Shown here in pieces: positions 1-64,000 of a stretch of DNA of 64,000 nucleotides (position 1 is the first letter of the stretch; each line of letters begins with the position of its first letter). Source of the DNA: Bacteroidota bacterium (GTDB lineage Bacteria; Bacteroidota; Ignavibacteria; UBA10030; UBA8401); assembly GCA_021796215.1 (NCBI GenBank), contig JAJYOK010000009.1, forward strand, positions 1 to 64,000, in the 5' to 3' direction. Made by a program: the position numbers and the translations under genes. The notes under the pieces are model-generated. The model worked only from the letters and a program-made list of their open reading frames with translations, searched no databases and was not told the origin of the DNA.

Positions 1-1569
1 ACGCTGAAAATGGTTGACGGTGTTCTCTTGCTTGTTGACGCCGCTGAAGGCCCGCTTCCCGGAACAAAATTTGTTTTGAAGAAGTCGCTTGATCTCCATC
101 TTCAACCGATTGTCGTCATCAATAAAATTGACCGCAAGGATGCGCGCGCCCACGAAGTGCTTGATGAAGTATTCGAGCTGTTCCTTTCCCTCGGCGCGAC
201 CAATAAGCAGCTTGATTTCCCAACGTTGTATGCAATCGCGAAACAGGGAATCGCGAAGAAAGAATTGGAAGATACAAGCACAAATCTTGAGCCGTTATTT
301 GAAGCGATCATCAATAAGGTACCGGCGCCGGAAGGAAATCTCGAAGAACCGTTCAAACTTCTTGTGACAACAATTGATTACAACGATTATCTCGGCAGGC
401 TCGGCATCGGAAAAATTTATCACGGCAAAATGGACCGCGGTTCGCAGATGAAAGTTATTCACCGCGACGGTACGGTGGAAGATGCGCGTGTGACAAAAAT
501 TTATACGTTTGAAGGATTGAAGCGCATTGAAACCGATGAAGCGACTGTCGGCGACATCATTGCGCTTGCCGGAATGGAAGACGTTGACATTGGTGAAACG
601 ATTGCCGACGCGCGCGATCCTCAGCCGCTGTTGTTCGTTTCTATTGAAGAACCGACGATCTCGATGAATTTTGTCGTCAACAACTCCCCGTTTGCCGGAC
701 AGGAAGGTAAATATGTCACGACACGGAATCTTGGCGAGCGGCTTACACGCGAACTGCGTTCAAATGTCAGCCTGCGCGTGGAGTTGACCGATTCGCCGGA
801 TATTTTTCGCGTCAGCGGGCGCGGTGAGCTGCATCTTTCGGTGCTGATCGAAAACATGCGCCGCGAAGGATACGAATTGCAGGTTTCCCGCCCAGAAGTC
901 ATCTACAAAAAAATTGACGACGTAATGTGCGAGCCGATTGAGCACGTCATCATTGATGTGCCGGACGAATACACCGGCGTGGTGATTGAAAATCTCGGCA
1001 AGCGCAAAGGCGAAATGAGAAACATGATTTCTTCGAACGGTAACACGCGGCTGGAATTTTATGTCCCGTCGCGCGGGCTGATCGGTTTTCGCGGCGAGTT
1101 CATGACGCAGACAAAGGGAACGGGAATTCTCCATCATAATTTTCACGGCTACGAGCCGTACAAAGGCGACCTGCAGCACCGCACACGCGGTGCGCTGGTG
1201 GCGATGGAAGACGGTGAAGCTGTCGCATACGGTATGTGGAAACTGCAGGAACGTTCGACGTTTTTCATTGAACCGGGCACGCGCGTGTACACCGGCATGG
1301 TAGTCGGCGAAAACTCGCGCGAGCACGATATGACGGTCAATGTCTGCAAATCGAAACAGCTGACGAACATGCGGGCATCAGGCTCCGATGAAGCGGTGCG
1401 CCTTGAACCGCCGCATTTGCTGACGCTTGAACAAGCGATTGAATGGATCGGCGACGATGAGTATGTCGAGGTGACGCCGAAGGCGATTCGGCTCCGGAAA
1501 AAAATTCTCGGAGCGAATGAACGCAATCGCGCCTCGAAGAAAAAAATCGATGCAGGCGAGCAAGGTTGA
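1..1569 (+). CDS. typA: TypA/BipA ribosome-associated GTPase (5' end outside window)
   Basis: Translational GTPase of the TypA/BipA family, which binds the 70S ribosome and helps large-subunit assembly and growth under stress or cold. The reading frame is open from base 1, so the gene starts before the window. The P-loop and switch regions, roughly the first 90 residues of the family, are missing only because of the window edge. Visible are the base-specificity motif NKID (bases about 121-132), a translation-factor beta-barrel (GRLGIGKIYHGKMDRG), the EF-G-like domains (SGRGELHLSVLIENMRREGY) and the TypA-specific C-terminal part (GFRGEFMTQTKGTGILHHNF). It ends with a Lys-rich tail at TGA 1567-1569. 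The next gene on the same strand is 120 bases away, with a repeat between them. Confidence 0.96.
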   Translation, partial: TLKMVDGVLLLVDAAEGPLPGTKFVLKKSLDLHLQPIVVINKIDRKDARAHEVLDEVFELFLSLGATNKQLDFPTLYAIAKQGIAKKELEDTSTNLEPLFEAIINKVPAPEGNLEEPFKLLVTTIDYNDYLGRLGIGKIYHGKMDRGSQMKVIHRDGTVEDARVTKIYTFEGLKRIETDEATVGDIIALAGMEDVDIGETIADARDPQPLLFVSIEEPTISMNFVVNNSPFAGQEGKYVTTRNLGERLTRELRSNVSLRVELTDSPDIFRVSGRGELHLSVLIENMRREGYELQVSRPEVIYKKIDDVMCEPIEHVIIDVPDEYTGVVIENLGKRKGEMRNMISSNGNTRLEFYVPSRGLIGFRGEFMTQTKGTGILHHNFHGYEPYKGDLQHRTRGALVAMEDGEAVAYGMWKLQERSTFFIEPGTRVYTGMVVGENSREHDMTVNVCKSKQLTNMRASGSDEAVRLEPPHLLTLEQAIEWIGDDEYVEVTPKAIRLRKKILGANERNRASKKKIDAGEQG

Positions 1570-1590
1570 ACGACGTAAACTTATAGCTCT

Positions 1591-1653
1591 GGATTGTTGG
1601 ATCGATGAATGAAAGACAAGAAGAGTTTCAGAAATCCAATAATCCATCAATCC
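1591..1653. repeat. TGGATT-type palindromic repeat, copy A
   Basis: Imperfect inverted repeat: GGATTGTTGGAT at 1591-1602 faces AATCCAATAATCCATCAATCC ending at 1653. Read on the minus strand it starts GGATTGATGGATTATTGGAT, nearly the same as the elements at 36263-36330 and 56783-56841. It lies in the spacer between typA and the aldo/keto reductase gene. It could fold as an RNA hairpin and act as a transcript end, but there is no clear U-run. Confidence 0.7.
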
Positions 1654-1688
1654 TAATTTAAAAAGCGGCATGATGTTCTTCTAATACC

Positions 1689-2606
1689 ATGCTTACCATT
1701 CCTCAACGGTTATTCGGTAATACCGGAGTGAAAGTTTCTGCACTCGGGCTAGGCGGAGGGGAAATCGGCGGGAATGATTTGAGCGGCATAGAAGCCGAAA
1801 CGTTTCTCAACACGGCAGTTGACGAAGGAATTACGCTCATTGATACCGCCCGTGCGTACGGTCGTTCTGAAGAACGTATCGGATCCGCCTTCGGCGGACA
1901 CTCGCACCGCAGAAATGAAATTGTTCTTTCCACGAAAGTCGGTTATGGAATTCCCGGACATCGGGATTGGACATCGTCGTGCATCACCGCCGGCGTTGAG
2001 GAAGCGCTGCGTTTGCTTCGCACGGATTATCTTGATATCGTTCATCTTCATTCATGTCCGAAAGAAACATTGCAATCCCAAGGTGGTTTTCAACACGGCG
2101 AAGTTGTCGAAGCGCTTTTGCGATGTGCTGAAGCAGGAAAAATCCGCGTTGCAGCTTATTCTGGTGAGAACGATGCGCTTGATGAAGCCGTTGCGTCGAA
2201 CACCTTTGGAAGCATTCAATGCTCGGTCAATTTTTGCGACCAGCGCGGGCTTGACAGATCGGTGAAGCGTGCACACGAAAAGGGACTCGGTGTGATTGCA
2301 AAACGGCCGGCGGCAAATGCACCGTGGAGATTTTCCGAACAACCGCGAGGGCATTATTGCGAACAGTACTGGCTTCGATGGAAAGCAATGAACATTGACA
2401 CGCCGGGAATTAGCTGGCATGAACTCGCACTTCGCTTTGCAGCGTTTGCTCCGGGCGTTCACTCTGCCATCGTCGGCACGAGAAGCACCGAGCATCTCCG
2501 CCAAAATATTGCGTTGGTCAATAACGGTCCGCTTCCTGACGATCTTGTCGCAAAACTCCGGTCTTCATTCCAACAACATGACGAAGAGTGGGTCGGCTTG
2601 GTGTGA
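1689..2606 (+). CDS. Aldo/keto reductase family oxidoreductase
   Basis: NAD(P)H-dependent aldo/keto reductase of 305 residues with a TIM-barrel fold. The usual catalytic tetrad can be placed at Asp52 and Tyr57 (LIDTARAYGRSEERIG), Lys83 (STKVGYG) and His121 (IVHLHS). The C-terminal cofactor-binding signature is visible as SAIVGTRSTEHLRQNI. The substrate cannot be read from the sequence. The protein is closest in style to the L-galactose-dehydrogenase-like or YdjG-type reductases rather than to the second reductase at 36359. The ATG at 1689 follows a short AT-rich spacer without a strong Shine-Dalgarno site. It appears to be a single-gene unit. Confidence 0.85.
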   Translation: MLTIPQRLFGNTGVKVSALGLGGGEIGGNDLSGIEAETFLNTAVDEGITLIDTARAYGRSEERIGSAFGGHSHRRNEIVLSTKVGYGIPGHRDWTSSCITAGVEEALRLLRTDYLDIVHLHSCPKETLQSQGGFQHGEVVEALLRCAEAGKIRVAAYSGENDALDEAVASNTFGSIQCSVNFCDQRGLDRSVKRAHEKGLGVIAKRPAANAPWRFSEQPRGHYCEQYWLRWKAMNIDTPGISWHELALRFAAFAPGVHSAIVGTRSTEHLRQNIALVNNGPLPDDLVAKLRSSFQQHDEEWVGLV

Positions 2607-2755
2607 AGTTGAAAAACCAAGCCAAAGGCATGGACGATTCAGGTTTCGGAGAGCTTGGAAAAATTCGGCAAACTACAACTCATGCAACGCCGCTAAGCAA
2701 GTTAAAGAGTCATGTTACGCAAAAAGATTGTTTTTGAAAATTAAAACCAGGGTAA

Positions 2756-2809
2756 CGTCATTCCCGCGGAGGCGGGAATCCGGATGGTACGCTAAAGCGT
2801 ACCATGACG
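2756..2809. repeat. GTCATTCCC-type palindromic repeat, copy 1
   Basis: Compact repeat in the 286-base gap between the aldo/keto reductase and the Rho-like gene. It has short terminal inverted repeats CGTCAT (2756-2761) and ATGACG (2804-2809). A first hairpin is ATTCCC-N8-GGGAAT (2760-2779) and a second is a perfect 10-base stem ATGGTACGCT/AGCGTACCAT (2784-2805). The ATTCCC-N8-GGGAAT pattern is the one described for the dRS3 repeats of Neisseria and seen in many genomes. The rest of the gap holds nothing else I can support. Confidence 0.75.
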
Positions 2810-2892
2810 AACTTACCTTTTTAGGCAGATTTTTCTCATGAGTAACTGAATTAAAGAGGATTCTTTGCGTTCTAGCAAGAGATGATTTTACG

Positions 2893-3993
2893 ATGAAAGA
2901 TTTTTCAGGAATACTAGAAATTGATGAACGAAGCCACGCCGGTTTTGTGCGCGATCTTTCGCACGGATTGTTCCGTAAGCCCGGCGATGCGCGCATTGCT
3001 CCGCACATCATAGCGCTGAATAAATTGCGCGACGGCGTTTTCATAGAAGGAACTGCAGTTGAAGGGAAAAACGAAAGCTCCGACGTGAAAATTGTAACTC
3101 ATATCAACGGACTTACGCCTGATGAATGGAAAGCGGTAAAAGATTTTTCCCGACACGCAGTTATCTCTCCCAATGAATGGATCAAACTAGAAAGTCCGCA
3201 GAGCAATCATTCGATGCGCGTCGTTGATCTGTTTTGTCCCGTTGGCAAAGGGCAGCGCGCGCTGATCGTTTCTCCGCCGAAAGCGGGTAAAACGATGTTG
3301 ATGCAGCAGCTTGCACACGCCGTCAGCACGAATCACCCGGAGATTGTTGTGCTGGTGCTGCTGGTGGATGAACGTCCGGAAGAAGTGACGGACATGCGGC
3401 GCTCGATCAACGGAGAAGTTTTTGCAAGCTCGAGCGACAGTGAGCGCGGCAGTCAGGTGCGGCTTGCGCAGCTTGTGCTTGAATATGCAAAGCGGAAAGT
3501 CGAAACGGGAAAGGATGTCGTGCTGCTGCTCGATTCGCTGACGCGGCTCGGACGCGCATTCAACATTCATCAGAAAAGCAGCGGACGCACAATGTCCGGC
3601 GGCGTTGACATCCGCGCGCTCGAAATTCCGAAACGGATTTTCGGCGCGGCGCGGAAATGCGAGCACAGCGGCTCGCTTACCATTATTGCAACGGCATTGA
3701 TCGAAACGAATTCGCGCATGGATGAATTGATCTTTCAGGAATTCAAAGGAACAGGGAATATGGAACTTGTGCTTTCCCGCGACCTTGCCAACGAGCGCAT
3801 TTTTCCCGCCATAGATCTGAATGCATCCGGCACACGGCGCGAAGAATTGCTGTTCGGTTCGATGACGACAGTGTACCAGAATCTGCGGCGCTCGCTGTCA
3901 AGAAAATCTCCCCGCGACGCAATGGTTGCCGCGATGAAGCTGCTGGAACAATATCCGACAAACGAAAAACTGCTGCAAAAATTTTCTACGTGA
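2893..3993 (+). CDS. Short, divergent Rho-type transcription termination ATPase
   Basis: Hexameric RNA-dependent helicase of the Rho family, 366 residues against about 420 or more for standard Rho. The N-terminal Rho_N (SAP-like) domain is absent. The protein starts directly in the cold-shock-like RNA-binding domain (residues 5-75), whose RNP1 motif is degenerate (HAGFVR). The RecA-like motor is well kept: Walker A SPPKAGKT (127-134), catalytic VDERPEEVT (158-166), Walker B VVLLLD (209-214), Q-loop SSGRTMSGGVD (229-239) and arginine finger in ASGTRREELL (Arg315). The usual FDxxxxxHVxVAE stretch is altered to SDSERGSQVRLAQ. It is probably an accessory paralogue, with a standard rho elsewhere in the genome (inference). 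The start ATG at 2893 lacks a strong Shine-Dalgarno site. Confidence 0.87.
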   Translation: MKDFSGILEIDERSHAGFVRDLSHGLFRKPGDARIAPHIIALNKLRDGVFIEGTAVEGKNESSDVKIVTHINGLTPDEWKAVKDFSRHAVISPNEWIKLESPQSNHSMRVVDLFCPVGKGQRALIVSPPKAGKTMLMQQLAHAVSTNHPEIVVLVLLVDERPEEVTDMRRSINGEVFASSSDSERGSQVRLAQLVLEYAKRKVETGKDVVLLLDSLTRLGRAFNIHQKSSGRTMSGGVDIRALEIPKRIFGAARKCEHSGSLTIIATALIETNSRMDELIFQEFKGTGNMELVLSRDLANERIFPAIDLNASGTRREELLFGSMTTVYQNLRRSLSRKSPRDAMVAAMKLLEQYPTNEKLLQKFST

Positions 3994-4057
3994 ATAAGTT
4001 AGCCGCAAAGTTACAGCAACAACGTTCAGCAGAATCTTAATATAACTTGAGTTTCAC

Positions 4058-4612
4058 ATGAACCTCCAAAACGAAATCCTCAAAGAGCATTCAAAGCCGC
4101 ACACATTGAAAATTGCGCGGTGGGTCGGGAGCGATAAAAAACGTTTCGCGCAGTTGATGGAATTATTTCTCCACGGTGAGTACCGCGTTACCCAACGGGC
4201 GGCATGGATTGTCTGCCACTGTGCGGATCTTCACCCCGAACTTATCAAGCCATGGCTTAAACGGATGATTGAGAAAACAAAAGAGCTTGGAGTTCATGAT
4301 GCGGTGCCGAGAAATGTGCTTCGCATTGTTTCGCGCACAGAAATCCCCGCAAAATTATTGGGTACCGTGACAACGCTTTGTTTTGATCTGCTTTCGATTC
4401 CGGCAAGTCCGATTGCCGTGAAAGCATACGCGATGACAATTCTTCAGAAAGTTGTGCGCCGCGAGCCGGATTTGAAAAACGAACTCTATGCCGTGATCGA
4501 ATCCGCCTTTGGCAGACTTCCGCACATGAGGCCTGCGCTGAAAGTGCGAAGCCGTGAGATGATGAAAGAACTGGGGAAAAAACGCGATGAGAAGATGGTC
4601 TCAACCTCTTAA
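4058..4612 (+). CDS. HEAT-like repeat protein of unknown function
   Basis: Basic, all-helical protein of 184 residues. Repeated amphipathic helix pairs resemble HEAT/adaptin-type repeats, for example TQRAAWIVCHCADLHPELIKPWLKRM and the later SPIAVKAYAMTILQKVV segment (the first is about residues 46-71). There is no signal peptide and no catalytic motif. Small proteins of this kind are common as unnamed cytosolic proteins in the Bacteroidota/Ignavibacteria group. It follows the Rho-like gene by 64 bases on the same strand and may be co-transcribed. It ends 16 bases before the convergent DUF1634 gene. Function unknown. Confidence 0.7.
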   Translation: MNLQNEILKEHSKPHTLKIARWVGSDKKRFAQLMELFLHGEYRVTQRAAWIVCHCADLHPELIKPWLKRMIEKTKELGVHDAVPRNVLRIVSRTEIPAKLLGTVTTLCFDLLSIPASPIAVKAYAMTILQKVVRREPDLKNELYAVIESAFGRLPHMRPALKVRSREMMKELGKKRDEKMVSTS

Positions 4613-4628
4613 GCGGAGGCCATCTGGT

Positions 4629-5051
4629 TCACAATTTTCCGCCCGAAAGACTAAAGAGCAAAAACGTCAGCACAATCAAGGTGACAATGACGTAAAGATG
4701 ATCTTTCTCTTCGAGGAATGCGAAGATTGAGAATGCCACGCGGGCGATTGGTGTGAGAATAAGCAGCAGCAATCCAAGCTGAATGATTCCGCTGCTGTGT
4801 AACGAAATCGCCTCCGAAATCACTCCTCCCACGCTTCTCAATGGCGACGGTTCACTGTTGAAGAAATGATAGTTAGGTTTCTCAATGCCGTGGCTGATGA
4901 GAAAAAAGACGCCGCCGAGAAATGCCACCGTAGCGGCAATGATGACACCTATCCTTAGTAAATTACCAATGATGATTTCAACACGCAAATCGGTCCATTT
5001 TGAAGACTCCGGTGAAACCGAAGATTTGTTGCGAAAGTTTTTTTCTTCCAT
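4629..5051 (-). CDS. DUF1634 membrane protein, TauE/SafE partner
   Basis: Membrane protein of 140 residues with about three transmembrane helices: near residues 33-53 (GVIIAATVAFLGGVFFLISHG), 80-102 and 117-134. DUF1634 proteins are typically encoded next to TauE/SafE permeases, and here the start codon lies one base after the TauE/SafE stop, so the two are almost certainly translated from one message. The role is presumed to be as an accessory subunit of the anion transporter, and this is inferred only from gene pairing. The ORF ends convergently with the HEAT-like gene. Confidence 0.8.
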   Translation of the reverse strand: MEEKNFRNKSSVSPESSKWTDLRVEIIIGNLLRIGVIIAATVAFLGGVFFLISHGIEKPNYHFFNSEPSPLRSVGGVISEAISLHSSGIIQLGLLLLILTPIARVAFSIFAFLEEKDHLYVIVTLIVLTFLLFSLSGGKL

Positions 5052-5052
5052 G

Positions 5053-5889
5053 TCAAATTTTTCCGGCTAATCCGTTGTAAATCATTTCAATTCCCATCAC
5101 GAGAATGACAATTCCGAAAACGATGCGCAATGCTTTTACCTGTGCGGCCATCAGCACACGCGCGCCGAAGAGCGAACCGGCAAGAACGCCTAACATCACC
5201 GGCATGGCAAGTCCCGGGTCAATGTAGCCACGGTTGAGATAGACACCGGCGCTTGCCGCCGCCGTAACGCCGATCATAAAATTACTTGTAGTAGTAGAGA
5301 CCTTGAACGGCAAACGCATCGCGTGGTCCATCGCCAATACTTTAACTGCACCGGAACCGATGCCGAGCAAGCCGGAAAGTACACCGGCAAGTCCCATTAA
5401 TCCGAAACCCGTGCCAACGTTGTGCACGGTGTACTGTTTCATTCCCTCCGATGTTGGATACGAGCTGTTCATCCGCAGGCGGACTGCCAGCGGATCGGGT
5501 TGAATATCGTTGGAGTGATCTTCTTTCGGCTTGCTCGAAAGATATGCCGAGTAGATCAGCACGAAGCCGAAAATAACCGCAATGACTTGCGTTGATAGGA
5601 CTCCGGCAAGAAATGCACCGCCAAGAGCGCCGAGCGTCGTGGCGATTTCGAGAAACATTCCAATGCGGATATTCGAGTATCCTTCTTTCACGTACGCAGC
5701 AGCGGCGCCGGACGATGTTGCAATGACGGCAATAAGTGATGCACCGATGGCGTACCGCAGATCAACGCCAAGCGCGAGCGTCAGCAGCGGTACGATGACG
5801 ACACCTCCGCCGAGGCCGGTGAGCGCGCCAAGTAACCCAGCGACAAATGAACCGCCGCCGATTATAAGTGTGAGTTCAAGATAATTCAT
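5053..5889 (-). CDS. TauE/SafE family sulfite/organosulfonate exporter-like permease
   Basis: Inner-membrane permease of 278 residues with about eight predicted helices in two inverted halves. The typical glycine-rich motifs occur at the start of each half: GALTGLGGGVVIVPLL (about residues 21-36) and GVLSGLLGIGSGAVKVLAM (about 170-188). The family moves sulfite, sulfonates or other C1-C2 sulfur compounds across the membrane, but the substrate here is unknown. It is first gene of a two-gene minus-strand unit with DUF1634. Its ATG at 5889 is 125 bases downstream of the end of the deacetylase gene, enough for its own promoter. Confidence 0.88.
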   Translation of the reverse strand: MNYLELTLIIGGGSFVAGLLGALTGLGGGVVIVPLLTLALGVDLRYAIGASLIAVIATSSGAAAAYVKEGYSNIRIGMFLEIATTLGALGGAFLAGVLSTQVIAVIFGFVLIYSAYLSSKPKEDHSNDIQPDPLAVRLRMNSSYPTSEGMKQYTVHNVGTGFGLMGLAGVLSGLLGIGSGAVKVLAMDHAMRLPFKVSTTTSNFMIGVTAAASAGVYLNRGYIDPGLAMPVMLGVLAGSLFGARVLMAAQVKALRIVFGIVILVMGIEMIYNGLAGKI

Positions 5890-6014
5890 ATAGCATAGGT
5901 ATTAAAAAGCTTTTTGTAAAAGATAATACGCACTATAATATGCGGAGAAAAATATTCGTTTGCCAGAAAATTGAAGTAGAAAAAACAGGGCGGTATTTGT
6001 ATCGTGCTTAGTTA

Positions 6015-6998
6015 TTAATGAACAGAGAGCTTCTGTTCGCTGTGAATTAAGTCGCTTACGGTAACAAAAATAAATCCCCGCGCGCGCAAGCGGGCAATGA
6101 TTTCCGGGAGCGCTTCTGCTGTGTGCCATCCCCTGCCGTTGATATGCATGACAATGATTGAGCCGTTGCGTGCCATCTTTGTAACGTAATTGATGAGCAC
6201 GTCTTTTGAAAAATGCGGGTCGGGATCGCCTGAGGCGAGGCTGTATTCCACAGTTGTCAAGCCGAGGCGCGCGGCAATTTTTATGACTCGCTCATTGTAT
6301 TCGCCGTATGGTGGACGATACAGCGTCGGTTGACGACCGATAAGTGTGTACATTGCTTCCTGCGTGCGGCGCAATTCATTCCTGACCTGTTCGTCGGAGA
6401 GCTTTGTGAGATGAGGATGATAGAACGTGTGGTTTTCCAGTTCGATGAACGGAAGCGATGCAAGATATTTTGTTTGTGCCGGTTCGTCTTCCATCCATTT
6501 CCCGCCGAGAAAAATTGTAGCCGGTGTCTGTGTTTCGACAAGTATTTTGGTGATGCGCTCATCGTAATGACTCGGCGCATGTGTCGAGCAGGCATCAAAG
6601 GTTAATGCGATTTTTTTCTCGGAAGGGTTGCCGTGAGAAACGACATGCGGCTGAACTGGAGGGAGCGCAGGCGTTGGGCGAAAGGTGTACTTAGACGGAG
6701 CGGTTGGCGGTACATCCGCCTGCCGAGACGCCGCTTTTTGACGTGCCGGCAGTTTTCTACCCGATAAGAGCGCGTTCTTATCAGAGTTCACCGCGACGGT
6801 AGTTTTTTCGTTGTACCGCCGACCATTCTCCGCTCTCCCGGCTGTAATCAGCAATGGAAGCACAAGCACACCTACGAACATCGCCCGCCTCTTCAACCAC
6901 AGCCTTCTTATGTCCGGTATGTGATGTGCTTCCATTATTGAAAGTCCGCCGTGCTTTTCCTTTTGGCAGAATAGCAATGCTGAACGTACATTATTCAT
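6015..6998 (-). CDS. Membrane-anchored polysaccharide deacetylase (NodB homology)
   Basis: Carbohydrate esterase family 4-type deacetylase, 327 residues from the first ATG. An alternative ATG is at 6935, just before a positively charged stretch and a hydrophobic segment (MFVGVLVLPLLITAG, residues 40-54), which is an export signal or anchor. A Pro/Ala-rich linker leads to the NodB domain. Motifs visible are TFDAC (Asp135; the usual second, metal-binding Asp is Ala136), the metal-binding HTFYHP (His190, His194), RPPYGEYNER (228-237) and the C-terminal VMHINGRGWHT (His285). The TFDAC variant is found in a known subfamily, so it is not evidence of inactivity. The first ATG overlaps the htrA stop by eight bases, implying coupling. 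Substrate probably peptidoglycan or an exopolysaccharide. Confidence 0.86.
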   Translation of the reverse strand: MNNVRSALLFCQKEKHGGLSIMEAHHIPDIRRLWLKRRAMFVGVLVLPLLITAGRAENGRRYNEKTTVAVNSDKNALLSGRKLPARQKAASRQADVPPTAPSKYTFRPTPALPPVQPHVVSHGNPSEKKIALTFDACSTHAPSHYDERITKILVETQTPATIFLGGKWMEDEPAQTKYLASLPFIELENHTFYHPHLTKLSDEQVRNELRRTQEAMYTLIGRQPTLYRPPYGEYNERVIKIAARLGLTTVEYSLASGDPDPHFSKDVLINYVTKMARNGSIIVMHINGRGWHTAEALPEIIARLRARGFIFVTVSDLIHSEQKLSVH

Positions 6999-8475
6999 TC
7001 ATTTGAATTGCAACGTAGAAAGTGTTTTGTCCGCGACGCACAAGAAGTGCGACAACGTCGCCTTTCTTCAAATCTTTGACGATATTTTCAAACTCACCGA
7101 CGTTGTTCACGTCTTTCTGATTAACCTGCTTGATGAGGTCATTCTTATGCAAACCAGCATCTTCTGCCGGGCTGCCGGAAGCGACATCGGTGACGACAAC
7201 GCCGTGATCGTTTTTGTAGCCGAACTGTTGTGCAAGGTCTGGAGTCAGGTTCTCAATTGTCAAGCCGAGATTTTTGCTCGTTGATTGTTCAGAAGAACCG
7301 TTCGCTGCGAGGCTGAGATTTTCCGGACGCTCACCAAGCTTGACAGTGAGATCTTTTTCTTCACCCTTTCGAAGAACAGTAAGCTTGACATCTGTTCCCG
7401 GCTCCGTTTCAGCAACTTGATTGCGAAGCGTCGTGCTGTTGTCCACGGGCGTTCCATTGATTGCTGTGATGATATCGCCGCGCTTGACGCCAGCTTTTTC
7501 CGCCGGAGTTCCCGACTGAACATCAGCAACCAGAGCGCCTTCGGTTGATTTCAATTTCAAAGCTTTGGCAAGGTTGTCGTTAATGTCTTGCAGATAAATG
7601 CCAAGATAACCGCGAGAAACTTTGCCGTTCTTTACCAATTCTTCCATGATTGATTTTGCCATATTGATTGGGATGGCAAATCCGACGCCGGCGTTGCTGC
7701 CGGTGTTGCTCTCAATCGCAGTGTTGATGCCCACAACATTGCCGTCGAGATCGGCAAGTGCGCCGCCGCTGTTTCCCGGATTGATAGATGCATCGGTTTG
7801 AATAAAATCTTCATAATCGGTAATGCCCACCGAAGAACGGCCTTTCGCGCTGATAATTCCCGCGGTGACGGTATGCATCAAACCGAACGGATTTCCGACC
7901 GCGATAACCCACTGGCCGATACGCACACTATCCGAATTTGCCAGTGAAGCGGCAGGCAGGTCATCTGCATCAATTTTGATCACGGCAACATCGCTTTGAG
8001 GATCGGTGCCGATGACTTTCGCAGTATACTTCTTTTTATTTTCTAATGTGACGGTTAATTTATCGGCATGTTCAACGACATGGTTGTTGGTGAGAATGTA
8101 GCCATCCTTGGAAATAATAACGCCTGAACCAAGCGCGTGAACCGTTTGCTTTTGATCACGCGGCATATTGAAAAAATGCTTGAAGAAATTGTCACCGAAC
8201 ATTCCGCCAAACGGATCGTTTCCGGCAAACGGGCTTTCAACTTTTGTGACCTGTGTGCTGAAAATTGCGACGACGGATTTGTTGACCTTTGCCGCCGCTC
8301 CTTCAAACGCTGCGCTGAATTGATCGAGCAGCGCGCGGCTTTGATGTGTTCCCATCGTGACCTGAACGTCACGCCGCGGCGATGATCCTGTCACCGCAAC
8401 AAATGCAATTCCGGCAATAAATCCGATGGTAAGCAAGGCAGCCCGCCATGTCATATTTATGTGGATTTTTTTCAT
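6991..8475 (-). CDS. htrA: HtrA/DegP (Do) periplasmic serine protease-chaperone
   Basis: Trypsin-like envelope quality-control protease of 494 residues. It has an N-terminal membrane/signal segment (residues 10-29), a catalytic domain with the triad His132 (TNNHVVEH), Asp162 (SDVAVIKI) and Ser236 (NPGNSGGAL), and two C-terminal PDZ domains, the first from about residue 290 (GYLGIYLQDIND) and the second from about 400 (LGLTIENLTPDLAQQFGY). Length and order match standard DegP/DegQ. The start has a good Shine-Dalgarno site (AAAGGAG). The deacetylase gene downstream overlaps its end, so the pair probably serves cell-envelope maintenance. About 200 bases upstream carry no gene. Confidence 0.95.
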   Translation of the reverse strand: MKKIHINMTWRAALLTIGFIAGIAFVAVTGSSPRRDVQVTMGTHQSRALLDQFSAAFEGAAAKVNKSVVAIFSTQVTKVESPFAGNDPFGGMFGDNFFKHFFNMPRDQKQTVHALGSGVIISKDGYILTNNHVVEHADKLTVTLENKKKYTAKVIGTDPQSDVAVIKIDADDLPAASLANSDSVRIGQWVIAVGNPFGLMHTVTAGIISAKGRSSVGITDYEDFIQTDASINPGNSGGALADLDGNVVGINTAIESNTGSNAGVGFAIPINMAKSIMEELVKNGKVSRGYLGIYLQDINDNLAKALKLKSTEGALVADVQSGTPAEKAGVKRGDIITAINGTPVDNSTTLRNQVAETEPGTDVKLTVLRKGEEKDLTVKLGERPENLSLAANGSSEQSTSKNLGLTIENLTPDLAQQFGYKNDHGVVVTDVASGSPAEDAGLHKNDLIKQVNQKDVNNVGEFENIVKDLKKGDVVALLVRRGQNTFYVAIQMNE

Positions 8476-8676
8476 AGTGTTACTCCTTTCATCTTACCAT
8501 TAGACGGCATTCGCCTTCTTGAAGTTCCGTCCCGATTGCGCAATCAAGGAGCACCGTACAGGTAGTGAATAGCGATTTCAAAAACAAAGAAAATATAATT
8601 ATGGTTTCCTTCGGCTCAACATCAACAGTTGGGCGACAAAGCGGCGTAGAGAAGGGAAGAAAGCAACAATGCAATG

Positions 8677-9141
8677 TTAGCGATGCAGTACAAAATCTGT
8701 TTCGTATAAATCGTAGTTTGTTTTCTTCATGTTAAGCTTTTCATAAATCTTTTGAGCGCGCGTGTTGTGGCGCTCGACATACAAACGCAAGCCGCACACG
8801 TCTCCGCGCTTTTTTGCTTCCTGCTCGATGTGCTGAAATAATTTTGTGAAAACGCCGCTCTTCCGGAATTCCTGCTGGACATAGACGCTTTGAATCCACC
8901 AAAACATTCCGTTTCGCCAATCACTCCATTCATACGTGACCATTGTTTGGCCGACAACGCGTCCATTGTGTTCTGCAAGAATATAAAACCCCTTCGAAGC
9001 GTCGTGAAGCAACGCTTCAATGCCCGCAATAAGTCTTTCGCGGTTGAGTTCAATATGCTCAGTTTCCCGTGCAATTGCCGCATTGAAATCGGCGATAATA
9101 ATCTTATCAGAAATTTGTGCCGGGCGAATTGTGATATTCAT
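8677..9141 (-). CDS. GNAT family N-acetyltransferase
   Basis: Acetyl-CoA-dependent N-acetyltransferase of 154 residues. The GNAT fold is visible: beta-4 with the ESxxVQQEFRKSGVFTKLF-type motif A (IQSVYVQQEFRKSGVFTKLF) and a motif B region (RLYVERHNTRAQKIYEKLNM), which is characteristic of amino-acid or small-amine acetylases. The ATG at 9141 is preferred over one nine codons upstream because a GGGAGAG Shine-Dalgarno site sits about nine bases before it and the family N-terminus (MNITIRPAQ) begins there. It follows anmK by 31 bases and is probably in the same transcript. The acceptor substrate is unknown. Confidence 0.85.
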   Translation of the reverse strand: MNITIRPAQISDKIIIADFNAAIARETEHIELNRERLIAGIEALLHDASKGFYILAEHNGRVVGQTMVTYEWSDWRNGMFWWIQSVYVQQEFRKSGVFTKLFQHIEQEAKKRGDVCGLRLYVERHNTRAQKIYEKLNMKKTNYDLYETDFVLHR

Positions 9142-9172
9142 AATGCTTTTCTCTCCCAACCTTGGCAAGGTT

Positions 9173-10354
9173 TCATGGTAGACAAATTTTTCCTAACACT
9201 GCCGGATGCGAAGCTCCGGTCACTGCGGGAATGTTTGAGGGGTTTCCGGCAATTGTTTCGTTGGCAAGTAGCGCAAAGCAGATCGCTTCTTTTGCATCGG
9301 AAGAAACGCCGAGCACATTGCTGGATTCGACATGCGCCGGTGCGAAGTAGCGCTTCAGCGCTTCCATCATGAACATATTATGCGCTCCGCCGCCGCTAAC
9401 GATCAACTCATCAATGGGAAATTTTCTGTGAAGAAAACGCATATATTGCTGGTACACCGACAGCGGCGTAAATTCAGTCACCGTTGCAATGATGTCCTGC
9501 TCGCGTGCGCCACGGGAATTTTTCAGGATCTTTTCGATAAACTTTTCGCCAAACAGTTCGCGCCCTGTTGATTTTGGCGGTTTCACCGCGAAGTACGGTT
9601 CGCGGAACATTGCAGCAATAAGCTCCGGCAAAATTTCCCCGCTGAGCGCAACGCCGCCGCCGCGGTCAAAATCGTTGGTGTACAATTTTTTCATCAGCGC
9701 GTCAACGAGCATATTGCCGGGACCGGTATCGAACGCGCGCACATCGTACACCGTGCAATTTTTTGGAAGGATAGTGATGTTGGCAATACCGCCGATGTTC
9801 AAAAGCGCGCGATGTTTCGCTGCCGAACGAAATGCCACGAAATCAAAATAGGGAACCAGCGGCGCGCCTTGCCCGCCGAGCGCCATATCGGCAGTGCGGA
9901 AATCGCCGACGGTAACGACGCCTGTCAGTTTGGCAATTGTTGAAGGATCGCCGAGCTGCAATGTTGAGCGGACATTTTTGCCGAAGAGCTTTTGTGGAAA
10001 GGGGAGATGATGCACCGTTTGTCCGTGCGAACCGATGAGGTCGATCTTCGAAAGAGAAAGATGTGCTTTCTTTGCAACGGCTTTTACCGCATCGGCGAAA
10101 AATTGTGCGAGAAGAATGTTCAGCGTGGAAATCGTTTCGACGCTGCCGGAGCCGGGAGGCGAATTGCGCAGGACAAATTCCTGAAATCCTTTCGGGTAGG
10201 GAAATGAAGCGAACGCCCGCTGCCTGAATCGTGTTGATATTCCGGCGCCGGAGATTTCCACCAGCACAGCATCAATCGAATCCACCGACGTGCCGGACAT
10301 CAAACCGACGGCGAGCTTCTTTTTTTTCTTTATCAGAGAAATAAGCGGCTGCAT
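9173..10354 (-). CDS. anmK: Anhydro-N-acetylmuramic acid kinase
   Basis: AnmK phosphorylates and hydrolyses 1,6-anhydro-N-acetylmuramic acid from peptidoglycan turnover to MurNAc-6-phosphate, using ATP. The 393-residue protein carries the family N-terminus LAVGLMSGTSVDSIDAVLVE with the nucleotide-binding GTS loop, the DLIGSHGQTVHH motif, LLNIGGIANITILP, the catalytic-region DTGPGNMLVDALM and the C-terminal ELIVSGGGAHN. The ATG at 10354 is chosen because the frame extends upstream only to a weak TTG. A polylysine stretch follows the start. It is divergent from nfo across about 80 bases and is followed by the GNAT gene. Confidence 0.95.
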   Translation of the reverse strand: MQPLISLIKKKKKLAVGLMSGTSVDSIDAVLVEISGAGISTRFRQRAFASFPYPKGFQEFVLRNSPPGSGSVETISTLNILLAQFFADAVKAVAKKAHLSLSKIDLIGSHGQTVHHLPFPQKLFGKNVRSTLQLGDPSTIAKLTGVVTVGDFRTADMALGGQGAPLVPYFDFVAFRSAAKHRALLNIGGIANITILPKNCTVYDVRAFDTGPGNMLVDALMKKLYTNDFDRGGGVALSGEILPELIAAMFREPYFAVKPPKSTGRELFGEKFIEKILKNSRGAREQDIIATVTEFTPLSVYQQYMRFLHRKFPIDELIVSGGGAHNMFMMEALKRYFAPAHVESSNVLGVSSDAKEAICFALLANETIAGNPSNIPAVTGASHPAVLGKICLP

Positions 10355-10435
10355 GAGAAATTTGCGACTGAAAAACAAACAGATGTTTTACAACTTTTAC
10401 TTTTTCATTTTTAATCTTTAACTTCAGCAGTCACC

Positions 10436-11305
10436 ATGAATTCAAATAATACAATTCTGCTCGGTGCCCACATGTCTATCAGCGGCGGCGTGCACACGGC
10501 GGTTGACCGTGCAGCATCGATCGGATGCACGGCATTGCAAGTGTTCACGAAGAACAACAATCAGTGGAGCGCAAAACCGCTTGACAACAATGACATTCAA
10601 AGCTACAAAAGGAAAATTTCCGAAGCAAGGATTGTGCCCGTTGTTGCGCACGATTCATATCTCATCAACCTTTGCGCTGTCAATCCCGGGATCCTAAAAA
10701 AATCCCGCGAGGCATTTGTTGATGAACTTAATCGCTGTGAACAATTAGGAATTCAACTTCTCAATTTTCATCCCGGCGCACACGGCGGCGCTGGCGAAAG
10801 CGACGGCATTAAAAAAATTATTGAGAGTCTGAACGTTGCACATGAAAAAACAAAAGGATTTCACGTGCTCAGTGTTGTCGAAACGACAGCAGGACAGGGA
10901 ACGGCCGTCGGTTACAAATTTGAACATCTTGCAGAAATCATCCGCGGTGTTGACGAGCCGAAGCGCATGGCGGTCTGCATTGACACGTGCCATATTTTTG
11001 CCGCCGGCTATAACATCGGAACCGGCGAGGGATACGAAAAAACATTTCAGGAATTTGATGAAATTGTCGGGCTGAACAGGATTGCCGCTTTTCATGTCAA
11101 CGATTCTAAGAAAGGGCTCGGTTCACATGTGGATCGCCACGAGCACATCGGCAAAGGAACGATCGGATTGGCGGGATTTGAATTGTTAATGAATGATCGG
11201 CGGTTTATTTCAGTTCCCAAAATTCTTGAAACGCCGAAGAGTGAAGACCTTCACGAAGATGTGGAGAATATGAATGTGCTGAAAGGATTGATGACGAAGC
11301 AATAA
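10436..11305 (+). CDS. nfo: Deoxyribonuclease IV (AP endonuclease, Nfo type)
   Basis: Zinc-dependent AP endonuclease IV that incises abasic sites 5' of the lesion in base-excision repair. The 289-residue TIM-barrel protein has the standard metal-ligand segments: GAHMSISGGVH (residues 8-18), VAHDSYLINL, NFHPGAHGG, the glutamate in VVETTAGQG, CIDTCHIFAAGYN, FHVNDSKKGLGSHVDRHEHI and the final ILETPK. Length is normal for the family. It is a single plus-strand gene, divergent from anmK, and ends in a strong hairpin shared with the convergent DUF1460 gene. Confidence 0.96.
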   Translation: MNSNNTILLGAHMSISGGVHTAVDRAASIGCTALQVFTKNNNQWSAKPLDNNDIQSYKRKISEARIVPVVAHDSYLINLCAVNPGILKKSREAFVDELNRCEQLGIQLLNFHPGAHGGAGESDGIKKIIESLNVAHEKTKGFHVLSVVETTAGQGTAVGYKFEHLAEIIRGVDEPKRMAVCIDTCHIFAAGYNIGTGEGYEKTFQEFDEIVGLNRIAAFHVNDSKKGLGSHVDRHEHIGKGTIGLAGFELLMNDRRFISVPKILETPKSEDLHEDVENMNVLKGLMTKQ

Positions 11306-11306
11306 A

Positions 11307-11335
11307 AACAACGGCGGCCTAACACCGCCGTTGTT
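11307..11335. terminator. Bidirectional hairpin between nfo and DUF1460 gene
   Basis: Perfect 11-base stem AACAACGGCGG (11307-11317) and CCGCCGTTGTT (11325-11335) with a seven-base loop, starting two bases after the nfo stop. The minus-strand transcript has a U-rich run after the stem (GTTTTTATT), so it looks like an intrinsic terminator for the minus-strand gene. It probably also stabilises or ends the nfo message. Confidence 0.85.
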
Positions 11336-11382
11336 AGATTAAATTCGAGTTGGCGCAGAATTAAAAAGACAATACACCGGAA

Positions 11383-12288
11383 TTACTTCTTCGGCTCCAG
11401 TGCTTCTGCAACAATAATGCCGGTATCGTTCGAAAACTTTTCGAGATACTCATGCAGCGGCCCTTCAGTGATCTGCACTTTATAGCCGACATTCGGCGCG
11501 TGCATGAAGTGCAGTGTGCCGTCATCCATTCGCACGGCTATACCTGTGTGTTTAATATCCATGCCGGGAATATTTGTTGCAATGCCGATGAGGCTTCCCG
11601 TGGGAATTTTGTCTTCGAACATGTGAAGATTTCCTTTCGGCATGAAATACATGTCGCGCGAATTGATAATGTCTTCCTGTTTTTTAATGGCTTCATAGAA
11701 CTTATCATCTGCCAATTGTTTGTACAGGTCGCGGTGTGTCGTCATAAAATTGATCGGCTTCGGAATCGGTTCGAGATTTTCTTTTCCGAACAACTCTTCG
11801 GTCGCAATTTTCAGCACGCCTTTTTTCTCATTGTCGTACCAATAATCGGTCGTGTAGTGCAATCGGCTCGGGTATCCGTTGATAATGCCATGGCGGTAGC
11901 GGATAAACTGAAGCTGCGCCTTGTAATCGTCAAAAGTGAATTTTTTCATTTTAATACAGCGCGCGAGCACAAGAGAATTTTCGTAGAATGAGACGCAGTC
12001 AAGCGCACGCATATTGATGACGAGGTGTTCCGGTCCCGGTTCTTCGAGCACATGTGCGCCGTACTCGGTTCCGATGAACGATTTGCCCATCGCGACAATG
12101 ACTTCGTTGATCGGTTTGTTCACGAGGTCCTCTGAAACCGCGAGATCAAATTTTTGCCTGCAGATCTCTGCATCTGCATCATCGGCAAGTGCAAGAAGAT
12201 TTTTTATTGGAGAATCTTTCCGCATAAACGGAAGCAGCGGTACAAATGCGGAGAGCGCTGTTTTGTTGATGAAGTCCCGGCGATTCAT
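11383..12288 (-). CDS. DUF1460 secreted amidase-like protein
   Basis: Exported protein of 301 residues related to DUF1460, a family with an NlpC/P60-like papain fold linked to cleavage of peptidoglycan fragments. The N-terminus has a twin-arginine-like sequence (NRRDFINKTALSAFVPLLPF), suggesting Tat export. The probable nucleophile is Cys98 in RALDCVSFYENSL, and the matching histidine lies in IKHTGIAVRMDDGTLHFMHA near residue 250. It has a clear Shine-Dalgarno site (GAAAGGAAAACTATG). It stands downstream of dnaB on the same strand, 83 bases away, and ends at the shared terminator. Confidence 0.85.
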   Translation of the reverse strand: MNRRDFINKTALSAFVPLLPFMRKDSPIKNLLALADDADAEICRQKFDLAVSEDLVNKPINEVIVAMGKSFIGTEYGAHVLEEPGPEHLVINMRALDCVSFYENSLVLARCIKMKKFTFDDYKAQLQFIRYRHGIINGYPSRLHYTTDYWYDNEKKGVLKIATEELFGKENLEPIPKPINFMTTHRDLYKQLADDKFYEAIKKQEDIINSRDMYFMPKGNLHMFEDKIPTGSLIGIATNIPGMDIKHTGIAVRMDDGTLHFMHAPNVGYKVQITEGPLHEYLEKFSNDTGIIVAEALEPKK

Positions 12289-12371
12289 AGTTTTCCTTTC
12301 AAAAGTTTTTTCGGTTGTGTGTGCTTGTCCGCCGCCTTCTGACGGAAAAGTTTTTCATTTTTACTTTCATT

Positions 12372-13796
12372 TTAGAACGGTACATCTGTTGGCGCCGCGG
12401 GCGGCGCATATTCATCAAAGGTCGGCATAGCAAGGTTTTCAAATCGGGCATATTCTTTGATGAATGCAAGCTGAATGTCGCCCGTCGGACCATTACGCTG
12501 CTTGCCCACAATAAGCTCTGCAACACCTTCGGTTGATTTTCCGGCTTCTTCGAGAATATTGTATTTTTCCGGGCGATGAACAAAAAGCACAACATCGGCG
12601 TCTTGCTCAATAGCTCCTGATTCACGCAAGTCTGCAAGCATGGGCCGTTTGTCGCCGCGCGCTTCGACTGCACGATTCAACTGGGAAAGCGCAAGTACCG
12701 GAATATTCAATTCCTTAGCGAGTGCCTTTAACGAACGCGAGATTTGTGAAATTTCCTGCTCGCGGCTCTGTGCAGATTTTGGTCCCTGCATCAACTGTAA
12801 ATAATCAACGATGATCATTCCCACGTTGCGTTCAACTTTCAGCCGGCGAGCCTTTGCGCGAAGCTCAAGAATGCCGAGAGCGGGCGTATCGTCAATGAAA
12901 ATTTTTGCCGCGTGCAATTTTCCGATCTGCGTGCTAAGTTTTCTCCATTGATTTTCCGGGAGTCTGCCTGTGCGGACACTATGCGCGTCAACGCGCGCCT
13001 CTGCGCAGATGAGGCGAAGCACCAATTGCTGTGACGACATTTCAAGGCTGAAAAATCCGACGGGAATTTCGTGATCCACCGCGGCATTACGTGCGGCAGA
13101 AAGCACAAATGCGGTTTTTCCCATGCTCGGTCTGCCTGCAACAATGACAAGATCGGATGGTTGAAATCCGCCGGTGAGGTTGTCGAGTGTTGAAAAGCCC
13201 GAAGGCACGCCGGTCACGCCGCTGTGTTTTCCGTGAATGCTTTCGAGCATTTCCATTGTTGCAAACACCGCATCGCCCATGCCGATAAAACTTTTTTTCA
13301 GCCGCTTTTCGGAAATCTGGAAAATTTTCTGTTCGGCTTCGTCGAGCAAATCGAGCGCATCTTCAGCATCGTTGTACGCGCGGCCGCTCACTTCAGTGCT
13401 TGCTGCGATCAGTCCGCGCAGAAGAGCTTTTTCGAGAATGATCTTTGCATGGTATTCCACATTGGCGGCAGACGCTACGCGCATTGTGAGTTCAGAAATG
13501 TACACCGGTCCACCGACCTGATCGAGCTTTCCGCGGCGCCGAAGTTCTTCCACAAGCGTGATGGAATCAACGGCTTCGTTCCGTTCAAAGAGTGAAATCA
13601 TTGCCTGAAAAATTTCCTGATGCGCCGGTTTGTAAAAAGCCGATTCGTCCAGAATTTCCAGCGTTTTGGAAATTGCTTCCTTTTCCAGCAGCATTGCACC
13701 GAGCACCGCCATTTCGATATCCACCGCCTGCGGCGGAACGCGTCCTTCGGAGGTTGCTGTGAAGTTGCCGTTTATATTCCGAGATAATTCTGCCAT
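12372..13796 (-). CDS. dnaB: Replicative DNA helicase DnaB
   Basis: Hexameric replicative helicase of 474 residues. The N-terminal primase-interacting domain begins at PPQAVDIEMAVLGAML (21-36). A linker follows, then the RecA-like motor with Walker A VAGRPSMGKTAF (219-230), the H1a-H2 region GFFSLEMSSQQL, Walker B MIIVDYLQLM and the DNA-binding SREQEISQISRSLKALAKEL and ADLRESGAIEQDADVVLFVHR motifs. The length is normal and there is no intein. The ATG lies nine bases after the stop of the broken radical SAM gene, so it may be co-transcribed with the upstream minus-strand cluster. Confidence 0.97.
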   Translation of the reverse strand: MAELSRNINGNFTATSEGRVPPQAVDIEMAVLGAMLLEKEAISKTLEILDESAFYKPAHQEIFQAMISLFERNEAVDSITLVEELRRRGKLDQVGGPVYISELTMRVASAANVEYHAKIILEKALLRGLIAASTEVSGRAYNDAEDALDLLDEAEQKIFQISEKRLKKSFIGMGDAVFATMEMLESIHGKHSGVTGVPSGFSTLDNLTGGFQPSDLVIVAGRPSMGKTAFVLSAARNAAVDHEIPVGFFSLEMSSQQLVLRLICAEARVDAHSVRTGRLPENQWRKLSTQIGKLHAAKIFIDDTPALGILELRAKARRLKVERNVGMIIVDYLQLMQGPKSAQSREQEISQISRSLKALAKELNIPVLALSQLNRAVEARGDKRPMLADLRESGAIEQDADVVLFVHRPEKYNILEEAGKSTEGVAELIVGKQRNGPTGDIQLAFIKEYARFENLAMPTFDEYAPPAAPTDVPF

Positions 13797-13804
13797 ACCA
13801 AAGC

Positions 13805-15279
13805 TTAGAGTTTAGAAATCAAGGTCGTAGAAAAATTTCGTACGACTGAGTGATGCAGCTGGCGCAACGGGTACGTGATGGACCGATATAATGTTTTAAC
13901 AAGATTAACAATAAATCGTCTCATATATTCAGGCGACAGGTTTGTTAGTTGCAAATCGAGACGCAATGAAATGCCAAGAAGTCTTGTAATCGGCAGTTGC
14001 TGTTGTTCTAAAATAAGAACATCTCCCATTTCCATCAAGAGAAGATTTCTTTTTGGTCGCGTGAATTGCGCCCAAGAAAATTTTGCAGGAAGTATCCCCG
14101 CAGATTTCATTCTCTTCTCCAGCGATGTGCCCGGATATACTCGTAAGCCGACGGAGTTGGCGAAAACATCAATTTCTTTTCTGTGCTTTTTCACGTATGC
14201 CATGTCATTTTTGCATTCTTCATATGTTTCGCCGAGATGTCCGTAGATAAAGAACAATTTGGTTCGTATTCCCAATTCCCGGCACCAGTGCAGAACATTT
14301 TCCACCTGGGGCACAGTGATTTTTTTGGCGATGCTCCTCAACAATCGTTCGTTCGACGTTTCCATTCCGATGTCAACATAAAAACAACCTGCGTCTTTCA
14401 TTGTAGCAAGCAAGTCATAGTCAACGGTATCGGCGCGGACTTCGCATTCCCATAAAAGATTGTATGGTTTAATCATTGCACAAAACTCGAGCACATGTTC
14501 ACGGTCCGCGGTAAAAGTGCTGTCAAAAATTTTAAGCGCACGTATCGGCTTTTGGAAAGCACATATTCCAATTCTTCCTGAACAAGCTTCATGCTTCTCA
14601 GTCGCACGCCGCCGGGAAACATCCGCGACGCGGAACAAAAGGTGCACATCACAGGGCAGCCGCGCGATGTCATCAGGAAATCTGCGTCGAGCCCTAAAAA
14701 ATCAATTGACATCTTGTAATCATTTTCGAACAAATGGCGCGCGGGCATTGGCAAGTCATCCAAATCATCAATGCGTTCCGGCGCATTACTGATTATTGTT
14801 CCATCCCTGCGAAATGCGAGACCACTGAGAGCCGTAAGGTCGAGATTGGTATTGCGGACGAACTTGTGGCATAATGAAAGGAACGTGTATTCGCCTTCGC
14901 CTTGAACAATATAATCGATGGATGAAACATGGCGCAGAGTATCTTCCGCAGTAAACGTTGCGTGAACACCGCCGTATACAACAGGAACATCCGGTAATGT
15001 TTTTTTTGCAATGCTCGCAATGTGAAAGCTTCCTTTTCTTGTCGGAGTTGTTCCGCCGATGCCGATAATTTTCGGTTTCCATTTTTGAAGATCGCGCTGA
15101 AAGTCGCCTTTGTAAAAATGAAAATCAAGAATTTTAACACGATAGTCATGTTGTTCAGCTACCGCAGCAATGCTGGCAAGTCCGAGGGGAAGCATTTGGT
15201 CGAAAAAATTATTCCGCTCTGCCGGATAAGCAAGAATAACATCGGATTCATCGTTGGTGTTTGTGTCGAAATTGCTCAT
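13805..15279 (-). pseudogene. B12-binding radical SAM protein, interrupted by a -1 frameshift
   Basis: Two overlapping minus-strand frames form one protein of about 490 residues. The first (from 15279) has a cobalamin-binding domain (residues 12-130, with YGGVHATFTAEDTLRHV) and the radical SAM cluster SRGCPVMCTFCSASR (Cys208, Cys212, Cys215), then loses frame. The second frame carries the rest of the SAM barrel (IFDSTFTADREHVLEF, ECEVRADTVD, VDIGMETSNERLL) to a stop at 13805. Adding one base in the A/T run at 14525-14533 joins them smoothly as YVRLK-IFDSTFT. The lesion is a recent mutation or a homopolymer sequencing error. Its ATG overlaps the UDG stop by four bases. Substrate unknown; such proteins methylate or rearrange unactivated carbons. 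Confidence 0.85.
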
Positions 15280-16007
15280 TGTGCTTTCATCTCATCGTAC
15301 ATCTTTCTCAGTTTCTGCACGTCTTCCCATGTCGGGCGCTTCCAGTTCGGATTTCTTAACAAGGCGGCCGGATGAAATGTGACCATCAACGGAATGCCGC
15401 GGTAGTCGTGAATTCTTTCACGAAGCTTTGTCAGAGAGTCAGTTGTTTTCAATAATGTCTGCGCAGAAATTCTGCCGAGGCACAAAATTATTTTCGGTTT
15501 GATGATCTCAAGTTGTTTCCACAGATACGGCTCGCATTGTTCAACTTCTTCCGGCTGCGGGTCGCGGTTATTCGGCGGACGGCATTTGAGAATATTGCAG
15601 ATGAATACTTCTTCGCGCTTAAAGTGAATCGCTTCGAGAATTTTGTTCAGCAGTTGACCGGCTCTGCCGACGAACGGTTCGCCTTGTGCATCTTCATCAG
15701 CGCCCGGTGCTTCGCCGATCAATACAATATCGGCGTGAGGATTGCCGACTCCGAAAACAAATTTCGTGCGCGTTGCACCTAGCGAACATTTCTGGCATTC
15801 ACAAATCTGTGTATTCAATTCCGCGAGCGTTGCAGCAGACGACCACGGTTCGTTCGGATATCCGGCGCCCGATGGTTCGCTCGTCTTTTTTTCTTTTTCC
15901 GGCTCTGAAGGATAAATGACATTGCCGAAAAGATCTGTTTCCTGCATAAGAAATTTCTGAATGTTAGAAAGAACCTGGTAAACTTCTGAACTTTTCTGCT
16001 CGGACAT
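15276..16007 (-). CDS. Uracil-DNA glycosylase, family 4 (Fe-S)
   Basis: Type-4 uracil-DNA glycosylase that removes uracil from DNA, with a [4Fe-4S] cluster. The 243-residue protein has an N-terminal extension of about 60 residues that is probably unstructured, then the cluster cysteines CECQKCSLG, the catalytic motif GEAPGADEDAQGEPFVGRAG, further cluster cysteines in CNILKCRPPNNRDP and EQCEPYLW, and the late HPAALLRN motif. Its stop overlaps the start of the radical SAM gene by four bases (ATGA), so the two are translationally coupled. Some members of this family were first annotated as phage-type DNA polymerase-related proteins. Confidence 0.94.
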   Translation of the reverse strand: MSEQKSSEVYQVLSNIQKFLMQETDLFGNVIYPSEPEKEKKTSEPSGAGYPNEPWSSAATLAELNTQICECQKCSLGATRTKFVFGVGNPHADIVLIGEAPGADEDAQGEPFVGRAGQLLNKILEAIHFKREEVFICNILKCRPPNNRDPQPEEVEQCEPYLWKQLEIIKPKIILCLGRISAQTLLKTTDSLTKLRERIHDYRGIPLMVTFHPAALLRNPNWKRPTWEDVQKLRKMYDEMKAQ

Positions 16008-16021
16008 GAATGCTGAGATTT

Positions 16022-17272
16022 TTACTGTGCCGTCTTTTTTGATTTTGCCGCAAGTCTTTTGCTGACACGATGCAAAATTTCCGCCGCAACATCGAACTTC
16101 GGCATTTTAGGCAGTTTTTCTTTCGTTCCGTTTTTTCCGATGATTGTTACAATATTTGTGTCGCTGCCGAACGCCGCACCTTCATTCCGTGTGCTGTTGA
16201 GAACAACGTAGTCGAGATTTTTTGAACGAAGTTTTTCCGCAGCATTTTTTATTTCGTTATTCGTTTCTAATGCAAAGCCGACAAGTACGGCGCCGCTGCG
16301 CTGCGCGCCGAGCTCTTTCAAAATATCTGTCGTTTCTTTCATTTCAAGCGTCAACCCTTTTTGAGCCTGACCGCTTTTTTTAATTTTCTGCGGTGCCGGA
16401 TGTGCGGGTGTATAATCGGCAACAGCAGCCGCCATAATAACCGCGTCAGCTTTCTTCGAGTGAGAGAGTACGGCGCGTTTCATTTCTTCTGCGGTTTCCA
16501 CATTGATGCGGTTGACATTTTTCGGCGTTTGCAAAGAAACAGGTCCGGCAATCAGTGTAACTTCTGCGCCGCGCAGCGTGGCAGCGTTTGCGAGCGCAAA
16601 TCCCATTTTGCCGGATGAACGATTACCGACGAATCGTACCGGATCAATCGGTTCGTACGTCGGTCCGGCAGTGACGAGGATTTTTTTTCCGGTAAAATCC
16701 CTCGGGGTTTTCTTCAGCACTTCTTCAACAAACGAAACTATTTTTTCCGGCTCAGGAAGCCGTCCCGGTCCGACAAGTCCGCTCGCCAATTCCCCATCTT
16801 CCGGCGGAAGAATAAAATGTCCGCGTTCGCGCAGCGTTGAAAGATTTTTCTGCGTACCAGAATTAAGATACATATCAACATCCATTGCCGGTGCAATAAT
16901 AAGCGGGCATCGCAGAGCGAGAACCGTGGACGTAAGAATATCGTCAGCCATACCGTAAGCGATTTTTGCGATGGTATTTGCCGTTGCGGGCGCTATCACC
17001 ATCGCGTCAGCCCATAAGCCGAGATCAATGTGTTTAACACCGAGGTCGGTAGAGGTGTGTATATCACCGGGCCAAAGCGACACAATTACTTCTTCCTGTG
17101 AAAGAGTTGAAAAGGTAAGCGGCGTAACAAACTGTGTTGCAGATTGCGTCATTACCACGCGCACGCGGGCGCCGGATTTTTTTAACAGGCGCACCACAGT
17201 GCACATTTTGTAAACAGAAATTCCTCCGCTGATTCCCACGAGGATTTTTCTTTCCGTCGCCTTCTGCGCCAT
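16022..17272 (-). CDS. coaBC: Bifunctional phosphopantothenoylcysteine decarboxylase / synthetase
   Basis: CoaBC (Dfp) carries out two steps of coenzyme A synthesis, ligating cysteine to 4'-phosphopantothenate and then decarboxylating the product. The N-terminal flavoprotein CoaC domain shows GISGGISVYK, the histidine in KHIDLGLWADAMVIAPATANT (about residues 80-100) and PAMDVDMY. The substrate-loop motif is ELASGLVGPGR, with Ser where E. coli has an active-site Cys; this substitution is common in the Bacteroidota lineage. The CoaB domain shows GPTYEPIDPVRFVGNRSSGKMG. The ATG at 17272 is chosen for its Shine-Dalgarno site (GGAAG); the frame extends 26 codons further up without homology. It lies downstream of rpoZ. 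Confidence 0.95.
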   Translation of the reverse strand: MAQKATERKILVGISGGISVYKMCTVVRLLKKSGARVRVVMTQSATQFVTPLTFSTLSQEEVIVSLWPGDIHTSTDLGVKHIDLGLWADAMVIAPATANTIAKIAYGMADDILTSTVLALRCPLIIAPAMDVDMYLNSGTQKNLSTLRERGHFILPPEDGELASGLVGPGRLPEPEKIVSFVEEVLKKTPRDFTGKKILVTAGPTYEPIDPVRFVGNRSSGKMGFALANAATLRGAEVTLIAGPVSLQTPKNVNRINVETAEEMKRAVLSHSKKADAVIMAAAVADYTPAHPAPQKIKKSGQAQKGLTLEMKETTDILKELGAQRSGAVLVGFALETNNEIKNAAEKLRSKNLDYVVLNSTRNEGAAFGSDTNIVTIIGKNGTKEKLPKMPKFDVAAEILHRVSKRLAAKSKKTAQ

Positions 17273-17327
17273 GTTCACTTCCAGAATATTATGCCGTTTG
17301 TGCTGGGGCGAATATTCAATGATGAAG

Positions 17328-17358
17328 AACCCTGCAACGCCGTATGGCATGCAGGGTT
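17328..17358. repeat. Hairpin between rpoZ and coaBC
   Basis: Inverted repeat AACCCTGCA (17328-17336) and TGCAGGGTT (17350-17358), with an inner GCC/GGC pairing that leaves a four-base loop. There is no U-run on either strand, so it is more likely an RNA processing or stabilising hairpin in the operon message than a full terminator. Confidence 0.6.
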
Positions 17359-17406
17359 ACTGTTTGAAAAATATTGTGTGAAGGAATGATGAGAAGTTAC
17401 AGAAAA

Positions 17407-17727
17407 CTACGCTTTCTCATCTTCCGGTTCTTTGTAACGGAATTCGAGCTTATCGTTCATCAGCTCGTCAATTGCAGTTTCTGTCGGCTTCGGGTTCTTT
17501 TCGAATTCCAGGCTGATACGAAGCTGATCCGGATTCATTTCCGTTGTTTCTTCGTCTTCATTGGTGTTCTCCAGCGGCAGCGTGACAATTGTTTCAAGGC
17601 GCTGGTTGAATTCGATCTTGAGCTCCTCGTTGATTTGGCGCGCTCGTTTTGACAAAACGACAATTGCCTCGTACACATTTGCCGCTTTTGATTCGAGCGT
17701 TGTTATTTCAAGTGACTTGATTGCCAT
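17407..17727 (-). CDS. rpoZ: RNA polymerase omega subunit (Bacteroidota/Chlorobi type)
   Basis: Small RNA polymerase subunit of 106 residues that helps fold and hold the beta-prime subunit. The conserved core is TLESKAANVYEAIVVLSKRARQIN near residues 10-33, followed by an acidic, variable tail typical of the Bacteroidota/Chlorobi form. Position directly after gmk, 13 bases downstream, is the classic gene order and supports the call more than sequence alone. The Shine-Dalgarno site is GAGG in the spacer. Confidence 0.9.
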   Translation of the reverse strand: MAIKSLEITTLESKAANVYEAIVVLSKRARQINEELKIEFNQRLETIVTLPLENTNEDEETTEMNPDQLRISLEFEKNPKPTETAIDELMNDKLEFRYKEPEDEKA

Positions 17728-17740
17728 GCTTTTACCTCGT

Positions 17741-18307
17741 TTATGATTGAATTTGTTTTTTTATAATTTCGTCAACTTCGTCAATCGCCTGTGCCAACAT
17801 ATCGTTGACCACGTGGAAATCAAATTGCTGCCCCATTTCCAGTTCCAGCGCAACGCGTTCCATTCGCTTGCGAAACGTTTCTTCATCTTCCGTTTTTCGG
17901 TTACGCAGCCGCTGTTCCAGCACGGCGATGCTCGGTGGTTCGATAAAAATCAAAACGGCGGTGCCGCCGTATAATTTTTTGATGGAAAGTCCGCCTTTGA
18001 CATCAACATCGAACACCATTGTTTTGTTGCTGCTCACAGCGCGGTCAATTTCACGCTTTAACGTTCCGTAATAATTTCCGTAGATCAATTCATGTTCAGC
18101 CAATTCGTCTTTCTGAATCAGCCGTTCAAATTCTTTTTTTGAAAGGAAAAAATAATCAACGCCGTCAATTTCGTTTGGGCGTTTTGTCCGCGTTGTGCCT
18201 GAAACAGAAAACTCGAACTCCGGATGACGCGCAAGAATTTCTTTGACAATGCTTGTTTTTCCTCCTCCGCTCGGCGCGGAAACGACAATCAATTTTGAAC
18301 GGCTCAT
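17741..18307 (-). CDS. gmk: Guanylate kinase
   Basis: Converts GMP and ATP to GDP and ADP. The 188-residue protein has the P-loop SAPSGGGKTSIVKE (10-23), the GMP-binding SGTTRTKRPNEIDGVDYFFL (36-55), the YGTLKREIDRA stretch and DVDVKGGLSIKK. It contains the lid arginines in RLRNRKTEDEETFRKRM. Length is typical. It lies between yicC (42 bases upstream) and rpoZ in the conserved minus-strand operon. Confidence 0.97.
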   Translation of the reverse strand: MSRSKLIVVSAPSGGGKTSIVKEILARHPEFEFSVSGTTRTKRPNEIDGVDYFFLSKKEFERLIQKDELAEHELIYGNYYGTLKREIDRAVSSNKTMVFDVDVKGGLSIKKLYGGTAVLIFIEPPSIAVLEQRLRNRKTEDEETFRKRMERVALELEMGQQFDFHVVNDMLAQAIDEVDEIIKKQIQS

Positions 18308-18349
18308 AACGTGTGTCGCCTGTTACAGGAGGCAGGGAAAATCTGCGCT

Positions 18350-19231
18350 CTACTCGATATTCTGAATTTGTTCCCGGATTTTTTCCAGCTCTTCTTTAAT
18401 CGCAACAACAGAATGCGCGATTGTTGTATCGTTCGATTTTGATCCAATGGTGTTCGCTTCGCGGTTCATTTCTTGAATAAGGAAATTCAACTTTCTGCCC
18501 GCGCCGTCTTCTTTTTCCAGCGCTTCAAGAAAAAATTTATTGTGGCTGCGGAAGCGGACGCATTCTTCTGTAACATCCAGCTTGTCGGCAAGCAGAGCTA
18601 TTTCCAGTTCAAGGCGCTCAGCATTAATTGCCGCGTTATCGCCAAGCAATGCGGCAATGCGTTCCTGCAGCCGCGTGCGCTCTTCCGGAATACGTTCTTT
18701 CGAAAGCTTTTCAATGACATCAATTTTTTTCTGTATGCCGTTGATGCGTGCCGCGAGATCGTTTGCAAGTTCGCGTCCTTCTTTTTCGCGCATCGTGCGA
18801 AGGTTGTCTATTGCGAGAGCAAGTGCTTTCGTGAAGGCGTTCCACTCTGCAGCATCGCTTTCGCCCGACTCCCGGCTTTCAAAAATTTCGGAGAACTTGA
18901 GCAAATGTTCAAGCTTCACCGTTTCCTTGCTCTTCACAACCGCGCGCAATTCGCGCAGAAGCGTGTAGTACGCACGCGCCGTTTCTTTGTTCACTGCAAG
19001 CGGAGCCTTTGCAGAAACATCGCCTTGCACGTTTACCGACAACGTAATTTTTCCCCGAAGGATTTTTGACCGGACCAGTTCCCGGATTTCATTTTCCCTG
19101 AGTGAGAGCGATCGCGGAAGCCGTGCCGACACTTCCAGGAAACGGCTGTTAACGCTTCGGAGTTCAACCGTGGCATTAACGCTGTCAACGCTTGCTTCGC
19201 CGCGGCCGTAGCCGGTCATGCTTTGAATCAT
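18350..19231 (-). CDS. YicC/YloC family endoribonuclease
   Basis: Stress-associated endoribonuclease family protein of 293 residues. The N-terminus MIQSMTGYGRGEA and the following ELRSVNSRFLEVSARLPRSL are diagnostic. The C-terminal DUF1732 region has the metal-binding HNKFFLEALEKEDGAGRKLNFLIQEMNREANTIGSKSND segment (about residues 228-267, quoted here in part as GRKLNFLIQEMNREANTIGS). E. coli YicC degrades the small RNA RyhB; the targets here are unknown. First gene of the yicC-gmk-rpoZ-coaBC cluster and divergent from the NFACT gene. Confidence 0.93.
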   Translation of the reverse strand: MIQSMTGYGRGEASVDSVNATVELRSVNSRFLEVSARLPRSLSLRENEIRELVRSKILRGKITLSVNVQGDVSAKAPLAVNKETARAYYTLLRELRAVVKSKETVKLEHLLKFSEIFESRESGESDAAEWNAFTKALALAIDNLRTMREKEGRELANDLAARINGIQKKIDVIEKLSKERIPEERTRLQERIAALLGDNAAINAERLELEIALLADKLDVTEECVRFRSHNKFFLEALEKEDGAGRKLNFLIQEMNREANTIGSKSNDTTIAHSVVAIKEELEKIREQIQNIE

Positions 19232-19308
19232 TCTCTGCCTAAAATTCCTATAATTTCATTCAAAATACGAAAAATCGCTCGGTGAGGCAAGGAAAACTTC
19301 TTGACCCG

Positions 19309-19395
19309 TTATGCACCGAGTTATTCACATCTTATTCAGGCAGAAGTTTGATTTTACACCGCTTTTTGGTATCTTTTTGCAAAGAATGTGGATAA
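19309..19395. promoter_or_regulatory. Cluster of DnaA-box-like sites in the yicC/rqcH divergent region
   Basis: Two 9-mers match the TTATNCACA consensus exactly: TTATTCACA on plus (19321-19329) and TTATCCACA on minus (19387-19395, seen as TGTGGATAA on plus). Weaker sites lie around them: TTATGCACC (19309-19317), TTATTCAGG (19332-19340) and TTTTACACC (19352-19360). AT-rich DNA flanks the cluster at 19240-19280. This could be a DnaA-regulated promoter, a titration site or part of an origin; no dnaA or dnaN gene is in the window. The last box overlaps the GTG that is one candidate start of the NFACT gene. Confidence 0.5.
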
Positions 19396-21121
19396 TTCAT
19401 GTCCCAAAGGGATTCCATTGGAACTTGCCAACTACTACACGCTGCTCCACATCGCCAACGCTCTCAACGAATCATGTGCCGGAAAAAGAATTACGCAGGT
19501 GTATTCCCAGCAGCGAAACCAGCTATGTGTTGAAATTGAAAACGATTGCACGCTGGTGATTTCCTGTGAACCGGCGGCAAATTTCCTTTATGCCGATAGA
19601 AAATTCAACCGAGCGAAAAAAAATACAGTTGATCTTTTCCCGGCGCTTGCCGGAAAACGCATCGAGGAAATTTTGTGCCATGCTTCTGACAGAAGTGTGA
19701 GTATTGCAATTGATGACAGCGGTGCGCTGTTTATTGATATGTTCGGTTCGCGCGCGAATGCTTTTCTTTGTACTCCGGCAGAAAACAACAATATGCGGGT
19801 TGCCGATGCTTTTTTGAGAAAGAAGGAAAACGTCGGAGCAGTGCGCCCGCCGTTTCATAAATTTAGCTCTGTCCAAGATCACAGCGCGCTATATGAAGAA
19901 ACACGATTTTTAGATGCATTACGGTCGAGCGGTGAAAGTGCGGTTTTTCCTGCACTGAAAAAAATTATCCCCACGCTTGGAACGCTGCTTGCAAAAGAAG
20001 CGCTGCTTCAAGCCGAGGTGCTTCCATCAGCTTCGATGGGCATCATCACTGACCGCGAACTGAGAAAAATTATTGCAGTAACGAGAAACCTGCTTCGCAT
20101 GTTGACAACATTCTCCGGCGAAGCGCAGCCGCGCGTTTATTACGAAGACCGAGCGCCGGTATGTTGTTCTTTGATTCCGCTGCGGATCTTTGAAAATTAT
20201 GAAGTTCGTCTATTTGACGATTTGAATGAAGCAATCCGAACATGTGCCGGCGAATCAAACCGTTCGGCATCTCTTTCAAAAGAAAAAACAGGAATTGTCG
20301 CCCGTCTTGAAAGCGAGCTGAAAAAGTCGGAACGCACGCTTAAAAAAATGAAAGAAGAATATAGCGCTCACGACCGCGCATCGGAATATGAATTATTCGG
20401 GAAATTGCTGATGCTGCATTTGGCCGGAGTTCAAAAAGGAATGAAAGAAGCGAGGCTGGAAGATTCAATTACGCAGTCCGGAGAAAAACAGATTCTTCTC
20501 GATCCATCGCTCTCGCCCGTGCGCAATGCAGAGCGGTATTTTGATAAGGCAAAAAAAGCACGTGCAGCAAAAGAAGAAACCGAACAGCGAATAAAGAATC
20601 TTCTTCATCACGCAAAACTTGTGCGCCTGCTTCTCGCAGAAGCGGAAGAGCTTCAATCAAAAGAAATGCTGAAGCAATTCACCCATACACATGCAGCGGA
20701 ATTAAAAGAGACTATCGGATTGGAGGAGAAGGGCAGCTCGCCGCTTCCGCCGTTTCGGATATTTACTGTGGACGGCGGCTTTCAAGTGCTCGCCGGAAAA
20801 AGCAGCGTGAATAATGATCTGCTTACAATGAAATATGCGAAGCCGAATGATCTCTGGTTTCATTGCCGCGGTTCGGGAGGTTCGCACGTTGTGTTGCGCG
20901 CCGGTACCGGGCACGGCGAAATTTCCAAAACCGCGATTCAACAAGCTGCGGCAATTGCCGCGTACTATAGCAAGATGAAAAACGCATCCATGGTCCCTGT
21001 CGCAATGACGGAAAAGAAATTCGTACGCAAACCGCACGGCGCGCCGGCCGGTACGGTAACTCTCGAGCGTGAGAAAGTTATTTTCGTAGAACCAAAACTT
21101 CCGGCGGCAGAATCGCATTAA
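19388..21121 (+). CDS. rqcH: NFACT family protein, RqcH-like ribosome quality control factor
   Basis: RqcH/NEMF-type protein that binds stalled 50S subunits and adds C-terminal alanine tails. The 577 residues show an N-terminal NFACT-N domain with the Asp-Arg pair in HASDRSVSIAIDD (Asp101-Arg102, equivalent to the tRNA-binding DR of Bacillus RqcH), a long charged coiled coil (about 290-450) and a C-terminal NFACT-R domain (AKPNDLWFHCRGSGGSHVVL, about 490-510). The start is uncertain. GTG at 19388 overlaps a DnaA box, while TTG at 19418 follows an AAAGGG Shine-Dalgarno site at the right distance and may be the real start. Divergent from yicC. Confidence 0.9.
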   Translation: MDNSCPKGIPLELANYYTLLHIANALNESCAGKRITQVYSQQRNQLCVEIENDCTLVISCEPAANFLYADRKFNRAKKNTVDLFPALAGKRIEEILCHASDRSVSIAIDDSGALFIDMFGSRANAFLCTPAENNNMRVADAFLRKKENVGAVRPPFHKFSSVQDHSALYEETRFLDALRSSGESAVFPALKKIIPTLGTLLAKEALLQAEVLPSASMGIITDRELRKIIAVTRNLLRMLTTFSGEAQPRVYYEDRAPVCCSLIPLRIFENYEVRLFDDLNEAIRTCAGESNRSASLSKEKTGIVARLESELKKSERTLKKMKEEYSAHDRASEYELFGKLLMLHLAGVQKGMKEARLEDSITQSGEKQILLDPSLSPVRNAERYFDKAKKARAAKEETEQRIKNLLHHAKLVRLLLAEAEELQSKEMLKQFTHTHAAELKETIGLEEKGSSPLPPFRIFTVDGGFQVLAGKSSVNNDLLTMKYAKPNDLWFHCRGSGGSHVVLRAGTGHGEISKTAIQQAAAIAAYYSKMKNASMVPVAMTEKKFVRKPHGAPAGTVTLEREKVIFVEPKLPAAESH

Positions 21122-21133
21122 TCAAAATATCTT

Positions 21134-21817
21134 ATGGCTGACAAAATTCTTGTTGTTGATGACGATCAGTATATCCGGCTTTTTCTGCAAAAACGGTTAG
21201 GCGCGCGCGGATATGAGATTATTCTTGCAGAGCACGGTGAAGACGGCTGGCAAAAAGCAAAATCTGAGGCGCCCGGACTCATCATATCGGATTGGATGAT
21301 GCCGAAAATGGACGGATTGGATTTTTGCAGAAAAGTCAAAGGAGACGAACAGCTGCGCTACGCATACTTCATTCTTCTCACCGCACGGGACACGCAGGAT
21401 GAGCGCACCGAGGGCATCGAGATTGGTGCAGATGATTATTTGACGAAACCGATCAACGATAAAGAATTGCTTACGCGCGTTAGAGCCGGACTGCGCATCA
21501 ACAGTCTGCAAAAAGAATTGACGGCGCTTCAGCATCAAAAGGCGATCATGGAACTTGCGGTTACACTTGGGCACGAAATCAATAATCCACTCGGCATAAT
21601 GATGCTGACGCTGCAAGTGATTCAACGGAAAAGTGACAGTCAATCGCTTGCCGGCATACGAAAGGAATTGGAGTCATGCATTCACAATGGAAACCGCATC
21701 GCCGAAATTGTGAAGCGCCTCTCGCGTCTCGACGACCCGCACTTCGTGCCATATTTAAAAAATTCCGACATAGATATGCTTGATCTTTCCCAAGGGGATT
21801 CACAATCAGGAAAATGA
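21134..21817 (+). CDS. Response regulator receiver fused to a histidine phosphotransfer (DHp) domain, no ATPase domain
   Basis: Protein of 227 residues in two parts. An N-terminal receiver domain (residues 3-118) has the acidic pocket VVDDD, phospho-acceptor Asp in IISDWMMPKMDG, and the Thr/Lys switch LLTARD and TKPI. A dimerisation/histidine-phosphotransfer helix pair follows, with the H-box LGHEINNPLG (about residues 153-162) that would carry the phosphate. There is no HATPase domain; the protein ends about 65 residues after the H-box. It therefore cannot phosphorylate itself and needs another kinase. The next gene overlaps by four bases (ATGA). A kinase with the opposite defect is encoded at 23758. 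Confidence 0.88.
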   Translation: MADKILVVDDDQYIRLFLQKRLGARGYEIILAEHGEDGWQKAKSEAPGLIISDWMMPKMDGLDFCRKVKGDEQLRYAYFILLTARDTQDERTEGIEIGADDYLTKPINDKELLTRVRAGLRINSLQKELTALQHQKAIMELAVTLGHEINNPLGIMMLTLQVIQRKSDSQSLAGIRKELESCIHNGNRIAEIVKRLSRLDDPHFVPYLKNSDIDMLDLSQGDSQSGK

Positions 21818-22923
21818 TGAGCCGGCATTTCCAGATCAAGCGGAAACTTTTTTTGCCTATTATTGCGCTGTGCTTGAGCGCCGAGGTTTCTTTCGGACAA
21901 ACATCGCCCGAATATTTCTATCACGGGCGTGAGTACGGTTCCGAAGCAATTTACAATCCGCTATCGCTTATCATCAACGGCGGCTTTGATGTGCTGCAGG
22001 CAAGCGCACATTCGCGTGCTCTTTCAACGCTTTCAATGGATATCGGAGCAAAAAATGTGTGGGAGAATATCAGCAATCCGTTTCCGCAGATTAACAAGTT
22101 TGGATGGAGCAGGTTTTTGGGTCAGGAAGTTTTTCCGACAAGTCTCGCGATCACGAAAGCGCAGTACTGGCCTAATTATACGCTGCATCTTATCGGCGGC
22201 GGAATGACATCGCGCGCAACGCTTGAATGGTTTCATCATCATGACATTCCTTATCCAAGTTTATGGACAGGAGTTACCATTGCGGCGTATCATTTTGTCA
22301 ACGAAGCGGTGGAGAACGGAGCATTTGTCGGTCCGAATGTTGACCCGATTGCCGACATCTGGATATTCGATGTCGGCGGAGTTGTTTTGTTTACGTCGGA
22401 TCAAGTGTGCGAATTTTTCAGCCGCACGCTTTACCTGACCGAGTGGGACGGGCAGCCGACATACAATCCGACGTTCGGCACAGTAGAAAACGAAGGACAA
22501 AATTTTGTTATGAAATACCCGCTTCATTTTCTTTCACATGTCAGCTTGTTTTATTATTTTGGCGATAACGGAATGCTTGGACTTTCTTTTGAACGCAAGA
22601 ACGGACACAGCATTACAGTCAGCGGCGGATTTGTGTCGAAAGAACTGCGCACAGTGGATTCACGCAATGGAACACGCACTGTAACCGCCGAACTTGGCTG
22701 GATCGCGGGAATCTTTTACGACCGTGATAATTCTCTTCTTGCATCATTAATTCTTTCCGATAAGATTAACGAGAGAGTGAAGATCAATATGTACCCGGGA
22801 GTTCTGAATATTGCAGGAATATCGCCGGGAATTTTTTGCAGCATGGGAATGGGAAGTCAATTTATCGCAGGACTCACGGTGCGGTACGTTCCGTTTGGGC
22901 TTGCGTACCGGAACGAGATGTAA
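21814..22923 (+). CDS. Exported protein of unknown function, probably outer membrane
   Basis: Protein of 369 residues with a cleavable signal peptide (LFLPIIALCLSAEVSFGQ, about residues 12-29). The rest has many aromatic and glycine residues and alternating strands near the C-terminus, suggesting a partly beta-barrel or outer-membrane protein. The middle (HLIGGGMTSRATLEWFHHHD then VDPIADIWIFDVGGVVLF) faintly resembles the pattern of DUF3943 outer-membrane proteins, but I would not assign that family without a profile search. It is translationally coupled to the receiver-DHp gene by an ATGA overlap, which suggests a signalling link or simply operon economy. Confidence 0.65.
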   Translation: MMSRHFQIKRKLFLPIIALCLSAEVSFGQTSPEYFYHGREYGSEAIYNPLSLIINGGFDVLQASAHSRALSTLSMDIGAKNVWENISNPFPQINKFGWSRFLGQEVFPTSLAITKAQYWPNYTLHLIGGGMTSRATLEWFHHHDIPYPSLWTGVTIAAYHFVNEAVENGAFVGPNVDPIADIWIFDVGGVVLFTSDQVCEFFSRTLYLTEWDGQPTYNPTFGTVENEGQNFVMKYPLHFLSHVSLFYYFGDNGMLGLSFERKNGHSITVSGGFVSKELRTVDSRNGTRTVTAELGWIAGIFYDRDNSLLASLILSDKINERVKINMYPGVLNIAGISPGIFCSMGMGSQFIAGLTVRYVPFGLAYRNEM

Positions 22924-22959
22924 AAAGGAAATCCACTTCACGATGATAAGGCGTCATTC

Positions 22960-23745
22960 ATGTATTCATTGAAGAACAAAATCGTTTTTATTACCGGCGC
23001 ATCAAGCGGGATAGGCGCTGCCTGTGCGCATCAGTTCGCTCAGCAGGGCGCACATCTTTTACTTGCGGCGCGACGGATTGAGCAGCTTGAAGACTACGCC
23101 CAAAAACTCCGAAGCAGCTTTCACGTCAGAATTCACACACTGAAACTTGACGTGCGGAAAGTTTCCGAAGTGGAAACCGCATTGAACGGTCTTCCGCAGG
23201 AATGGAAGAATATTTCCATCCTGGTGAACAATGCCGGGCTTGCGCGCGGCATGGAGCCGCTGTTCGAAGGACACATCGACGATTGGGAGGAAATGATTGA
23301 TACGAATGTGAAAGGATTGCTCTACGTCAGCCGTACGGTAATTCCCGGAATGATTGAGCGCGGAGAAGGACACATCATCAACATTGGGTCGGCGGCAGGG
23401 CATTGGGTGTATCCAAAAGGAAATGTGTATTGCGCCACAAAATATGCCGTCGCTGCATTGACAGAAGGCCTTCGCATGGATTTGCTCGGTACGCCGCTGC
23501 GCGTTTCGACAATTGATCCCGGTTTGGTCGAAACGGAATTCAGCGTTGTGCGGTTTCACGGCGACACACAGCGAGCAAAAACCCCATACGCCGGCATGAC
23601 GCCGTTGAGCGCGGATGATATTGCCGACGCTGTGCTGTATAGTGCAACGCGCCCGCCGCATGTTAATATTCAGGAAATTATTCTCATGCCGACAGCGCAA
23701 GCTGCAATCTCACTTGTTCACCGCAAACAGACAGAAATTCAATAA
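22960..23745 (+). CDS. Short-chain dehydrogenase/reductase (YdfG-like)
   Basis: Classical SDR of 261 residues. It has the Rossmann motif TGASSGIGAACA (about 11-22), the structural NNAG motif in VNNAGLARGMEPL, the catalytic Ser in IINIGSAAGHWVYPKG and the YxxxK pair in YCATKYAVAALTEG. DPGLVETEF follows. The sequence style matches the YdfG/serine dehydrogenase group that oxidises 3-hydroxy acids such as L-allo-threonine or 3-hydroxypropionate, but this assignment is inference. It lies in a plus-strand run between the two unusual signalling genes and is separated from the following one by 12 bases. Confidence 0.9.
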   Translation: MYSLKNKIVFITGASSGIGAACAHQFAQQGAHLLLAARRIEQLEDYAQKLRSSFHVRIHTLKLDVRKVSEVETALNGLPQEWKNISILVNNAGLARGMEPLFEGHIDDWEEMIDTNVKGLLYVSRTVIPGMIERGEGHIINIGSAAGHWVYPKGNVYCATKYAVAALTEGLRMDLLGTPLRVSTIDPGLVETEFSVVRFHGDTQRAKTPYAGMTPLSADDIADAVLYSATRPPHVNIQEIILMPTAQAAISLVHRKQTEIQ

Positions 23746-23757
23746 AAGGAGTCCATA

Positions 23758-24828
23758 ATGGACAATGCTAAAGCCAACATATTGATTGCAGATGATGAAG
23801 AAACATTCCGAATGCTTTTGAAGGATGTTCTTATGGAAGAAGGTTTTCCTGTTGATCTTGCTGTTGACGGTGACGAGGCAATCAGCAAAGTGAAAAAACA
23901 GGCATTCGATATCATGCTGCTTGATCTTCGAATGCCGAACAAAAACGGAATAGAAGTTTTAAGATTTTGCAAAGAGCATTCTATCAACGTCGACATTATT
24001 GTTCTTACCGGTGTGGACGATATTCGCATCGCCGTTGATTGCATGAAACTTGGCGCAACCGAGTTCATGGTGAAACCGATAGAGGCGGAAAACCTTCTGC
24101 TTAAAATTCACTCCGTTATGCGTGCGCGGGAAGCCGAGGCACGCCTGCGTAATCTTGAAATTCAGTACACGACAACCTTGCTTCTCGATCTTCGCACGCC
24201 GTTGAACGGCATGCGCACTTCGGTCGGATATTTTATGAAAGGCTGGGCTGGTCCCGTCATGCCGGAACAAGAACAATTGCTCCACTATCTCAACGACGCC
24301 TCGGAGCGCATGCAGTCAATATTGGACGATATGATAGATGTGACGAAGCTCGAAGCGGGGAAAATCTCTCTGACGAAAAGTTCTGTTGATTTGCAAAATC
24401 TGATCGGCAATGTATGCCAGCGGTATGAAGTGCAGGCACGCAATGCCGGCATTTCGCTGAATTGTCAAACGGCGGATCAGCACCAGATGGTTGAAGTTGA
24501 TGCCGAACATATTGAACAAGTGCTGGAAAATCTTCTTGACAATGCGCTGCGTTTCACACCGAAAGAAGGGGAAATTCAGGTCTCTTTCCGTCCAGTGCCA
24601 TCAGCAGTACAAATTTCTGTTGTGGATTCCGGCGACGGAATTTCTGAAGCGGACATGCCGCATTTGTTCGACAAGTATAAACACGTGATCGGGAAGAAAT
24701 CAAAAGAGAAGGCAACAGGACTCGGTTTGGCGATTTGCAAAAAAATTATTGAAGCGCACAACGGAAAAATCTGGGCGGAATCAAAGCCAGGCAGCGGCGC
24801 ACAATTTCATTTCACGCTGCCATTGTAA
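23758..24828 (+). CDS. Receiver-histidine kinase hybrid lacking the H-box histidine
   Basis: Protein of 356 residues. The receiver domain (residues 6-120) has the acidic pair ADDEE, phospho-acceptor LLDLRMPNKNG and VKPIEAE. A HisKA-like helix pair follows, but the H-box, normally SHELRTPLN, reads LLDLRTPLN, with the codon CTC (24187-24189) where His is expected. A complete HATPase domain follows: N-box LENLLDNALRF, G1 VDSGDGIS, F-box LFDKYKHV, G2 ATGLGLAICKKI and the end SKPGSGAQFHFTLPL. It has no sensor or membrane segment. A Shine-Dalgarno site AAAGGAG precedes the ATG. It may phosphorylate a partner's histidine, act as phosphatase, or be a pseudokinase; see the finding on the gene pair. 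Confidence 0.9.
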   Translation: MDNAKANILIADDEETFRMLLKDVLMEEGFPVDLAVDGDEAISKVKKQAFDIMLLDLRMPNKNGIEVLRFCKEHSINVDIIVLTGVDDIRIAVDCMKLGATEFMVKPIEAENLLLKIHSVMRAREAEARLRNLEIQYTTTLLLDLRTPLNGMRTSVGYFMKGWAGPVMPEQEQLLHYLNDASERMQSILDDMIDVTKLEAGKISLTKSSVDLQNLIGNVCQRYEVQARNAGISLNCQTADQHQMVEVDAEHIEQVLENLLDNALRFTPKEGEIQVSFRPVPSAVQISVVDSGDGISEADMPHLFDKYKHVIGKKSKEKATGLGLAICKKIIEAHNGKIWAESKPGSGAQFHFTLPL

Positions 24829-24857
24829 AAATGCGAAGGATGTTCTGACTTAAAAAT

Positions 24858-25865
24858 TTACCACGCAACATTTACATCTACGCCGCCGCCGCGAAGAGTA
24901 AACGAGGGAGAGAAATTGATTTGTGGAGAATTCTCTCCGAGTGAACGACTGACATTAATACTTCCGGAGGTGGATGCAATTTTTCCAAACGAATACCCCA
25001 ATGCAATACCGAGCGGTAAATCGCTGTACCAGTGCATTCCTTTTCCCACTAAACTCGCTCCTACCAGTCCGGTGAGCAGATAACTTGCCGGTGTAAGCCA
25101 TACGCGATATTCCGGATAGTTTTCGTTGAGCACCGTGAGAGAACCAACCAGTGTTGCAAGATGCCCTGACGGAAACGAATAGTACTGCGACTGGTGAAGT
25201 TGGTATTGTTTCTGATTCGGGAATAATCGCCAATCGCCATCATCATCCCGTATTACAACAATCGGGCTTTGTCTTCCTGTAGAGTGTTTTAAAATCTGTA
25301 CTACGAATCCGCTTGCAAGGAATGTTTCCACCAGTTGGCTCGAAGTTTGCAACAATCGCCTGCTATTCGCTGCCCAGCCGATAACGGCAAACCCGCCGAT
25401 GACAGCGAGATGGTACCTTCCATCTCCGGCGCATACAAGATAATTACTGGCATGCTGCAAGAAAGGTGTACTGTTCAGGAAATCTTTTGTTTGAGTATAG
25501 GTGGCATGGTCGAATACTGCCAATGCGGCAGTAGCCGCGCCAAGTTCCGCTACAGTTGATAAGTTCTGTGTACGAAAAGTCTGTTTGCCAAAACTATACC
25601 AATCGTTGGGAAGCTTAGTAACCATTGAATACCAGTGTACATCTTCGATTTCTATGGCGGCATTGCTCTTGTTTGAAGGAACGCCGGGCGTTGCTGTAAG
25701 TGCTCGGAAGTCCGAGAGAGAATCGGCTGCTGCAATAGCGCTGTGATTGTTTTTGAGAGGCAGCGACAAAGCGTTTTCAAAAAGCAACGCGTATAAAAGA
25801 AACAGAAAAAATGAAACGGAATGTTTCGACAAAGAAGCTGGATGTGTCATTTCTTTGCGCCTCAT
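24858..25865 (-). CDS. PAP2-family phosphatase, exported (copy 1 of tandem pair)
   Basis: Membrane or periplasmic phosphatase of the type-2 phosphatidic acid phosphatase superfamily, 335 residues. It has a signal peptide (VSFFLFLLYALLFENALS, about residues 13-30). Catalytic motif 1 is KHSTGRQSP, motif 2 is PSGHLATLVG with the catalytic histidine, and motif 3 is GKGMHWYSDLPLG. The arginine normally near the start of motif 3 is Leu here. Likely substrates are lipid phosphates or pyrophosphates such as undecaprenyl diphosphate, but this is not shown. The gene follows its paralogue by six bases. Confidence 0.87.
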   Translation of the reverse strand: MRRKEMTHPASLSKHSVSFFLFLLYALLFENALSLPLKNNHSAIAAADSLSDFRALTATPGVPSNKSNAAIEIEDVHWYSMVTKLPNDWYSFGKQTFRTQNLSTVAELGAATAALAVFDHATYTQTKDFLNSTPFLQHASNYLVCAGDGRYHLAVIGGFAVIGWAANSRRLLQTSSQLVETFLASGFVVQILKHSTGRQSPIVVIRDDDGDWRLFPNQKQYQLHQSQYYSFPSGHLATLVGSLTVLNENYPEYRVWLTPASYLLTGLVGASLVGKGMHWYSDLPLGIALGYSFGKIASTSGSINVSRSLGENSPQINFSPSFTLRGGGVDVNVAW

Positions 25866-25871
25866 GGTAAG

Positions 25872-26834
25872 TTATAATGAGAGTGAAATATCAAAGCCGA
25901 TTTCTGATCCATTGAAGAAGGGACCAATGGACACGGGATTTTTTTTTGATGCACCGAGATGTGCAACAGTTTCACCTTCGGGATGAGCCACAATTTCTCC
26001 AAAGGCAGAGCCAAGTGCAATTGCCAGGGGATAATCGCTGTACCAATGAATGCCTGTATTCACCATGCTCACACTAATAAGCCCGCATAGCGCGTAGCCC
26101 ACGGGGCGAATCCATGTCAGTTCCGGATAATTGTCAGCAACAACAATAACTGTGACGAGTGATGTTGTGAGATGGCCCGACGGAAAGGCATCATAATGCG
26201 GCACTTGTTTATGGTACTTGATTTGATTCGGAAAAAATCGCCAAACACCTGTCGGTTGAGTGGAAACAAACGGGCTTTCTCTTCCGGTGATATGCTTTAT
26301 TATCTGCACAACTCCGCCGGAAGCAAGCACAGCTTCAACAATTTCACTGCCCGTTCGAACCGCACGATTATCTCCGGCAATCAATCCGTACGCCGCAAAC
26401 GCTCCAGCCAATCCGAATTGCGAGCGCCCGTCTCCCATTTCGGTAAAGAAGTCGCTTGCCCATTTCACGGATGATGAACTACGGTACCATTTATCTCCGG
26501 TGCGCCATGTGCCGTTATCGGTCAGCACCAGTGCGGTGGTCGCCGCCGCGACGACAGCGTACTCAGGAATTTTTTCCGTTCGAAAAGTTTCTTTGCCATA
26601 TCTGACCCAATCGCCGGGGACATTGGTGATCATATTGTACCAATGGAGTGCAGCAGGACTCGAGCCGGTGGAGTAGAGAGAGTCATGTGCATTGGATTTT
26701 GTTTCATTGAAAGAATATAAAGCAGGAGTCAACGTTGCAGTTGAATCGCGGTACATTGTGGCAGCGTTGTTAATGGCTGGCATCGAAAGCACAGCTGCTG
26801 TAAGAAGCCGAATAAAGTTGAAGGAATGGTTCAC
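25872..26834 (-). CDS. PAP2-family phosphatase, exported (copy 2 of tandem pair)
   Basis: Paralogue of the next gene downstream, 320 residues with a GTG start. It has a signal peptide (FIRLLTAAVLSMPAINNAA). Shared blocks include YGKETFRTEKIPEYAVVAAA near residue 78, motif 1 IKHITGRESPFV, motif 2 AFPSGHLTTSLVTV and motif 3 NTGIHWYSDYPLAIALG. As in copy 1 the motif-3 arginine is replaced, here by Met. The two copies are clearly related but diverged, so the duplication is old. Upstream is a 220-base gap without features. Confidence 0.87.
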   Translation of the reverse strand: MNHSFNFIRLLTAAVLSMPAINNAATMYRDSTATLTPALYSFNETKSNAHDSLYSTGSSPAALHWYNMITNVPGDWVRYGKETFRTEKIPEYAVVAAATTALVLTDNGTWRTGDKWYRSSSSVKWASDFFTEMGDGRSQFGLAGAFAAYGLIAGDNRAVRTGSEIVEAVLASGGVVQIIKHITGRESPFVSTQPTGVWRFFPNQIKYHKQVPHYDAFPSGHLTTSLVTVIVVADNYPELTWIRPVGYALCGLISVSMVNTGIHWYSDYPLAIALGSAFGEIVAHPEGETVAHLGASKKNPVSIGPFFNGSEIGFDISLSL

Positions 26835-27057
26835 AGTGCTATGCGCTGGCTTTTGAATTTAAGAAACAAAGCGCCGTCTCATAAGGATGTAAAAAATTTT
26901 CAGAAATTAGTGTCACACCTGCTGGAGCGATAAAGCAACGTATTAATTTCATGAATTGTTCAAAGTATCGCAAATAGATGAAAGATATAACAGGGCGGCG
27001 TCCATATTTGTTCTCCAACTGATTTTTTCTTAGCTTTTTCACTAAAAGGAGAAAATA

Positions 27058-27453
27058 ATGCGACAGAACATTTCCAGTGGAACACGATGGGAACCGATTG
27101 TCGGTTATTCCCGTGCTGTGCGTGTGGGGAATACGGTTTGCGTTACGGGAACAACTGCAACCGGAGTTGACGGCACCGTCGTTGGAATAGGCGACCCGTA
27201 CAAACAAACAGTTCAGGCAATAAAAAATATTGAATCGGCGTTGAACAAAACCGGTGTCTCGCTTCGCGATGTTGTCCGCACTCGCATCTTCGTTACGGAT
27301 ATCAGTCAATGGGAACAGATCGGGAAGGCGCACCGTGAGTTTTTTGAAAAAATTCTTCCAGCAACGACAATGGTGCAAGTGAGCCGCTTGATTGCGCCCG
27401 AGATGCTGGTAGAAATTGAAGCGGATGCTGTGATCGAAACGGAGAGCACATGA
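27058..27453 (+). CDS. RidA family deaminase/chaperone-like protein
   Basis: YjgF/YER057c/UK114 family protein of 131 residues, a trimer that hydrolyses reactive enamine/imine intermediates in the archetype. Visible are [20 protein letters not shown] near the start, the Arg in [19 protein letters not shown] that binds the carboxylate in RidA, and the end [20 protein letters not shown]. This is one of the divergent Rid subgroups often annotated only as 'RidA family'. The Shine-Dalgarno site AAAAGGAG is strong. Its stop overlaps the tag start by four bases. Confidence 0.9.
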
Positions 27454-28043
27454 AATCGAAGATGGCGCCGCAGGCGACAGAAAAAATTCGATGCCCGTGG
27501 GGCAACAATGATTCACTCTATAAGAAATATCATGACGAAGAGTGGGGCGTACCGGTGCATGATGACAGGAAGTTATTTGAGATGATTATTCTTGAAGGCA
27601 CTCAAGCCGGATTAAGCTGGATCACAATTCTCCGCAAACGCGAAGCGTACCGTAAAGCCTTTGATAATTTTGCCGCGAAAAAAATTGCCCGCTATGACAA
27701 ACGAAAAGTGAAACAGCTTCTTGCTGACAAAGGGATTGTGCGGAACAAGTTGAAAATTTCCGCCGCGATACGCAATGCACAGGCTTTCCTCGCAATTCAA
27801 AAAGAGTTCGGCAGCTTTGATGCCTACATTTGGAAATTTGTCGGCGGGAAACCAAAGCAAAATTCCCGTACGAACATGAGCGATGTCCCGCCTACCACGC
27901 CGGAATCCGATGCGATGAGCAAAGATTTGAAAAAACGCGGCTTTACGTTTGTCGGCTCGACGATTTGTTATTCGTTCATGCAAGCCGTTGGGATGGTGAA
28001 TGATCATCTGGTAGAGTGCTTTCGGTGGAAAGAGCTGGGGTGA
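27450..28043 (+). CDS. tag: DNA-3-methyladenine glycosylase I
   Basis: Tag glycosylase removes 3-methyladenine from alkylated DNA. The 197-residue protein shows [20 protein letters not shown], including the zinc-binding Cys and His, then [20 protein letters not shown] with the base-pocket Glu and Trp. The C-terminal zinc ligands are in [14 protein letters not shown]. The start is the ATG that overlaps the RidA stop (ATGA) with GGAGAG just before it. The first ten or so residues are an unconserved extension. It forms a two-gene unit with the RidA-like gene. Confidence 0.95.
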
Positions 28044-28150
28044 GAAGTTTTTTCACTTCGTTTTAATATGAGGGCAGCTCCATTTTAACAGAACCAGCCG
28101 CAACAACAGCAGTAATCTTGCACTTTATCTTCTGCGGAACTTTTGTTATA

Positions 28151-28179
28151 TTTCGACTGTTCAACCTTCATAGTCGAAA
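28151..28179. promoter_or_regulatory. Inverted repeat, probable TetR operator
   Basis: Perfect eight-base arms TTTCGACT (28151-28158) and AGTCGAAA (28172-28179), separated by 13 bases, end nine bases before the tetR-type start codon. A dyad at this spot fits autoregulation by the TetR repressor and co-regulation of the efflux genes that follow. The role is inferred from position only. Confidence 0.55.
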
Positions 28180-28187
28180 GGTCAATT

Positions 28188-28808
28188 ATGAGAACAAAAA
28201 TTCCTGAGCTCTCACGCGAAAAAGAAACACTTATCCTCAACGCCGCACAGACACGCTTTGCACAGTATGGTCCCGGCAAGGTGACAATGGACGAAATCGC
28301 CGCCGACATCGGCATGGGGAAGGCATCGCTCTATTATTATTTTCAGACGAAGGAGAAATTGTTTGAAGAAGTGGTAAGGCAGGAAAAAAATCAGTTCTTC
28401 GACGACATGCATGCGATGATGGAGAAAAAAGTTTCTTCGAGCGATATGCTGCGGCGCTACGCCTCAAAAAGGATCGAGCATTTCCGGAATTTGGCCAATC
28501 TGCGCGCACTCGTATCGCAGCAGCATGGCGATTTGAAAGCGTGCTCATTGGAGCTTTATAAGGAATTTCAAAAAGAAGAAGTGAAAGTGCTCCATGAAAT
28601 TCTCCTGCTTGGGAAAAAAAGAGGCGAGTTTGGAATAACGAATCTGCAACAATCCGCCGAAGCCATCATGCAAATGCTGTACGGACCACGAAGCTGGTAT
28701 CTGCATAAACTTCAACGAAATCTCGACGATGAAACTTTCGGGCTACTCGAACAATCTACAAAAGACATTGTCGAAATTATATTACATGGAATCAGAAAAA
28801 GAAAATAA
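28188..28808 (+). CDS. TetR family transcriptional regulator
   Basis: Repressor of 206 residues. The N-terminal helix-turn-helix domain (residues 10-57) is typical: ILNAAQTRFAQYGPGKVTMD then IAADIGMGKASLYYYFQTKE. The C-terminal ligand-binding part is variable, so the inducer is unknown. ATG at 28188 is used; an upstream in-frame TTG would place the operator-like dyad inside coding sequence. The gene precedes an EmrA/EmrB/TolC efflux set in the same direction, with 68 bases to emrA, and is its likely local regulator. Confidence 0.92.
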   Translation: MRTKIPELSREKETLILNAAQTRFAQYGPGKVTMDEIAADIGMGKASLYYYFQTKEKLFEEVVRQEKNQFFDDMHAMMEKKVSSSDMLRRYASKRIEHFRNLANLRALVSQQHGDLKACSLELYKEFQKEEVKVLHEILLLGKKRGEFGITNLQQSAEAIMQMLYGPRSWYLHKLQRNLDDETFGLLEQSTKDIVEIILHGIRKRK

Positions 28809-28876
28809 AGGGACATAACAAACGCCTTTCCCACTAAACGCAGGCTAAGGAAAAAAAGAAACGTAAAAGGTACATC

Positions 28877-29887
28877 ATGGACGCAGAAGAAAAAGACAAC
28901 AACGTTATTCAACAACAATCTCTCAAAAATTATACAGGCGCGGAAAACGGCAACGGAGACGAGGACATCGAAAATGTTCCTTTGTTCCGACGGATGAAGG
29001 TGATTGTTCCGATCCTTGCCGTGTTGACGATCATCGCAATCGCTGGATTTTATTTCTACATGAATATGCAGCATTATGTTTCAACCGACGATGCGTATGT
29101 TGATGCAAATAGTGTGGCAATAAGCACGAAGATGCTCGGAAGAATTATCTCTCTCGGCACAGATGAAGGAGATACCGTTCGTGCGGGACAAATGCTTGTA
29201 AAACTTGACGACAGCGACTTACGCGCGCAGGAAGCTTCTGCAAAAGCCGGACTTGAGCTTGCGCAGCAAAGTCTGCCGCTCGCCATAGTTGCGGTGAACC
29301 GCGCACAGGACGATTTTAACAGGTCAGAAGCCCAATACAAAAGCGGAGTAGTCACGAAGGAGCAGTACGATCACGCGCAAAAAACTCTCGAAGCCGCCCG
29401 TGCTCAATACAACATTGACCTTTCAAAAATTTCTGCTGCAAAGGCACAGCTCGGAGTCGTCGAATCGCAGCTTGCTAATACCGTCATCGCCGCTCCAATG
29501 AACGGCGTTGTCGCAAAAAGATGGGCTCTCGCCGGTGACGTGGTGCAGCCGGGTCAGCCAATATTCACAATTTATGATTTGAAAAATATCTGGATAGCGG
29601 CGAATCTCGAGGAAACAAAATTAGGACATATTCATTTGAATGATCCTGTTGAGATTGACATTGACGCTTATCCGGGCATGAAGTTTTTCGGAAAAGTTTT
29701 CGAGATCGGAAATTACACCGCGTCGGAATTCTCTCTCATCCCGCCGAACAACGCGTCCGGAAATTTCACGAAAGTTACGCAAAGAGTGCCGGTAAAAATT
29801 TCAATTACTGACCCTCCGACGACAGACGGACGCGAACCGGTGTTGAGGCCCGGAATGTCGGTGGAAGTGTCGGTAAAAATAAAGTAG
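28877..29887 (+). CDS. EmrA-type membrane fusion protein (HlyD family)
   Basis: Periplasmic adaptor of a tripartite efflux pump, 336 residues. It has an acidic cytoplasmic N-terminus, one transmembrane anchor (residues 39-57, VIVPILAVLTIIAIAGFYF), the biotinyl-lipoyl half motif in VSTDDAYVDANSVAIS, a coiled-coil hairpin (about 110-195) and the second lipoyl half ANTVIAAPMNGVVAKRWALA, then a beta-barrel (KNIWIAANLEETKLGHI). This is the standard EmrA layout. It pairs with the DHA2 transporter 37 bases downstream. Confidence 0.93.
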   Translation: MDAEEKDNNVIQQQSLKNYTGAENGNGDEDIENVPLFRRMKVIVPILAVLTIIAIAGFYFYMNMQHYVSTDDAYVDANSVAISTKMLGRIISLGTDEGDTVRAGQMLVKLDDSDLRAQEASAKAGLELAQQSLPLAIVAVNRAQDDFNRSEAQYKSGVVTKEQYDHAQKTLEAARAQYNIDLSKISAAKAQLGVVESQLANTVIAAPMNGVVAKRWALAGDVVQPGQPIFTIYDLKNIWIAANLEETKLGHIHLNDPVEIDIDAYPGMKFFGKVFEIGNYTASEFSLIPPNNASGNFTKVTQRVPVKISITDPPTTDGREPVLRPGMSVEVSVKIK

Positions 29888-29924
29888 CAGCAGGTTTCAA
29901 TTCTGCACCTAAAGCAACAAAATC

Positions 29925-31583
29925 ATGAGCAAAATCACATCAAATAAAAATTCTTCGTCCCTTTCTGCGGGAATCGGCGTTCCCCACCACGAGCATCCAT
30001 CATACAAATGGTGGGTTCTCGCAAACGTGATGACGGGAACATTCATGGTTGTTCTCGACGCAACGATCGTGGATGTATCGCTTGCAAAAATTATGGCAAC
30101 GTTCGGCATTGATGTTGACGCTGTGAAATGGGTAGCAACTTCGTACCTGTTGGTCTTTGCCGTTGTTCTCCCGGCCACTGGCTGGATTGCCGACCATTTC
30201 GGATACAAACGAACGTACACAATGGGTTTAGCGCTTTTCACATTAGGCTCGCTTCTCTGCTCATTATCATGGAACGAAACGGCGCTGATTGTTTTCCGAG
30301 TTGTGCAAGGTGCGGGCGGAGGATTTCTCATGCCTGTCGGAATGGCAATTGTCACAAGAGAATTTCCGCCGGAGAGGCGCGGCGTCGCGCTGGGATTTTG
30401 GGGAATCGCTGCTGCCGCTTCCGTGTCGCTCGGTCCGACACTCGGTGGATTTCTGATAGATAATTTCGCATGGCATTCCATTTTCGACATCAATGTTCCA
30501 GTCGGCATCGTCGGAATTTTTGCAACGATGGCCATTCAGCGCGAGTACAAAACGGAAACAACCCGTTCATTTGACACCATCGGTTTTTTATCCGTCTCTA
30601 CATTTCTTACAGCGCTCTTGATTGCATTGTCCGACGGCGACGCCGGGTGGAACACAGGAGGCTGGACTTCGCCATTTATTCTCTCATGTTTCGCAATCGC
30701 GCTAATCGGATTCGTTGTCTTCTTGGCAGTCGAACTGAACATCCGCCATCCGCTGATCGATCTTTCTTTGCTGAAGAATTTCAATTTCGCAATGGCGAAT
30801 CTCGTTCTCTTCATTTTCGGAATGGGAATGTTCGGAAGCACATTTCTGCTTCCGTTGTATTTGCAAAACGGACTCGGGTACTCGGCGTTTCAAGCCGGCT
30901 CGATGTTTTTGCCGATAGGTTTGATCATGGCGGTTTGCGGACCCATCGCCGGCAAGCTTTCCGATAAGACGAATCCCAAGATGCTTGCACTGTTCGGAAT
31001 TGTGATGTTAGCACTCAGCCTTTTCGTCAATCGCTATCTGTCGCTTTTTTCTGAACGTCCCTCGATCATGATTTCGCTGTATTTGCGGGGTGTTGGATTA
31101 GGATTCATCTTCACGCCGCTCAGCGCTGTTTCTCTTTCAGAAATACCGCGCGAGAAAATGGCGCAGGCATCTGGGCTTTTCAACGTCTTGAGACAAATCG
31201 GCGGAAGTTTCGGCGTGGCGATCATGGGAACACTGCTGACAATGCGCACAACGTTTCACACGACAATGTACGGCGAGTCAGTTGTAGAGTCTTCACCGGT
31301 AACGCAACATGTTTTGCGCGGCATGGAAAGATTTGCGCAGCAGGCTGTTGGCGGACCGCTATCAGAAGCGGCGGTGAGAGCGCAGGCGCTCATCGGCTAT
31401 CACTTGACATTGCAAGCATTCGTCTCAGCGGTGGATGACGATTTTTTCATCGCCGCTGTGATTACGCTTTTATGTGTGGTTCCAATTCTATTTTTGCGGA
31501 GAAAAAAGAAACAGAAGGCTCAGCTGGCAGCATCTGGCATTAAGGAAAAAATTCAGGAAGAAAGAATAATTGTAATGGAATGA
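29925..31583 (+). CDS. EmrB/QacA-type MFS drug exporter (DHA2, 14 TM)
   Basis: Proton-driven major facilitator multidrug exporter of 552 residues with about 14 transmembrane helices, the DHA2 number. Family motifs are visible: the TM1 motif TGTFMVVLDATIVDVSLAKI, motif A GWIADHFGYKRTYTMG between helices 2 and 3, and motif C-like GFWGIAAAASVSLGPTLGG in helix 5. The protein has a Lys/Arg-rich cytoplasmic tail. Together with the adaptor upstream and the TolC-type channel downstream it would export hydrophobic compounds, bile acids or fatty acids across both membranes. Confidence 0.94.
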   Translation: MSKITSNKNSSSLSAGIGVPHHEHPSYKWWVLANVMTGTFMVVLDATIVDVSLAKIMATFGIDVDAVKWVATSYLLVFAVVLPATGWIADHFGYKRTYTMGLALFTLGSLLCSLSWNETALIVFRVVQGAGGGFLMPVGMAIVTREFPPERRGVALGFWGIAAAASVSLGPTLGGFLIDNFAWHSIFDINVPVGIVGIFATMAIQREYKTETTRSFDTIGFLSVSTFLTALLIALSDGDAGWNTGGWTSPFILSCFAIALIGFVVFLAVELNIRHPLIDLSLLKNFNFAMANLVLFIFGMGMFGSTFLLPLYLQNGLGYSAFQAGSMFLPIGLIMAVCGPIAGKLSDKTNPKMLALFGIVMLALSLFVNRYLSLFSERPSIMISLYLRGVGLGFIFTPLSAVSLSEIPREKMAQASGLFNVLRQIGGSFGVAIMGTLLTMRTTFHTTMYGESVVESSPVTQHVLRGMERFAQQAVGGPLSEAAVRAQALIGYHLTLQAFVSAVDDDFFIAAVITLLCVVPILFLRRKKKQKAQLAASGIKEKIQEERIIVME

Positions 31584-31617
31584 TTAACTAATGTTACCCA
31601 GAAACTATTTTTCAACA

Positions 31618-31639
31618 GACACAACATTTATGTCGCGTC
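31618..31639. repeat. ACATTTATGT-type hairpin, copy 1
   Basis: Arms GACACAACAT (31618-31627) and ATGTCGCGTC (31630-31639) around two T bases; 8 of 10 positions pair. The centre ACATTTATGT is shared with a second copy at 50831-50852, whose arms differ but still pair. It lies between emrB and the TolC-type gene. Confidence 0.5.
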
Positions 31640-31712
31640 AAGCAGAAACATGATCTTTGAGTGACACCAATGATTGATTTAAGATCAAAACAGATTAACT
31701 ATTGACAGAACT

Positions 31713-33023
31713 ATGAGACAGCAACGAATACTCTTGGTGCTTTTTTTATTTTTCATGCAAGCTGAAAACCCTTTCGGGGCGGCGTACGCTCAAGACACGC
31801 TGACGGTTGAACAGGCAGTGCAACAGGTGATCCAAAACCATCCAGCCGTTGTGCAGGCAAATCAGAATATCTATGCCTCGGAAGCACGTGTGCTTCAGGC
31901 AGAGACTGCGAAATTACCCAACGCCGGATTCGATGCGTTGTACACGCGCATTGGTCCCGTGCCGCAATTATATTTCCCGGGGCTTGGTGATTTTAAGCTC
32001 TATCCGGAAAACAATTATGATGCGCATGTCGGCGGACGATATACGGTGTACGATTTCGGCAAAGCGAATGCTGCTATCAACGCGGCACAATCGCACGTCC
32101 AATCGGCACGCGATGCGGTTGAAATGACAAAGAGCGGTCTGGCATACCAAACTATCCGTACTTTCTATGCGATTCTCTTTCTCGAAAAATCAATCCACGT
32201 GACTGACGAACAAATTGAGGCGTTGAGCCAGCATTTGCAGACTACGCAGAAAAAGGTCGAATCAGGAACGGCGACAAGCTTTGACGTGTTGACAACTCAG
32301 GTGCGGGTCGCCGCGGCGCAAAATCAAAAAATTGAATTGGAAAATGCACTGCATCAACAACAGATTGCTTTGCACCAATTGCTCGGTGTTTCGGCAGAAC
32401 AACAGGTAGAATTACGCGGAGAATTTCTTATGACTCCGGTTTCACTAAATACCGATTCACTCGTTCAGAAAGCGTTTGCTCAAAGGGAAGAATTAAAACT
32501 TGCTCGCGATGCAGAACAATCGGCTGAATTGCAGTACAAAACAGTGTCGTTCGGTGCTTTGCCGTCGCTGCAAGTAAATCTCGCGTACGGTGTCAAGAAC
32601 GGCTACATTCCGAATCTTGATGTGCTGCGGGGAAATTGGGTCGCCGGCGTGCAATTGCAGGTGCCGATTTATGAAGGGAGCCGCACCGATCATCAGGAAG
32701 AAGAAGCGCATGCGAACATCCTTGCGGAACAAGCTCATGTAAACGATACGCAGCGTCAGGTTCGCAGCGACGTTGAACGCGCAGTCAGCGACATTCGGGC
32801 GGCACTCGACAAACTTCAAATTTCTAATTTGCAGGTCGAACAAGCGAAAGAAGCCGTTTCCATCGCGCGCAAGCGTTACGAAACAGGCTCTGTAACAAAT
32901 CTCGATTTGCTCGATGCAGAAACAGCAGAATCAGCGGCGCAATTAGGCAATGCGCAGTCGTTGTATAATTATGTGCTAAGTGTATATGAATTGAAACGTG
33001 CAACGGGCGAAATGTTATTTTAA
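31713..33023 (+). CDS. TolC family outer-membrane efflux channel
   Basis: Outer membrane factor of 436 residues. It has a signal peptide (ILLVLFLFFMQAENPFGAAYA, ending near residue 26) and the typical duplicated layout of long helices and short strands; the second half repeats with YETGSVTNLDLLDAETAESA, matching VESGTATSFDVLTTQVRVAA in the first half. No lipobox is present. It stands 129 bases after the MFS gene and completes the tripartite pump. Trimer in the outer membrane with a periplasmic tunnel, by family knowledge. Confidence 0.93.
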   Translation: MRQQRILLVLFLFFMQAENPFGAAYAQDTLTVEQAVQQVIQNHPAVVQANQNIYASEARVLQAETAKLPNAGFDALYTRIGPVPQLYFPGLGDFKLYPENNYDAHVGGRYTVYDFGKANAAINAAQSHVQSARDAVEMTKSGLAYQTIRTFYAILFLEKSIHVTDEQIEALSQHLQTTQKKVESGTATSFDVLTTQVRVAAAQNQKIELENALHQQQIALHQLLGVSAEQQVELRGEFLMTPVSLNTDSLVQKAFAQREELKLARDAEQSAELQYKTVSFGALPSLQVNLAYGVKNGYIPNLDVLRGNWVAGVQLQVPIYEGSRTDHQEEEAHANILAEQAHVNDTQRQVRSDVERAVSDIRAALDKLQISNLQVEQAKEAVSIARKRYETGSVTNLDLLDAETAESAAQLGNAQSLYNYVLSVYELKRATGEMLF

Positions 33024-33120
33024 TTATAAAAAGTAGTATGTCTAAAGGAAGTGAACTTTAAAAAAGTTCGCGACGCGGGTGCGGCGAACAATGTTGAACT
33101 GAAAAAAAGAGGAGGAAGCC

Positions 33121-33786
33121 ATGAAGAACTACATTTCTAACGAGGACAAATCGGCACGAATGTTCCAGTCTGGGTTTATGGAATTGTTTACGCACGTGCA
33201 TCCGGCAACGCCGCTGGTGTTGTTTCTTCCGGTCGTTGCATATTCTCTGCACATAGCGTATGGCACAATGGGTATTTCAATGCAAGTGTCGTTGGTGATT
33301 GCCGGTTTATTTGTATGGACGCTCACAGAATATCTTTTGCACCGGGAAATATTTCATTTGCAGCCGGAAAGTGTGTGGGGAAAACGGCTGCATTTTATTA
33401 TGCATGGCGTACACCACGATTACCCCAATGATTCACGGAGACTCGTGATGGCGCCGGCGATCAGCATACCGCTCGCTGCATTCTTTTTTATTCTGTTTAA
33501 AAATATTTTTGGCCCGACGTATGTTTTCCCGTTTTTTGCGGGATTCATCATCGGATATTTGGTGTATGATATGATGCACTATGCGATTCATCATTTCCCG
33601 ATGAGAGGAAAGCTCGGAACGTATTTGAAGAAGCATCACTTCCGCCATCATTACATGGATTCGGATATTAACTTCGGTGTCAGCTCTCCGTTGTGGGATG
33701 TAGTGTTCCGAACACTGAACGAAGAGCAAAAACAAAAGCCGACAACACAAGACATTACATTCGATTCATCAGCCGGCTCAAAATAA
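33121..33786 (+). CDS. Fatty acid hydroxylase / sterol desaturase superfamily protein
   Basis: Integral membrane di-iron oxygenase of 221 residues. The eight-plus histidine signature is complete: HREIFH (about 74-79), HGVHHD (about 94-99), HYAIHH and KKHHFRHHY. There are four hydrophobic helices. This pattern is that of fatty acid 2-hydroxylases (FA2H/Scs7 type), which hydroxylate acyl chains of sphingolipids or other lipids using O2. The exact lipid is unknown. Shine-Dalgarno GAGGAAG precedes the ATG. It lies between the efflux set and the ABC exporter and may belong to envelope remodelling. Confidence 0.88.
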   Translation: MKNYISNEDKSARMFQSGFMELFTHVHPATPLVLFLPVVAYSLHIAYGTMGISMQVSLVIAGLFVWTLTEYLLHREIFHLQPESVWGKRLHFIMHGVHHDYPNDSRRLVMAPAISIPLAAFFFILFKNIFGPTYVFPFFAGFIIGYLVYDMMHYAIHHFPMRGKLGTYLKKHHFRHHYMDSDINFGVSSPLWDVVFRTLNEEQKQKPTTQDITFDSSAGSK

Positions 33787-33839
33787 AAAAGCTGTCAAAT
33801 TGCTGTACGCGATCAGGCGGCTAAGGAATATATTTTTGA

Positions 33840-34658
33840 ATGAAAGAAACTATCCTTGAAACGAAGCGTCTTTCACGACGCTTCGGGTCACTTACCGCAG
33901 TTGATGAAATAAGCTTTGTTGTTCGACGCGGCGATGTGTTTGGATTGATAGGTCCGAACGGAGCAGGGAAAACGACAACGATAAAAATGTTGACGACATT
34001 GCTGCCGCCAACCGGCGGAACGGCGATTGTTGCGGGGTGGGATGTTGTGCATCATCCGGCAAACGTGCGCCGCACAATCGGTTACGTGCCGCAACTGCTT
34101 TCTGCCGATGGGAGTTTAACCGGTTACGAAAATCTTCTTCTGTTTGCAAAGCTCTATGATCTTCCCGCAGGCGAGCGCGAAGATCGTATTCATAACGCTA
34201 TTGAATTTATGGGGCTTTCGGATGCGAAGGATAAACTCGTACGCACATATTCCGGCGGAATGATTCGCCGGCTCGAAATTGCACAGGCAGTGCTGCATAA
34301 TCCACCGGTTCTTTTTCTCGACGAGCCGACAGTAGGGCTCGATCCGATCGCCCGTCAATCAGTGTGGAAACAGGTTGAAGCACTTGCGCACAACGGAACA
34401 ACAATTATTCTCACAACACATTATATGGAAGAAGCAGAAAATCTCTGCTCGCGAATTGCAATTATGTATCGAGGGAAATTTGTTGCCAATGGTTCTCCCG
34501 CCGAGTTGAAAAGATCCGTCCCAAAGGGATTTTCAATCGGCGGCAATGGCAGCACCCTTGACGATGTCTTTGCTTTTTATTCCGGAGGCACACTCGAATC
34601 CGAAGGAGGATATCGTGAAACATCAAGAGTACGCCGCACAGCCCGACGGCTCGGTTAG
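33840..34658 (+). CDS. ABC transporter ATP-binding protein (DrrA type)
   Basis: ATPase subunit of 272 residues for an ABC-2 exporter. It has Walker A GPNGAGKTTTIKML (about 41-54), Q-loop YVPQLL, signature TYSGGMIRRLEIAQ, Walker B VLFLDEPTVGLDP and H-loop TTHYMEEAENLCSRIAIM. The DrrA/NodI subgroup exports drugs, lipids or polysaccharides. The C-terminal tail (after about residue 255) is Arg-rich and overlaps the permease start by 44 bases, so the two are translationally coupled. Confidence 0.95.
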   Translation: MKETILETKRLSRRFGSLTAVDEISFVVRRGDVFGLIGPNGAGKTTTIKMLTTLLPPTGGTAIVAGWDVVHHPANVRRTIGYVPQLLSADGSLTGYENLLLFAKLYDLPAGEREDRIHNAIEFMGLSDAKDKLVRTYSGGMIRRLEIAQAVLHNPPVLFLDEPTVGLDPIARQSVWKQVEALAHNGTTIILTTHYMEEAENLCSRIAIMYRGKFVANGSPAELKRSVPKGFSIGGNGSTLDDVFAFYSGGTLESEGGYRETSRVRRTARRLG

Positions 34659-35493
34659 CCCGCTTCACCGGAGCTTCAGCGAGGCGAGCATTTCAATTTC
34701 ATCCGCAGGCCGCGCACGTACGATCAGACAATTTTTTTACAAAATGTTCGTTATCGCAGAACTCGAAGTGCGAAAGCTTCGCCACGACCCGACGGAGCTT
34801 TTTACGCGCGCACTTCAGCCTGCGTTATGGATGCTAATCTTTGGCGAAGTTTTTTCGCGCATCCGTGCAATACCGACAGGCAATGTCGGGTATCTTGATT
34901 TTATGGCTCCTGGAATTCTTGCGCAGAGTGTTCTCTTCGTTGCCATCTTCTACGGCATCGCAATTATTTGGGAACGCGACCTCGGCATTATCCACAAATT
35001 TCTTGTCAGTCCGACTCCGCGAATGGCGCTCGTGCTGGGAAAAGCATTATCTGCCGGCGTTCGCGGGGCATCGCAGACGATCATCATCTACGGGCTTTCA
35101 CTTGTTCTTGGCGTACATATTAATTGGAATCCGATTGCTTTGCTTGGTATTCTTCTTTTTGTATTTCTGGGGTCCGCGCTTTTTTCCACATTCTCGCTTA
35201 TCATAGCGTGCATTGTGAAAACGCGCGAACGATTTATGGGAATCGGTCAGGTGATGACGATGCCGTTGTTTTTTGCCAGCAACGCAATTTATCCGATTGC
35301 GATGATGCCGGGATGGTTGAAAGCGATTGCACACATTAATCCGTTGACGTATGAAGTTGATGCGTTGCGTGCGCTGATGCTTTTAGGTGGAACAAGTGTG
35401 TTCGGGATTTTTTTCGATTTTATTACACTTTTGCTCGGAACAATTGTGCTTGCGTCAATCGGCGCGGCGTTGTATCCGAACGTTGCCGCATAG
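34615..35493 (+). CDS. ABC-2 type permease
   Basis: Membrane subunit of 292 residues partnering the upstream ATPase. About six helices follow a hydrophilic N-terminal segment; the ABC-2 signature region NPLTYEVDALRALMLLGG precedes the last helix. The GTG at 34615 is chosen because AAGGAGG ends five bases before it, inside the ATPase gene. A longer frame to 34546 has no ribosome site. The substrate cannot be deduced. Confidence 0.92.
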   Translation: MKHQEYAAQPDGSVSPLHRSFSEASISISSAGRARTIRQFFYKMFVIAELEVRKLRHDPTELFTRALQPALWMLIFGEVFSRIRAIPTGNVGYLDFMAPGILAQSVLFVAIFYGIAIIWERDLGIIHKFLVSPTPRMALVLGKALSAGVRGASQTIIIYGLSLVLGVHINWNPIALLGILLFVFLGSALFSTFSLIIACIVKTRERFMGIGQVMTMPLFFASNAIYPIAMMPGWLKAIAHINPLTYEVDALRALMLLGGTSVFGIFFDFITLLLGTIVLASIGAALYPNVAA

Positions 35494-35531
35494 CACATAA
35501 CGCGGTACTTTTCTTCTTCGAAAGGTGAGAG

Positions 35532-36254
35532 ATGAATAATTTTGTAACGCTGAAAGTTTCTGACGGTACAGAAATGCGTGCGTATGTTGCGCGGCCGGAT
35601 TCAGCGGAAAAAGATCGCCGCCCCAAAGACGGCGGACAAGCCGGCGTCATTGTGTATCAGGAAGCATTCGGTGTGAACGCGCATATCCGCGATGTGGCGG
35701 AGCGTTTTGCGCGCGAAGGATATGTGGCAATTGCGCCGGAATTGTTTCACCGCACCGGCGCAGGATTTGAAGGCGACTACGACGACTTTCCCGGTACGCA
35801 AAAACACATCGCCGCTATGAAAGAAGACCTTTCCGAAAAAGATATTCTTGCGGTGTACGATTGGCTTGTGCACGATTCTTCCGTTGATAAAAACAGAACA
35901 GCATGCATCGGCTTTTGTCTGGGCGGACGCGTTGCGTTTCAGACGAACACGCTTGTTCCTGTGAGCGCCGCGATCAGCTTTTACGGCGGCGGAATTGCAG
36001 AATCGTTCGTGAATCGCGTGCCGCAGCTTCATGGTTCGGCGTTAATGTTCTGGGGAGGGCAAGATAAAAGAATTCTGCCCGAACACAGTAGAAAAATTGT
36101 TGATGCATTTCGCTCCGCCGGCAAGCCGTACACGAACATCGAATTTTCTGAAGCTGCACACGGATTTTTTAACGATGCCCGCTCAACATATCATAAAGAA
36201 TCCGCCGAGCAGGCATGGCGGGTTGTACTGCATTTTTTAAAAACACACGTTTGA
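35532..36254 (+). CDS. Dienelactone hydrolase family protein
   Basis: Alpha/beta hydrolase of 240 residues with the dienelactone-hydrolase Cys-Asp-His triad: Cys129 (GFCLGG), Asp178 (WGGQDKRI) and His210 (EAAHGFF). The oxyanion/active-site entrance YQEAFGVNAHIRDVAERFA is typical. An Arg/Pro-rich insert (RRPKDGGQAG, residues 29-38) is encoded by GC-rich DNA with a small CCGCC/GGCGG inverted repeat, and looks like a short insertion compared with relatives. No aromatic degradation genes are nearby, so the substrate is open. Confidence 0.88.
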   Translation: MNNFVTLKVSDGTEMRAYVARPDSAEKDRRPKDGGQAGVIVYQEAFGVNAHIRDVAERFAREGYVAIAPELFHRTGAGFEGDYDDFPGTQKHIAAMKEDLSEKDILAVYDWLVHDSSVDKNRTACIGFCLGGRVAFQTNTLVPVSAAISFYGGGIAESFVNRVPQLHGSALMFWGGQDKRILPEHSRKIVDAFRSAGKPYTNIEFSEAAHGFFNDARSTYHKESAEQAWRVVLHFLKTHV

Positions 36255-36262
36255 TTGGGTGA

Positions 36263-36330
36263 ATGGATTATTGAATTGATAAACTTCAATTTTTTCAGTA
36301 ATCCAATTATCCAACAATCCAGGAATCCAT
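36263..36330. repeat. TGGATT-type palindromic repeat, copy B
   Basis: Terminal inverted repeats ATGGATT (36263-36269) and AATCCAT (36324-36330), with internal TGGATT-like units on the minus strand (CTGGATTGTTGGATAATTGG). It closely matches the element at 56783-56841 and, on the minus strand, shares TTGGATTACTG with it. It fills most of the gap between the hydrolase and the second aldo/keto reductase. Confidence 0.7.
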
Positions 36331-36358
36331 TTTTCTTTGTTGAAGGAGAATTACATTG

Positions 36359-37345
<987 letters not shown>

Positions 37346-37361
37346 GGTTATGTTCCCCCCG

Positions 37362-38567
37362 TTATCCGATCATCTCTCTTAATAACTTCAAATCGTCGTA
37401 CACCATTCGTGTGATAAGAAATTTCTGGCGCACGTCTTCGCGACCGCGTTCGCCGAAATGTTTGCCCATTTCCGGGTGTTGAAGAATTTCCAATGTGCGC
37501 TGTGCCAACTGCTCGCTGTTCTCCGGCTCAACAAGAAATCCCGATTCTCCGTCCACAATTTGCAGCGGAATGCCGCCGACATTTGTCGCCACGACCGGTC
37601 TTCCTTTCCACAATGCTTCGGTCACCGTCAACCCGAAACCTTCGCGCGTCGAGTTCTGAATTATGACTGCGGAACTTCGCTGAAGCGCATTGACAAGAAC
37701 GTTATGTTCCGTCGTGTTCAAAATTACGTCGCCGCTCTCGATCAGTGTTTTCGCTTTTGATTTCACGTTGTCATAAATATCCCATCCTTCAGGATCGTCC
37801 GGTGCCATACTGCCGCACAATACGAGGCGGCAGTCGGTTTTGCGCCGCACCAGCTTAAACGCTTCAACAACACCAACGGGGTCTTTCCATTTATCAAAGC
37901 GGGAGATTTGTGTGATCAGCGGTTTGTCGGTCGGGATATCATTTTTTTTCAACATCTTGTGAATAAGAGTGTGCGGCAGCATTTTGTTCTTTGCTGTCAG
38001 CGGATCAATGACCGGAGCGACGACTTTCTGCTCTACAGGAAGGTCGTCCTTCCGGTAGTAGTCTGCGGAAACGATCACTGCATCGTATCGCAAAATGAAA
38101 TCGGTGAGAAAGTGCCACAATTCCTGGTTCGGATGTGAGAGGTCAATATGGCAGCGCCAGATCCACGGCTGGCGTTTTTTATAAAAACGAACCAGCGGCA
38201 GCGGCTGAGGGTCGTGGATGATCACCGCATCGTGATCAATTTCGCAGTACGATGAAAAATCTTCATTGGTTTTCACGTACACATCTTTCTTCACATCGCT
38301 GAGGTTGATGTGGTCTCCCTGAATTGCGTTGTGAAATTTTTTCGTGATCATGAAGAAGTCTTGCGACCCGCGGAGAATCCTCCAGTCTGCGCTGATGCCC
38401 GCATCGTTCAACAGCGGAATGAGCGTGTAGAGCATTTCGGCAACGCCGCCGCCGTAGTACGTAGAATTGATGTGGAGCACTTTCGCTCCATAAAGATCGC
38501 GGGCAAGCCTGTAAATTTCAGAAATGATTTTATCGCCAACGATCGGACGGTAATCATTGAGAGTCAA
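37362..38567 (-). CDS. treT: Trehalose synthase TreT (NDP-glucose:glucose glucosyltransferase)
   Basis: GT4-family glycosyltransferase that makes trehalose from an NDP-glucose and glucose, and can run in reverse. The sequence follows the archaeal TreT pattern closely: HINSTYYGGGVAEMLYTLIP, HDPQPLPLVRFY, PWIWRCHIDLSHPN, TQISRFDKWKDPVGVVEAF, and the nucleotide-sugar site STREGFGLTVTEALWKGRPV. Residues total about 401. The TTG at 38567 is selected because AAGGAAG, overlapping the otsAB stop, lies seven bases upstream; there is no good ATG. It sits four bases after the otsAB stop, so it is co-transcribed with the other trehalose route. Confidence 0.9.
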   Translation of the reverse strand: MTLNDYRPIVGDKIISEIYRLARDLYGAKVLHINSTYYGGGVAEMLYTLIPLLNDAGISADWRILRGSQDFFMITKKFHNAIQGDHINLSDVKKDVYVKTNEDFSSYCEIDHDAVIIHDPQPLPLVRFYKKRQPWIWRCHIDLSHPNQELWHFLTDFILRYDAVIVSADYYRKDDLPVEQKVVAPVIDPLTAKNKMLPHTLIHKMLKKNDIPTDKPLITQISRFDKWKDPVGVVEAFKLVRRKTDCRLVLCGSMAPDDPEGWDIYDNVKSKAKTLIESGDVILNTTEHNVLVNALQRSSAVIIQNSTREGFGLTVTEALWKGRPVVATNVGGIPLQIVDGESGFLVEPENSEQLAQRTLEILQHPEMGKHFGERGREDVRQKFLITRMVYDDLKLLREMIG

Positions 38568-38571
38568 CGTA

Positions 38572-40770
38572 TTACTTCCTTTCCAAATCAATTAATAATG
38601 TCCGCACATCCGAAATAGATTCGACATTAAAGCGTGCTTTCGATACGCTTTTGCCTACTCTGATGGAATATGCTTCCGGAGGAAGCACGCCGAACAAATC
38701 TTCATCCGTCCAGTCGTCGCCAATTACAAGAACGAATGGGATGTTTGTTTTTGCAAAATGCTGATTATAGAAAATTCCCTTGCCAATGCCGGCGTTCCGC
38801 ACTTCAACAGTTTTGCTTCCCGGCAAAACACGAATCCCGAAGTTTGCCGCGAGATTCGACACCGTGTCGAGCAACTCTTTGGATGCGACGGAGCCGGATT
38901 CAACATCTGCCTGACGGTAATGCCACGCGAGTGCAAAATCTTTTTCTTCGATGAACGATCCCGGAATCCGGTCAACATAAAGCTGAAGGATGGGGCGCAC
39001 CTGTTCTTTCCAGACATCCTGCGAGCCCGCAATAGTGGAATGCCACTCAGCTTTTTCGTTGCGCTTCACCCATCCGCCGTGTTCTGCCGCGAGCGTGACG
39101 TTCATCGAACCAAACCACGTTTCAAGCGACTGCCGGTCGCGCCCGCTGAGAATGACAACGGAATTTTTTGGAGAATCCGAAAGCGTCTTCAAAATTTGAT
39201 ACAACTCGTTGTCGGGTTTTGCGGCGCCCGGTGAATTGGCAAACGGCACAAGTGTTCCGTCGTAATCGAGAATAAGAAGCCGGCGTTGTGCCTTGGCATA
39301 TTCTTTCAGCAATTCTTTCTTTGTCGTTGAACTCAGAATTTTCACCGACAAAGAATGTGACTGCGTGACGACATCGTTGAGGCGGTGAAGGAATGCATGG
39401 ACCCACTGCTCCAGGTTGAAGCTTTGAAGGCGCTGGCGCATGATCTCGTTGCGGCGGCGCTGTTCATCGATGGGCATTGTCAGCGCCCGGTCAATTGCTG
39501 CAGCTACATCTTCAGTGTTATTCGGATTCACAATCACCGACTCCAAAAGTTCTTTTGCTGCGCCTGCAAGTTCGCTCAGAATCAGCACACCCTCGCAATC
39601 ATTTTGCACGGCGAGGTATTCCTTTGCGATAAGATTCATGCCGTCGCGCAAAGGAATAATGAGGGCGACGTCCGAGGCTTCATATAATGCAACCAAGAGT
39701 GTGAAATCGAGGTTCCTGTAAATGTAACGGATCGGCACCCAGTCAAGCGTTGCGTACGTGCTGATGATGTTGCCGACTTGCTCGTCAATCTGGCGTTTCA
39801 GCGTGGCGTAGCGCTCCACTCGTTCGCGTGACGGGACAACAATAAGAACAAAAGTCACTTTTTCATGCCACTGCGGATAATGTTGGAAGAATTCTTCGAT
39901 GGCATCGAGGCTTTGCGGGATTCCTTTTGTGTAGTCGAGGCGCGATACAAGGAAAACAATTTTTCTTTTGCCAATGCGCTCGTGAACTTGTTGCACTTCT
40001 TCCAGCACCGCCGCATCTTGTCCTGCATGTGAGAAGCGATCGAAATCAATTCCCATCGGAAATACATCCACTTGCACGACGCGGTCGCCCAGCATGATCT
40101 GTCCCAGTGCATTGTCGTAACCGAGAATCCTCCGCACACTGCCGAGGAACGCCTGCACATAATCATGCGTATGAAAGCCGATCAAATCAGCCGAAAGAAG
40201 ACTCTCGACGACATCTTTGCTCTGTGGAAGAAGACGGAGAATGTCGTACTGCGGAAACGGCACGTGAAGAAAAAATCCGATGCTTGCGTGCGGGAAATGT
40301 TCGCGCAGCAGCTTCGGCAAAAGCATCAAATGGTAATCGTGAACCCAGATCGTGTCGTCGTGCCGCGCCACTTTGATGACTTTCTCGGCAAACAGTAAAT
40401 TCGCTTCTTTATATGCCTCCCACTCCGACGCAGAATATTTAGTGTACATCGGAAAGGAGTGAAGCAGCGGCCAAATTGTCCGGTTGCAAAATCCTTCATA
40501 GAACTTTTCCACCAGCCGCTCACTCATGAACACCGGCGTATGGTTGTGCTTCTGTATCAGTGTCGCTTCTGCTTCTTTCCGGTCTTCCTTTGAGACTGTT
40601 CCGGGCCAGCCGACCCAAAGGGTCTCTTGATCGATTTTGACAGACCGTAAACCGGTTGCAAGTCCGCCGGCACTTGGTCGAAAGTCTAATCCCTTATCGG
40701 TTTTCCGAATCGTGATTGGCAGGCGATTTGAAACGAGCACGATTCTGTTGGATTTTTGATGCGGTGCCAT
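38572..40770 (-). CDS. otsAB: Fused trehalose-6-phosphate synthase / trehalose-phosphatase
   Basis: Bifunctional protein of 732 residues. The N-terminal GT20 domain (about 8-475) joins UDP-glucose and glucose-6-phosphate; it has NRLPITI, the AGGLATGL loop, WVHDYHLMLLP, GFFLHVPFPQYDILRLLP and PLRDGMNLIAKEYLAVQ. The C-terminal HAD phosphatase domain (about 490-732) has LLILDYDGTLVPF, VVILSGRDRQSLE, LAAEHGGWVKR and LVIGDDWTDEDLF. The fusion makes trehalose directly. A strong Shine-Dalgarno site (AAGGAGG) precedes the ATG. Downstream is treT; upstream is mscS, 81 bases away. Confidence 0.96.
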   Translation of the reverse strand: MAPHQKSNRIVLVSNRLPITIRKTDKGLDFRPSAGGLATGLRSVKIDQETLWVGWPGTVSKEDRKEAEATLIQKHNHTPVFMSERLVEKFYEGFCNRTIWPLLHSFPMYTKYSASEWEAYKEANLLFAEKVIKVARHDDTIWVHDYHLMLLPKLLREHFPHASIGFFLHVPFPQYDILRLLPQSKDVVESLLSADLIGFHTHDYVQAFLGSVRRILGYDNALGQIMLGDRVVQVDVFPMGIDFDRFSHAGQDAAVLEEVQQVHERIGKRKIVFLVSRLDYTKGIPQSLDAIEEFFQHYPQWHEKVTFVLIVVPSRERVERYATLKRQIDEQVGNIISTYATLDWVPIRYIYRNLDFTLLVALYEASDVALIIPLRDGMNLIAKEYLAVQNDCEGVLILSELAGAAKELLESVIVNPNNTEDVAAAIDRALTMPIDEQRRRNEIMRQRLQSFNLEQWVHAFLHRLNDVVTQSHSLSVKILSSTTKKELLKEYAKAQRRLLILDYDGTLVPFANSPGAAKPDNELYQILKTLSDSPKNSVVILSGRDRQSLETWFGSMNVTLAAEHGGWVKRNEKAEWHSTIAGSQDVWKEQVRPILQLYVDRIPGSFIEEKDFALAWHYRQADVESGSVASKELLDTVSNLAANFGIRVLPGSKTVEVRNAGIGKGIFYNQHFAKTNIPFVLVIGDDWTDEDLFGVLPPEAYSIRVGKSVSKARFNVESISDVRTLLIDLERK

Positions 40771-40851
40771 GATAGCGCGCCTCCTTTCTCAGCAAAAGTA
40801 GTTCGAGCCGTTGCTGTCCGGCTCGCCTTAATGAACTGATGAATGAATAAT

Positions 40852-41910
40852 TTATTCGACTCCTGATTTTGTGAGATACACCGTCCGCGTGGGATAGGCG
40901 AAGGAAACGTTGCGCGCGCTAAATTCTTTCATCAATGCAAAATTTATTTTCTGCTGAATGTCCATATAAAGATTGTAATCGCTCGACAGGACATAATAGA
41001 CGACTTCAAAGATTAAACTCGATTCACCGAATTTCGCAAAGTGTGCGCGGTCAAAAGAAGTTTGATCAAGAGCGCGGATAATATGCTCAACGATTCCGGG
41101 AATCTGCGCGACTGTTTCCTGAGGTGTTTCGTAGAGAATTCCAAATTGGAATACGACGCGCCGTTTTGCCATTCTTTTATAATTACGCAACCGGGAGCTC
41201 GTCAGATCGGCGTTGGAAATAATCAACTGTTCGCCGCTGAGACTTCGGATGCGCGTCGTTTTTATTCCTACGTGCTCGATGCTTCCCATGTAATCATCAA
41301 CGATGACGAAGTCATCCACTTCAAACGGGCGATCGAGCAGGATAGCGAAGTAGCTGAACAAATCTTTCAGCACTGCCTGCGCCGCCAACGCGACAGCAAC
41401 ACCGCCGATGCCGAGCCCGGCGACGACAGCAGAAACGCGTACGCCTAAATTATCAAGCAGAAAGACAATGCCGATGCCCCACACCAACACATTGACCGCC
41501 GGCATGAATCCGCGAAGGCTGCGAGTGTGTGCTTCATTTTGATATCTCTTCAGCCAATATTCTTGAAACGAATACCCGATTGCCGCAGTAGCAAAACGGA
41601 TTGCAATAATTGTGATGACAATGATTCCCGCGGTGTCGAGGACGCGCGATACAGTGGGATGGAGGTTCAACGTTTGCGCGCTCGCATACAGTGCACAAAA
41701 ATACATTGCCGGGACAAGAAACCGCTCAAGGGAATTCACAAGGAAATCGTCGAGCGTTGTTTTTGTCAGACTTGCCCGAACTTTTAATCTTTTGAGAATG
41801 ATCCTGCGAAACAGAAGTGCCGCAATGACGCCGGCAATGAAGTAACAGAAAAATAAAAGATATTCCGCGAGTGTGTTTCCCAGAACATGGTGTTCCAGTA
41901 ACCGATGCAT
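40852..41910 (-). CDS. Small-conductance mechanosensitive channel (MscS family)
   Basis: Membrane channel of 352 residues, opening under hypo-osmotic shock. Four to five N-terminal helices precede the pore helix segment VVAGLGIGGVAVALAAQAVL (about 165-184), which has the Gly/Ala-rich packing of MscS TM3. The beta domain follows (RPFEVDDFVIVDDYMGSIEH). It ends in a soluble alpha/beta cage domain. Shine-Dalgarno AAAGGAG is clear. It is probably the first gene of a mscS-otsAB-treT transcript, joining solute release and trehalose synthesis. Confidence 0.93.
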   Translation of the reverse strand: MHRLLEHHVLGNTLAEYLLFFCYFIAGVIAALLFRRIILKRLKVRASLTKTTLDDFLVNSLERFLVPAMYFCALYASAQTLNLHPTVSRVLDTAGIIVITIIAIRFATAAIGYSFQEYWLKRYQNEAHTRSLRGFMPAVNVLVWGIGIVFLLDNLGVRVSAVVAGLGIGGVAVALAAQAVLKDLFSYFAILLDRPFEVDDFVIVDDYMGSIEHVGIKTTRIRSLSGEQLIISNADLTSSRLRNYKRMAKRRVVFQFGILYETPQETVAQIPGIVEHIIRALDQTSFDRAHFAKFGESSLIFEVVYYVLSSDYNLYMDIQQKINFALMKEFSARNVSFAYPTRTVYLTKSGVE

Positions 41911-42176
41911 TATACGTGCTCCTTTTCTTTGTGCGAGAGTGTCATGGCATAGCCTTCAAAGGGTCCTGGGGGGCTTTTGGCACAATCCCCCGTCTCTTTC
42001 GCGGCTGCTTGTTGTTCTGTTGAAGGAAAACAACTGTGCACTCTGAATTGAGCCGCTACTACGTAAGAAACAAAATGCCCGGTAAAATGCAAGGGAAAAA
42101 TTTTCTGCCGCACATGTTCCTTTCAAAAAAATTCCGTAAATTATTAAGCAGTACCTTCTAACGAAAGGAGTCTTGC

Positions 42177-42395
42177 ATGGCTCATAACGACACCTCTTCT
42201 CCGCCGAAGGCAGATGAGCCTCAGGCTCAAGCACTCCAACAACACATTCAAAAATTCCTCGATGAATTTATGCTTATTGAATACAAAGGCAACGAACACA
42301 TTGTTGCACGGAAGCATTACAAAGAGGTCTTTTCCGAAGTGATTCCAAAATATTTTATTCCGAAAGACAACGACAATGAACATCCTCGTACTTAA
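42177..42395 (+). CDS. Small hypothetical protein upstream of ackA
   Basis: Hydrophilic 72-residue protein with a strong ribosome site (AAAGGAG, TCTTGC, ATG). The first 20 residues are low-complexity; the core IQKFLDEFMLIEYKGNEHIV then EVFSEVIPKYFIP looks globular. It overlaps the acetate kinase start by 20 bases in another frame, so translation of the two is probably coupled. I recognise no family. The 266-base gap upstream holds no gene. Confidence 0.65.
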   Translation: MAHNDTSSPPKADEPQAQALQQHIQKFLDEFMLIEYKGNEHIVARKHYKEVFSEVIPKYFIPKDNDNEHPRT

Positions 42396-43623
42396 CTGCG
42401 GCAGCTCGTCGCTGAAATTTCAAATCATCGAAACCGACCTTTCGCTTATCGAAACCGATGCCGATATGCAGCGTGCGAAAGGTATCATCGAGCGCATCGG
42501 CAGCCAGGCGCTCATCACCTTTGAAGCGGCAGGAAAATCGCCGATTAAACAAGCGGTGCCGCTGCGCGATCACCGCACCGCGCTTGATTTTGTTGTGCGG
42601 TGGATTATTTCTGCTGAAGCGGGAATCCCCGGCATTCGTTCTCTGGCAGATATTCACGCCATCGGCCACCGTGTTGTGCATGGCGCTGAAAAATTTACCC
42701 GCTCAGTCATTATCAGCGATGAAGTCATCAAAGGCATTGAAGATTGCATTGACCTTGCACCGCTTCACAATCCTGCAAACCTGAAAGGCATTCGTGCTGC
42801 GATTGAATTGTTCGGCGAAGGAATTCCGCAAGTGGCGGTGTTCGATACATCGTTCCACTCAACGATGCCGGAGAAATCATTCCTCTACGCTATTCCATAT
42901 CAGTTGTACCGCCGGCACAAAATCCGCCGGTACGGATTTCATGGCACATCGCACCGTTACGTCGGCTACCGTTACCGCCAAATGATGCATATCGAACGGG
43001 AAGAAACGAACATCATCACGCTGCATTTGGGCAATGGATGTTCAGCATGCGCTATTAAGAACGGCGAGTCGGTTGATACGAGCATGGGGTTAACACCGCT
43101 TGAAGGTTTGGTGATGGGAACGCGCTCGGGCGATATTGATCCTTCGATCATCGAATATCTGATGCACAAAGAAGGAATGGGCATCGGCGAAATTGATACG
43201 CTGTTGAACAAGCAGTCGGGACTGCTCGGCATCTCCGGCTTGACGAACGACATGCGCGACCTCATTGATGAAGAGCGAGAAAACCAGGACCGGCGCGCAA
43301 AAATGGCGATCGAGATTTTCTGCCAGCGCGTGAAGAAATATATCGGCGGGTATCTTGCGGAACTGAACGGAGCCGAAGCGCTGGTGTTCACCGGCGGCAT
43401 CGGTGAAAATTCCCCGACGATCAGAAAGCGGATTTGCCAAGGACTTGAATGGCTCGGCATTGAGATGGATGAATCGCTCAACGAAAAAATGCTTGCAGGA
43501 AAAGAAGGGGAGGTGCAAAAGCAATCATCGCGGGTGAAGATTCTTGTTATTCCGACAAATGAAGAATTGCTCATCGCCCGCGACACTGTCCGTTGTGTGA
43601 AAGACGCACCGCGAAGATGGTGA
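42376..43623 (+). CDS. ackA: Acetate kinase
   Basis: Converts acetyl phosphate and ADP to acetate and ATP. The 415-residue protein shows LNCGSSSLKFQIIE at the start, the catalytic HRVVHGAEKF, VFDTSFHSTMPEKSFLYAIP, RYGFHGTSHRYV, ITLHLGNGCSACAIKNGESV, DTSMGLTPLEGLVMGTRSGD and the end VFTGGIGENSPTIRKRIC. No phosphotransacetylase is in the window. The start lies inside the end of the small upstream gene. Confidence 0.97.
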   Translation: MNILVLNCGSSSLKFQIIETDLSLIETDADMQRAKGIIERIGSQALITFEAAGKSPIKQAVPLRDHRTALDFVVRWIISAEAGIPGIRSLADIHAIGHRVVHGAEKFTRSVIISDEVIKGIEDCIDLAPLHNPANLKGIRAAIELFGEGIPQVAVFDTSFHSTMPEKSFLYAIPYQLYRRHKIRRYGFHGTSHRYVGYRYRQMMHIEREETNIITLHLGNGCSACAIKNGESVDTSMGLTPLEGLVMGTRSGDIDPSIIEYLMHKEGMGIGEIDTLLNKQSGLLGISGLTNDMRDLIDEERENQDRRAKMAIEIFCQRVKKYIGGYLAELNGAEALVFTGGIGENSPTIRKRICQGLEWLGIEMDESLNEKMLAGKEGEVQKQSSRVKILVIPTNEELLIARDTVRCVKDAPRRW

Positions 43624-43649
43624 GAAAAAAGATTAAAAATCAAATTTGA

Positions 43650-43702
43650 AAAAGAAAAAATTTGCCGGTTGTTCCATTGAAATGTGCGGAGCAGCCGGCA
43701 AA
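43650..43702 (-). terminator. Intrinsic terminator of the DUF1272 gene
   Basis: On the minus strand an 11-base stem (TTTGCCGGCTG / CAACCGGCAAA, one wobble) with a 20-base loop is followed by a U-rich run (TTTTTTCTTTTT), starting right after the DUF1272 stop. It lies in the convergent gap with ackA. Confidence 0.8.
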
Positions 43703-43704
43703 TG

Positions 43705-43953
43705 CTATTTGGCGCTTCTGCAGCCTTCGGGTTTATAAACGCGCTTCGTTGATGCCGGATACTTCGCTAAAAGCGGCTTCGGCCTGATCGGGCGGGGAAC
43801 GAATCCGCCACCGCAGTTCGGGCAGACAAAATTGAGCTTGTTCTCAACGCAGTCTCTGCAAAAGGTGCATTCGAACGTACAGATCATCGCCTCGGAGGAA
43901 TCCGGCGGCAGATCTTTATTGCAGCACTCACAATTCGGACGAAGCTCCAGCAT
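43705..43953 (-). CDS. DUF1272 zinc-ribbon-like protein
   Basis: Small protein of 82 residues matching DUF1272. It has cysteine pairs arranged as CECCNKDLP, ICTFECTFCRDCV and FVCPNCGGGF, likely binding two zinc ions. The first block LELRPNCECCNKDLPPDSSE is diagnostic. The family's role is unknown. The Shine-Dalgarno site is AGGAGAG. It follows the SPFH gene on the minus strand by 38 bases and ends in its own terminator. Confidence 0.9.
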   Translation of the reverse strand: MLELRPNCECCNKDLPPDSSEAMICTFECTFCRDCVENKLNFVCPNCGGGFVPRPIRPKPLLAKYPASTKRVYKPEGCRSAK

Positions 43954-43991
43954 CGTTCTCTCCTGTGGTCAAATAATCAAGAGCACCGCTT

Positions 43992-44918
43992 TTACTTTTT
44001 GCCGCCGCCGATATTCAAAAGCGGCGTTAATTTTTGGTCGTATGGCAAAATGATTGTTGAGTTATTCGGGCTATTCACCAACTCTTTGAGTTGAGAGATG
44101 TAATACCATTGCAGATAGTTCTGTGTCAATCCGTTGTTGATTATTTTTTGAGCGTTTGCGATACCCTGCGCCTCGATCGCTTTTCGCTGTGCTTCCTTCT
44201 GGGCATATTGTATGGTATATTCCATTTGCTGTGCTTGCTGGGAAGCTTTCAGCTTTGCTGCAATCGCATCGCTGACGGTTGCGGGCGGCTCTACGTTCCT
44301 GATAAGCACGCGGTCCAAAATAACGCCTTTACCGGAAAGCTCCTGCAATAATAAATCAGTCACCATTTTCGTGTAAGCGTCTCTCTGGAGCGACATCACA
44401 TCGCTGGCATCAAACTTCGTTGCCGCATTGACCAGCGCCGTTCTGATCGCCGGCCTTACAATAACGTCTTCGTAATTCAAACCAATATTGCTGTACACAT
44501 CATTTGCCTGCGACGGATCTAAATGATACCAGACGGTCACGTCGAACTTCAGGATAAGCTGATCGCGAGACAGCGTGGCAACAGCATCGTCGCCGCTTCT
44601 GCTTCCTTCGGCATTGACTGAAGACATCGTATAGTCTTTCGTCTGGATGGACATTTTATAGACATCAGTCAAAAAGAATATCGGGTGAAATCCGGCAGGA
44701 AGAGAGTGTGACCCCACGTTGCCGAACGTAACAGGAACTCCGACATACCCCGGCTCAATAATGGTAAACGATGCAGACAGCATAGTTAATACTGCCAGCC
44801 CGAGACTCGCCAGCCCGAGTTTTTTTGTGTTCACCGGATATTGAAGATTTCTTGGTTTGGCAACGAGCAAAAAAATTCCGATGGCGGCAAACACGACGAT
44901 AAAAAATGAAGTGGTCAT
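43992..44918 (-). CDS. Prohibitin-like SPFH domain membrane protein
   Basis: Band-7/SPFH protein of 308 residues. Two hydrophobic N-terminal segments (residues 3-19 and 33-52) are followed by the SPFH domain (IIEPGYVGVPVTFGNVGSHS through about residue 220) and a helical, Glu/Gln-rich region (SQQAQQMEYTIQYAQKEAQR). Such proteins form large rings on the membrane and influence proteases or lipid domains. The Shine-Dalgarno site AAGGAGAAAATC is good. It may share a transcript with DUF1272. Confidence 0.9.
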   Translation of the reverse strand: MTTSFFIVVFAAIGIFLLVAKPRNLQYPVNTKKLGLASLGLAVLTMLSASFTIIEPGYVGVPVTFGNVGSHSLPAGFHPIFFLTDVYKMSIQTKDYTMSSVNAEGSRSGDDAVATLSRDQLILKFDVTVWYHLDPSQANDVYSNIGLNYEDVIVRPAIRTALVNAATKFDASDVMSLQRDAYTKMVTDLLLQELSGKGVILDRVLIRNVEPPATVSDAIAAKLKASQQAQQMEYTIQYAQKEAQRKAIEAQGIANAQKIINNGLTQNYLQWYYISQLKELVNSPNNSTIILPYDQKLTPLLNIGGGKK

Positions 44919-45091
44919 GATTTTCTCCTTTGTTTGTTCTGAACGCTAATTTTTGATACTACAATCTACACATTTCTGGAGTTCGCCGCTTGATGTGGTT
45001 TGCCGTGTTTGTCATGCTGATTCGTTGAGTGTAACGGAATTTTTTTTGCCCAGCCGAATAGGATGTTTTCAGGTGCCATAAATTGCTTTAT

Positions 45092-45122
45092 GTCGTAGGA
45101 CATCTCTAAGATGTCCTACGAC
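45092..45122. repeat. Perfect 14-base hairpin after the M16 gene
   Basis: GTCGTAGGACATCT (45092-45105) and AGATGTCCTACGAC (45109-45122) pair fully around a three-base loop. It lies 17 bases beyond the M16 peptidase stop on the minus strand but has no U-run. The 221-base gap holds nothing else. It resembles dispersed palindromes more than a normal terminator. Confidence 0.65.
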
Positions 45123-45139
45123 TTATCGTCAATCCCGCC

Positions 45140-47269
45140 TCATGGCTTTACGAACAACGAATCTTCCACGCCAGTGTTCACAATAAATTTGTCTAACTTC
45201 AATTCCAGCGATTGTCCCATCACGCTCTGCACCACGCGTGTCGGCACGAGAAAGCCGTTGAAATCATGATAGTCAGAGTAATCGGTAATCTGGTCAATTG
45301 GTCCGCGCGGAGTGTCGAGCGTTTTCGCGTCGCGCACTTTCAAAAAATCATCTTTAGAAAAATACTGGCTGAACTCTGCGCTGTCCGTCGTCGTGAACTG
45401 CACTTCGTAGCATTCTTTTCCGGCGATCGTTTTCATTCCGGCAACTTTGGCAGTAATGCCCATGTCTTTGTAATGCTCGTAGAAGTTTGTCTGTGCTTCG
45501 ATCTTCATTCCTTCAAGCTGGCTTCCTGTCATTTCCATTTCTCCGCGCGGCGAAACGATCCATCCGTGTTCGCCGTCGAAGCCGGTCTTCTGCGACATTC
45601 CGCCAAAACTCATTTCGGAATAGACTTTGTTTGGTGCCTTCTCAATGGTTTTCACGGAAACCGCCGTGCCCATCATTGTGCCGCTCATTTCCATCGTTTT
45701 GTCTTTCACGGCATCTAACCTTGCTTTGCCGCCGGTTTTTTCCATGAACTTGTTGAAGATTTCATCCGGCGTAATGGTGATGTTCTCCGCCGGTTTTTCA
45801 GGAATCAGATTTCCTTCTTCATCATACATTGCCACTGGACCGAATTGCACAAGCGTATTTTTCACCTCGCTCGCTTTGCCGACGACGGCGATCAGCTCAT
45901 GATCCGGCTGCAAATATTTCTCTCCCACACGCTCAACATCATCGGCACCAACTTCGTCAAGCCGCTTCAAATACGTTTTGTAATAATCTTTTGGAAGATG
46001 ATAGCGCTCGATGGCAATGGCGTACTGCGCGATGGTGCTGGGACTTTCAAGGCTTCGCACGAAACTGCCGCTCATATAATTCTTCGCCATTTGAAGTTCG
46101 TCTTTTTCCGCTTTTTCTGTGCGGATGCGTTTGATCTCGTACATCATTTGCGTGATAGCGCTGTCGGTCACGGCATTCCGTGCGGACGTTGACGCAGAGA
46201 AATTGCCGATCAGCTCGTCAGGTCCCAAACTGCTGTACGCGCCGTACGTGTATGCGTGTTTCTCCCGCAGATTTTCGAACAAGCGGAAGTACGAGCCGCC
46301 GCCAAGAAGCGTGTTCATCACGGAAACCGGCATGACGTCCGGCGAAGTGCGCTGCAATTCAACTGTTTGAGAAATACGGATGACGGACTGCACCGAGCTT
46401 GGGCGGTCAACAAGTGCGACTTCGGTGCGGCTGATGGGTTTCGGCGTCTCGAATGTCGGATCCGGGATATCGCCTTCTTTCCACGTGCCGAAATATTTTT
46501 CGACAAGCTTCATCACTTCATCTTTGTTCACATCTCCAACCACGGCAAGAATTGCGTGATTTGGCTTGAAGAATGTATTGTACATTTCGACGCACTTATC
46601 GCGCGTGATGTTGTCTACCGTCTGTTCCGTTTCCACTTCGCCGTAGGGATGATTGTCGCCGTACAAAATTCGCTGGCGCACAACCTCAACGACCGCGTTC
46701 GGTTCGGTTTTCCGGAATTTCAAATCCGATTCGGTCTGCGTTTTCAATTTGTCGAGTTCGTTCTGCGGAAACGACGGATGAAGCGTAATGTCGGACATTA
46801 ATTCAAAAATCTTGTCTGTATATTTCGAAAGCCCCGACGCGGAAACGGTTGTGCCGCTCGACGAAAGGTCTGCGCCGATCATATCCACTTCCTCATCCAA
46901 TTGATCTTTTGTGCGCGTCGTGGTTCCGTCGCGCAGCAATTGGCCTGCGATATCAATGTAGCCCGCATCTTTGCCTTCGAGGACCGGTTTGCGATCAATC
47001 AATAACTGCATGCTCACGGTGGGAAGCTCCGTGTTTCGCACGATAATCACGCGGATGCCGTTATCGCTTGTCAGCACATCGTAATCCGGGAATGCGACGG
47101 CAGGCGCCGGTCCGGGGGGCGGAATTTTGCTGCGATCAAGTCGAAGACCACTTTGTGGCTGTGCCGCCAACGGAGCAGCGAAAATCAGACAGAGGCTGAT
47201 CAGCCTTGGGCTGAGAATCGCAGAAAAGATCGACGCGAAGAAATTTTTTCTCTCCATTTTCAGATTCAT
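45140..47269 (-). CDS. M16 peptidase-like protein without HxxEH, with C-terminal lipoprotein-like domain
   Basis: Exported protein of about 709 residues. After a signal peptide, two M16 half domains fill residues about 55-480 but the HxxEH zinc motif is missing; the position reads DIAGQLLRDGTTTRTKDQLD. The second half has the RxxxY-type LREKHAYTYGAYSSL. It is therefore the non-catalytic partner of the gene upstream, as in bacterial and mitochondrial processing peptidase pairs. An extra C-terminal domain (about 505-709, EIFNKFMEKTGGKARLDAVK on) resembles LolA/outer-membrane lipoprotein carrier folds. ATG 47269 follows AAAGGAG; 16 bases lie between it and the upstream stop. Confidence 0.9.
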   Translation of the reverse strand: MNLKMERKNFFASIFSAILSPRLISLCLIFAAPLAAQPQSGLRLDRSKIPPPGPAPAVAFPDYDVLTSDNGIRVIIVRNTELPTVSMQLLIDRKPVLEGKDAGYIDIAGQLLRDGTTTRTKDQLDEEVDMIGADLSSSGTTVSASGLSKYTDKIFELMSDITLHPSFPQNELDKLKTQTESDLKFRKTEPNAVVEVVRQRILYGDNHPYGEVETEQTVDNITRDKCVEMYNTFFKPNHAILAVVGDVNKDEVMKLVEKYFGTWKEGDIPDPTFETPKPISRTEVALVDRPSSVQSVIRISQTVELQRTSPDVMPVSVMNTLLGGGSYFRLFENLREKHAYTYGAYSSLGPDELIGNFSASTSARNAVTDSAITQMMYEIKRIRTEKAEKDELQMAKNYMSGSFVRSLESPSTIAQYAIAIERYHLPKDYYKTYLKRLDEVGADDVERVGEKYLQPDHELIAVVGKASEVKNTLVQFGPVAMYDEEGNLIPEKPAENITITPDEIFNKFMEKTGGKARLDAVKDKTMEMSGTMMGTAVSVKTIEKAPNKVYSEMSFGGMSQKTGFDGEHGWIVSPRGEMEMTGSQLEGMKIEAQTNFYEHYKDMGITAKVAGMKTIAGKECYEVQFTTTDSAEFSQYFSKDDFLKVRDAKTLDTPRGPIDQITDYSDYHDFNGFLVPTRVVQSVMGQSLELKLDKFIVNTGVEDSLFVKP

Positions 47270-47285
47270 GATGGTTGCTCCTTTG

Positions 47286-48623
47286 CTACTTAGATTTTGG
47301 GACATAATAAAGAACGGTGCGGTTTGATGGCATCAAATATTTTTGCGCCACATGCTGAATATCTTCTTTTGTCACTGCGAGATATTTATTAATTTCAGAA
47401 TTGATGAGATTCGTGTCGTGGAAGAAGAGGTAATAATTCGCCAGCATTTCCGCTTTGCCTTGCACCGTGCGGTTTTTTTCGATGAAGCCCGTCTCTTGCT
47501 CGTTGCGGATTTTTGTCAGCTCTTCATCGCTGATGAGCTGCGTTTTCACTTTTCCGATCTCGTCGTCCATCGCAGCTTCAACCGTGTCCAGCGATTTTCC
47601 AAAATTTGCTATGCCGAGCACAATGAACAACGACGGGTCTTCCAAATCCATCGGGAACGTTGCGACCTGCAATGCGAGCTTGTCGTTGTCAACAAGCCGT
47701 TTGTTCAGCCGCGAGCTTTCTCCGCCTGTGAGAAGCGTTGTGAGCATGTTCAGCGCGTAATAATCTTTTGTGCCTTGGGCAGGCATGTGATACGCTTCGA
47801 TCACCGCCGGAAGCTGAATGTTATCGTACACGGAATCGCGGATTTCGGCTTTCTGCGGCGGCTCGACAACGGTCGGCCGGTACATCTCGCGCGTGCCGCG
47901 GGGAATATCACCGTAATATTTTTTCACCAGCGCTTTTGTTTTTTCTATGTCAATATCGCCGGCAATGGCGAGGCAGGCATTGTTCGGAACGTAATATGTT
48001 TTGTAGAATTCTTCGAATTCATCGTACGTCGCTTTGTCAATGTATTGCACCGAGCCGATCGGCACCCAGCGGTACGGGTGGACTTTGTACGCGTGTGAAA
48101 AAATTTCTTCGAAGAGAGAACCGTACGGACGGTTTTCGTAATTTTGCCGCCGCTCTTCTTTCACCACATTGCGCTGTGTTTCAATGCCGATGGAATCAAT
48201 TTTCAAATGGAGCATTCGCTCCGACTCCATCCACATCATCAGCTCAAGCTGATTGGACGGAGCGGTGATGTAATACTGCGTTTGGTCGAAGCTCGTTGAG
48301 GCGTTGAACGTGCCGCCCGCGTTCTGCACCATTTTGGAAAATTCGCCGCGTGGAATGTTCGGCGATCCCTCGAACATCAAATGTTCAAAGAAGTGCGCAA
48401 ATCCGGTACGGTCGGGTTTTTCGTTCTTCGAGCCGACATGGTATATCATCACTTGCGAAACGATCGGCGCCGAATGATCTTCGTGTAGAATTACATGCAA
48501 GCCGTTCGGCAGGTCGTATTCAACAAATTTGATGTGAACCTGCGCCGCGAGCACACTGCTGATGAGAAACATCAGCGCCAGAATCCGGTTGCAAACCCCC
48601 TTAGGGCAGCTTTTCTTTATCAT
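47286..48623 (-). CDS. Zinc peptidase, M16 (pitrilysin) family, catalytic
   Basis: Exported metallopeptidase of 445 residues with a signal peptide (ILALMFLISSVLAA, about residues 13-26). The inverted zinc motif HFFEH occurs in GFAHFFEHLMFEGSPN (His and His ligands, catalytic Glu), with the distal Glu in NVVKEERRQNYENRPYG. The second half shows LLTGGESSRLNKRLV. It forms an operon with the non-catalytic M16 gene, and the two proteins are expected to work as a heterodimer in the periplasm. Substrate unknown. Confidence 0.94.
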   Translation of the reverse strand: MIKKSCPKGVCNRILALMFLISSVLAAQVHIKFVEYDLPNGLHVILHEDHSAPIVSQVMIYHVGSKNEKPDRTGFAHFFEHLMFEGSPNIPRGEFSKMVQNAGGTFNASTSFDQTQYYITAPSNQLELMMWMESERMLHLKIDSIGIETQRNVVKEERRQNYENRPYGSLFEEIFSHAYKVHPYRWVPIGSVQYIDKATYDEFEEFYKTYYVPNNACLAIAGDIDIEKTKALVKKYYGDIPRGTREMYRPTVVEPPQKAEIRDSVYDNIQLPAVIEAYHMPAQGTKDYYALNMLTTLLTGGESSRLNKRLVDNDKLALQVATFPMDLEDPSLFIVLGIANFGKSLDTVEAAMDDEIGKVKTQLISDEELTKIRNEQETGFIEKNRTVQGKAEMLANYYLFFHDTNLINSEINKYLAVTKEDIQHVAQKYLMPSNRTVLYYVPKSK

Positions 48624-48873
48624 TGTTTTACCTCAATCTGGTTGGAAGTTGAATGAAAAGTGAGGTATTGTACTATTATTGTGTGTAAAGTTCAACTGAT
48701 GAATTGGTTTTTGAAAGCGAAATAGCGCGCCGAGGTTGAAAAATCCCGCTCATCATTGTATATTTTAAATGGTCACAATTTGCCGTTTTCCAAAGAATTA
48801 ATATTAAATTTGCTGTGCAGCAGAAGTTGCAGTGTGCTTCATTGTACATCGCGCGTGAAAGGATTATTGTGGA

Positions 48874-50796
48874 ATGTCAGACGTTAGTGAGGAGAATAAA
48901 AACGATCACAAAAAGATTTCCAATTCTTCAACCACCGACGGACTTCCCCTTGCACCGTCGCTTGGTCCTTCTCTTGCTTCGGTACACGTTCCAACGCAAT
49001 CGGGAATAGTTACAGGCCGCGTCGTCTTCATCAGTTCGCTTGCCGTCATTGTCGCATTTGCTGCCGGGTTCATCGCTCAAATTTTGATGCGGCTCATTTA
49101 TCTCGTTACAAACATTTCATTCTACGGGACATTCAATGCAAACTTCGTTTCGCCGTCGGGAAATCATTTGGGCTGGCTGGTGCTGATCGTTCCATCTATC
49201 GGCGGCATCATTGTCGGATTCATGGCGCGGTACGGTTCTCGAGGAATTCGCGGACACGGAATTCCTGAAGCCATGGAACAAGTGCTGACAAATGAAAGCC
49301 GCATTGAACCGCGCCTCACATTTCTCAAACCGCTTTCTGCTGCTATTGCTATCGGTACCGGCGGGCCGTTCGGCGCGGAAGGTCCGATCATTGCCACAGG
49401 CGGCGCGCTTGGCTCGCTCGTCGGACAGCTTTTGAAAACAACTGCTGATGAACGAAAAACGCTTCTTGCTGCAGGCGCCGCGGCAGGTATGGCGGCGACA
49501 TTCGGCAGCCCTGTCTCGGCAGTGATTCTTGCCATTGAACTTTTGCTGTTTGAATTCCGTCCGCGCTCAATTATTCCTGTGTCGCTCGCTGCGGCGACGG
49601 CAACTGCCGTGCGCATTGCACTGGTCGGGGCAAAACCGATTTTCGCTATGCCGAATTTAAGCGAGCCGGGCGGCGCCGCGTTAGCTACATACGTCGTTCT
49701 TGGAGGAGTGGTCGGCGTTGCCTCGGTGTTCGTTACACGAAGTGTGTACAAGATTGAAGACATGTTTGAAAAACTTCCGGTGCATTGGATGTGGTGGCCC
49801 GCGCTCGGCGGAGTTGCCGTCGGCGTCGTCGGCTATTTCGCACCGCGGACATTAGGTGTCGGTTATGACAATATTGAAAATATTGTTTCCGGATCATTTG
49901 CATTGAAGGCGCTGTTCTTCCTTTGTATTTTCAAATTTATTTCATGGGCAGTTGCGTTAGGAAGCGGAACATCAGGAGGAACGCTTGCGCCGTTGTTTAC
50001 TATCGGCGGTGCGTTGGGCGCGGTGATCGGCGCCGGTGCAGCAATGTTGTTCCCGTCGTTTGGCATTGATGTGCGAATTGCGGCGCTCGTGGGAATGGCG
50101 GCAATGTTCTCAGGCGCATCGCGTGCGCTTCTCGCGTCCGTTGTGTTCGCATTTGAAACAACGCTGCAGCCGATCGGATTATTGCCGCTGCTCGGCGGAT
50201 GCACGGCGGCGTTTCTTGCTTCGTTCTTCCTCATGGAAAATACGATTATGACAGAAAAGATTGTTCGCCGCGGGGTGCGTGTGCCGGCAGAATACACGGC
50301 TGATTTCCTTGATCAGCTTCTCGTGCGCGATTTTGCTTCGAAGCCCGTTGTAACATTGAACGCTGATGACACGGTGGAGAAAGTGCACGCATGGATTTCA
50401 TCCGGTGCCAGCGGTTCGCATCATCAGGGATTTCCCGTGATTGATGCGGAAGGACATCTTGTCGGAGTGGTAACGCGGCGGAATTTGTTCAGCGATTCGA
50501 TTTCCGGATTGAAAATCCCTTTGGGAGAGATGAAGCTTCGCGATCTCATCCAGCGCGTGCCCGCAGCGGTCTATGATGATTGCTCGTTGCGGGAAGCGGC
50601 GGATCATATGGTGCACCATTCTGTCGGACGACTGCCGGTCGTGTCCCGCAAAGAACCGGCGAAGGTTGTCGGCATCATCACCCGCAGCGATATTCTTTCT
50701 TCACATCGCCGCCGTCTTGATGAAACACAAAAAGCAAGCGCGGGAATTTTTTCCGCATCACTCGGCCGGTTTAAGAAACAGCGTGCGACAATGTAA
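48874..50796 (+). CDS. ClC-family chloride channel/transporter with CBS domains
   Basis: Membrane protein of 640 residues. The ClC core (about 50-460) has the selectivity motifs GTGGPFGAEGPIIATGG (the GxExP element) and SGTSGGTLAPLF (the GxFxP-equivalent is altered to GGTLAP). Two C-terminal CBS domains (about 480-625) follow, with GFPVIDAEGHLVGVVTRRNL and RLPVVSRKEPAKVVGIITRS, which may bind nucleotides. The external gating Glu in GAEGP is kept, which fits an H+/Cl- exchanger. It is a single-gene unit; the gap upstream is 250 bases without features. Confidence 0.92.
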   Translation: MSDVSEENKNDHKKISNSSTTDGLPLAPSLGPSLASVHVPTQSGIVTGRVVFISSLAVIVAFAAGFIAQILMRLIYLVTNISFYGTFNANFVSPSGNHLGWLVLIVPSIGGIIVGFMARYGSRGIRGHGIPEAMEQVLTNESRIEPRLTFLKPLSAAIAIGTGGPFGAEGPIIATGGALGSLVGQLLKTTADERKTLLAAGAAAGMAATFGSPVSAVILAIELLLFEFRPRSIIPVSLAAATATAVRIALVGAKPIFAMPNLSEPGGAALATYVVLGGVVGVASVFVTRSVYKIEDMFEKLPVHWMWWPALGGVAVGVVGYFAPRTLGVGYDNIENIVSGSFALKALFFLCIFKFISWAVALGSGTSGGTLAPLFTIGGALGAVIGAGAAMLFPSFGIDVRIAALVGMAAMFSGASRALLASVVFAFETTLQPIGLLPLLGGCTAAFLASFFLMENTIMTEKIVRRGVRVPAEYTADFLDQLLVRDFASKPVVTLNADDTVEKVHAWISSGASGSHHQGFPVIDAEGHLVGVVTRRNLFSDSISGLKIPLGEMKLRDLIQRVPAAVYDDCSLREAADHMVHHSVGRLPVVSRKEPAKVVGIITRSDILSSHRRRLDETQKASAGIFSASLGRFKKQRATM

Positions 50797-50830
50797 TGAA
50801 CAGAAGTGTTACAAAAAATTGATTTTAATA

Positions 50831-50852
50831 GCCACAACATTTATGTTGTGGT
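50831..50852. repeat. ACATTTATGT-type hairpin, copy 2
   Basis: CCACAACAT and ATGTTGTGG pair perfectly around two T bases (GCCACAACAT at 50831-50840, ATGTTGTGGT at 50843-50852). It shares its centre with the copy at 31618-31639 and is the first of three hairpins in the ClC-methyltransferase gap. Confidence 0.6.
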
Positions 50853-50877
50853 GAAAAGAGCAACGGTCTTCCCAATG

Positions 50878-50962
50878 ACTTTAGCCTAAAAAGATTGCTT
50901 TTGGCTAAAGCCTCTGTTGATTAGGGCTCTTCGTCCATGACCTGAAGGCCGTGGCAATTTAA
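50878..50962. repeat. Composite palindromic repeat (GGCTAAAG and CCATGACCT hairpins)
   Basis: Two further hairpins in tandem. CTTTAGCC (50879-50886) pairs with GGCTAAAG (50903-50910), extended by an AAAAG/CTTTT inner stem. Then CCATGACCT (50935-50943) pairs with AGGCCGTGG (50946-50954), with one G-U pair and one mismatch. I recall similar modules as dispersed intergenic palindromes in related genomes, but cannot test this here. Confidence 0.55.
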
Positions 50963-50991
50963 ATTACATTAGCGCATCAAATCAAGAAAAA

Positions 50992-51771
50992 ATGAAAACC
51001 ACTCACCAAAAAACGGCGGTGTCTTCCACAGAACGTTTTTCAAACAGAGTCGAGAATTATATCCGCTATCGCCCCGGTTATCCCCCGGAAGTTCTTTCAT
51101 TTCTCACAGGCGAACTTCATTTGAAACCGTCGTGGATGATCGCAGACGTCGGTTCGGGAACGGGTATCCTTTCAGAAATTTTTCTTCGCAACGGCAATAT
51201 CGTTTTTGGCGTTGAGCCGAACAACGAAATGAGGATTGCCGCCGAGAAATTACTGCGTCGCTATTCGAATTTCAAAAGCATCAATGGAACGGCAGAAGCG
51301 ACAACACTGCCGCTGCACAGTGTTGATCTTGTTATGGCGGGACAGGCGTTTCACTGGTTCGATCAGGAGAAAACAAAAAAAGAATTCCGCCGCATCGGAA
51401 AGCCGGGCGGTTCGTCGGTGCTTGTCTGGAACACGCGGAGAACCGATACGTCGCCATTTCTGAAAGCGTACGAAGAATTACTGCTCCGCTATTCCTCAGA
51501 TTACGAGCAGATTGATCACCGCCACGTGAATGAAACGGTACTCTCAAATTTTTTCACTACACACGTCAGGAAAGTTTTTTTCAACAGCCAGCGATTTGAT
51601 TTTGAAGGATTGAAGGGAAGACTTCTCTCATCGTCGTACGTGCCGCTGAATGATGACGAACGATTTGAACCAATGATAGCCGAATTGAGAAATATCTTCG
51701 ATCGAACACAGCAGAACGGTACCATTACGTTTGAATATGACACTGAAGTGTACATGGGCGCGCTGGAGTGA
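50992..51771 (+). CDS. Class I SAM-dependent methyltransferase
   Basis: Protein of 259 residues. The S-adenosylmethionine-binding motif I is MIADVGSGTGILSEIFL (about 49-65), followed by VFGVEPNNEMRIAAEKLL and GTAEATTLPLHSVDLVMAGQ, and AFHWFDQEKTKKEFRRIGKP. The opening FSNRVENYIRYRPGYPPEVL is common to a subgroup of Methyltransf_11 proteins of unknown substrate. It ends before the accessory patch. Confidence 0.88.
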   Translation: MKTTHQKTAVSSTERFSNRVENYIRYRPGYPPEVLSFLTGELHLKPSWMIADVGSGTGILSEIFLRNGNIVFGVEPNNEMRIAAEKLLRRYSNFKSINGTAEATTLPLHSVDLVMAGQAFHWFDQEKTKKEFRRIGKPGGSSVLVWNTRRTDTSPFLKAYEELLLRYSSDYEQIDHRHVNETVLSNFFTTHVRKVFFNSQRFDFEGLKGRLLSSSYVPLNDDERFEPMIAELRNIFDRTQQNGTITFEYDTEVYMGALE

Positions 51772-51870
51772 AAGAAAGCCTCGAAGAATCATAGCCGATA
51801 GTTATTGCATTCTGCCGCTTGTGGGGTTTTTCCCATCCGAAATTTTTCGCAATTTTTCTACTAATCCGCA

Positions 51871-51899
51871 TTGACAAACCTCTCCGTGAAAAGTATATT
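51871..51899 (+). promoter_or_regulatory. Sigma-70-type promoter of the lipoprotein gene
   Basis: TTGACA (51871-51876), a 17-base spacer and TATATT (51894-51899) give an almost ideal sigma-70 promoter. Transcription would begin near 51906, about 195 bases before the lipoprotein ATG, giving a long leader. Whether this group's main sigma factor uses this consensus is not certain. Confidence 0.6.
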
Positions 51900-51946
51900 A
51901 CAGCAGTTACATCGCAGTAGTTAGAGATATTCAACCACTAAGGCGA

Positions 51947-52024
51947 ATGAACGGAGGGAAGGCACCTTACCTTACCTTACCTTACCTTACCTCACCTTAC
52001 CTTCGCATCGGTTTCACATCGTAA
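51947..52024 (+). CDS. Possible 25-residue leader peptide with PYLTL repeats
   Basis: ATG at 51947 opens a frame of 25 codons to TAA 52022-52024, running through the pentamer repeat as repeated Pro-Tyr-Leu-Thr-Leu units (APYLTLPYLTSPYLR). AAGG lies only three to four bases before it, a weak ribosome site. It could be chance. If real it would be a leader ORF whose frame changes with repeat number. Confidence 0.25.
   Translation: MNGGKAPYLTLPYLTSPYLRIGFTS
51965..52003 (+). repeat. CCTTA pentanucleotide tandem repeat
   Basis: Nearly eight units of CCTTA in a row with one T-to-C change (unit six is CCTCA). Short tandem repeats of this sort gain and lose units by slipped-strand mispairing. It lies about 60-100 bases downstream of the promoter, in the untranslated leader of the lipoprotein gene. 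Confidence 0.9.
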
Positions 52025-52101
52025 AGTTTTTTAGAAATCTTACATCTTCGTTGTTACAAGACCACAGCAGAAATTAAACTGGGCGAAAAGAGCGAACACG
52101 T

Positions 52102-53352
52102 ATGACAAAATTCTTTCTCACCGCATTCATCATTCTTCTTCTCTTCTCCGGTTGTCCCGACACCGGTGTACAGCCCAAGCCCAACACGTTGCTGTTTGTA
52201 GTAGAGGATGTGACCTGCACAGAGGTATTCTTAAAACTTTCGCTTGACCCGAGCGAGAAACAGCGCACAGTAACATTACTGCGCAACGATTCTACTGTTG
52301 CAACAATAACTATGGTGAGCACTGACTCTCTCTTTGTAGACGAAGGATTGCTGCCGAACAAAGCTTACGCTTACACGTTGAGCAATGGCAGTTGGAAAGT
52401 AACCGCACTAGCAACAACGATGGATACAACTTCCCACAACTGGAGTTGGGAAATTGATACGCTGGGAATTGCTTACAGCATGCTGTACGACGTAGCAATT
52501 ATTAATGATACACTTGCTTATGCTGTGGGACAAATTTACGTAAAAGACTCAACGGGGCAGTTTGACCCGCAACCATATAATCTTGCAATATGGAATGGAC
52601 AAAGCTGGAAGTTACAGAAACTTTTCGCCAATGGGTTTCCACCTGCAATTAACTCTGTCTTTGCGGTAAGTGCATTCGATGTGTGGTTCAGCCCTTGGTT
52701 TCATTGGGATGGACGAAACTTTCAAGAAATTCCAAGCGACCCAATTTTCTTTGGCATAGGAATAAATAAAATATGGGGAGACTCAAATGGAATTTATGTG
52801 GTTGGCACAAACGGCTTTATTGCTCACCGTAGCGCCAATGGCACGTGGACGAAAATTGAAAGCGGAACAGATTTAGATTTTCAAGATATTTATGGTTCAG
52901 GCGATGAAGTGCTTGCAGTATGTACTAGTAACTATCCGCTTGGACGAGGAATATATCGCATTCAAGAAAACACGGCTACAGAAATTTCATCGTATCCTAT
53001 TGGGTATCAGCTTTTCGGAGTCTGGTTCCATCAGAACAGACATTATTATGTCGTCGGCGATGGTATTTACGAAAAAAGGTTTCTATCAGACAACGCATGG
53101 AACAACGGACCTCTGGACGTTACAAAGTATGAAACAAAAAAAATGCGAGGGAATGGAGTAAACGATGCCGTTGTGGTTGGAGCATTCGGCGAATGTTTAC
53201 ACTGGAACGGAAAAAATTGGAAAAGCAACAGGGATCAAACAGCCATTACCGATGGTGAGTATGAATCAGTAGCCATAAAAAATAATTTGGTCATAGCCGT
53301 TGGCTGGTATGGCTCAAATGGCAAAGCGGTGGTGGCTATTGGAAAACGATAA
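52102..53352 (+). CDS. Surface lipoprotein with propeller-like repeats
   Basis: Lipoprotein of 416 residues: signal peptide MTKFFLTAFIILLLFSGC with Cys18 as lipid attachment. An N-terminal fibronectin-like segment (about 28-105) is followed by repeats of the type AIWNGQSWKLQKL, WFHWDGRNFQEI, HRSANGTWTKIESG and LHWNGKNWKSN, spaced about 45-60 residues, which suggest a beta-propeller. Codon use is more AT-rich than in neighbouring genes, consistent with accessory DNA. Proteins like this are frequent in Ignavibacteria but have no known function. It has its own promoter. Confidence 0.75.
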   Translation: MTKFFLTAFIILLLFSGCPDTGVQPKPNTLLFVVEDVTCTEVFLKLSLDPSEKQRTVTLLRNDSTVATITMVSTDSLFVDEGLLPNKAYAYTLSNGSWKVTALATTMDTTSHNWSWEIDTLGIAYSMLYDVAIINDTLAYAVGQIYVKDSTGQFDPQPYNLAIWNGQSWKLQKLFANGFPPAINSVFAVSAFDVWFSPWFHWDGRNFQEIPSDPIFFGIGINKIWGDSNGIYVVGTNGFIAHRSANGTWTKIESGTDLDFQDIYGSGDEVLAVCTSNYPLGRGIYRIQENTATEISSYPIGYQLFGVWFHQNRHYYVVGDGIYEKRFLSDNAWNNGPLDVTKYETKKMRGNGVNDAVVVGAFGECLHWNGKNWKSNRDQTAITDGEYESVAIKNNLVIAVGWYGSNGKAVVAIGKR

Positions 53353-53406
53353 ACACATACGTATCAGACGAAAGGAGGATACAATCAAACTCACACAAAA
53401 ATAAAA

Positions 53407-53437
53407 CCCGTTACGATGTTTGCGGCATCGCAACGGG
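53407..53437. repeat. Hairpin after the lipoprotein gene
   Basis: CCCGTTACGATG (53407-53418) pairs with CATCGCAACGGG (53426-53437) with one A-C mismatch, around a seven-base loop. It starts 54 bases after the lipoprotein stop and includes the ATG of the following frame. There is no U-run. Confidence 0.6.
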
Positions 53438-53973
53438 CAGTATGCAAACAAGAAAAGCGACCTTGCACCCGGGGCTGTTTAATGAACAGCACTATTGCTT
53501 ATACAAAAAATCAGATTGCGCCCAAAACAAGTGCGAGTTATGAAGTAGATGCAGCAGGTGTCGGCTCGAAAATGGTGCAGCTTCGTCTGAAGCCAGTTTC
53601 CACTGCAGAAACGTTTTATACGCTTATTGACAGACATGTTTCTGCATCGGCATTGAACAAACAAGGGAGCGATCGTCAAAAAATATCGCTGCGCGTGAAC
53701 GATGTTGTGACGAACTATGCGTTGAACCAGAATTACCCGAATCCGTTTAACCCAACAACAACCATCAACTACCAGTTACCTGCAAACGGCCATGTTATGT
53801 TGAAGGTCTATGATGTTCTTGGGCGTGAGATAAGAACGTTGGTTGATGAAGAAAAGTCAGCGGGAAGGTATTCTGTCGAGTTTGATGCGTCGAAATTTTC
53901 CAGCGGCATTTATTTCTACACGATCCGGGCAGGAGATTACAATGCAGTGCGAAAGATGGTGGTGATGAAGTAA
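53416..53973 (+). CDS. Orphan T9SS type A sorting domain protein, probably a gene remnant
   Basis: Frame of 185 residues whose C-terminal 85 residues are a type IX secretion signal: NYALNQNYPNPFNPTTTINY, VYDVLGREIRTLVDEEKSAG, then FDASKFSSGIYFYTIRAGDY and the final KMVVMK. This domain normally ends a much larger secreted protein. Here only about 100 residues precede it, without a signal peptide, so it cannot be exported as it stands. A start at ATG 53482 is also possible. It is most likely the surviving 3' end of a decayed gene. A terminator follows. Confidence 0.7.
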   Translation: MFAASQRAVCKQEKRPCTRGCLMNSTIAYTKNQIAPKTSASYEVDAAGVGSKMVQLRLKPVSTAETFYTLIDRHVSASALNKQGSDRQKISLRVNDVVTNYALNQNYPNPFNPTTTINYQLPANGHVMLKVYDVLGREIRTLVDEEKSAGRYSVEFDASKFSSGIYFYTIRAGDYNAVRKMVVMK

Positions 53974-54007
53974 AAAAATCGAATAAGAGATGTAGGATAC
54001 CCCCGCC

Positions 54008-54053
54008 AAAAAGATAGTGGACAAATCAGAGGTGTCCTCCATCTAACTTTTTT
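54008..54053. mobile_element. Possible insertion-sequence end scar
   Basis: Imperfect inverted repeat: AAAAAGATAGTGGAC on the left and GTCCTCCATCTAACTTTTTT on the right, 10-12 bases apart. The GTGGAC/GTCC ends recall IS3-like termini, but no transposase fragment or target duplication is visible. The call rests on the pattern alone. Confidence 0.3.
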
Positions 54054-54061
54054 GCAATCAC

Positions 54062-54097
54062 AGCGGTGAGCGTAAAAACTCGCCGCTTTTTATTTTT
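54062..54097 (+). terminator. Intrinsic terminator after the T9SS fragment
   Basis: AGCGGTGAG (54062-54070) pairs with CTCGCCGCT (54079-54087) with one G-U pair, followed by TTTTTATTTTT. This is a good rho-independent terminator for the plus-strand genes before it. Confidence 0.85.
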
Positions 54098-54105
54098 GTC
54101 TTTAG

Positions 54106-54161
54106 GATTCAGGTTTCAAGCGTAATGAATAACAGCCGGTTTGAATCTTGAAGCCTGAATC
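54106..54161. repeat. Inverted repeat GATTCAGG type
   Basis: GATTCAGGTTTCAAG (54106-54120) and CTTGAAGCCTGAATC (54147-54161) pair at 14 of 15 positions around a 26-base loop. It lies just after the stop of the minus-strand dehydrogenase-like gene and might serve as its transcript end. Confidence 0.6.
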
Positions 54162-54173
54162 ATGCCTCGTTGC

Positions 54174-54818
54174 TTATCTCACTATTTTGTAATTGAAATT
54201 CGGCGATTGGTACGCGCCCATCAATCGAAGCCAGAGCGGAAGTATCATTTCCATTCCACGCGCACCGGTGAGGTCTCCTAAATCAATCGGCATTTTCCAT
54301 CCGAACGATTTTAATAACTCTTTCACTTTTGTTTTTGCACCGGCATCGTTTCCGCAGAGAAACACATCGTGTTCGCCGGGGATGAGCGACGGATTCACCA
54401 TGAGATTGCAGTTCATCGTGTTCAGCGCTTTCACTACTTTTGCATTCGGAAATGTGCGCTGAATTTGCTCTGCAAGCGAATCGGTGTTGCACACCGAAAG
54501 ACTCGGCGGTATTCCCTTGGAAAAGTCGAGCGGGTTGGCGACATCAACGAGAATTTTTCCGTTCAGATTTTTCTCGCCGGTGGAGCGGAGCGCATCAAGC
54601 GATGCCATTCCCGACGTGCAATTGAAAAGTATTTCTCCGAATGCTGCTGCGTCGCTAAACGTTCCTTGTGATGCATGCGCGCCGTTTGCTTTTACCCATT
54701 CAGCGGCTTTTTCATTATTCGCTGTACGCGAGCCCATTTTTACTTCGTGATTGAGATGCACCAGCTTTGTGCCGATGGCTTTTCCAACCATTCCGGTTCC
54801 CAAAATTCCGACGTGCAT
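54174..54818 (-). CDS. NADPH-dependent F420 reductase-like / NAD(P)-binding oxidoreductase
   Basis: Rossmann-fold protein of 214 residues of the Fno-like (COG2085) group. It begins MHVGILGTGMVGKAIGTKLV with the nucleotide-binding glycines, then SRTANNEKAAEW, whose Ser-Arg fits NADP preference, and VDVANPLDFSKGIPP and VVKALNTMNCNLMVNPSLIP. Many members outside F420-making organisms use other acceptors, so the name is nominal. ATG 54818 is used because the family sequence begins there; the open frame extends 77 codons upstream without homology and over the next gene's start. Divergent from the sigma factor gene. Confidence 0.88.
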   Translation of the reverse strand: MHVGILGTGMVGKAIGTKLVHLNHEVKMGSRTANNEKAAEWVKANGAHASQGTFSDAAAFGEILFNCTSGMASLDALRSTGEKNLNGKILVDVANPLDFSKGIPPSLSVCNTDSLAEQIQRTFPNAKVVKALNTMNCNLMVNPSLIPGEHDVFLCGNDAGAKTKVKELLKSFGWKMPIDLGDLTGARGMEMILPLWLRLMGAYQSPNFNYKIVR

Positions 54819-55039
54819 GGATTCTCCAAAAATAAGTTGTGAGAGTATGGTGTGAATGATTGTAAAAGAACACCGAAGGAAGCAAATGAGTTCAAGGTAA
54901 GGCGAGATTCCATCTCGCCTGCCGGATTGAAAATTCGGATTACAAATAAGCAACATTTCTCCAAAAAATCCGTTCAAACAACTCAGCATCCTCCAACTTT
55001 TTTCCCGTTGCCAAGTCTTACAGATATACAGGTCATTTA

Positions 55040-55615
55040 ATGGCACCACACGAAATTGAACTTATTCAAAAAGCCCGTGGCGGCGACGTCGGCGCGTTTG
55101 AAGCGCTTGTGTACCAGTATGATAAGCAGGTGCTCACAATTGCCGCTCGCTATGTCAACAGTTCGGACGACGCGAAAGATATTTATCAGGAAGTTTTCCT
55201 GCGCGTGTATAAAGGGCTGAAAAAGTTTCAATTGCGGAGTGAATTTTCGACATGGATTTTCAGAATAACAACGAACGTCTGCCTTAGTTATCATTCACGG
55301 CGAAAGCGGCACGCCCACGTATCGCTCGACCAGGAACAAGACGAGAACGATGGCGAAACATCTCACAGAGACGAGATCGTTTCGGAAGAACATTCGCCGC
55401 ACCGGCAGACAGAGAATGCAGAATTGTCTCTCCGCGTTGAAGAAGCCATGAACGTACTTTCGCCGCAGCAAAAATTGATTTTCACATTGAAACATTATCA
55501 AGGGTATAAATTGAATGAGATTGCCTCCATGTTAGAATGCAGTGAAGGCACGGTAAAGAAACAATTGTTCACCGCGGTACGACGATTGAGAAATCAATTG
55601 AAAGAATTTGCATAG
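55040..55615 (+). CDS. ECF-type RNA polymerase sigma factor
   Basis: Sigma-70-family protein of 191 residues with only regions 2 and 4. Region 2 (about 14-82) has FEALVYQYDKQVLTIAARYV and DDAKDIYQEVFLRVYKGL; region 4 (about 130-188) has LSPQQKLIFTLKHYQGYKLN and a helix-turn-helix MLECSEGTVKKQLFTAVRRL. An acidic linker of about 30 residues joins them. It is followed by a zinc-finger anti-sigma gene, so it should be held inactive until an envelope signal arrives. Confidence 0.94.
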   Translation: MAPHEIELIQKARGGDVGAFEALVYQYDKQVLTIAARYVNSSDDAKDIYQEVFLRVYKGLKKFQLRSEFSTWIFRITTNVCLSYHSRRKRHAHVSLDQEQDENDGETSHRDEIVSEEHSPHRQTENAELSLRVEEAMNVLSPQQKLIFTLKHYQGYKLNEIASMLECSEGTVKKQLFTAVRRLRNQLKEFA

Positions 55616-55723
55616 AACGTCCGGCAGCGTTTTGTGCTGCCCGGCATTTCTATAAGAAAGAAATTGCACAGATGTCAGACGGATGGGAAATGCCGTCAGA
55701 TATCACTTCAAAAAAGGTATCGT

Positions 55724-56731
55724 ATGAATCACAAACAAATCAAAGAGCTTCTTCCGATTTATCTTTACGGCGACCTTACCGCGGATGAAGCAAAGGAAGT
55801 TCAGCTGCATCTTGCAGCGTGCGGTGAATGCCGGGCGGAACTTGAATCGTTGAAAGCGTTCAACGATGTAGTATCAAATCAACCGGCAGTTGAAGTTACT
55901 GATAAGCTTTTGAATGAAGCACGGGAGGAATTGCATACGGCGCTTCGCCGTGAAACTATTCGGCATTCTGTGTTTGAAAAAATCGTAGAAGGCGTAACCG
56001 GAATATTTACGCCGCGCTATCAGTTTGCATCCGGTGCGGCGGCAGCGCTCTTGGTTGGAATTGGAATCGGATATATCTTTTTCCATCAAACGAATGTAGA
56101 GCAAACAAAAGAAGCAGGAACATCGCTTGCCACCGAAACATCGCAAAGCAATCCGCAGTCTGCCGCGGCGGATTTTCTTCATGGAGACACGCGAACAGAC
56201 AATCTTCATTTTCTCAATCTCGATCCTCAAAGCGGACAGGTAGAATTCACTTTTGATGCAGTCACTCCGATGCGTGTGAAAGGAAATGTGAACAATGCGC
56301 AAGTGCAGAAAGTGATGGCGCATGCAATCGTCAACAGCGATAACCCCGGTGTGCGGCTGAAAGCTGTCAACGCACTTGCAGAGCAAGGCGGATCCGTTAC
56401 GGGCGGACGCGACGCCGATCCGGCAGTGAAATCGGCGCTCGTCATCGCGTTAAAATCGGATGGCAATCCCGGGGTGCGGCGCGAAGCCTTGCGTGCGCTG
56501 TTGCAAATGCCGTTTGATAAAGAGATCAAAGAGGCAGTTCTTTTTGTGCTGCTCCACGATAAAAATTCCGGAATGCGCGTTGCCGCAATTAACGGACTTG
56601 AATTAACGTCGCATGAGAAACGAATGAATGATGCCGATGTTCTTAACGCGCTGAAGAAAAAAATGCACTCAGACGACAACAACTATGTTCGCTTGCAAGC
56701 GCGAACTGCCTTACAGGAGGTTTCACAATGA
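55724..56731 (+). CDS. Zinc-finger anti-sigma factor with periplasmic HEAT repeats
   Basis: Membrane protein of 335 residues. The cytoplasmic zf-HC2 anti-sigma domain has the HxxxCxxC motif (His29, Cys33, Cys36 in LHLAACGECRAEL). One transmembrane helix lies at residues 101-120. The C-terminal part, facing the periplasm, has HEAT-like repeats such as NSDNPGVRLKAVNALAEQ and KSDGNPGVRREALRALLQM and KNSGMRVAAINGLEL. ATG 55724 is used; the 30 codons upstream are not conserved. It overlaps the following DUF4097 gene by four bases (ATGA). HEAT repeats on an anti-sigma factor suggest protein-protein sensing. Confidence 0.88.
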   Translation: MNHKQIKELLPIYLYGDLTADEAKEVQLHLAACGECRAELESLKAFNDVVSNQPAVEVTDKLLNEAREELHTALRRETIRHSVFEKIVEGVTGIFTPRYQFASGAAAALLVGIGIGYIFFHQTNVEQTKEAGTSLATETSQSNPQSAAADFLHGDTRTDNLHFLNLDPQSGQVEFTFDAVTPMRVKGNVNNAQVQKVMAHAIVNSDNPGVRLKAVNALAEQGGSVTGGRDADPAVKSALVIALKSDGNPGVRREALRALLQMPFDKEIKEAVLFVLLHDKNSGMRVAAINGLELTSHEKRMNDADVLNALKKKMHSDDNNYVRLQARTALQEVSQ

Positions 56732-57939
56732 AAACATATAAAACAATTTCTTTGTCACAAAGCAGCCAAGACACGAAGAAAAATGGATTGTTGTATTATT
56801 GGATTACTGGAAAATTTGAAGCCATCAATCCATCAATCCATCTATCCAGCGTCATTCGTGTCTTCGTAGTTCAAATATTTTTTGCCGCATTTTTTATCAA
56901 CACCGCACTTGCCGATTCCGGCACCAGCCGCTCGAAAACATTCACTGTCAGTAAAGGCGGCAATCTTGAAGTGTCCGTGAGCGGCGGCGACATTTCGATT
57001 AATACATGGGACAAGAATGAGGTAAGCGTCCGCGTTGAAGGAGTTGACGATGATGATCTTGAAGATTTGGAAATTTCGCAGTCCGACAATACCGTGCGCG
57101 TTGATTTTCGTCCGCACTGGGGATTTTCAGGCGATGCCCGGTTTGATATTCGGATGCCGCAGGAGTTTGATGCCGATGTTCACACCTCAGGCGGAAATAT
57201 TGATGTGCGCGGCGTTGTGAAAGGAAGAGTGAAAGGTGTAACGTCGGGCGGTGATGTCAGCACGGGCGATGTAGAGGGAATGGTGACATTGCGGACATCC
57301 GGCGGCGACGTGCAAGTAGGCGCCGTTTCCGGAGAAACGGAGGTCAGTACTTCCGGCGGCAACATTCGCGTTAAGAAAGTGGGCAAGTCATTCAAAGCAT
57401 CGACAGCGGGCGGCGATATTGAACTCGGTGATGTTGGCGGTGATGCAACTGTTTCGACAGCGGGCGGCGATATTACCGTTGGAAAAGTTTCGGGCAACGC
57501 GACGCTTCGGACCGCAGGCGGCAATATCGAATTGCAAAGTGCGAGCGGCACCGTTTCTGCAAAAACGTCCGGCGGCGATCTTGAATTGCATAACGTGACA
57601 GGTTCAGTCGAAGGAAAAACATCGGGCGGAAATGTAACGGCAGAACTGACTCCGAGCGGCAAGGGACACAGCGATCTGAGTTCATCCGGCGGGGACATTT
57701 CACTTTATATCGATGAAAATGCGCACGCAACAATTGAAGCGACCATTCGTTTGCGAGGTTCATCGTGGTGGCATTCCGATGAGAAATATGATATTCATTC
57801 AGACTTCAAAGCGGCGGAATATCATAAAGACAAAGACGACGGAGACATTTACGGAAAGTACATTCTCAATGGCGGCGGCGAGAGTATTACATTGAAAACT
57901 TCCGCAGGGAATATTGAGATTCGAAAACTGGCGAAGTAG
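56728..57939 (+). CDS. DUF4097 beta-solenoid envelope protein (copy 1)
   Basis: Exported protein of 403 residues. A 17-residue start and an unusual insert (residues 19-38) encoded by a palindromic repeat come before the hydrophobic signal segment (VIRVFVVQIFFAAFFINTALA, about 42-62). The mature part has a DUF4097 domain with regular 17-20-residue repeats ending in SGGD/AGGN (TSGGDVSTGDVEG, TAGGDITVGKVSG), the mark of a beta-solenoid adhesin-like fold. ATG follows CAGGAGG. It is coupled to the anti-sigma gene, so it may be the regulon's effector or sensor. Paralogue at 60913. Confidence 0.85.
   Translation: MKTYKTISLSQSSQDTKKNGLLYYWITGKFEAINPSIHLSSVIRVFVVQIFFAAFFINTALADSGTSRSKTFTVSKGGNLEVSVSGGDISINTWDKNEVSVRVEGVDDDDLEDLEISQSDNTVRVDFRPHWGFSGDARFDIRMPQEFDADVHTSGGNIDVRGVVKGRVKGVTSGGDVSTGDVEGMVTLRTSGGDVQVGAVSGETEVSTSGGNIRVKKVGKSFKASTAGGDIELGDVGGDATVSTAGGDITVGKVSGNATLRTAGGNIELQSASGTVSAKTSGGDLELHNVTGSVEGKTSGGNVTAELTPSGKGHSDLSSSGGDISLYIDENAHATIEATIRLRGSSWWHSDEKYDIHSDFKAAEYHKDKDDGDIYGKYILNGGGESITLKTSAGNIEIRKLAK
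56783..56841. repeat. TGGATT-type palindromic repeat, copy C, inside coding sequence
   Basis: ATGGATT (56783-56789) and AATCCAT (56835-56841) are terminal inverted repeats. The interior TTGGATTACTGGAAAATTTGAAG nearly repeats the minus strand of copy B (TTGGATTACTGAAAAAATTG). It encodes residues 19-38 of the DUF4097 protein in frame. Confidence 0.75.
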
Positions 57940-57994
57940 AATACGGTTTGAGGAAAAAGTTATCTGCTCGATGTTATGCAGAGCGAGAGCAACC

Positions 57995-58073
57995 GTCATT
58001 CCCGAACGCTTTTGTCAGGAATCCATTGGCGAATCTCAGTCAAAAAATGGATTCCCGCTTTCGCTGGAATGAC
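57995..58073. repeat. GTCATTCCC-type palindromic repeat, copy 2 (long form)
   Basis: Terminal inverted repeats GTCATTCC (57995-58002) and GGAATGAC (58066-58073), with inner GGAATCCATT and AATGGATTCC arms, so each half is itself of the GTCATTCC...GGAATCCATT type. About 79 bases in the gap between DUF4097 and DUF5916 genes. MITE-like in size, without coding capacity. Confidence 0.75.
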
Positions 58074-58128
58074 AATCCCGTAGCTTGGTGCTTCAAAACG
58101 CAAACCCCAAAACTTTGAAAAACTCATT

Positions 58129-60801
58129 ATGAAATTCTTGATACTCATTTTGGCGGCTATGTTTCCGCTGTGTTCCGCTCTTGCTGACGAAGGAACGGCG
58201 CCGCGTGCACTTCCGGAAATACGTGCTGTACGCCTGCCTGCCGGCAAGGCAGGAGCGACGGAAGTGATCAAGATTGACGGACTTCTTGATGAGCATGCAT
58301 GGCAAAGCGCGCCGCCCATCACCGATTTTGTGCAAAGCGATCCGGTGCAGGGAATCGCCCCCAGCCAGAAAACTGAAGTGCGTTTGCTTTACGATGATCA
58401 GGCGTTGTATGTCGGTGCGCGGATGTACGATTCTGCGCCGGATTCCATCATCGCCCAGCTTACCCGGCGTGACGGTCTTACCACCGCCGATTTTTTTGCC
58501 ATCGCGCTCGACACGTATCATGACAAGCGAAGCGGATTTTATTTCGGTGTGAGCGCGGCGGGAACATTGCTCGACGGCACGCTGCTGAATGACGATTGGA
58601 CTGATGATTCGTGGGACGGCGTGTGGGAAGGGAAGGCGCATATCGACAGCCAGGGATGGACAGCAGAGCTTCGCATACCGTACTCACAGCTTCGTTTTCA
58701 TGAAAGTGAAAAAATTATTTGGGGAATAAATTTCCGGCGCGATATTGCGCGCAGAAATGAAAGAGATCAAATTGTGTACACGCCGAAAAGCGAAAGCGGT
58801 TACGTTTCCCGTTTCCCCGATCTTGTCGGAATTGAAAATATCGTACCGCCGCGCCGTCTTGATCTTATACCGTATGTCACGACGCGGGCGGAGTATTCGC
58901 ATCCTGCCGCAAGCGATCCGTTCAATTCCGGTTCGAAATATGTTCCTGCAACCGGTGTCGATCTGAAAGTCGGCATCGGAAGCAGCCTCACGCTCGATGG
59001 CACGATCAATCCCGATTTCGGTCAGGTGGAAGTTGATCCGGCAGTAGTAAATTTAAGCGATGTCGAAACATTCTATCAGGAAAAGCGGCCTTTCTTTCTT
59101 GAAGGCCAAAACATTTTTAGTTTCGGCAACGGCGGTGCATCGAACAACTGGAGCTTCAATTGGGGCAGCCCGGAATTTTTTTACAGCAGAAGAATCGGCC
59201 GTGCGCCTGAAGGAAGCTTGCCGACGTACGATTATGTTGATGAACCGGCGGGAACGAAAATTCTCGGTGCGGCAAAGCTCTCCGGCAATGTGGGCGACAA
59301 TTGGAACATCGGCACAATTCAGGCAGTGACCGCGAAAGAGAATGCACAGATTCAAACTGCCGGTCAGCGTTCAACAGTTGAAGTCGAGCCGCCCGCCTAT
59401 TACGGCATCGCACGCGTTCAAAAGCAATTTAACAACGGCGATCAGGCGATAGGATTGATTTCAACATTGACGAGCAGGTCATTCAGCAACGGCAATAATG
59501 ATTTGCGCGATCAGCTTGACAGCCGCGCAGTAAGCGGCGGCGTTGACGGTTGGACATTTCTTGACGGGAATAAATCGTGGGTGGCAACCGGCTGGCTCGG
59601 CGGTTCCCGTATTGATGGAACGGCAGCGCAGATGCTCGATGTGCAAACAGGTTCGCGGCATTATTTCCAGCGCCCCGATGCAAAAAGTTATCACGTCGAC
59701 AGTTCGGCAACATCGCTATCCGGCTACTCGGGGCGATTCCAGCTTGTCAAACAAAAAGGAAATTTTTTCGTCAACTCGTCATTTGGTTTCATCTCACCCG
59801 GGTTCGATGTGAACGATCTCGGATTTGTCTGGCGGAACGATCTGATCAATTATCACGCAGGCGCGGGCTATCAGTGGGTAACGCCGACACAATATTATCA
59901 ATCAATCTGGACGATGCTTGCAGTATTCGGCAGCCGCGATTTTGACGGCAACAAAATCTGGGAAGGAATATTTCAGCGGACGGAACTTCAGCTTCGCAAT
60001 TTCTATTTTGTTTCGTACGATGTTGCCTACAATCCGCAAACCGTGAACAACCGGCTCACGCGCGGCGGTCCGCTTGCATTGAACCAACCCGGATTTCAGG
60101 TTGACGCATCGTTTCAAACCAACGACAAAGAGAAATGGGTCTTCGGGCTTCAGGGCACAACATACAAACAAGCGTCGAGCAATCAGTGGGATGTTTCTTC
60201 AAGCATCGTGTGGAAGCCTGCAGATTATGTGTATGTAAGCTTCGAGCCGGATTTCGGAAAAACGACAGATTTCTCTCAATGGGTCGGCGCCTTTGCCGAT
60301 CCGTTGGCAGCACAGACATACGGCAGCCGGTACGTTTTCGCCACACTCGATCAGACAACGCTCGCTGCAAGCATTCGGTTGAATTGGACATTCACTCCTC
60401 AATTGAGCCTACAGCTTTATTTGCAGCCTCTGATTTCCTCGGGAAATTATCACGACTACAAAGAGCTTTCCCGCCCGCTCTCCTACGACTTCAACCAATA
60501 TTCGGCGAGCGAAGTATCGAAACAAGGATCGGAGTACACGGTTGATCCCGACGGAAACGGGCCGGCGCCGTCTTTTACGTTTGACGATCCGAATTTCAAT
60601 TTCAAATCGCTGCGCGGCAATGCTGTGCTGCGCTGGGAATATCTTCCCGGCTCGGTTTTGTATTTCGTGTGGACACAGAGCGGAATAGATAATTATGCTT
60701 ATAACGGTGAATTTCATTTTGGATCGTCATTGCATCGTCTGATTCGTGCGCAGTTCAATAATATTTTTATGGTGAAGCTGACGTACTATTTGGGCGGATA
60801 A
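58129..60801 (+). CDS. DUF5916 outer-membrane protein with N-terminal CBM9-like domain
   Basis: Large exported protein of 890 residues. A signal peptide (FLILILAAMFPLCSALA, about 2-18) is followed by a carbohydrate-binding-family-9-like domain (about 35-225: KIDGLLDEHAWQSAPPITDF, YVGARMYDSAPDSI, WTAELRIPYSQLRF). The DUF5916 part covers the remainder, with TINPDFGQVEVDPAVVNLSD and FYQEKRPFFLEGQNIF, and ends in many amphipathic strands with a terminal aromatic-rich strand (KLTYYLGG), indicating an outer-membrane beta-barrel. Such proteins are frequent in this phylum, of unknown role. Residues about 35-42 (RLPAGKAG) come from a palindromic insert. Confidence 0.88.
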   Translation: MKFLILILAAMFPLCSALADEGTAPRALPEIRAVRLPAGKAGATEVIKIDGLLDEHAWQSAPPITDFVQSDPVQGIAPSQKTEVRLLYDDQALYVGARMYDSAPDSIIAQLTRRDGLTTADFFAIALDTYHDKRSGFYFGVSAAGTLLDGTLLNDDWTDDSWDGVWEGKAHIDSQGWTAELRIPYSQLRFHESEKIIWGINFRRDIARRNERDQIVYTPKSESGYVSRFPDLVGIENIVPPRRLDLIPYVTTRAEYSHPAASDPFNSGSKYVPATGVDLKVGIGSSLTLDGTINPDFGQVEVDPAVVNLSDVETFYQEKRPFFLEGQNIFSFGNGGASNNWSFNWGSPEFFYSRRIGRAPEGSLPTYDYVDEPAGTKILGAAKLSGNVGDNWNIGTIQAVTAKENAQIQTAGQRSTVEVEPPAYYGIARVQKQFNNGDQAIGLISTLTSRSFSNGNNDLRDQLDSRAVSGGVDGWTFLDGNKSWVATGWLGGSRIDGTAAQMLDVQTGSRHYFQRPDAKSYHVDSSATSLSGYSGRFQLVKQKGNFFVNSSFGFISPGFDVNDLGFVWRNDLINYHAGAGYQWVTPTQYYQSIWTMLAVFGSRDFDGNKIWEGIFQRTELQLRNFYFVSYDVAYNPQTVNNRLTRGGPLALNQPGFQVDASFQTNDKEKWVFGLQGTTYKQASSNQWDVSSSIVWKPADYVYVSFEPDFGKTTDFSQWVGAFADPLAAQTYGSRYVFATLDQTTLAASIRLNWTFTPQLSLQLYLQPLISSGNYHDYKELSRPLSYDFNQYSASEVSKQGSEYTVDPDGNGPAPSFTFDDPNFNFKSLRGNAVLRWEYLPGSVLYFVWTQSGIDNYAYNGEFHFGSSLHRLIRAQFNNIFMVKLTYYLGG
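58233..58253. repeat. GC-rich palindrome within the DUF5916 gene
   Basis: A 21-base near-palindrome with outer arms CCTGCC/GGCAGG and centre TGCCGGCA encodes LPAGKAG between the signal peptide and the CBM9-like domain. The same kind of CCTGCC...GGCAGG sequence is known as a dispersed insert in many genomes. It keeps the reading frame. Confidence 0.55.
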
Positions 60802-60844
60802 CAAAGCTCAGAGAAAAAAATAGAAATGAAGTCAAATTTTTTAG

Positions 60845-60870
60845 ATTCCCGCTAAAAAAAGTGCGGGAAT
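60845..60870. repeat. GTCATTCCC-type palindromic repeat, copy 3
   Basis: ATTCCCGC (60845-60852) and GCGGGAAT (60863-60870) pair around a ten-base A-rich loop; on the minus strand it starts GTCATTCCCGC. It lies between the DUF5916 and second DUF4097 genes and could also act as a transcript hairpin. Confidence 0.65.
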
Positions 60871-60912
60871 GACAGCATTCATTAAACGTTCATCAAACAA
60901 ACGGAGAATCCT

Positions 60913-61995
60913 ATGAAACGTCGAATACTTTTTTTTGCAACAGCGATATGTTTGCTGGGAATTGCTGTGTCGTCCGCTTCGACAGCAGCATCGCCGGGCA
61001 CGAAATCGTTCTCGGTAAAAAGCGGCGGCATGCTCGTTGTGGATGTGAAGATGGGCGAAATTTCTCTCGAGCCTTGGGAGAAAGGAGAAGTTGCTGTCGA
61101 AGCCAGAGGCATTCCTGAAGAAGAAGCGAAAAATCTTTTGATTGAACAAACCGGAGACGATGTGCGCGTTACATTCGATCCGTCGCACCGCCGGCGTAAC
61201 TGGAACGGCCCGTTTTTCAGGATTCGCGTTCCCGCGCATTACAACGCCGATCTTCATACGGGCGGCGGACGCATTGAAGAGCGGGGCGCGCTGAACGGCA
61301 CTTTCGATGCAACATCGGGGGGCGGCGAAGTTCAGGTTGAGCATATTATCGGAAATGTGAAGGTCAAAACCGGCGGAGGAGAAATCGGAATTGATGCGGT
61401 TGACGGTGACGCCGAACTCCGGACGGGCGGAGGCCAAATGAATATTCACCACGTAAGCGGCGAATTGGTCGTTGTCACCGGTGGCGGACAAATTCACATT
61501 GAGGGCGCACAAAAATCACTTGAAGTGAAAACAGGCGGCGGCAGTATTGACGTGACAGATGCACCGGCGGGGACAAGACTTTCCACCGGCGGAGGGTCGC
61601 TTGATGTCAACGGAAGCAGGGGAAGAGTCAAGGTGAGTACCGGCGGCGGACATCTTGAACTGCGTAACCTTACCGGTTCTGTTGAAGCCTCAACGGGCGG
61701 CGGCAGTGTGTCGGCAGAACTTGACCCGACCGATGCAGAACCGAGCACGGTTACAACAGGCGGCGGAGATATTGAATTTTCTGTTCCGCCAAATGCGAAA
61801 GCAACAATTCACGCCACCATTCGCTTGGACGATGCTTCGCCGGGCGATTATGACATCACATCTGAATTTGAAGCGCAGAAAAAAAACGATAGCAGCGACA
61901 ATGATGAAATTGACCGGACGTATGTGCTGAATGGAGGAGGCCAGGAAATTAGATTGAAGACGACGAACGGGAACATCGAGATTCGGAAAAAATAA
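60913..61995 (+). CDS. DUF4097 beta-solenoid envelope protein (copy 2)
   Basis: Exported protein of 360 residues with a signal peptide (ILFFATAICLLGIAVSSAS, about 4-22) directly after the start, unlike copy 1. The DUF4097 domain shows KSGGMLVVDVKMGEISLEPW and then repeats of 17-20 residues marked by TGGG: TGGGRIEERGALNG, TGGGEIGIDAVDG, TGGGQIHIEGAQ, TGGGSLDVNG. Copy 1 has SGGD at the same positions, so the two diverged in the repeat core. It shares the ending GGGQEIRLKTTNGNIEIRK with copy 1 (GGGESITLKTSAGNIEIRK). A strong terminator follows. Confidence 0.87.
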   Translation: MKRRILFFATAICLLGIAVSSASTAASPGTKSFSVKSGGMLVVDVKMGEISLEPWEKGEVAVEARGIPEEEAKNLLIEQTGDDVRVTFDPSHRRRNWNGPFFRIRVPAHYNADLHTGGGRIEERGALNGTFDATSGGGEVQVEHIIGNVKVKTGGGEIGIDAVDGDAELRTGGGQMNIHHVSGELVVVTGGGQIHIEGAQKSLEVKTGGGSIDVTDAPAGTRLSTGGGSLDVNGSRGRVKVSTGGGHLELRNLTGSVEASTGGGSVSAELDPTDAEPSTVTTGGGDIEFSVPPNAKATIHATIRLDDASPGDYDITSEFEAQKKNDSSDNDEIDRTYVLNGGGQEIRLKTTNGNIEIRKK

Positions 61996-62021
61996 TCTGT
62001 AGTTTTTTCTCTTTCATATTG

Positions 62022-62052
62022 AAAAGGCATTCGCTGCGGCGAATGCCTTTTT
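62022..62052 (+). terminator. Intrinsic terminator after DUF4097 copy 2
   Basis: AAAAGGCATTCGC (62022-62034) and GCGAATGCCTTTT (62039-62051) pair perfectly around TGCG, followed by TTATATTT. A strong rho-independent terminator on the plus strand. The sigma/DUF4097 region therefore ends here. Confidence 0.93.
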
Positions 62053-62191
62053 ATATTTCACCAAACGCACGGGTTTGTTCCACTTCTAAGAACAATTCCC
62101 ATTTTTGCGAAGCACTTGTGCCGCCGCATAGGTTTCCTTCTATAATAAAGTGCTGTAAGGACAATTCAAGTTCTGGCACGCAAGTTGGAAC

Positions 62192-63106
62192 GTGAAGGAG
62201 AAACCAATTATTATTCTGAATGGTGGCTCTGTGTTTCGAATACTTGAAAAGAATGATCTTGCGGCAAAAGTGTACCGCTATGTTATCGAAGCGCCCGATG
62301 TAGCAAAGAAAGCGAAAGCCGGACAGTTTGTGATTCTTCGTCTGTATAACGACGGCGAGCGTATTCCGATTACACTGGCGGACTGGAATGCTGCGAAGGG
62401 AACAATCACGCTGTACGTGCAGGCGGTCGGCAAAACGACAATCATGATGAGCATGATGAAAGCGGGTGATTCGCTGGCGGATGTTGTAGGACCGCTCGGC
62501 ATTCCAAGTCACGTAGAGAAAGGTCAGCCGCAGGCTGAAAAAACCTTTGTCGCTGTTGGCGGCGGATTCGGTATCGCGGCAATTCATCCGATCGTACGCG
62601 CGCATAAGCTTATCGGCAATAAAACAATTTCTATCATCGGCGCGAGAACGAAAGAGCTGATGATCATGGAAAATGAAATGCGCGCAATTTCCGACGACGT
62701 GCGCATTGCAACGGATGACGGAAGTTACGGCACAAAAGGATTTGTCACGACAATTCTGAAATCAATGCTCGAGAATCATGAGCCGATGGATGTCGTGCTC
62801 GCCATTGGACCTGTGGTGATGATGAAAGCTGTTACAGACCTCACACGGCCGTACGGCGTGCAAACGCTCGTCAGCTTGAATCCGATTATGATGGACGGAA
62901 CGGGAATGTGCGGTGCGTGCCGCGTTGTTGTTGGAGACAAACTGCAATTCGCCTGCGTTGACGGTCCGGAATTCGATGCACATCAGGTTGATTTTGCGCT
63001 GCTTGTTGCACGCCAGAAGATGTACTCGCCGCAGGAAAAAATCTCAATGGAATTGTTCAACAAGATTTGTGAAGCGCAGGAGCACCGTGAAACGGCTGCA
63101 TGGTAG
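62192..63106 (+). CDS. nfnA: NfnA-type ferredoxin-NADP reductase subunit (NAD-binding FAD/[2Fe-2S] protein)
   Basis: Alpha subunit of the electron-bifurcating NADH-dependent ferredoxin:NADP oxidoreductase, also called sulfide dehydrogenase subunit beta (SudB), related to PyrK. About 290-304 residues: FAD domain (FRILEKNDLAAKVYRYVIEA, AGQFVILRLYNDGERIPITL), NAD-binding domain (VGGGFGIAAIHPIVRAHKLI) and the C-terminal [2Fe-2S] cysteines in GTGMCGACRVVVGDKLQFAC. The start is uncertain: GTG at 62192 gives an atypical extra segment, while GTG at 62228 gives VFRILEK, matching the usual family start. The partner gene follows 83 bases downstream. Confidence 0.9.
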   Translation: MKEKPIIILNGGSVFRILEKNDLAAKVYRYVIEAPDVAKKAKAGQFVILRLYNDGERIPITLADWNAAKGTITLYVQAVGKTTIMMSMMKAGDSLADVVGPLGIPSHVEKGQPQAEKTFVAVGGGFGIAAIHPIVRAHKLIGNKTISIIGARTKELMIMENEMRAISDDVRIATDDGSYGTKGFVTTILKSMLENHEPMDVVLAIGPVVMMKAVTDLTRPYGVQTLVSLNPIMMDGTGMCGACRVVVGDKLQFACVDGPEFDAHQVDFALLVARQKMYSPQEKISMELFNKICEAQEHRETAAW

Positions 63107-63110
63107 AATA

Positions 63111-63155
63111 GTTCAAAGTTCCACAACCTTAAACTATAGACCTGGAACTTGAAAC
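63111..63155. repeat. Inverted repeat between nfnA and nfnB
   Basis: GTTCAAAGTTCCA (63111-63123) pairs with TGGAACTTGAAAC (63143-63155) with one bulged base. It lies between two genes that should be co-transcribed. No U-run, so more likely an RNA-processing hairpin or a dispersed repeat. Confidence 0.45.
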
Positions 63156-63189
63156 TGACCTTGAACCCTTAATCCGGAACATTTTTTTA

Positions 63190-64000
63190 ATGGACACTGT
63201 AACTCAAACTTCAGCCAAACCAAAGCTTTCCAACAAAGAGCGGATGAAAATCCCGCGCCATCCGATGCCGGAACAAAATCCGCTGGAGCGCGCGCGGAAT
63301 TTTTTCGAAGTGCCGCTCGGCTACACTCCCGAAATGGCAATGGAAGAGGCGGAGCGCTGCCTGCTCTGCAAAAAAGCGAAATGCGTTGAAGGCTGTCCGG
63401 TCAACGTGCAGATCCCCAATTTTATAGAACACGTCGCGGCGGGAAATTTTTCGCTAGCTGCTCAGGCGTTGAAACAAATGAATGCACTTCCTGCTGTTTG
63501 CGGAAGAGTGTGCCCGCAGGAAGATCAGTGCGAATCTCTCTGTGTTGTCGGAGCGAAGGTGGAGCCGGTTGCAGTCGGAAGGCTGGAGCGGTTTGTGGCA
63601 GATTGGGAGCGCGCAAACGGAGAGATGGCAATTCCGGAAATACCGCCGCCGACCGGAAAGAAAGTCGCCATCATCGGCGCGGGCCCGGCAGGATTAACCT
63701 GCGCGGGCGATTTGGCGAAGTGCGGCCATGCGGTAACGATTTTCGAAGCGCTGCACAAACCGGGAGGCGTGCTCGTGTACGGCATTCCTGAATTCCGTTT
63801 GCCGAAACAAATTGTCGAAGCGGAAGTGCAGTATCTTGAAAAGCTCGGCGTGCAGATCAAATGCGATTTTGTTGTCGGAATGACGCGCACGATTGATGAG
63901 CTGATGAATGAAGACGGTTACGATGCGGTGTTCATTGGAACAGGCGCGGGACTGCCGTACTTTATGGGACTTCCGGGAGAAAATCTGAACGGCGTTTATT
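63190..64000 (+). CDS. nfnB: NfnB / GltD-like NADPH-dependent flavoprotein subunit (3' end outside window)
   Basis: The first 270 residues of a protein related to the small subunit of glutamate synthase, which as partner of NfnA is the beta subunit of the bifurcating transhydrogenase (or glutamate synthase homotetrameric type, GltA). The open frame runs from ATG 63190 to the window edge with no stop. The N-terminal Fe-S domain has AERCLLCKKAKCVEGCPVNV and CGRVCPQEDQCESLC, which bind two [4Fe-4S] clusters. The FAD domain begins at KKVAIIGAGPAGLTCAGDLA (about 157-176). GGVLVYGIPEFRLPKQIV follows. It is cut by the window end, not by a mutation. Confidence 0.93.
   Translation, partial: MDTVTQTSAKPKLSNKERMKIPRHPMPEQNPLERARNFFEVPLGYTPEMAMEEAERCLLCKKAKCVEGCPVNVQIPNFIEHVAAGNFSLAAQALKQMNALPAVCGRVCPQEDQCESLCVVGAKVEPVAVGRLERFVADWERANGEMAIPEIPPPTGKKVAIIGAGPAGLTCAGDLAKCGHAVTIFEALHKPGGVLVYGIPEFRLPKQIVEAEVQYLEKLGVQIKCDFVVGMTRTIDELMNEDGYDAVFIGTGAGLPYFMGLPGENLNGVY

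Follow-up and report, generated by a model that had tools for sequence, protein, structure and literature searches.

The intergenic region between the divergently oriented yicC and rqcH genes probably contains a conserved DnaA-binding regulatory element, which would modulate the yicC-to-dnaB operon on one side and repress rqcH on the other. The window in which it was found, i.e. the whole stretch of 64,000 nucleotides that was analysed, belongs to contig C40 of a 3.37 Mb genome in 44 contigs. The layout of the boxes between the two promoters, which is conserved and precisely spaced, points to a switch linking these genes to the start of replication and not to an origin. A more specific reading, to which we can give only tentative credence, is that of a divergent DnaA-sensing switch, kept across much of one Ignavibacteria-like order, which would set the DnaB helicase, guanylate kinase, CoA synthesis, an RNase and uracil-DNA glycosylase against RqcH in response to the charge state of DnaA.

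Two exact DnaA boxes TTATNCACA are present at positions 19321-19329 on the plus strand and 19387-19395 on the minus strand, so that the region has the consensus boxes expected of a DnaA-regulated promoter. The first of these (TTATTCACA) is the anchor of an array. It is preceded at a distance of 3 bp by a weak box with one mismatch (TTATGCACC, 19309-19317, plus strand), and followed after 2 bp by a weak box with two mismatches (TTATTCAGG, 19332-19340, plus strand); both pairs (19309/19321 and 19321/19332) are therefore spaced as double boxes. The weakest and most promoter-proximal box-like 9-mer (TTCTTGACC, 19298-19306, plus strand) matches 5 of the 8 fixed positions. Its offset of -23 from the strong box is enriched across relatives, and it begins 10 bp beyond the first base of CAAG in the yicC promoter motif. 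The 9-mers at 19298, 19309, 19321 and 19332 thus form a head-to-tail array with gaps of 2-3 bp, which is opposed by the strong inverted box (TTATCCACA) at 19387, located 66 bp from the anchor as measured from start to start. A two-mismatch 9-mer, TTTTACACC, is found at 19352, with other two-mismatch 9-mers near it. The cluster of two exact and several looser box-like 9-mers that had been noticed in a preliminary description of this DNA was thereby confirmed (19321 on the plus strand, 19387 on the minus strand, 19309, 19332 and 19352). The region from 19200 to 19460 also contains four inverted repeats of 8-15 nt that are either imperfect or short, none of which corresponds to the box pair, and no tRNA genes were found in the window.

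Four exact boxes are present in the window, where 1.32 would be expected, and 5 of 100 shuffled sequences reach this number. The unusual feature is the clustering of the boxes and not their number. Two exact boxes starting within 75 bp of each other were found in none of 400 order-1 Markov sequences of the length of the window, and the same is true for a double box with a gap of 2-3 bp, as sought with a regular expression. A scan of 268,396 bases of the same genome, which took in the whole of contig C29, 104 kb of C40 and three further stretches, detected double boxes having one perfect half at two places only, namely at this locus and upstream of dnaA. The view that the boxes came together by chance can appeal to the frequency of single boxes, of which the genome has 126 exact copies against 83 for the reversed pattern. 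Set against the random windows and against the conservation and phasing across genera described below, it is hardly credible, and the comparative data appear to contradict it already; the original judgement that such clustering was improbable by chance was borne out. Elsewhere in this genome, at locus L003 (G000:C33:8609 and 8739), two exact TTATCCACA boxes are located 130 bp apart in the same orientation, where they do not form a double box.

To describe the conservation of the element we used 98 genomes of the order, 94 of which have an rqcH match. The region upstream of rqcH was read in 93 of these, leaving out the four genomes without a match and one genome (G015) in which only the 3' end of the gene was matched. 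An exact inverted pair, defined as TTATN[A/C]ACA facing its mirror with 40-110 bp between the starts, is located upstream of rqcH in 38 of the 93 readable genomes. It was found in 7 of 21 genomes of family f1, 0 of 5 of f2, 1 of 14 of f3, 0 of 3 of f4, 18 of 21 of f5 and 12 of 29 of f6. Accordingly, the 55 genomes without an exact pair include all five of f2, all three of f4 and 13 of the 14 of f3. In two genomes (G201 and G323) the exact pair is positioned 130-290 bp ahead of the aligned rqcH start and does not adjoin it. The strong box alone is present upstream of rqcH in 14 genomes, and in 9 of these the best inverted partner, with 6 or 7 of 8 matching positions, is found 54 or 63-64 bp away. 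A second, overlapping set comprised 80 records, mostly assigned to Ignavibacteria, Ignavibacteriae, Ignavibacteriales or Bacteroidetes/Bacteroidota; the exact pair is present in 27 of its 77 usable loci, three loci being incomplete. It should be noted that these genome counts represent non-independent events. Loss of the boxes in related species had been named beforehand as an observation that would speak against a functional cluster; this comparison was made, and the boxes proved to be conserved to the extent given above.

A looser pair pattern (TTATNMACAN{40,70}TGTKNATAA) matched 60 places in the 98 genomes, 37 of them at rqcH and 23 elsewhere, and the reversed control pattern matched 17. 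Mapping by hand placed 36 of the 37 rqcH matches within about 300 bp upstream of the gene, the other one (in G014) being located at a contig end where the rqcH frame begins. The excess over the background thus sits at the rqcH locus. The strict pattern gave 11 places in 41 relatives, of which 10 were at rqcH, with 2 places for the control. Across the whole class, the TTATNMACA pair pattern is too loose for AT-rich genomes, as 133 of 294 genomes match and there are many control matches. Outside the order, the 450 bp upstream of yicC were examined. Other families of the class contributed 24 such regions (from 25 genomes, as the broken gene of G074 was left out), and the rest of the phylum contributed 23 (loci being obtained for 23 of 46 genomes). 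Neither a TTATN[A/C]ACA box nor a box pair with at least 7 of 8 matches was detected in any of them. The same search recovered the pair in 3 of 4 genomes of the order, which served as a positive control. One genome alone outside the order (G043) combines a divergent rqcH gene with degenerate boxes. The element thus looks confined to this order, perhaps together with its nearest kin, and a spread beyond it was not found.

The boxes of a pair are separated, from start to start, by 53-55, 63-67, 76 or 97 bp. These distances are in helical phase, with a resultant of R=0.82 at 10.5 bp for 16 sequence clusters that was equalled in 1 of 20,000 uniform draws, and with values of 0.70-0.84 for periods of 10-11. 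One spacing of 59 bp (in G320) spans unresolved N bases and does not come from a cluster representative. The spacing of 97 bp, observed upstream of rqcH at loci L009 and L038 (genome G001), is still in helical phase and apparently results from an insert that carries a short inverted repeat rich in GC. The weak boxes on the same strand also hold fixed places, at offsets of -12/-11, -23/-22 and 11/12 from the strong box, and none of 5000 random placements was as good; the offset profiles contain further peaks, comparable in size, on either strand around the inverted box. An offset of 11 corresponds to a gap of 2 bp and one of 12 to a gap of 3 bp, and this is the same arrangement as that preferred by E. 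coli DnaA, for which a ChIP-seq study reports a preference for tandem gaps of 2-3 bp and close matches in 15 of 16 bound regions (PMC11317965).

On the side of yicC, the array faces a predicted operon promoter at 19260-19290 on the minus strand, which is composed of a TTG at 19288-19290 and a -7 element TATTTTGA at 19260-19267, with a transcription start near 19255. TATTTTGA is an imperfect match to TAnnTTTG, the -7 box of Bacteroidota that is reported to span -12 to -5 (PMC9723704). A TACG-22-CAAG motif, the complement of a Bacteroidota-like promoter, was recognised with unchanged spacing in 21 of the 30 genera read; the remaining nine have no match to the motif. In these 21 genera, the distance from CAAG to the strong box is 21, 31-33, 44 or 62-64 bp. 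None of 20,000 uniform draws was as phased, these draws covering 12-56 bp, a range outside which the values of 62 and 64 fall. The boxes therefore hold the conserved position that would be expected at a DnaA-regulated promoter, the promoter itself being predicted from sequence. Furthermore, among the 20 genus representatives listed with a CAAG distance, 17 have a promoter-proximal weak box (at least 5 of 8) whose first base is exactly 10 bp beyond that of CAAG; it is absent from g32, g17 and g37, and the pairings of weak-box offset and CAAG distance are -34/44, -23/33, -22/32 and -21/31. Where CAAG is 44 bp away, an extra weak box is found at -34, with a mean of 6.45 of 8 matches in 11 sequences versus 2.36 in the 28 sequences of the 31-33 group. 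Relative to a start at 19255, and with the numbering of PMC9723704, the TTG would be at -35 to -33 and the boxes would be centred near -47, -58, -70 and -81. This placement of the array suggests contact with RNA polymerase at yicC. A scan for sigma-70-type promoters detected none, as expected if the promoters are of the Bacteroidota type.

On the opposite side, rqcH (NFACT; 19418-21121, plus strand) probably starts at the TTG at 19418. An AAAGGG sequence is located 6 bp before this codon, and the RqcH matches in relatives, where untruncated, set in between residues 7 and 15 of the longer frame, in most cases at 10-13. With the start at this TTG, the intergenic gap becomes about 186 bp instead of the 156 bases stated initially, and box 19387 is therefore placed in the promoter or leader, upstream of the gene and not inside it. 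The sequence and its counterparts in relatives point to an rqcH promoter at 19347-19377 on the plus strand, with TTTG at 19347-19350 and a -7 element TATCTTTT at 19370-19377. Transcription would start near 19382, and the inverted box would cover about +6 to +14 of the predicted transcript. In many genomes of f5, the inverted box touches the -7-like TATATTG itself. The position of the inverted box thus suggests repression of rqcH.

The run of genes behind the yicC promoter is on the minus strand throughout. It begins with yicC, encoding an endoribonuclease of the YicC/YloC family (18350-19231, TIGR00255), and continues with gmk for guanylate kinase (17741-18307, TIGR03263), an rpoZ-like gene of the RNA polymerase omega/Rpb6 family (17407-17727, PF01192), coaBC (16022-17350, TIGR00521) and udg for a family-4 uracil-DNA glycosylase (15276-16007, TIGR00758). 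Between udg and dnaB there is a B12-binding/radical-SAM gene in two overlapping frames of 268 and 280 aa (13805-15279), this split being a frameshift by error or decay, and the run ends with dnaB for the replicative helicase (12372-13796, TIGR00665). The gaps from yicC to dnaB are all smaller than 60 bp, and the genes are probably co-transcribed. The order yicC-gmk-rpoZ-coaBC-udg-dnaB was observed in 9 of the 11 stretches read from relatives. The exceptions are G224, which has no dnaB in the stretch, and G010, the stretch of which is 5 kb long and ends in coaBC; in G031, udg and dnaB are about 2.5 kb apart. The preliminary description had treated the nearby dnaB gene as mild supporting context. 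Its relevance is upheld, but the word mild was too cautious, as dnaB ends the run that starts from this promoter in an order that recurs.

Taken in this way, the element would act as follows. DnaA would first fill the two strong boxes, that at 19321 and the inverted one at 19387. At a sufficient level of DnaA, probably in the ATP-bound form, it would spread over the weak head-to-tail boxes towards the yicC promoter, and end near the -33 element of yicC in a constant helical phase, where it could touch RNA polymerase. The two sides might make contact by looping across 5-9 helical turns. The yicC-gmk-rpoZ-coaBC-udg-...-dnaB operon would thereby be modulated, and most likely be raised at low or moderate DnaA, in the manner reported for nrdAB of E. 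coli, and rqcH would be repressed where it is present, as the inverted box covers its predicted start region. The direction of control is a guess, and is the weakest part of this reading.

We strongly infer that the binding protein is DnaA. The genome encodes a DnaA protein that includes the DNA-binding domain and is well conserved in an alignment of five DnaA proteins. Moreover, the share of TTATNAACA boxes at dnaA is correlated with that at the element (Spearman 0.76 for 19 genomes, and 0.64 with a p-value of 0.026 for 12 genomes when one was taken per genus), genomes with fewer than two boxes at the dnaA locus or without both element boxes having been left out. Genomes with a single element box fall outside this correlation; three of them (G224, G267 and G303) go against the trend and two (G192 and G258) go with it. 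Matching letters are found at the dnaA locus and the element in G025 (TTATCCACA) and in G030 and G035 (TTATCAACA). However, the correlation of letters represents support and not proof, and it is inflated by relatedness. It is improbable that a different regulator recognises these TTATNCACA-like 9-mers. Such a regulator would be compatible with the fact that DnaA binding is here deduced from the sequence alone, and with a layout that copies no DnaA locus known to us, but it would have to share the edges of the 9-mer, the tolerance at position 5, the TTATCAACA alternative and the tandem gaps of 2-3 bp, all of which fit DnaA. The tracking of the element with the boxes at the dnaA locus and the conserved DnaA with its DNA-binding domain likewise speak against it.

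The element could also be thought of as part of an unusual or second oriC, in keeping with its oriented box array, the proximity of dnaB and the fact that the scanned stretches have no double boxes outside this site and the dnaA locus. However, dnaA is located on another contig (C29:55500-56873), and the window on C40 lacks the dnaA/dnaN adjacency of an oriC. Judging from the translations, dnaA is flanked by dnaN and, on its opposite side, by rnpA/yidC-like genes. The roughly 320 bp upstream of dnaA contain 3 exact boxes and 4 with one mismatch. The same-strand cluster at G000:C29:56950-57200, which includes TTATCAACA variants and two double boxes, is likely the true oriC. The upstream region of dnaA is boxed in relatives as well: 36 such regions were read in the order, one (G273) was dropped for having dnaA at a contig start, and 30 of the 35 valid regions, including that of the own genome, have at least two TTATN[A/C]ACA boxes. 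The GC skew is weak everywhere. Around 19350 it amounts to +0.013 over 19 kb on one side and +0.039 over 50 kb on the other, i.e. it is positive on both sides at the wider scale, and over 10 kb on each side it changes sign (-0.010/+0.058), which would fit an origin but may equally follow the divergent gene direction. The corresponding values at the dnaA site are -0.004/+0.044 at the wider scale and -0.054/+0.010 over 10 kb. Because the skew is weak and its short-range switch may follow gene direction, our rejection of an origin is based mainly on the position of dnaA and the box cluster there, with the skew as weak support, and we consider an origin at this site very improbable. Among the three options originally offered, i.e. 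an unusual oriC, a DnaA-regulated promoter and a titration site, the promoter thus gained from the order-wide conservation and the register with the yicC promoter, whereas the oriC found no support, dnaA being on another contig with boxes of its own and a long-range switch in skew being absent.

A DnaA-regulated promoter is a known kind of site, and individual features of the element have counterparts elsewhere. In Caulobacter, which belongs to a different phylum, dnaB is part of the DnaA regulon; to our knowledge, neither a yicC-gmk-rpoZ-coaBC run nor a phased inverted pair accompanies it. The nrdAB promoter of E. coli, at which DnaA acts as activator or repressor, resembles the element in that a double DnaA box precedes genes of nucleotide supply, but its target is ribonucleotide reductase and not a gmk...dnaB run, and we know of no facing box across a divergent promoter in that case. 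The response of nrdAB through its double box is reported to be set by the DnaA level and the bound nucleotide (PMC8203912; PMC11317965). Similarly, purH and rne of E. coli, with roles in nucleotide and RNA metabolism, each have two boxes with a gap of 3 bp (purH) or 2 bp (rne), whereas a longer phased array or a facing box, both of which are present here, is not described for them in the results section of PMC11317965. In the open literature searched, no description was found of DnaA boxes with RqcH, yicC or Ignavibacter promoters, and the combination of DnaA boxes and guanylate kinase led only to work on the stringent response. The target and the layout were not found described in the literature searched. 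Most work on DnaA as a transcription factor has been done in E. coli, Bacillus and Caulobacter (PMC8203912). In the present case, a DnaA target is indicated by sequence conservation alone, in an order that has received little study, and the architecture, with an array abutting a promoter and a phased facing box, gives clear predictions. If the proposed regulation holds true, it would make the availability of the replicative helicase dependent on the initiator itself and bring ribosome rescue under DnaA control as well, a link between the start of replication and ribosome quality control of which the literature searched yielded no description. Our findings also suggest that helical phasing across genomes can flag DnaA targets ahead of experiment.

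Natural rearrangements of the locus show with which gene the element travels. In 21 genomes, yicC is absent within about 500 bp of rqcH, and yicC was searched for in 20 of these, G198 being left out on account of a contig end. Of these 20, G034 has only 1 base upstream and could not be read, and in G303 yicC still faces an rqcH start, so that 18 remain. With rqcH moved away, yicC retains an exact strong box in 13 of the 18 readable genomes, and lacks it in G006, G039, G235, G024 and G029. In those 13 genomes and G303, an inverted box with at least 6 of 8 matches is present at 53-55, 63-67 or 74-77 bp in all 14 cases, where the random expectation is 0.089 for each; it should be noted that eight of these genomes belong to one genus. 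In G039, the exact pair stayed with rqcH and the yicC operon has no boxes. The element can accompany either gene, and does so more often with yicC. The view that rqcH is the sole target is weakened by the separated yicC genes that retain the strong box, and the view that yicC is the sole target is weakened by G039. Together with the box-less yicC genes of G006, G235, G024 and G029, G039 counts against a strict role in the yicC operon.

That the boxes persist with either neighbour, at yicC in 13 of 18 cases and as an exact pair at rqcH in G039, would also suit a locus controlling the level of DnaA, i.e. a titration or DARS/datA-like site that buffers or recharges DnaA and for which the placement between promoters would be incidental. 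This explanation, which we regard as rather unlikely, is favoured by the location of the element and dnaA on one contig, about 18-22 kb apart, in four genomes of f5 (G188:C31, G290:C8, G279:C16 and G039:C1), and by the double boxes that mark DARS1, DARS2 and datA in E. coli according to PMC11317965. However, the fixed helical register with the yicC promoter motif would be unexpected for a pure sink. The geometry differs as well. DARS1 and DARS2 of E. coli have a double box and an opposed box in common with the element, but when we measured their cores in strain K-12, the opposed boxes were 14 and 26 bp apart at both loci; at datA the distance is 12 bp. The pairs described here are separated by 53-97 bp, and membership of the DARS type was rejected on this core geometry. 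Between outlying boxes of DARS2, other facing distances occur, which range from 24 to 119 bp and include one of 67 bp. As for the position of the locus on the chromosome, rqcH and dnaA are also on the same contig in G192, G224 and G023, where they are about 80, 150 and 200 kb apart, respectively.

Follow-up and report, generated by a model that had tools for sequence, protein, structure and literature searches.

What is encoded at this locus

The window—the whole 64,000-nt stretch of a Bacteroidota genome analyzed here (GCA_021796215.1, JAJYOK010000009.1:1-64000)—contains two signaling proteins, which we call proteins 1 and 2. Their ORFs lie on the same strand within 3.7 kb, with genes for an exported protein and a short-chain dehydrogenase/reductase (SDR) between them (Table 1), just as a first-pass annotation had described. 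In order from the gene directly upstream of protein 1—presumably of NFACT/Rqc2 type—to protein 2, successive genes are separated by 12 bp, a 4-bp overlap, 36 bp, and 12 bp. With five same-strand genes and gaps of 36 bp or less, the run resembles one operon; promoter- and terminator-like matches across it did not exceed shuffle expectation.

Table 1. Coordinates in the window of the genes and protein features discussed
Feature	Coordinates	Strand	Basis
Gene directly upstream of protein 1, presumably NFACT/Rqc2-type	19388..21121	+	cluster c1
Protein 1 (227 aa), REC-DHp lacking an ATPase domain	21134..21817	+	ORF, Pfam, family orthologs
Protein 1 receiver (aa 5-117)	21146..21484	+	PF00072, Response_reg, 91.9 bits
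Protein 1 intact H-box HEINNPLG; His147 = CAC, 21572-21574	21572..21595	+	sequence
Protein 1 conserved C-terminal tail PYLKNSDIDMLDLS	21749..21790	+	common to f5 relatives and the pseudo-DHp paralog family
Exported protein, no Pfam match	21814..22923	+	ORF; neighborhood cluster c14
SDR	22960..23745	+	PF00106, 177 bits; cluster c2
Protein 2 (356 aa), REC-DHp(His to Leu)-CA pseudokinase	23758..24828	+	ORF, Pfam, order orthologs
Protein 2 receiver, NtrC type, phospho-acceptor Asp56	23779..24108	+	PF00072
Leu143 (CTC) replacing the phospho-acceptor His	24184..24186	+	alignment with His-bearing homologs
Thr147, the +4 residue required for HisKA phosphatase activity	24196..24198	+	sequence; role from PMC3510030
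Protein 2 catalytic/ATP-binding domain	24499..24825	+	PF02518, 105.2 bits

ORF and Pfam analysis confirmed that protein 1 combines a receiver with a His-bearing H-box and lacks an ATPase domain: HisKA matches at aa 144-200 (28.9 bits vs. a cutoff of 26.9), and there is no Pfam match to HATPase. Protein 2 matches Response_reg (8-117), HisKA (144-201, 45.3 bits), and HATPase_c (248-356), the latter two above their curated thresholds, and the phospho-acceptor histidine is missing. Pfam and motifs agree that its ATPase domain is full, as first annotated, with canonical N (Asn262), G1 (DSGDGI, 290-295), F, and G2 (TGLGLAI, 320-326) boxes. The reported replacement of the H-box histidine by a CTC-encoded leucine is likewise real but had been placed one codon too far along, at 24187-24189, which is GAT and encodes Asp144. 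This leucine is unusual: we read 27 HisKA+HATPase kinases in the 3.37-Mb genome, and the other 26 all keep their histidine. The closest solved structure to the protein 2 receiver is Aquifex NtrC1 (1zy2), and the transmitter module of protein 2 matches the structure 4q20 of DivL, an established pseudokinase (E = 1e-23). Across 49 protein 2 homologs, Asp56 and Lys106 of the receiver are invariant and Thr84 is Thr or Ser. AlphaFold2, given alignments of three sequences, produced models of low quality (mean pLDDT 58 and 47).

Conservation and history of the histidine loss

Is the missing histidine an accident of sequencing or decay? In two congeneric genomes, both Bacteroidota metagenome-assembled genomes, the protein 2 ortholog is 77-81% identical and likewise has leucine at this site (codons CTC and CTT; contigs JAJYOI010000006.1 and JAGWND010000006.1). 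Its presence in two independently assembled congeners rules out a sequencing error. Overall dN/dS is ~0.1 (0.05-0.16 for the ATPase domain), although dS is close to or past saturation. The low ratio indicates purifying selection and, with leucine retained in 3/3 genomes of the genus, rules out a pseudogene. Protein 2 is a pseudokinase in that its histidine is lost while the protein is conserved under selection.

How old is the loss? Among 98 genomes of the order, searched at E ≤ 1e-75, 40 carry a protein 2 ortholog: the three of this genus, most of those in family f6, and six in f3. Four weaker orthologs occur in f2. None was found in the 19 genomes of the home family, f1, outside the genus, and 391 genomes sampled from the class gave matches only within the order. 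The H-box acceptor is Leu in the genus (3/3) and Tyr (24) or Phe (7) in f6, making all 31 f6 proteins His-less; the more distant orthologs have His 5 and Leu 1 in f3, and His 3 and Tyr 1 in f2, where the Tyr protein (G022) has a same-genus counterpart that keeps His (G032). The idea that orthologs mostly keep the histidine therefore holds for f3 and f2 (8/10) but not for the nearest relatives, and the leucine itself is conserved within the genus but not in f6. Tyrosine is unlikely to serve as a substitute phospho-acceptor, given that Phe and Leu are also found there; the interchange of Tyr and Phe among f6 proteins, and the Leu of the genus, imply that the site can do without a residue capable of phosphorylation.

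A maximum-likelihood tree from which the H column was left out requires at least three changes of the histidine. Because the genus and f6 proteins form one His-less clade (support 95/97), the histidine was most likely lost in their common ancestor, before protein 2 came to adjoin protein 1.

What has this clade retained? In HisKA proteins the acid at +1 is required for kinase activity and the Thr or Asn at +4 only for phosphatase activity (PMC3510030). All 34 members of the His-less clade, protein 2 included, carry T/N at +4 (Thr in the 3 genus proteins; Asn in 30 and Thr in 1 of f6); because they form essentially one clade, the association with loss of the His does not count as an independent test in the statistical sense. 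The groups richer in His differ at +4 (S/A/T in f3; I/L in f2), and f2 proteins have Lys at +1. The +1 Asp is invariant in the His-less clade (31/31 in f6; Asp144 in the genus). The f6 ATPase domain carries an Asp-to-Asn change in G1 (31/31), and three f6 proteins have lost the N-box Asn.

Genomic contexts of proteins 1 and 2

Are the two proteins a conserved pair? The first-pass annotation had favored a split kinase on the grounds of complementary defects; the defects are indeed complementary, but the genome comparison gives no support to a conserved pairing. Both genes occur in just 3 of the 98 genomes, all in this genus, with protein 1 alone in 17 and protein 2 alone in 37—below chance expectation (Fisher odds ratio 0.2), although lineage effects dominate this figure.

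Protein 1 has a distribution of its own. Orthologs occur in 20 of the 22 f1 genomes (20/98 in the order), the two exceptions being 1.7-Mb genomes of genus g8, and the His, Glu(+1), and Asn(+4) of the H-box are invariant in 19 full-length f1 orthologs. In the f1 neighborhoods read, the NFACT-type gene always lies directly upstream, and the same exported protein and SDR often lie 3′, in several genera. Relatives in f5 keep the His, weak relatives in f6 genus g18 carry Asp at that position with the +4 Asn retained, and no ortholog was detected in most f6 genomes. Protein 1 is an independent REC-DHp protein of f1 that most likely serves other regulators as a phosphotransfer or phosphatase module; in this genus it shares the operon-like run with protein 2. 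It resembles phosphotransferases of the Spo0B/ChpT type in having a DHp with His without kinase activity of its own; unlike them it has a receiver and a short conserved tail, and no remnant ATPase fold. Its closest DHp among the full kinases of this genome is 31% identical (C6:44647).

The neighbors of protein 2 elsewhere suggest a different partner. In f6 and f2 the gene directly 3′ of protein 2 encodes what we take to be an NtrC-type sigma-54 regulator, and in most neighborhoods read protein 2 is divergent from presumed histidine ammonia-lyase and adenosine deaminase genes. In f3 protein 2 keeps the metabolic genes, and the regulator does not adjoin it. The adjacency in f6 and f2, together with the NtrC1-like receiver, points to the NtrC-type regulator as the original partner of protein 2. 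The regulator's ortholog in the present genome (G000:C37:237486-238844, 65%) is unlinked to protein 2, and no kinase was found beside it. This lack of linkage holds for the genus and speaks against an NtrC-type target.

A proposed role for protein 2

From the observed domain content, the loss of the histidine and its history, the retained T/N residue and ATP boxes, and the gene neighborhoods, we propose, at about even odds, that protein 2 is a receiver-gated pseudokinase or phosphatase acting on an NtrC-type sigma-54 regulator. Old and repeated loss of the histidine among its relatives suggests that it is probably a control protein for a gene switch—a dead kinase or a phosphatase—and not half of a two-part kinase with its neighbor. 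Protein 2 would fold, dimerize, and bind ATP, and would be unable to autophosphorylate because its phospho-acceptor is leucine. Its target would be the ortholog of the regulator that follows it in f2 and f6; the DHp domain may dock the phosphorylated regulator and use Thr147 to remove or withhold the phosphoryl group, with its own NtrC-like receiver (Asp56 intact) as the input and the ATPase domain as a conformational clamp.

Pseudokinase and phosphatase had both been listed as alternatives at the outset, and both hold up. The phosphatase part has laboratory parallels in CrdS H371A and E372A, in which the acceptor His is lost or the kinase is dead and, as in protein 2, the +4 T/N and the ATPase domain are kept; these variants keep phosphatase activity but are laboratory mutants, whereas protein 2 is natural and conserved (PMC3510030). 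CrdA~P has a half-life of 53.5 min alone and 2.6 min with CrdS H371A, which keeps most of the phosphatase activity (PMC3510030). Several observations speak against the phosphatase role: PleC H610A loses phosphatase activity (PMC3510030); two His-less homologs lack the phosphatase residue (G057, with Ser at +4; G022, with Lys at +1 and Leu at +4); and the His-less clade has kept the +1 acid (Asp144) throughout as well, a residue that only kinase activity requires.

Weighing other readings

A possible but less probable reading is that protein 2 is a noncatalytic sensor like DivL, binding a phosphorylated regulator by way of its DHp domain and either switching another full kinase allosterically or forming a heterodimer with one. 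DivL of Caulobacter has a HisKA-class transmitter with Tyr in place of His (Ala in Magnetospirillum), has neither kinase nor phosphatase activity, and has been proposed to sense a phosphorylated regulator (PMC4211667). With DivL both His-less and inactive, the +4 T/N may not suffice for activity, and the motif does not separate a phosphatase from a sensor. Losses of the +1 acid or +4 T/N in f2 and some f3 homologs imply that catalysis can be dispensable in this family, and the G1 and N-box changes in f6 fit the same reading. In the genus, however, the ATP boxes, +1 Asp, and +4 Thr are all intact, and no candidate partner kinase was identified for protein 2. DivL also has PAS domains, which protein 2 lacks, binds ATP poorly, and works with CckA and DivK; protein 2, by contrast, has an N-terminal NtrC-type receiver, canonical ATP boxes, and a syntenic NtrC-type activator in relatives. 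Outright decay into a functionless kinase would explain the absence of the essential His, but the low dN/dS in every domain, full-length frames in three species, and a His-less form fixed across one family already largely refute this, and we give it hardly any credence.

What, then, of trans-phosphorylation? Phosphorylation of protein 1 at His147 by the ATPase domain of protein 2 seems improbable even in this genus, yet the shared operon-like run (3/3 genus genomes, the two genes being directly adjacent in G001) and the intact ATPase domain keep it conceivable; its ATP boxes are canonical in the genus, whereas f6 has the G1 Asn. By chance, same-strand proximity within 3.7 kb has a probability of ~0.1% for one given pair and ~0.5% for any of five DHp-only genes, both uncorrected for post hoc choice. 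A proven precedent exists in CheA3/CheA4 of Rhodobacter sphaeroides, where His and ATPase likewise reside on separate proteins, and 1.7% of HisKA proteins have been proposed as possible split kinases (PMC3591291). CheA3 and CheA4 are, however, of CheA type with complementary losses and demonstrated trans-phosphorylation (PMC3591291), whereas proteins 1 and 2 are together in one genus only and the His loss is older. The His-less protein of f6 adjoins the NtrC-type gene, not protein 1. Further against the pairing, BLASTP at E ≤ 100 aligns no part of one DHp domain with the other, the profile match between the two proteins is almost all receiver, and protein 1 is conserved in the 17 genomes without protein 2 with gene neighbors of its own. 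The genome encodes four or more further DHp-only or DHp-like proteins, and this inventory together with the co-occurrence data rules out protein 1 as the unique partner of protein 2. Still more doubtful is phosphorylation in trans, by protein 2, of another ATPase-less DHp protein, either a receiver-DHp protein with the motif HEFNNPL, which adjoins an NtrC-type paralog, or a membrane protein with HQINNPL. Both families are widespread (matches in 81/98 and 67/98 genomes), in f6 they are found together with protein 2 in most cases, and in G003 and G016 a His-to-Asn kinase lies beside a membrane DHp-only protein and the NtrC-type gene; but genomes without protein 2 commonly have them too, the ATPase domain has partly eroded in f6, and the membrane protein here has Gln instead of Glu at +1.

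ATPase-less DHp proteins across the order

Few HisKA pseudokinases of bacteria have been well characterized, and the main one we found is DivL. In the protein 2 family the phospho-histidine has been lost independently at least three times with receiver and fold kept, an NtrC-type activator is a clear candidate partner, and His-bearing sisters—once within the same genus—make the role of a His-less kinase directly testable.

The ATPase-less receiver-DHp proteins are themselves widespread and conserved in the order; we found no description of truncated DHp or receiver-DHp proteins in the open-access literature searched. It would be a long shot that the order has a dispersed phosphorylation network whose shared trans-acting kinases are made up of His-less kinases and several ATPase-less receiver-DHp and membrane-DHp families, proteins 1 and 2 being one operon-linked pair. 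Counting protein 1, this genome encodes five or more ATPase-less proteins of DHp or DHp-like type. Some share a C-terminal motif: in a paralogous family (G000:C34) the H-box is degenerate in most members read and the tail of protein 1 is still present, the pattern common to this family, protein 1, and its f5 relatives being (P/K)Y(L/I/A)K(D/N)..(M/I)(L/I)D.

Another kinase without the His, next to a DHp protein that has no ATPase domain

A second case of a His-less kinase adjoining an ATPase-less DHp protein is found in two other genomes of the order, G003 and G016. At both loci an NtrC-type gene is followed by a REC-DHp-CA protein, in which Asn replaces the phospho-acceptor His (LLLSNELQ), and then by a membrane DHp-only protein whose H-box reads HEINNPL or HQINNPL; the G003 locus additionally carries an intact REC-kinase.

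Positions of features (L, locus handles; G000, source genome)
Feature	Position	Strand	Genome:contig
Conserved C-terminal tail	window 21749-21790 (protein 1); L184 5063-5791
Membrane-anchored DHp-only protein, HQINNPL	L173 6391-6993		G000:C39
His-less kinase/DHp-only gene run	L159 7134-11904		G003
His-less kinase/DHp-only gene run	L162 3414-6715		G016
Two tandem related exported proteins	window 24858-26834	-
Receiver-DHp protein CHEFNNPLAAIKIS	L135 3079-3879		G000:C5

Related proteins and neighbouring genes

Queries with the source genome's own membrane-anchored DHp-only protein (L173) matched in 67 of the 98 genomes, and those with its receiver-DHp protein (L135), whose gene lies divergently from those of an NtrC-type paralogue and a short receiver, in 81 of 98, often twice per genome. 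The C-terminal tail motif (P/K)Y(L/I/A)K(D/N)..(M/I)(L/I)D recurs in both His-bearing and His-less receiver-DHp proteins.

The orthologues of protein 2 (the His-to-Leu143 pseudokinase candidate) in family f2 (L143, L146) have Lys rather than Asp/Glu after the His and Ile/Leu at +4, and nonetheless adjoin the NtrC-type gene. Across the genus, the exported tandem pair, putative PAP2-type phosphatases, is kept beside protein 2.
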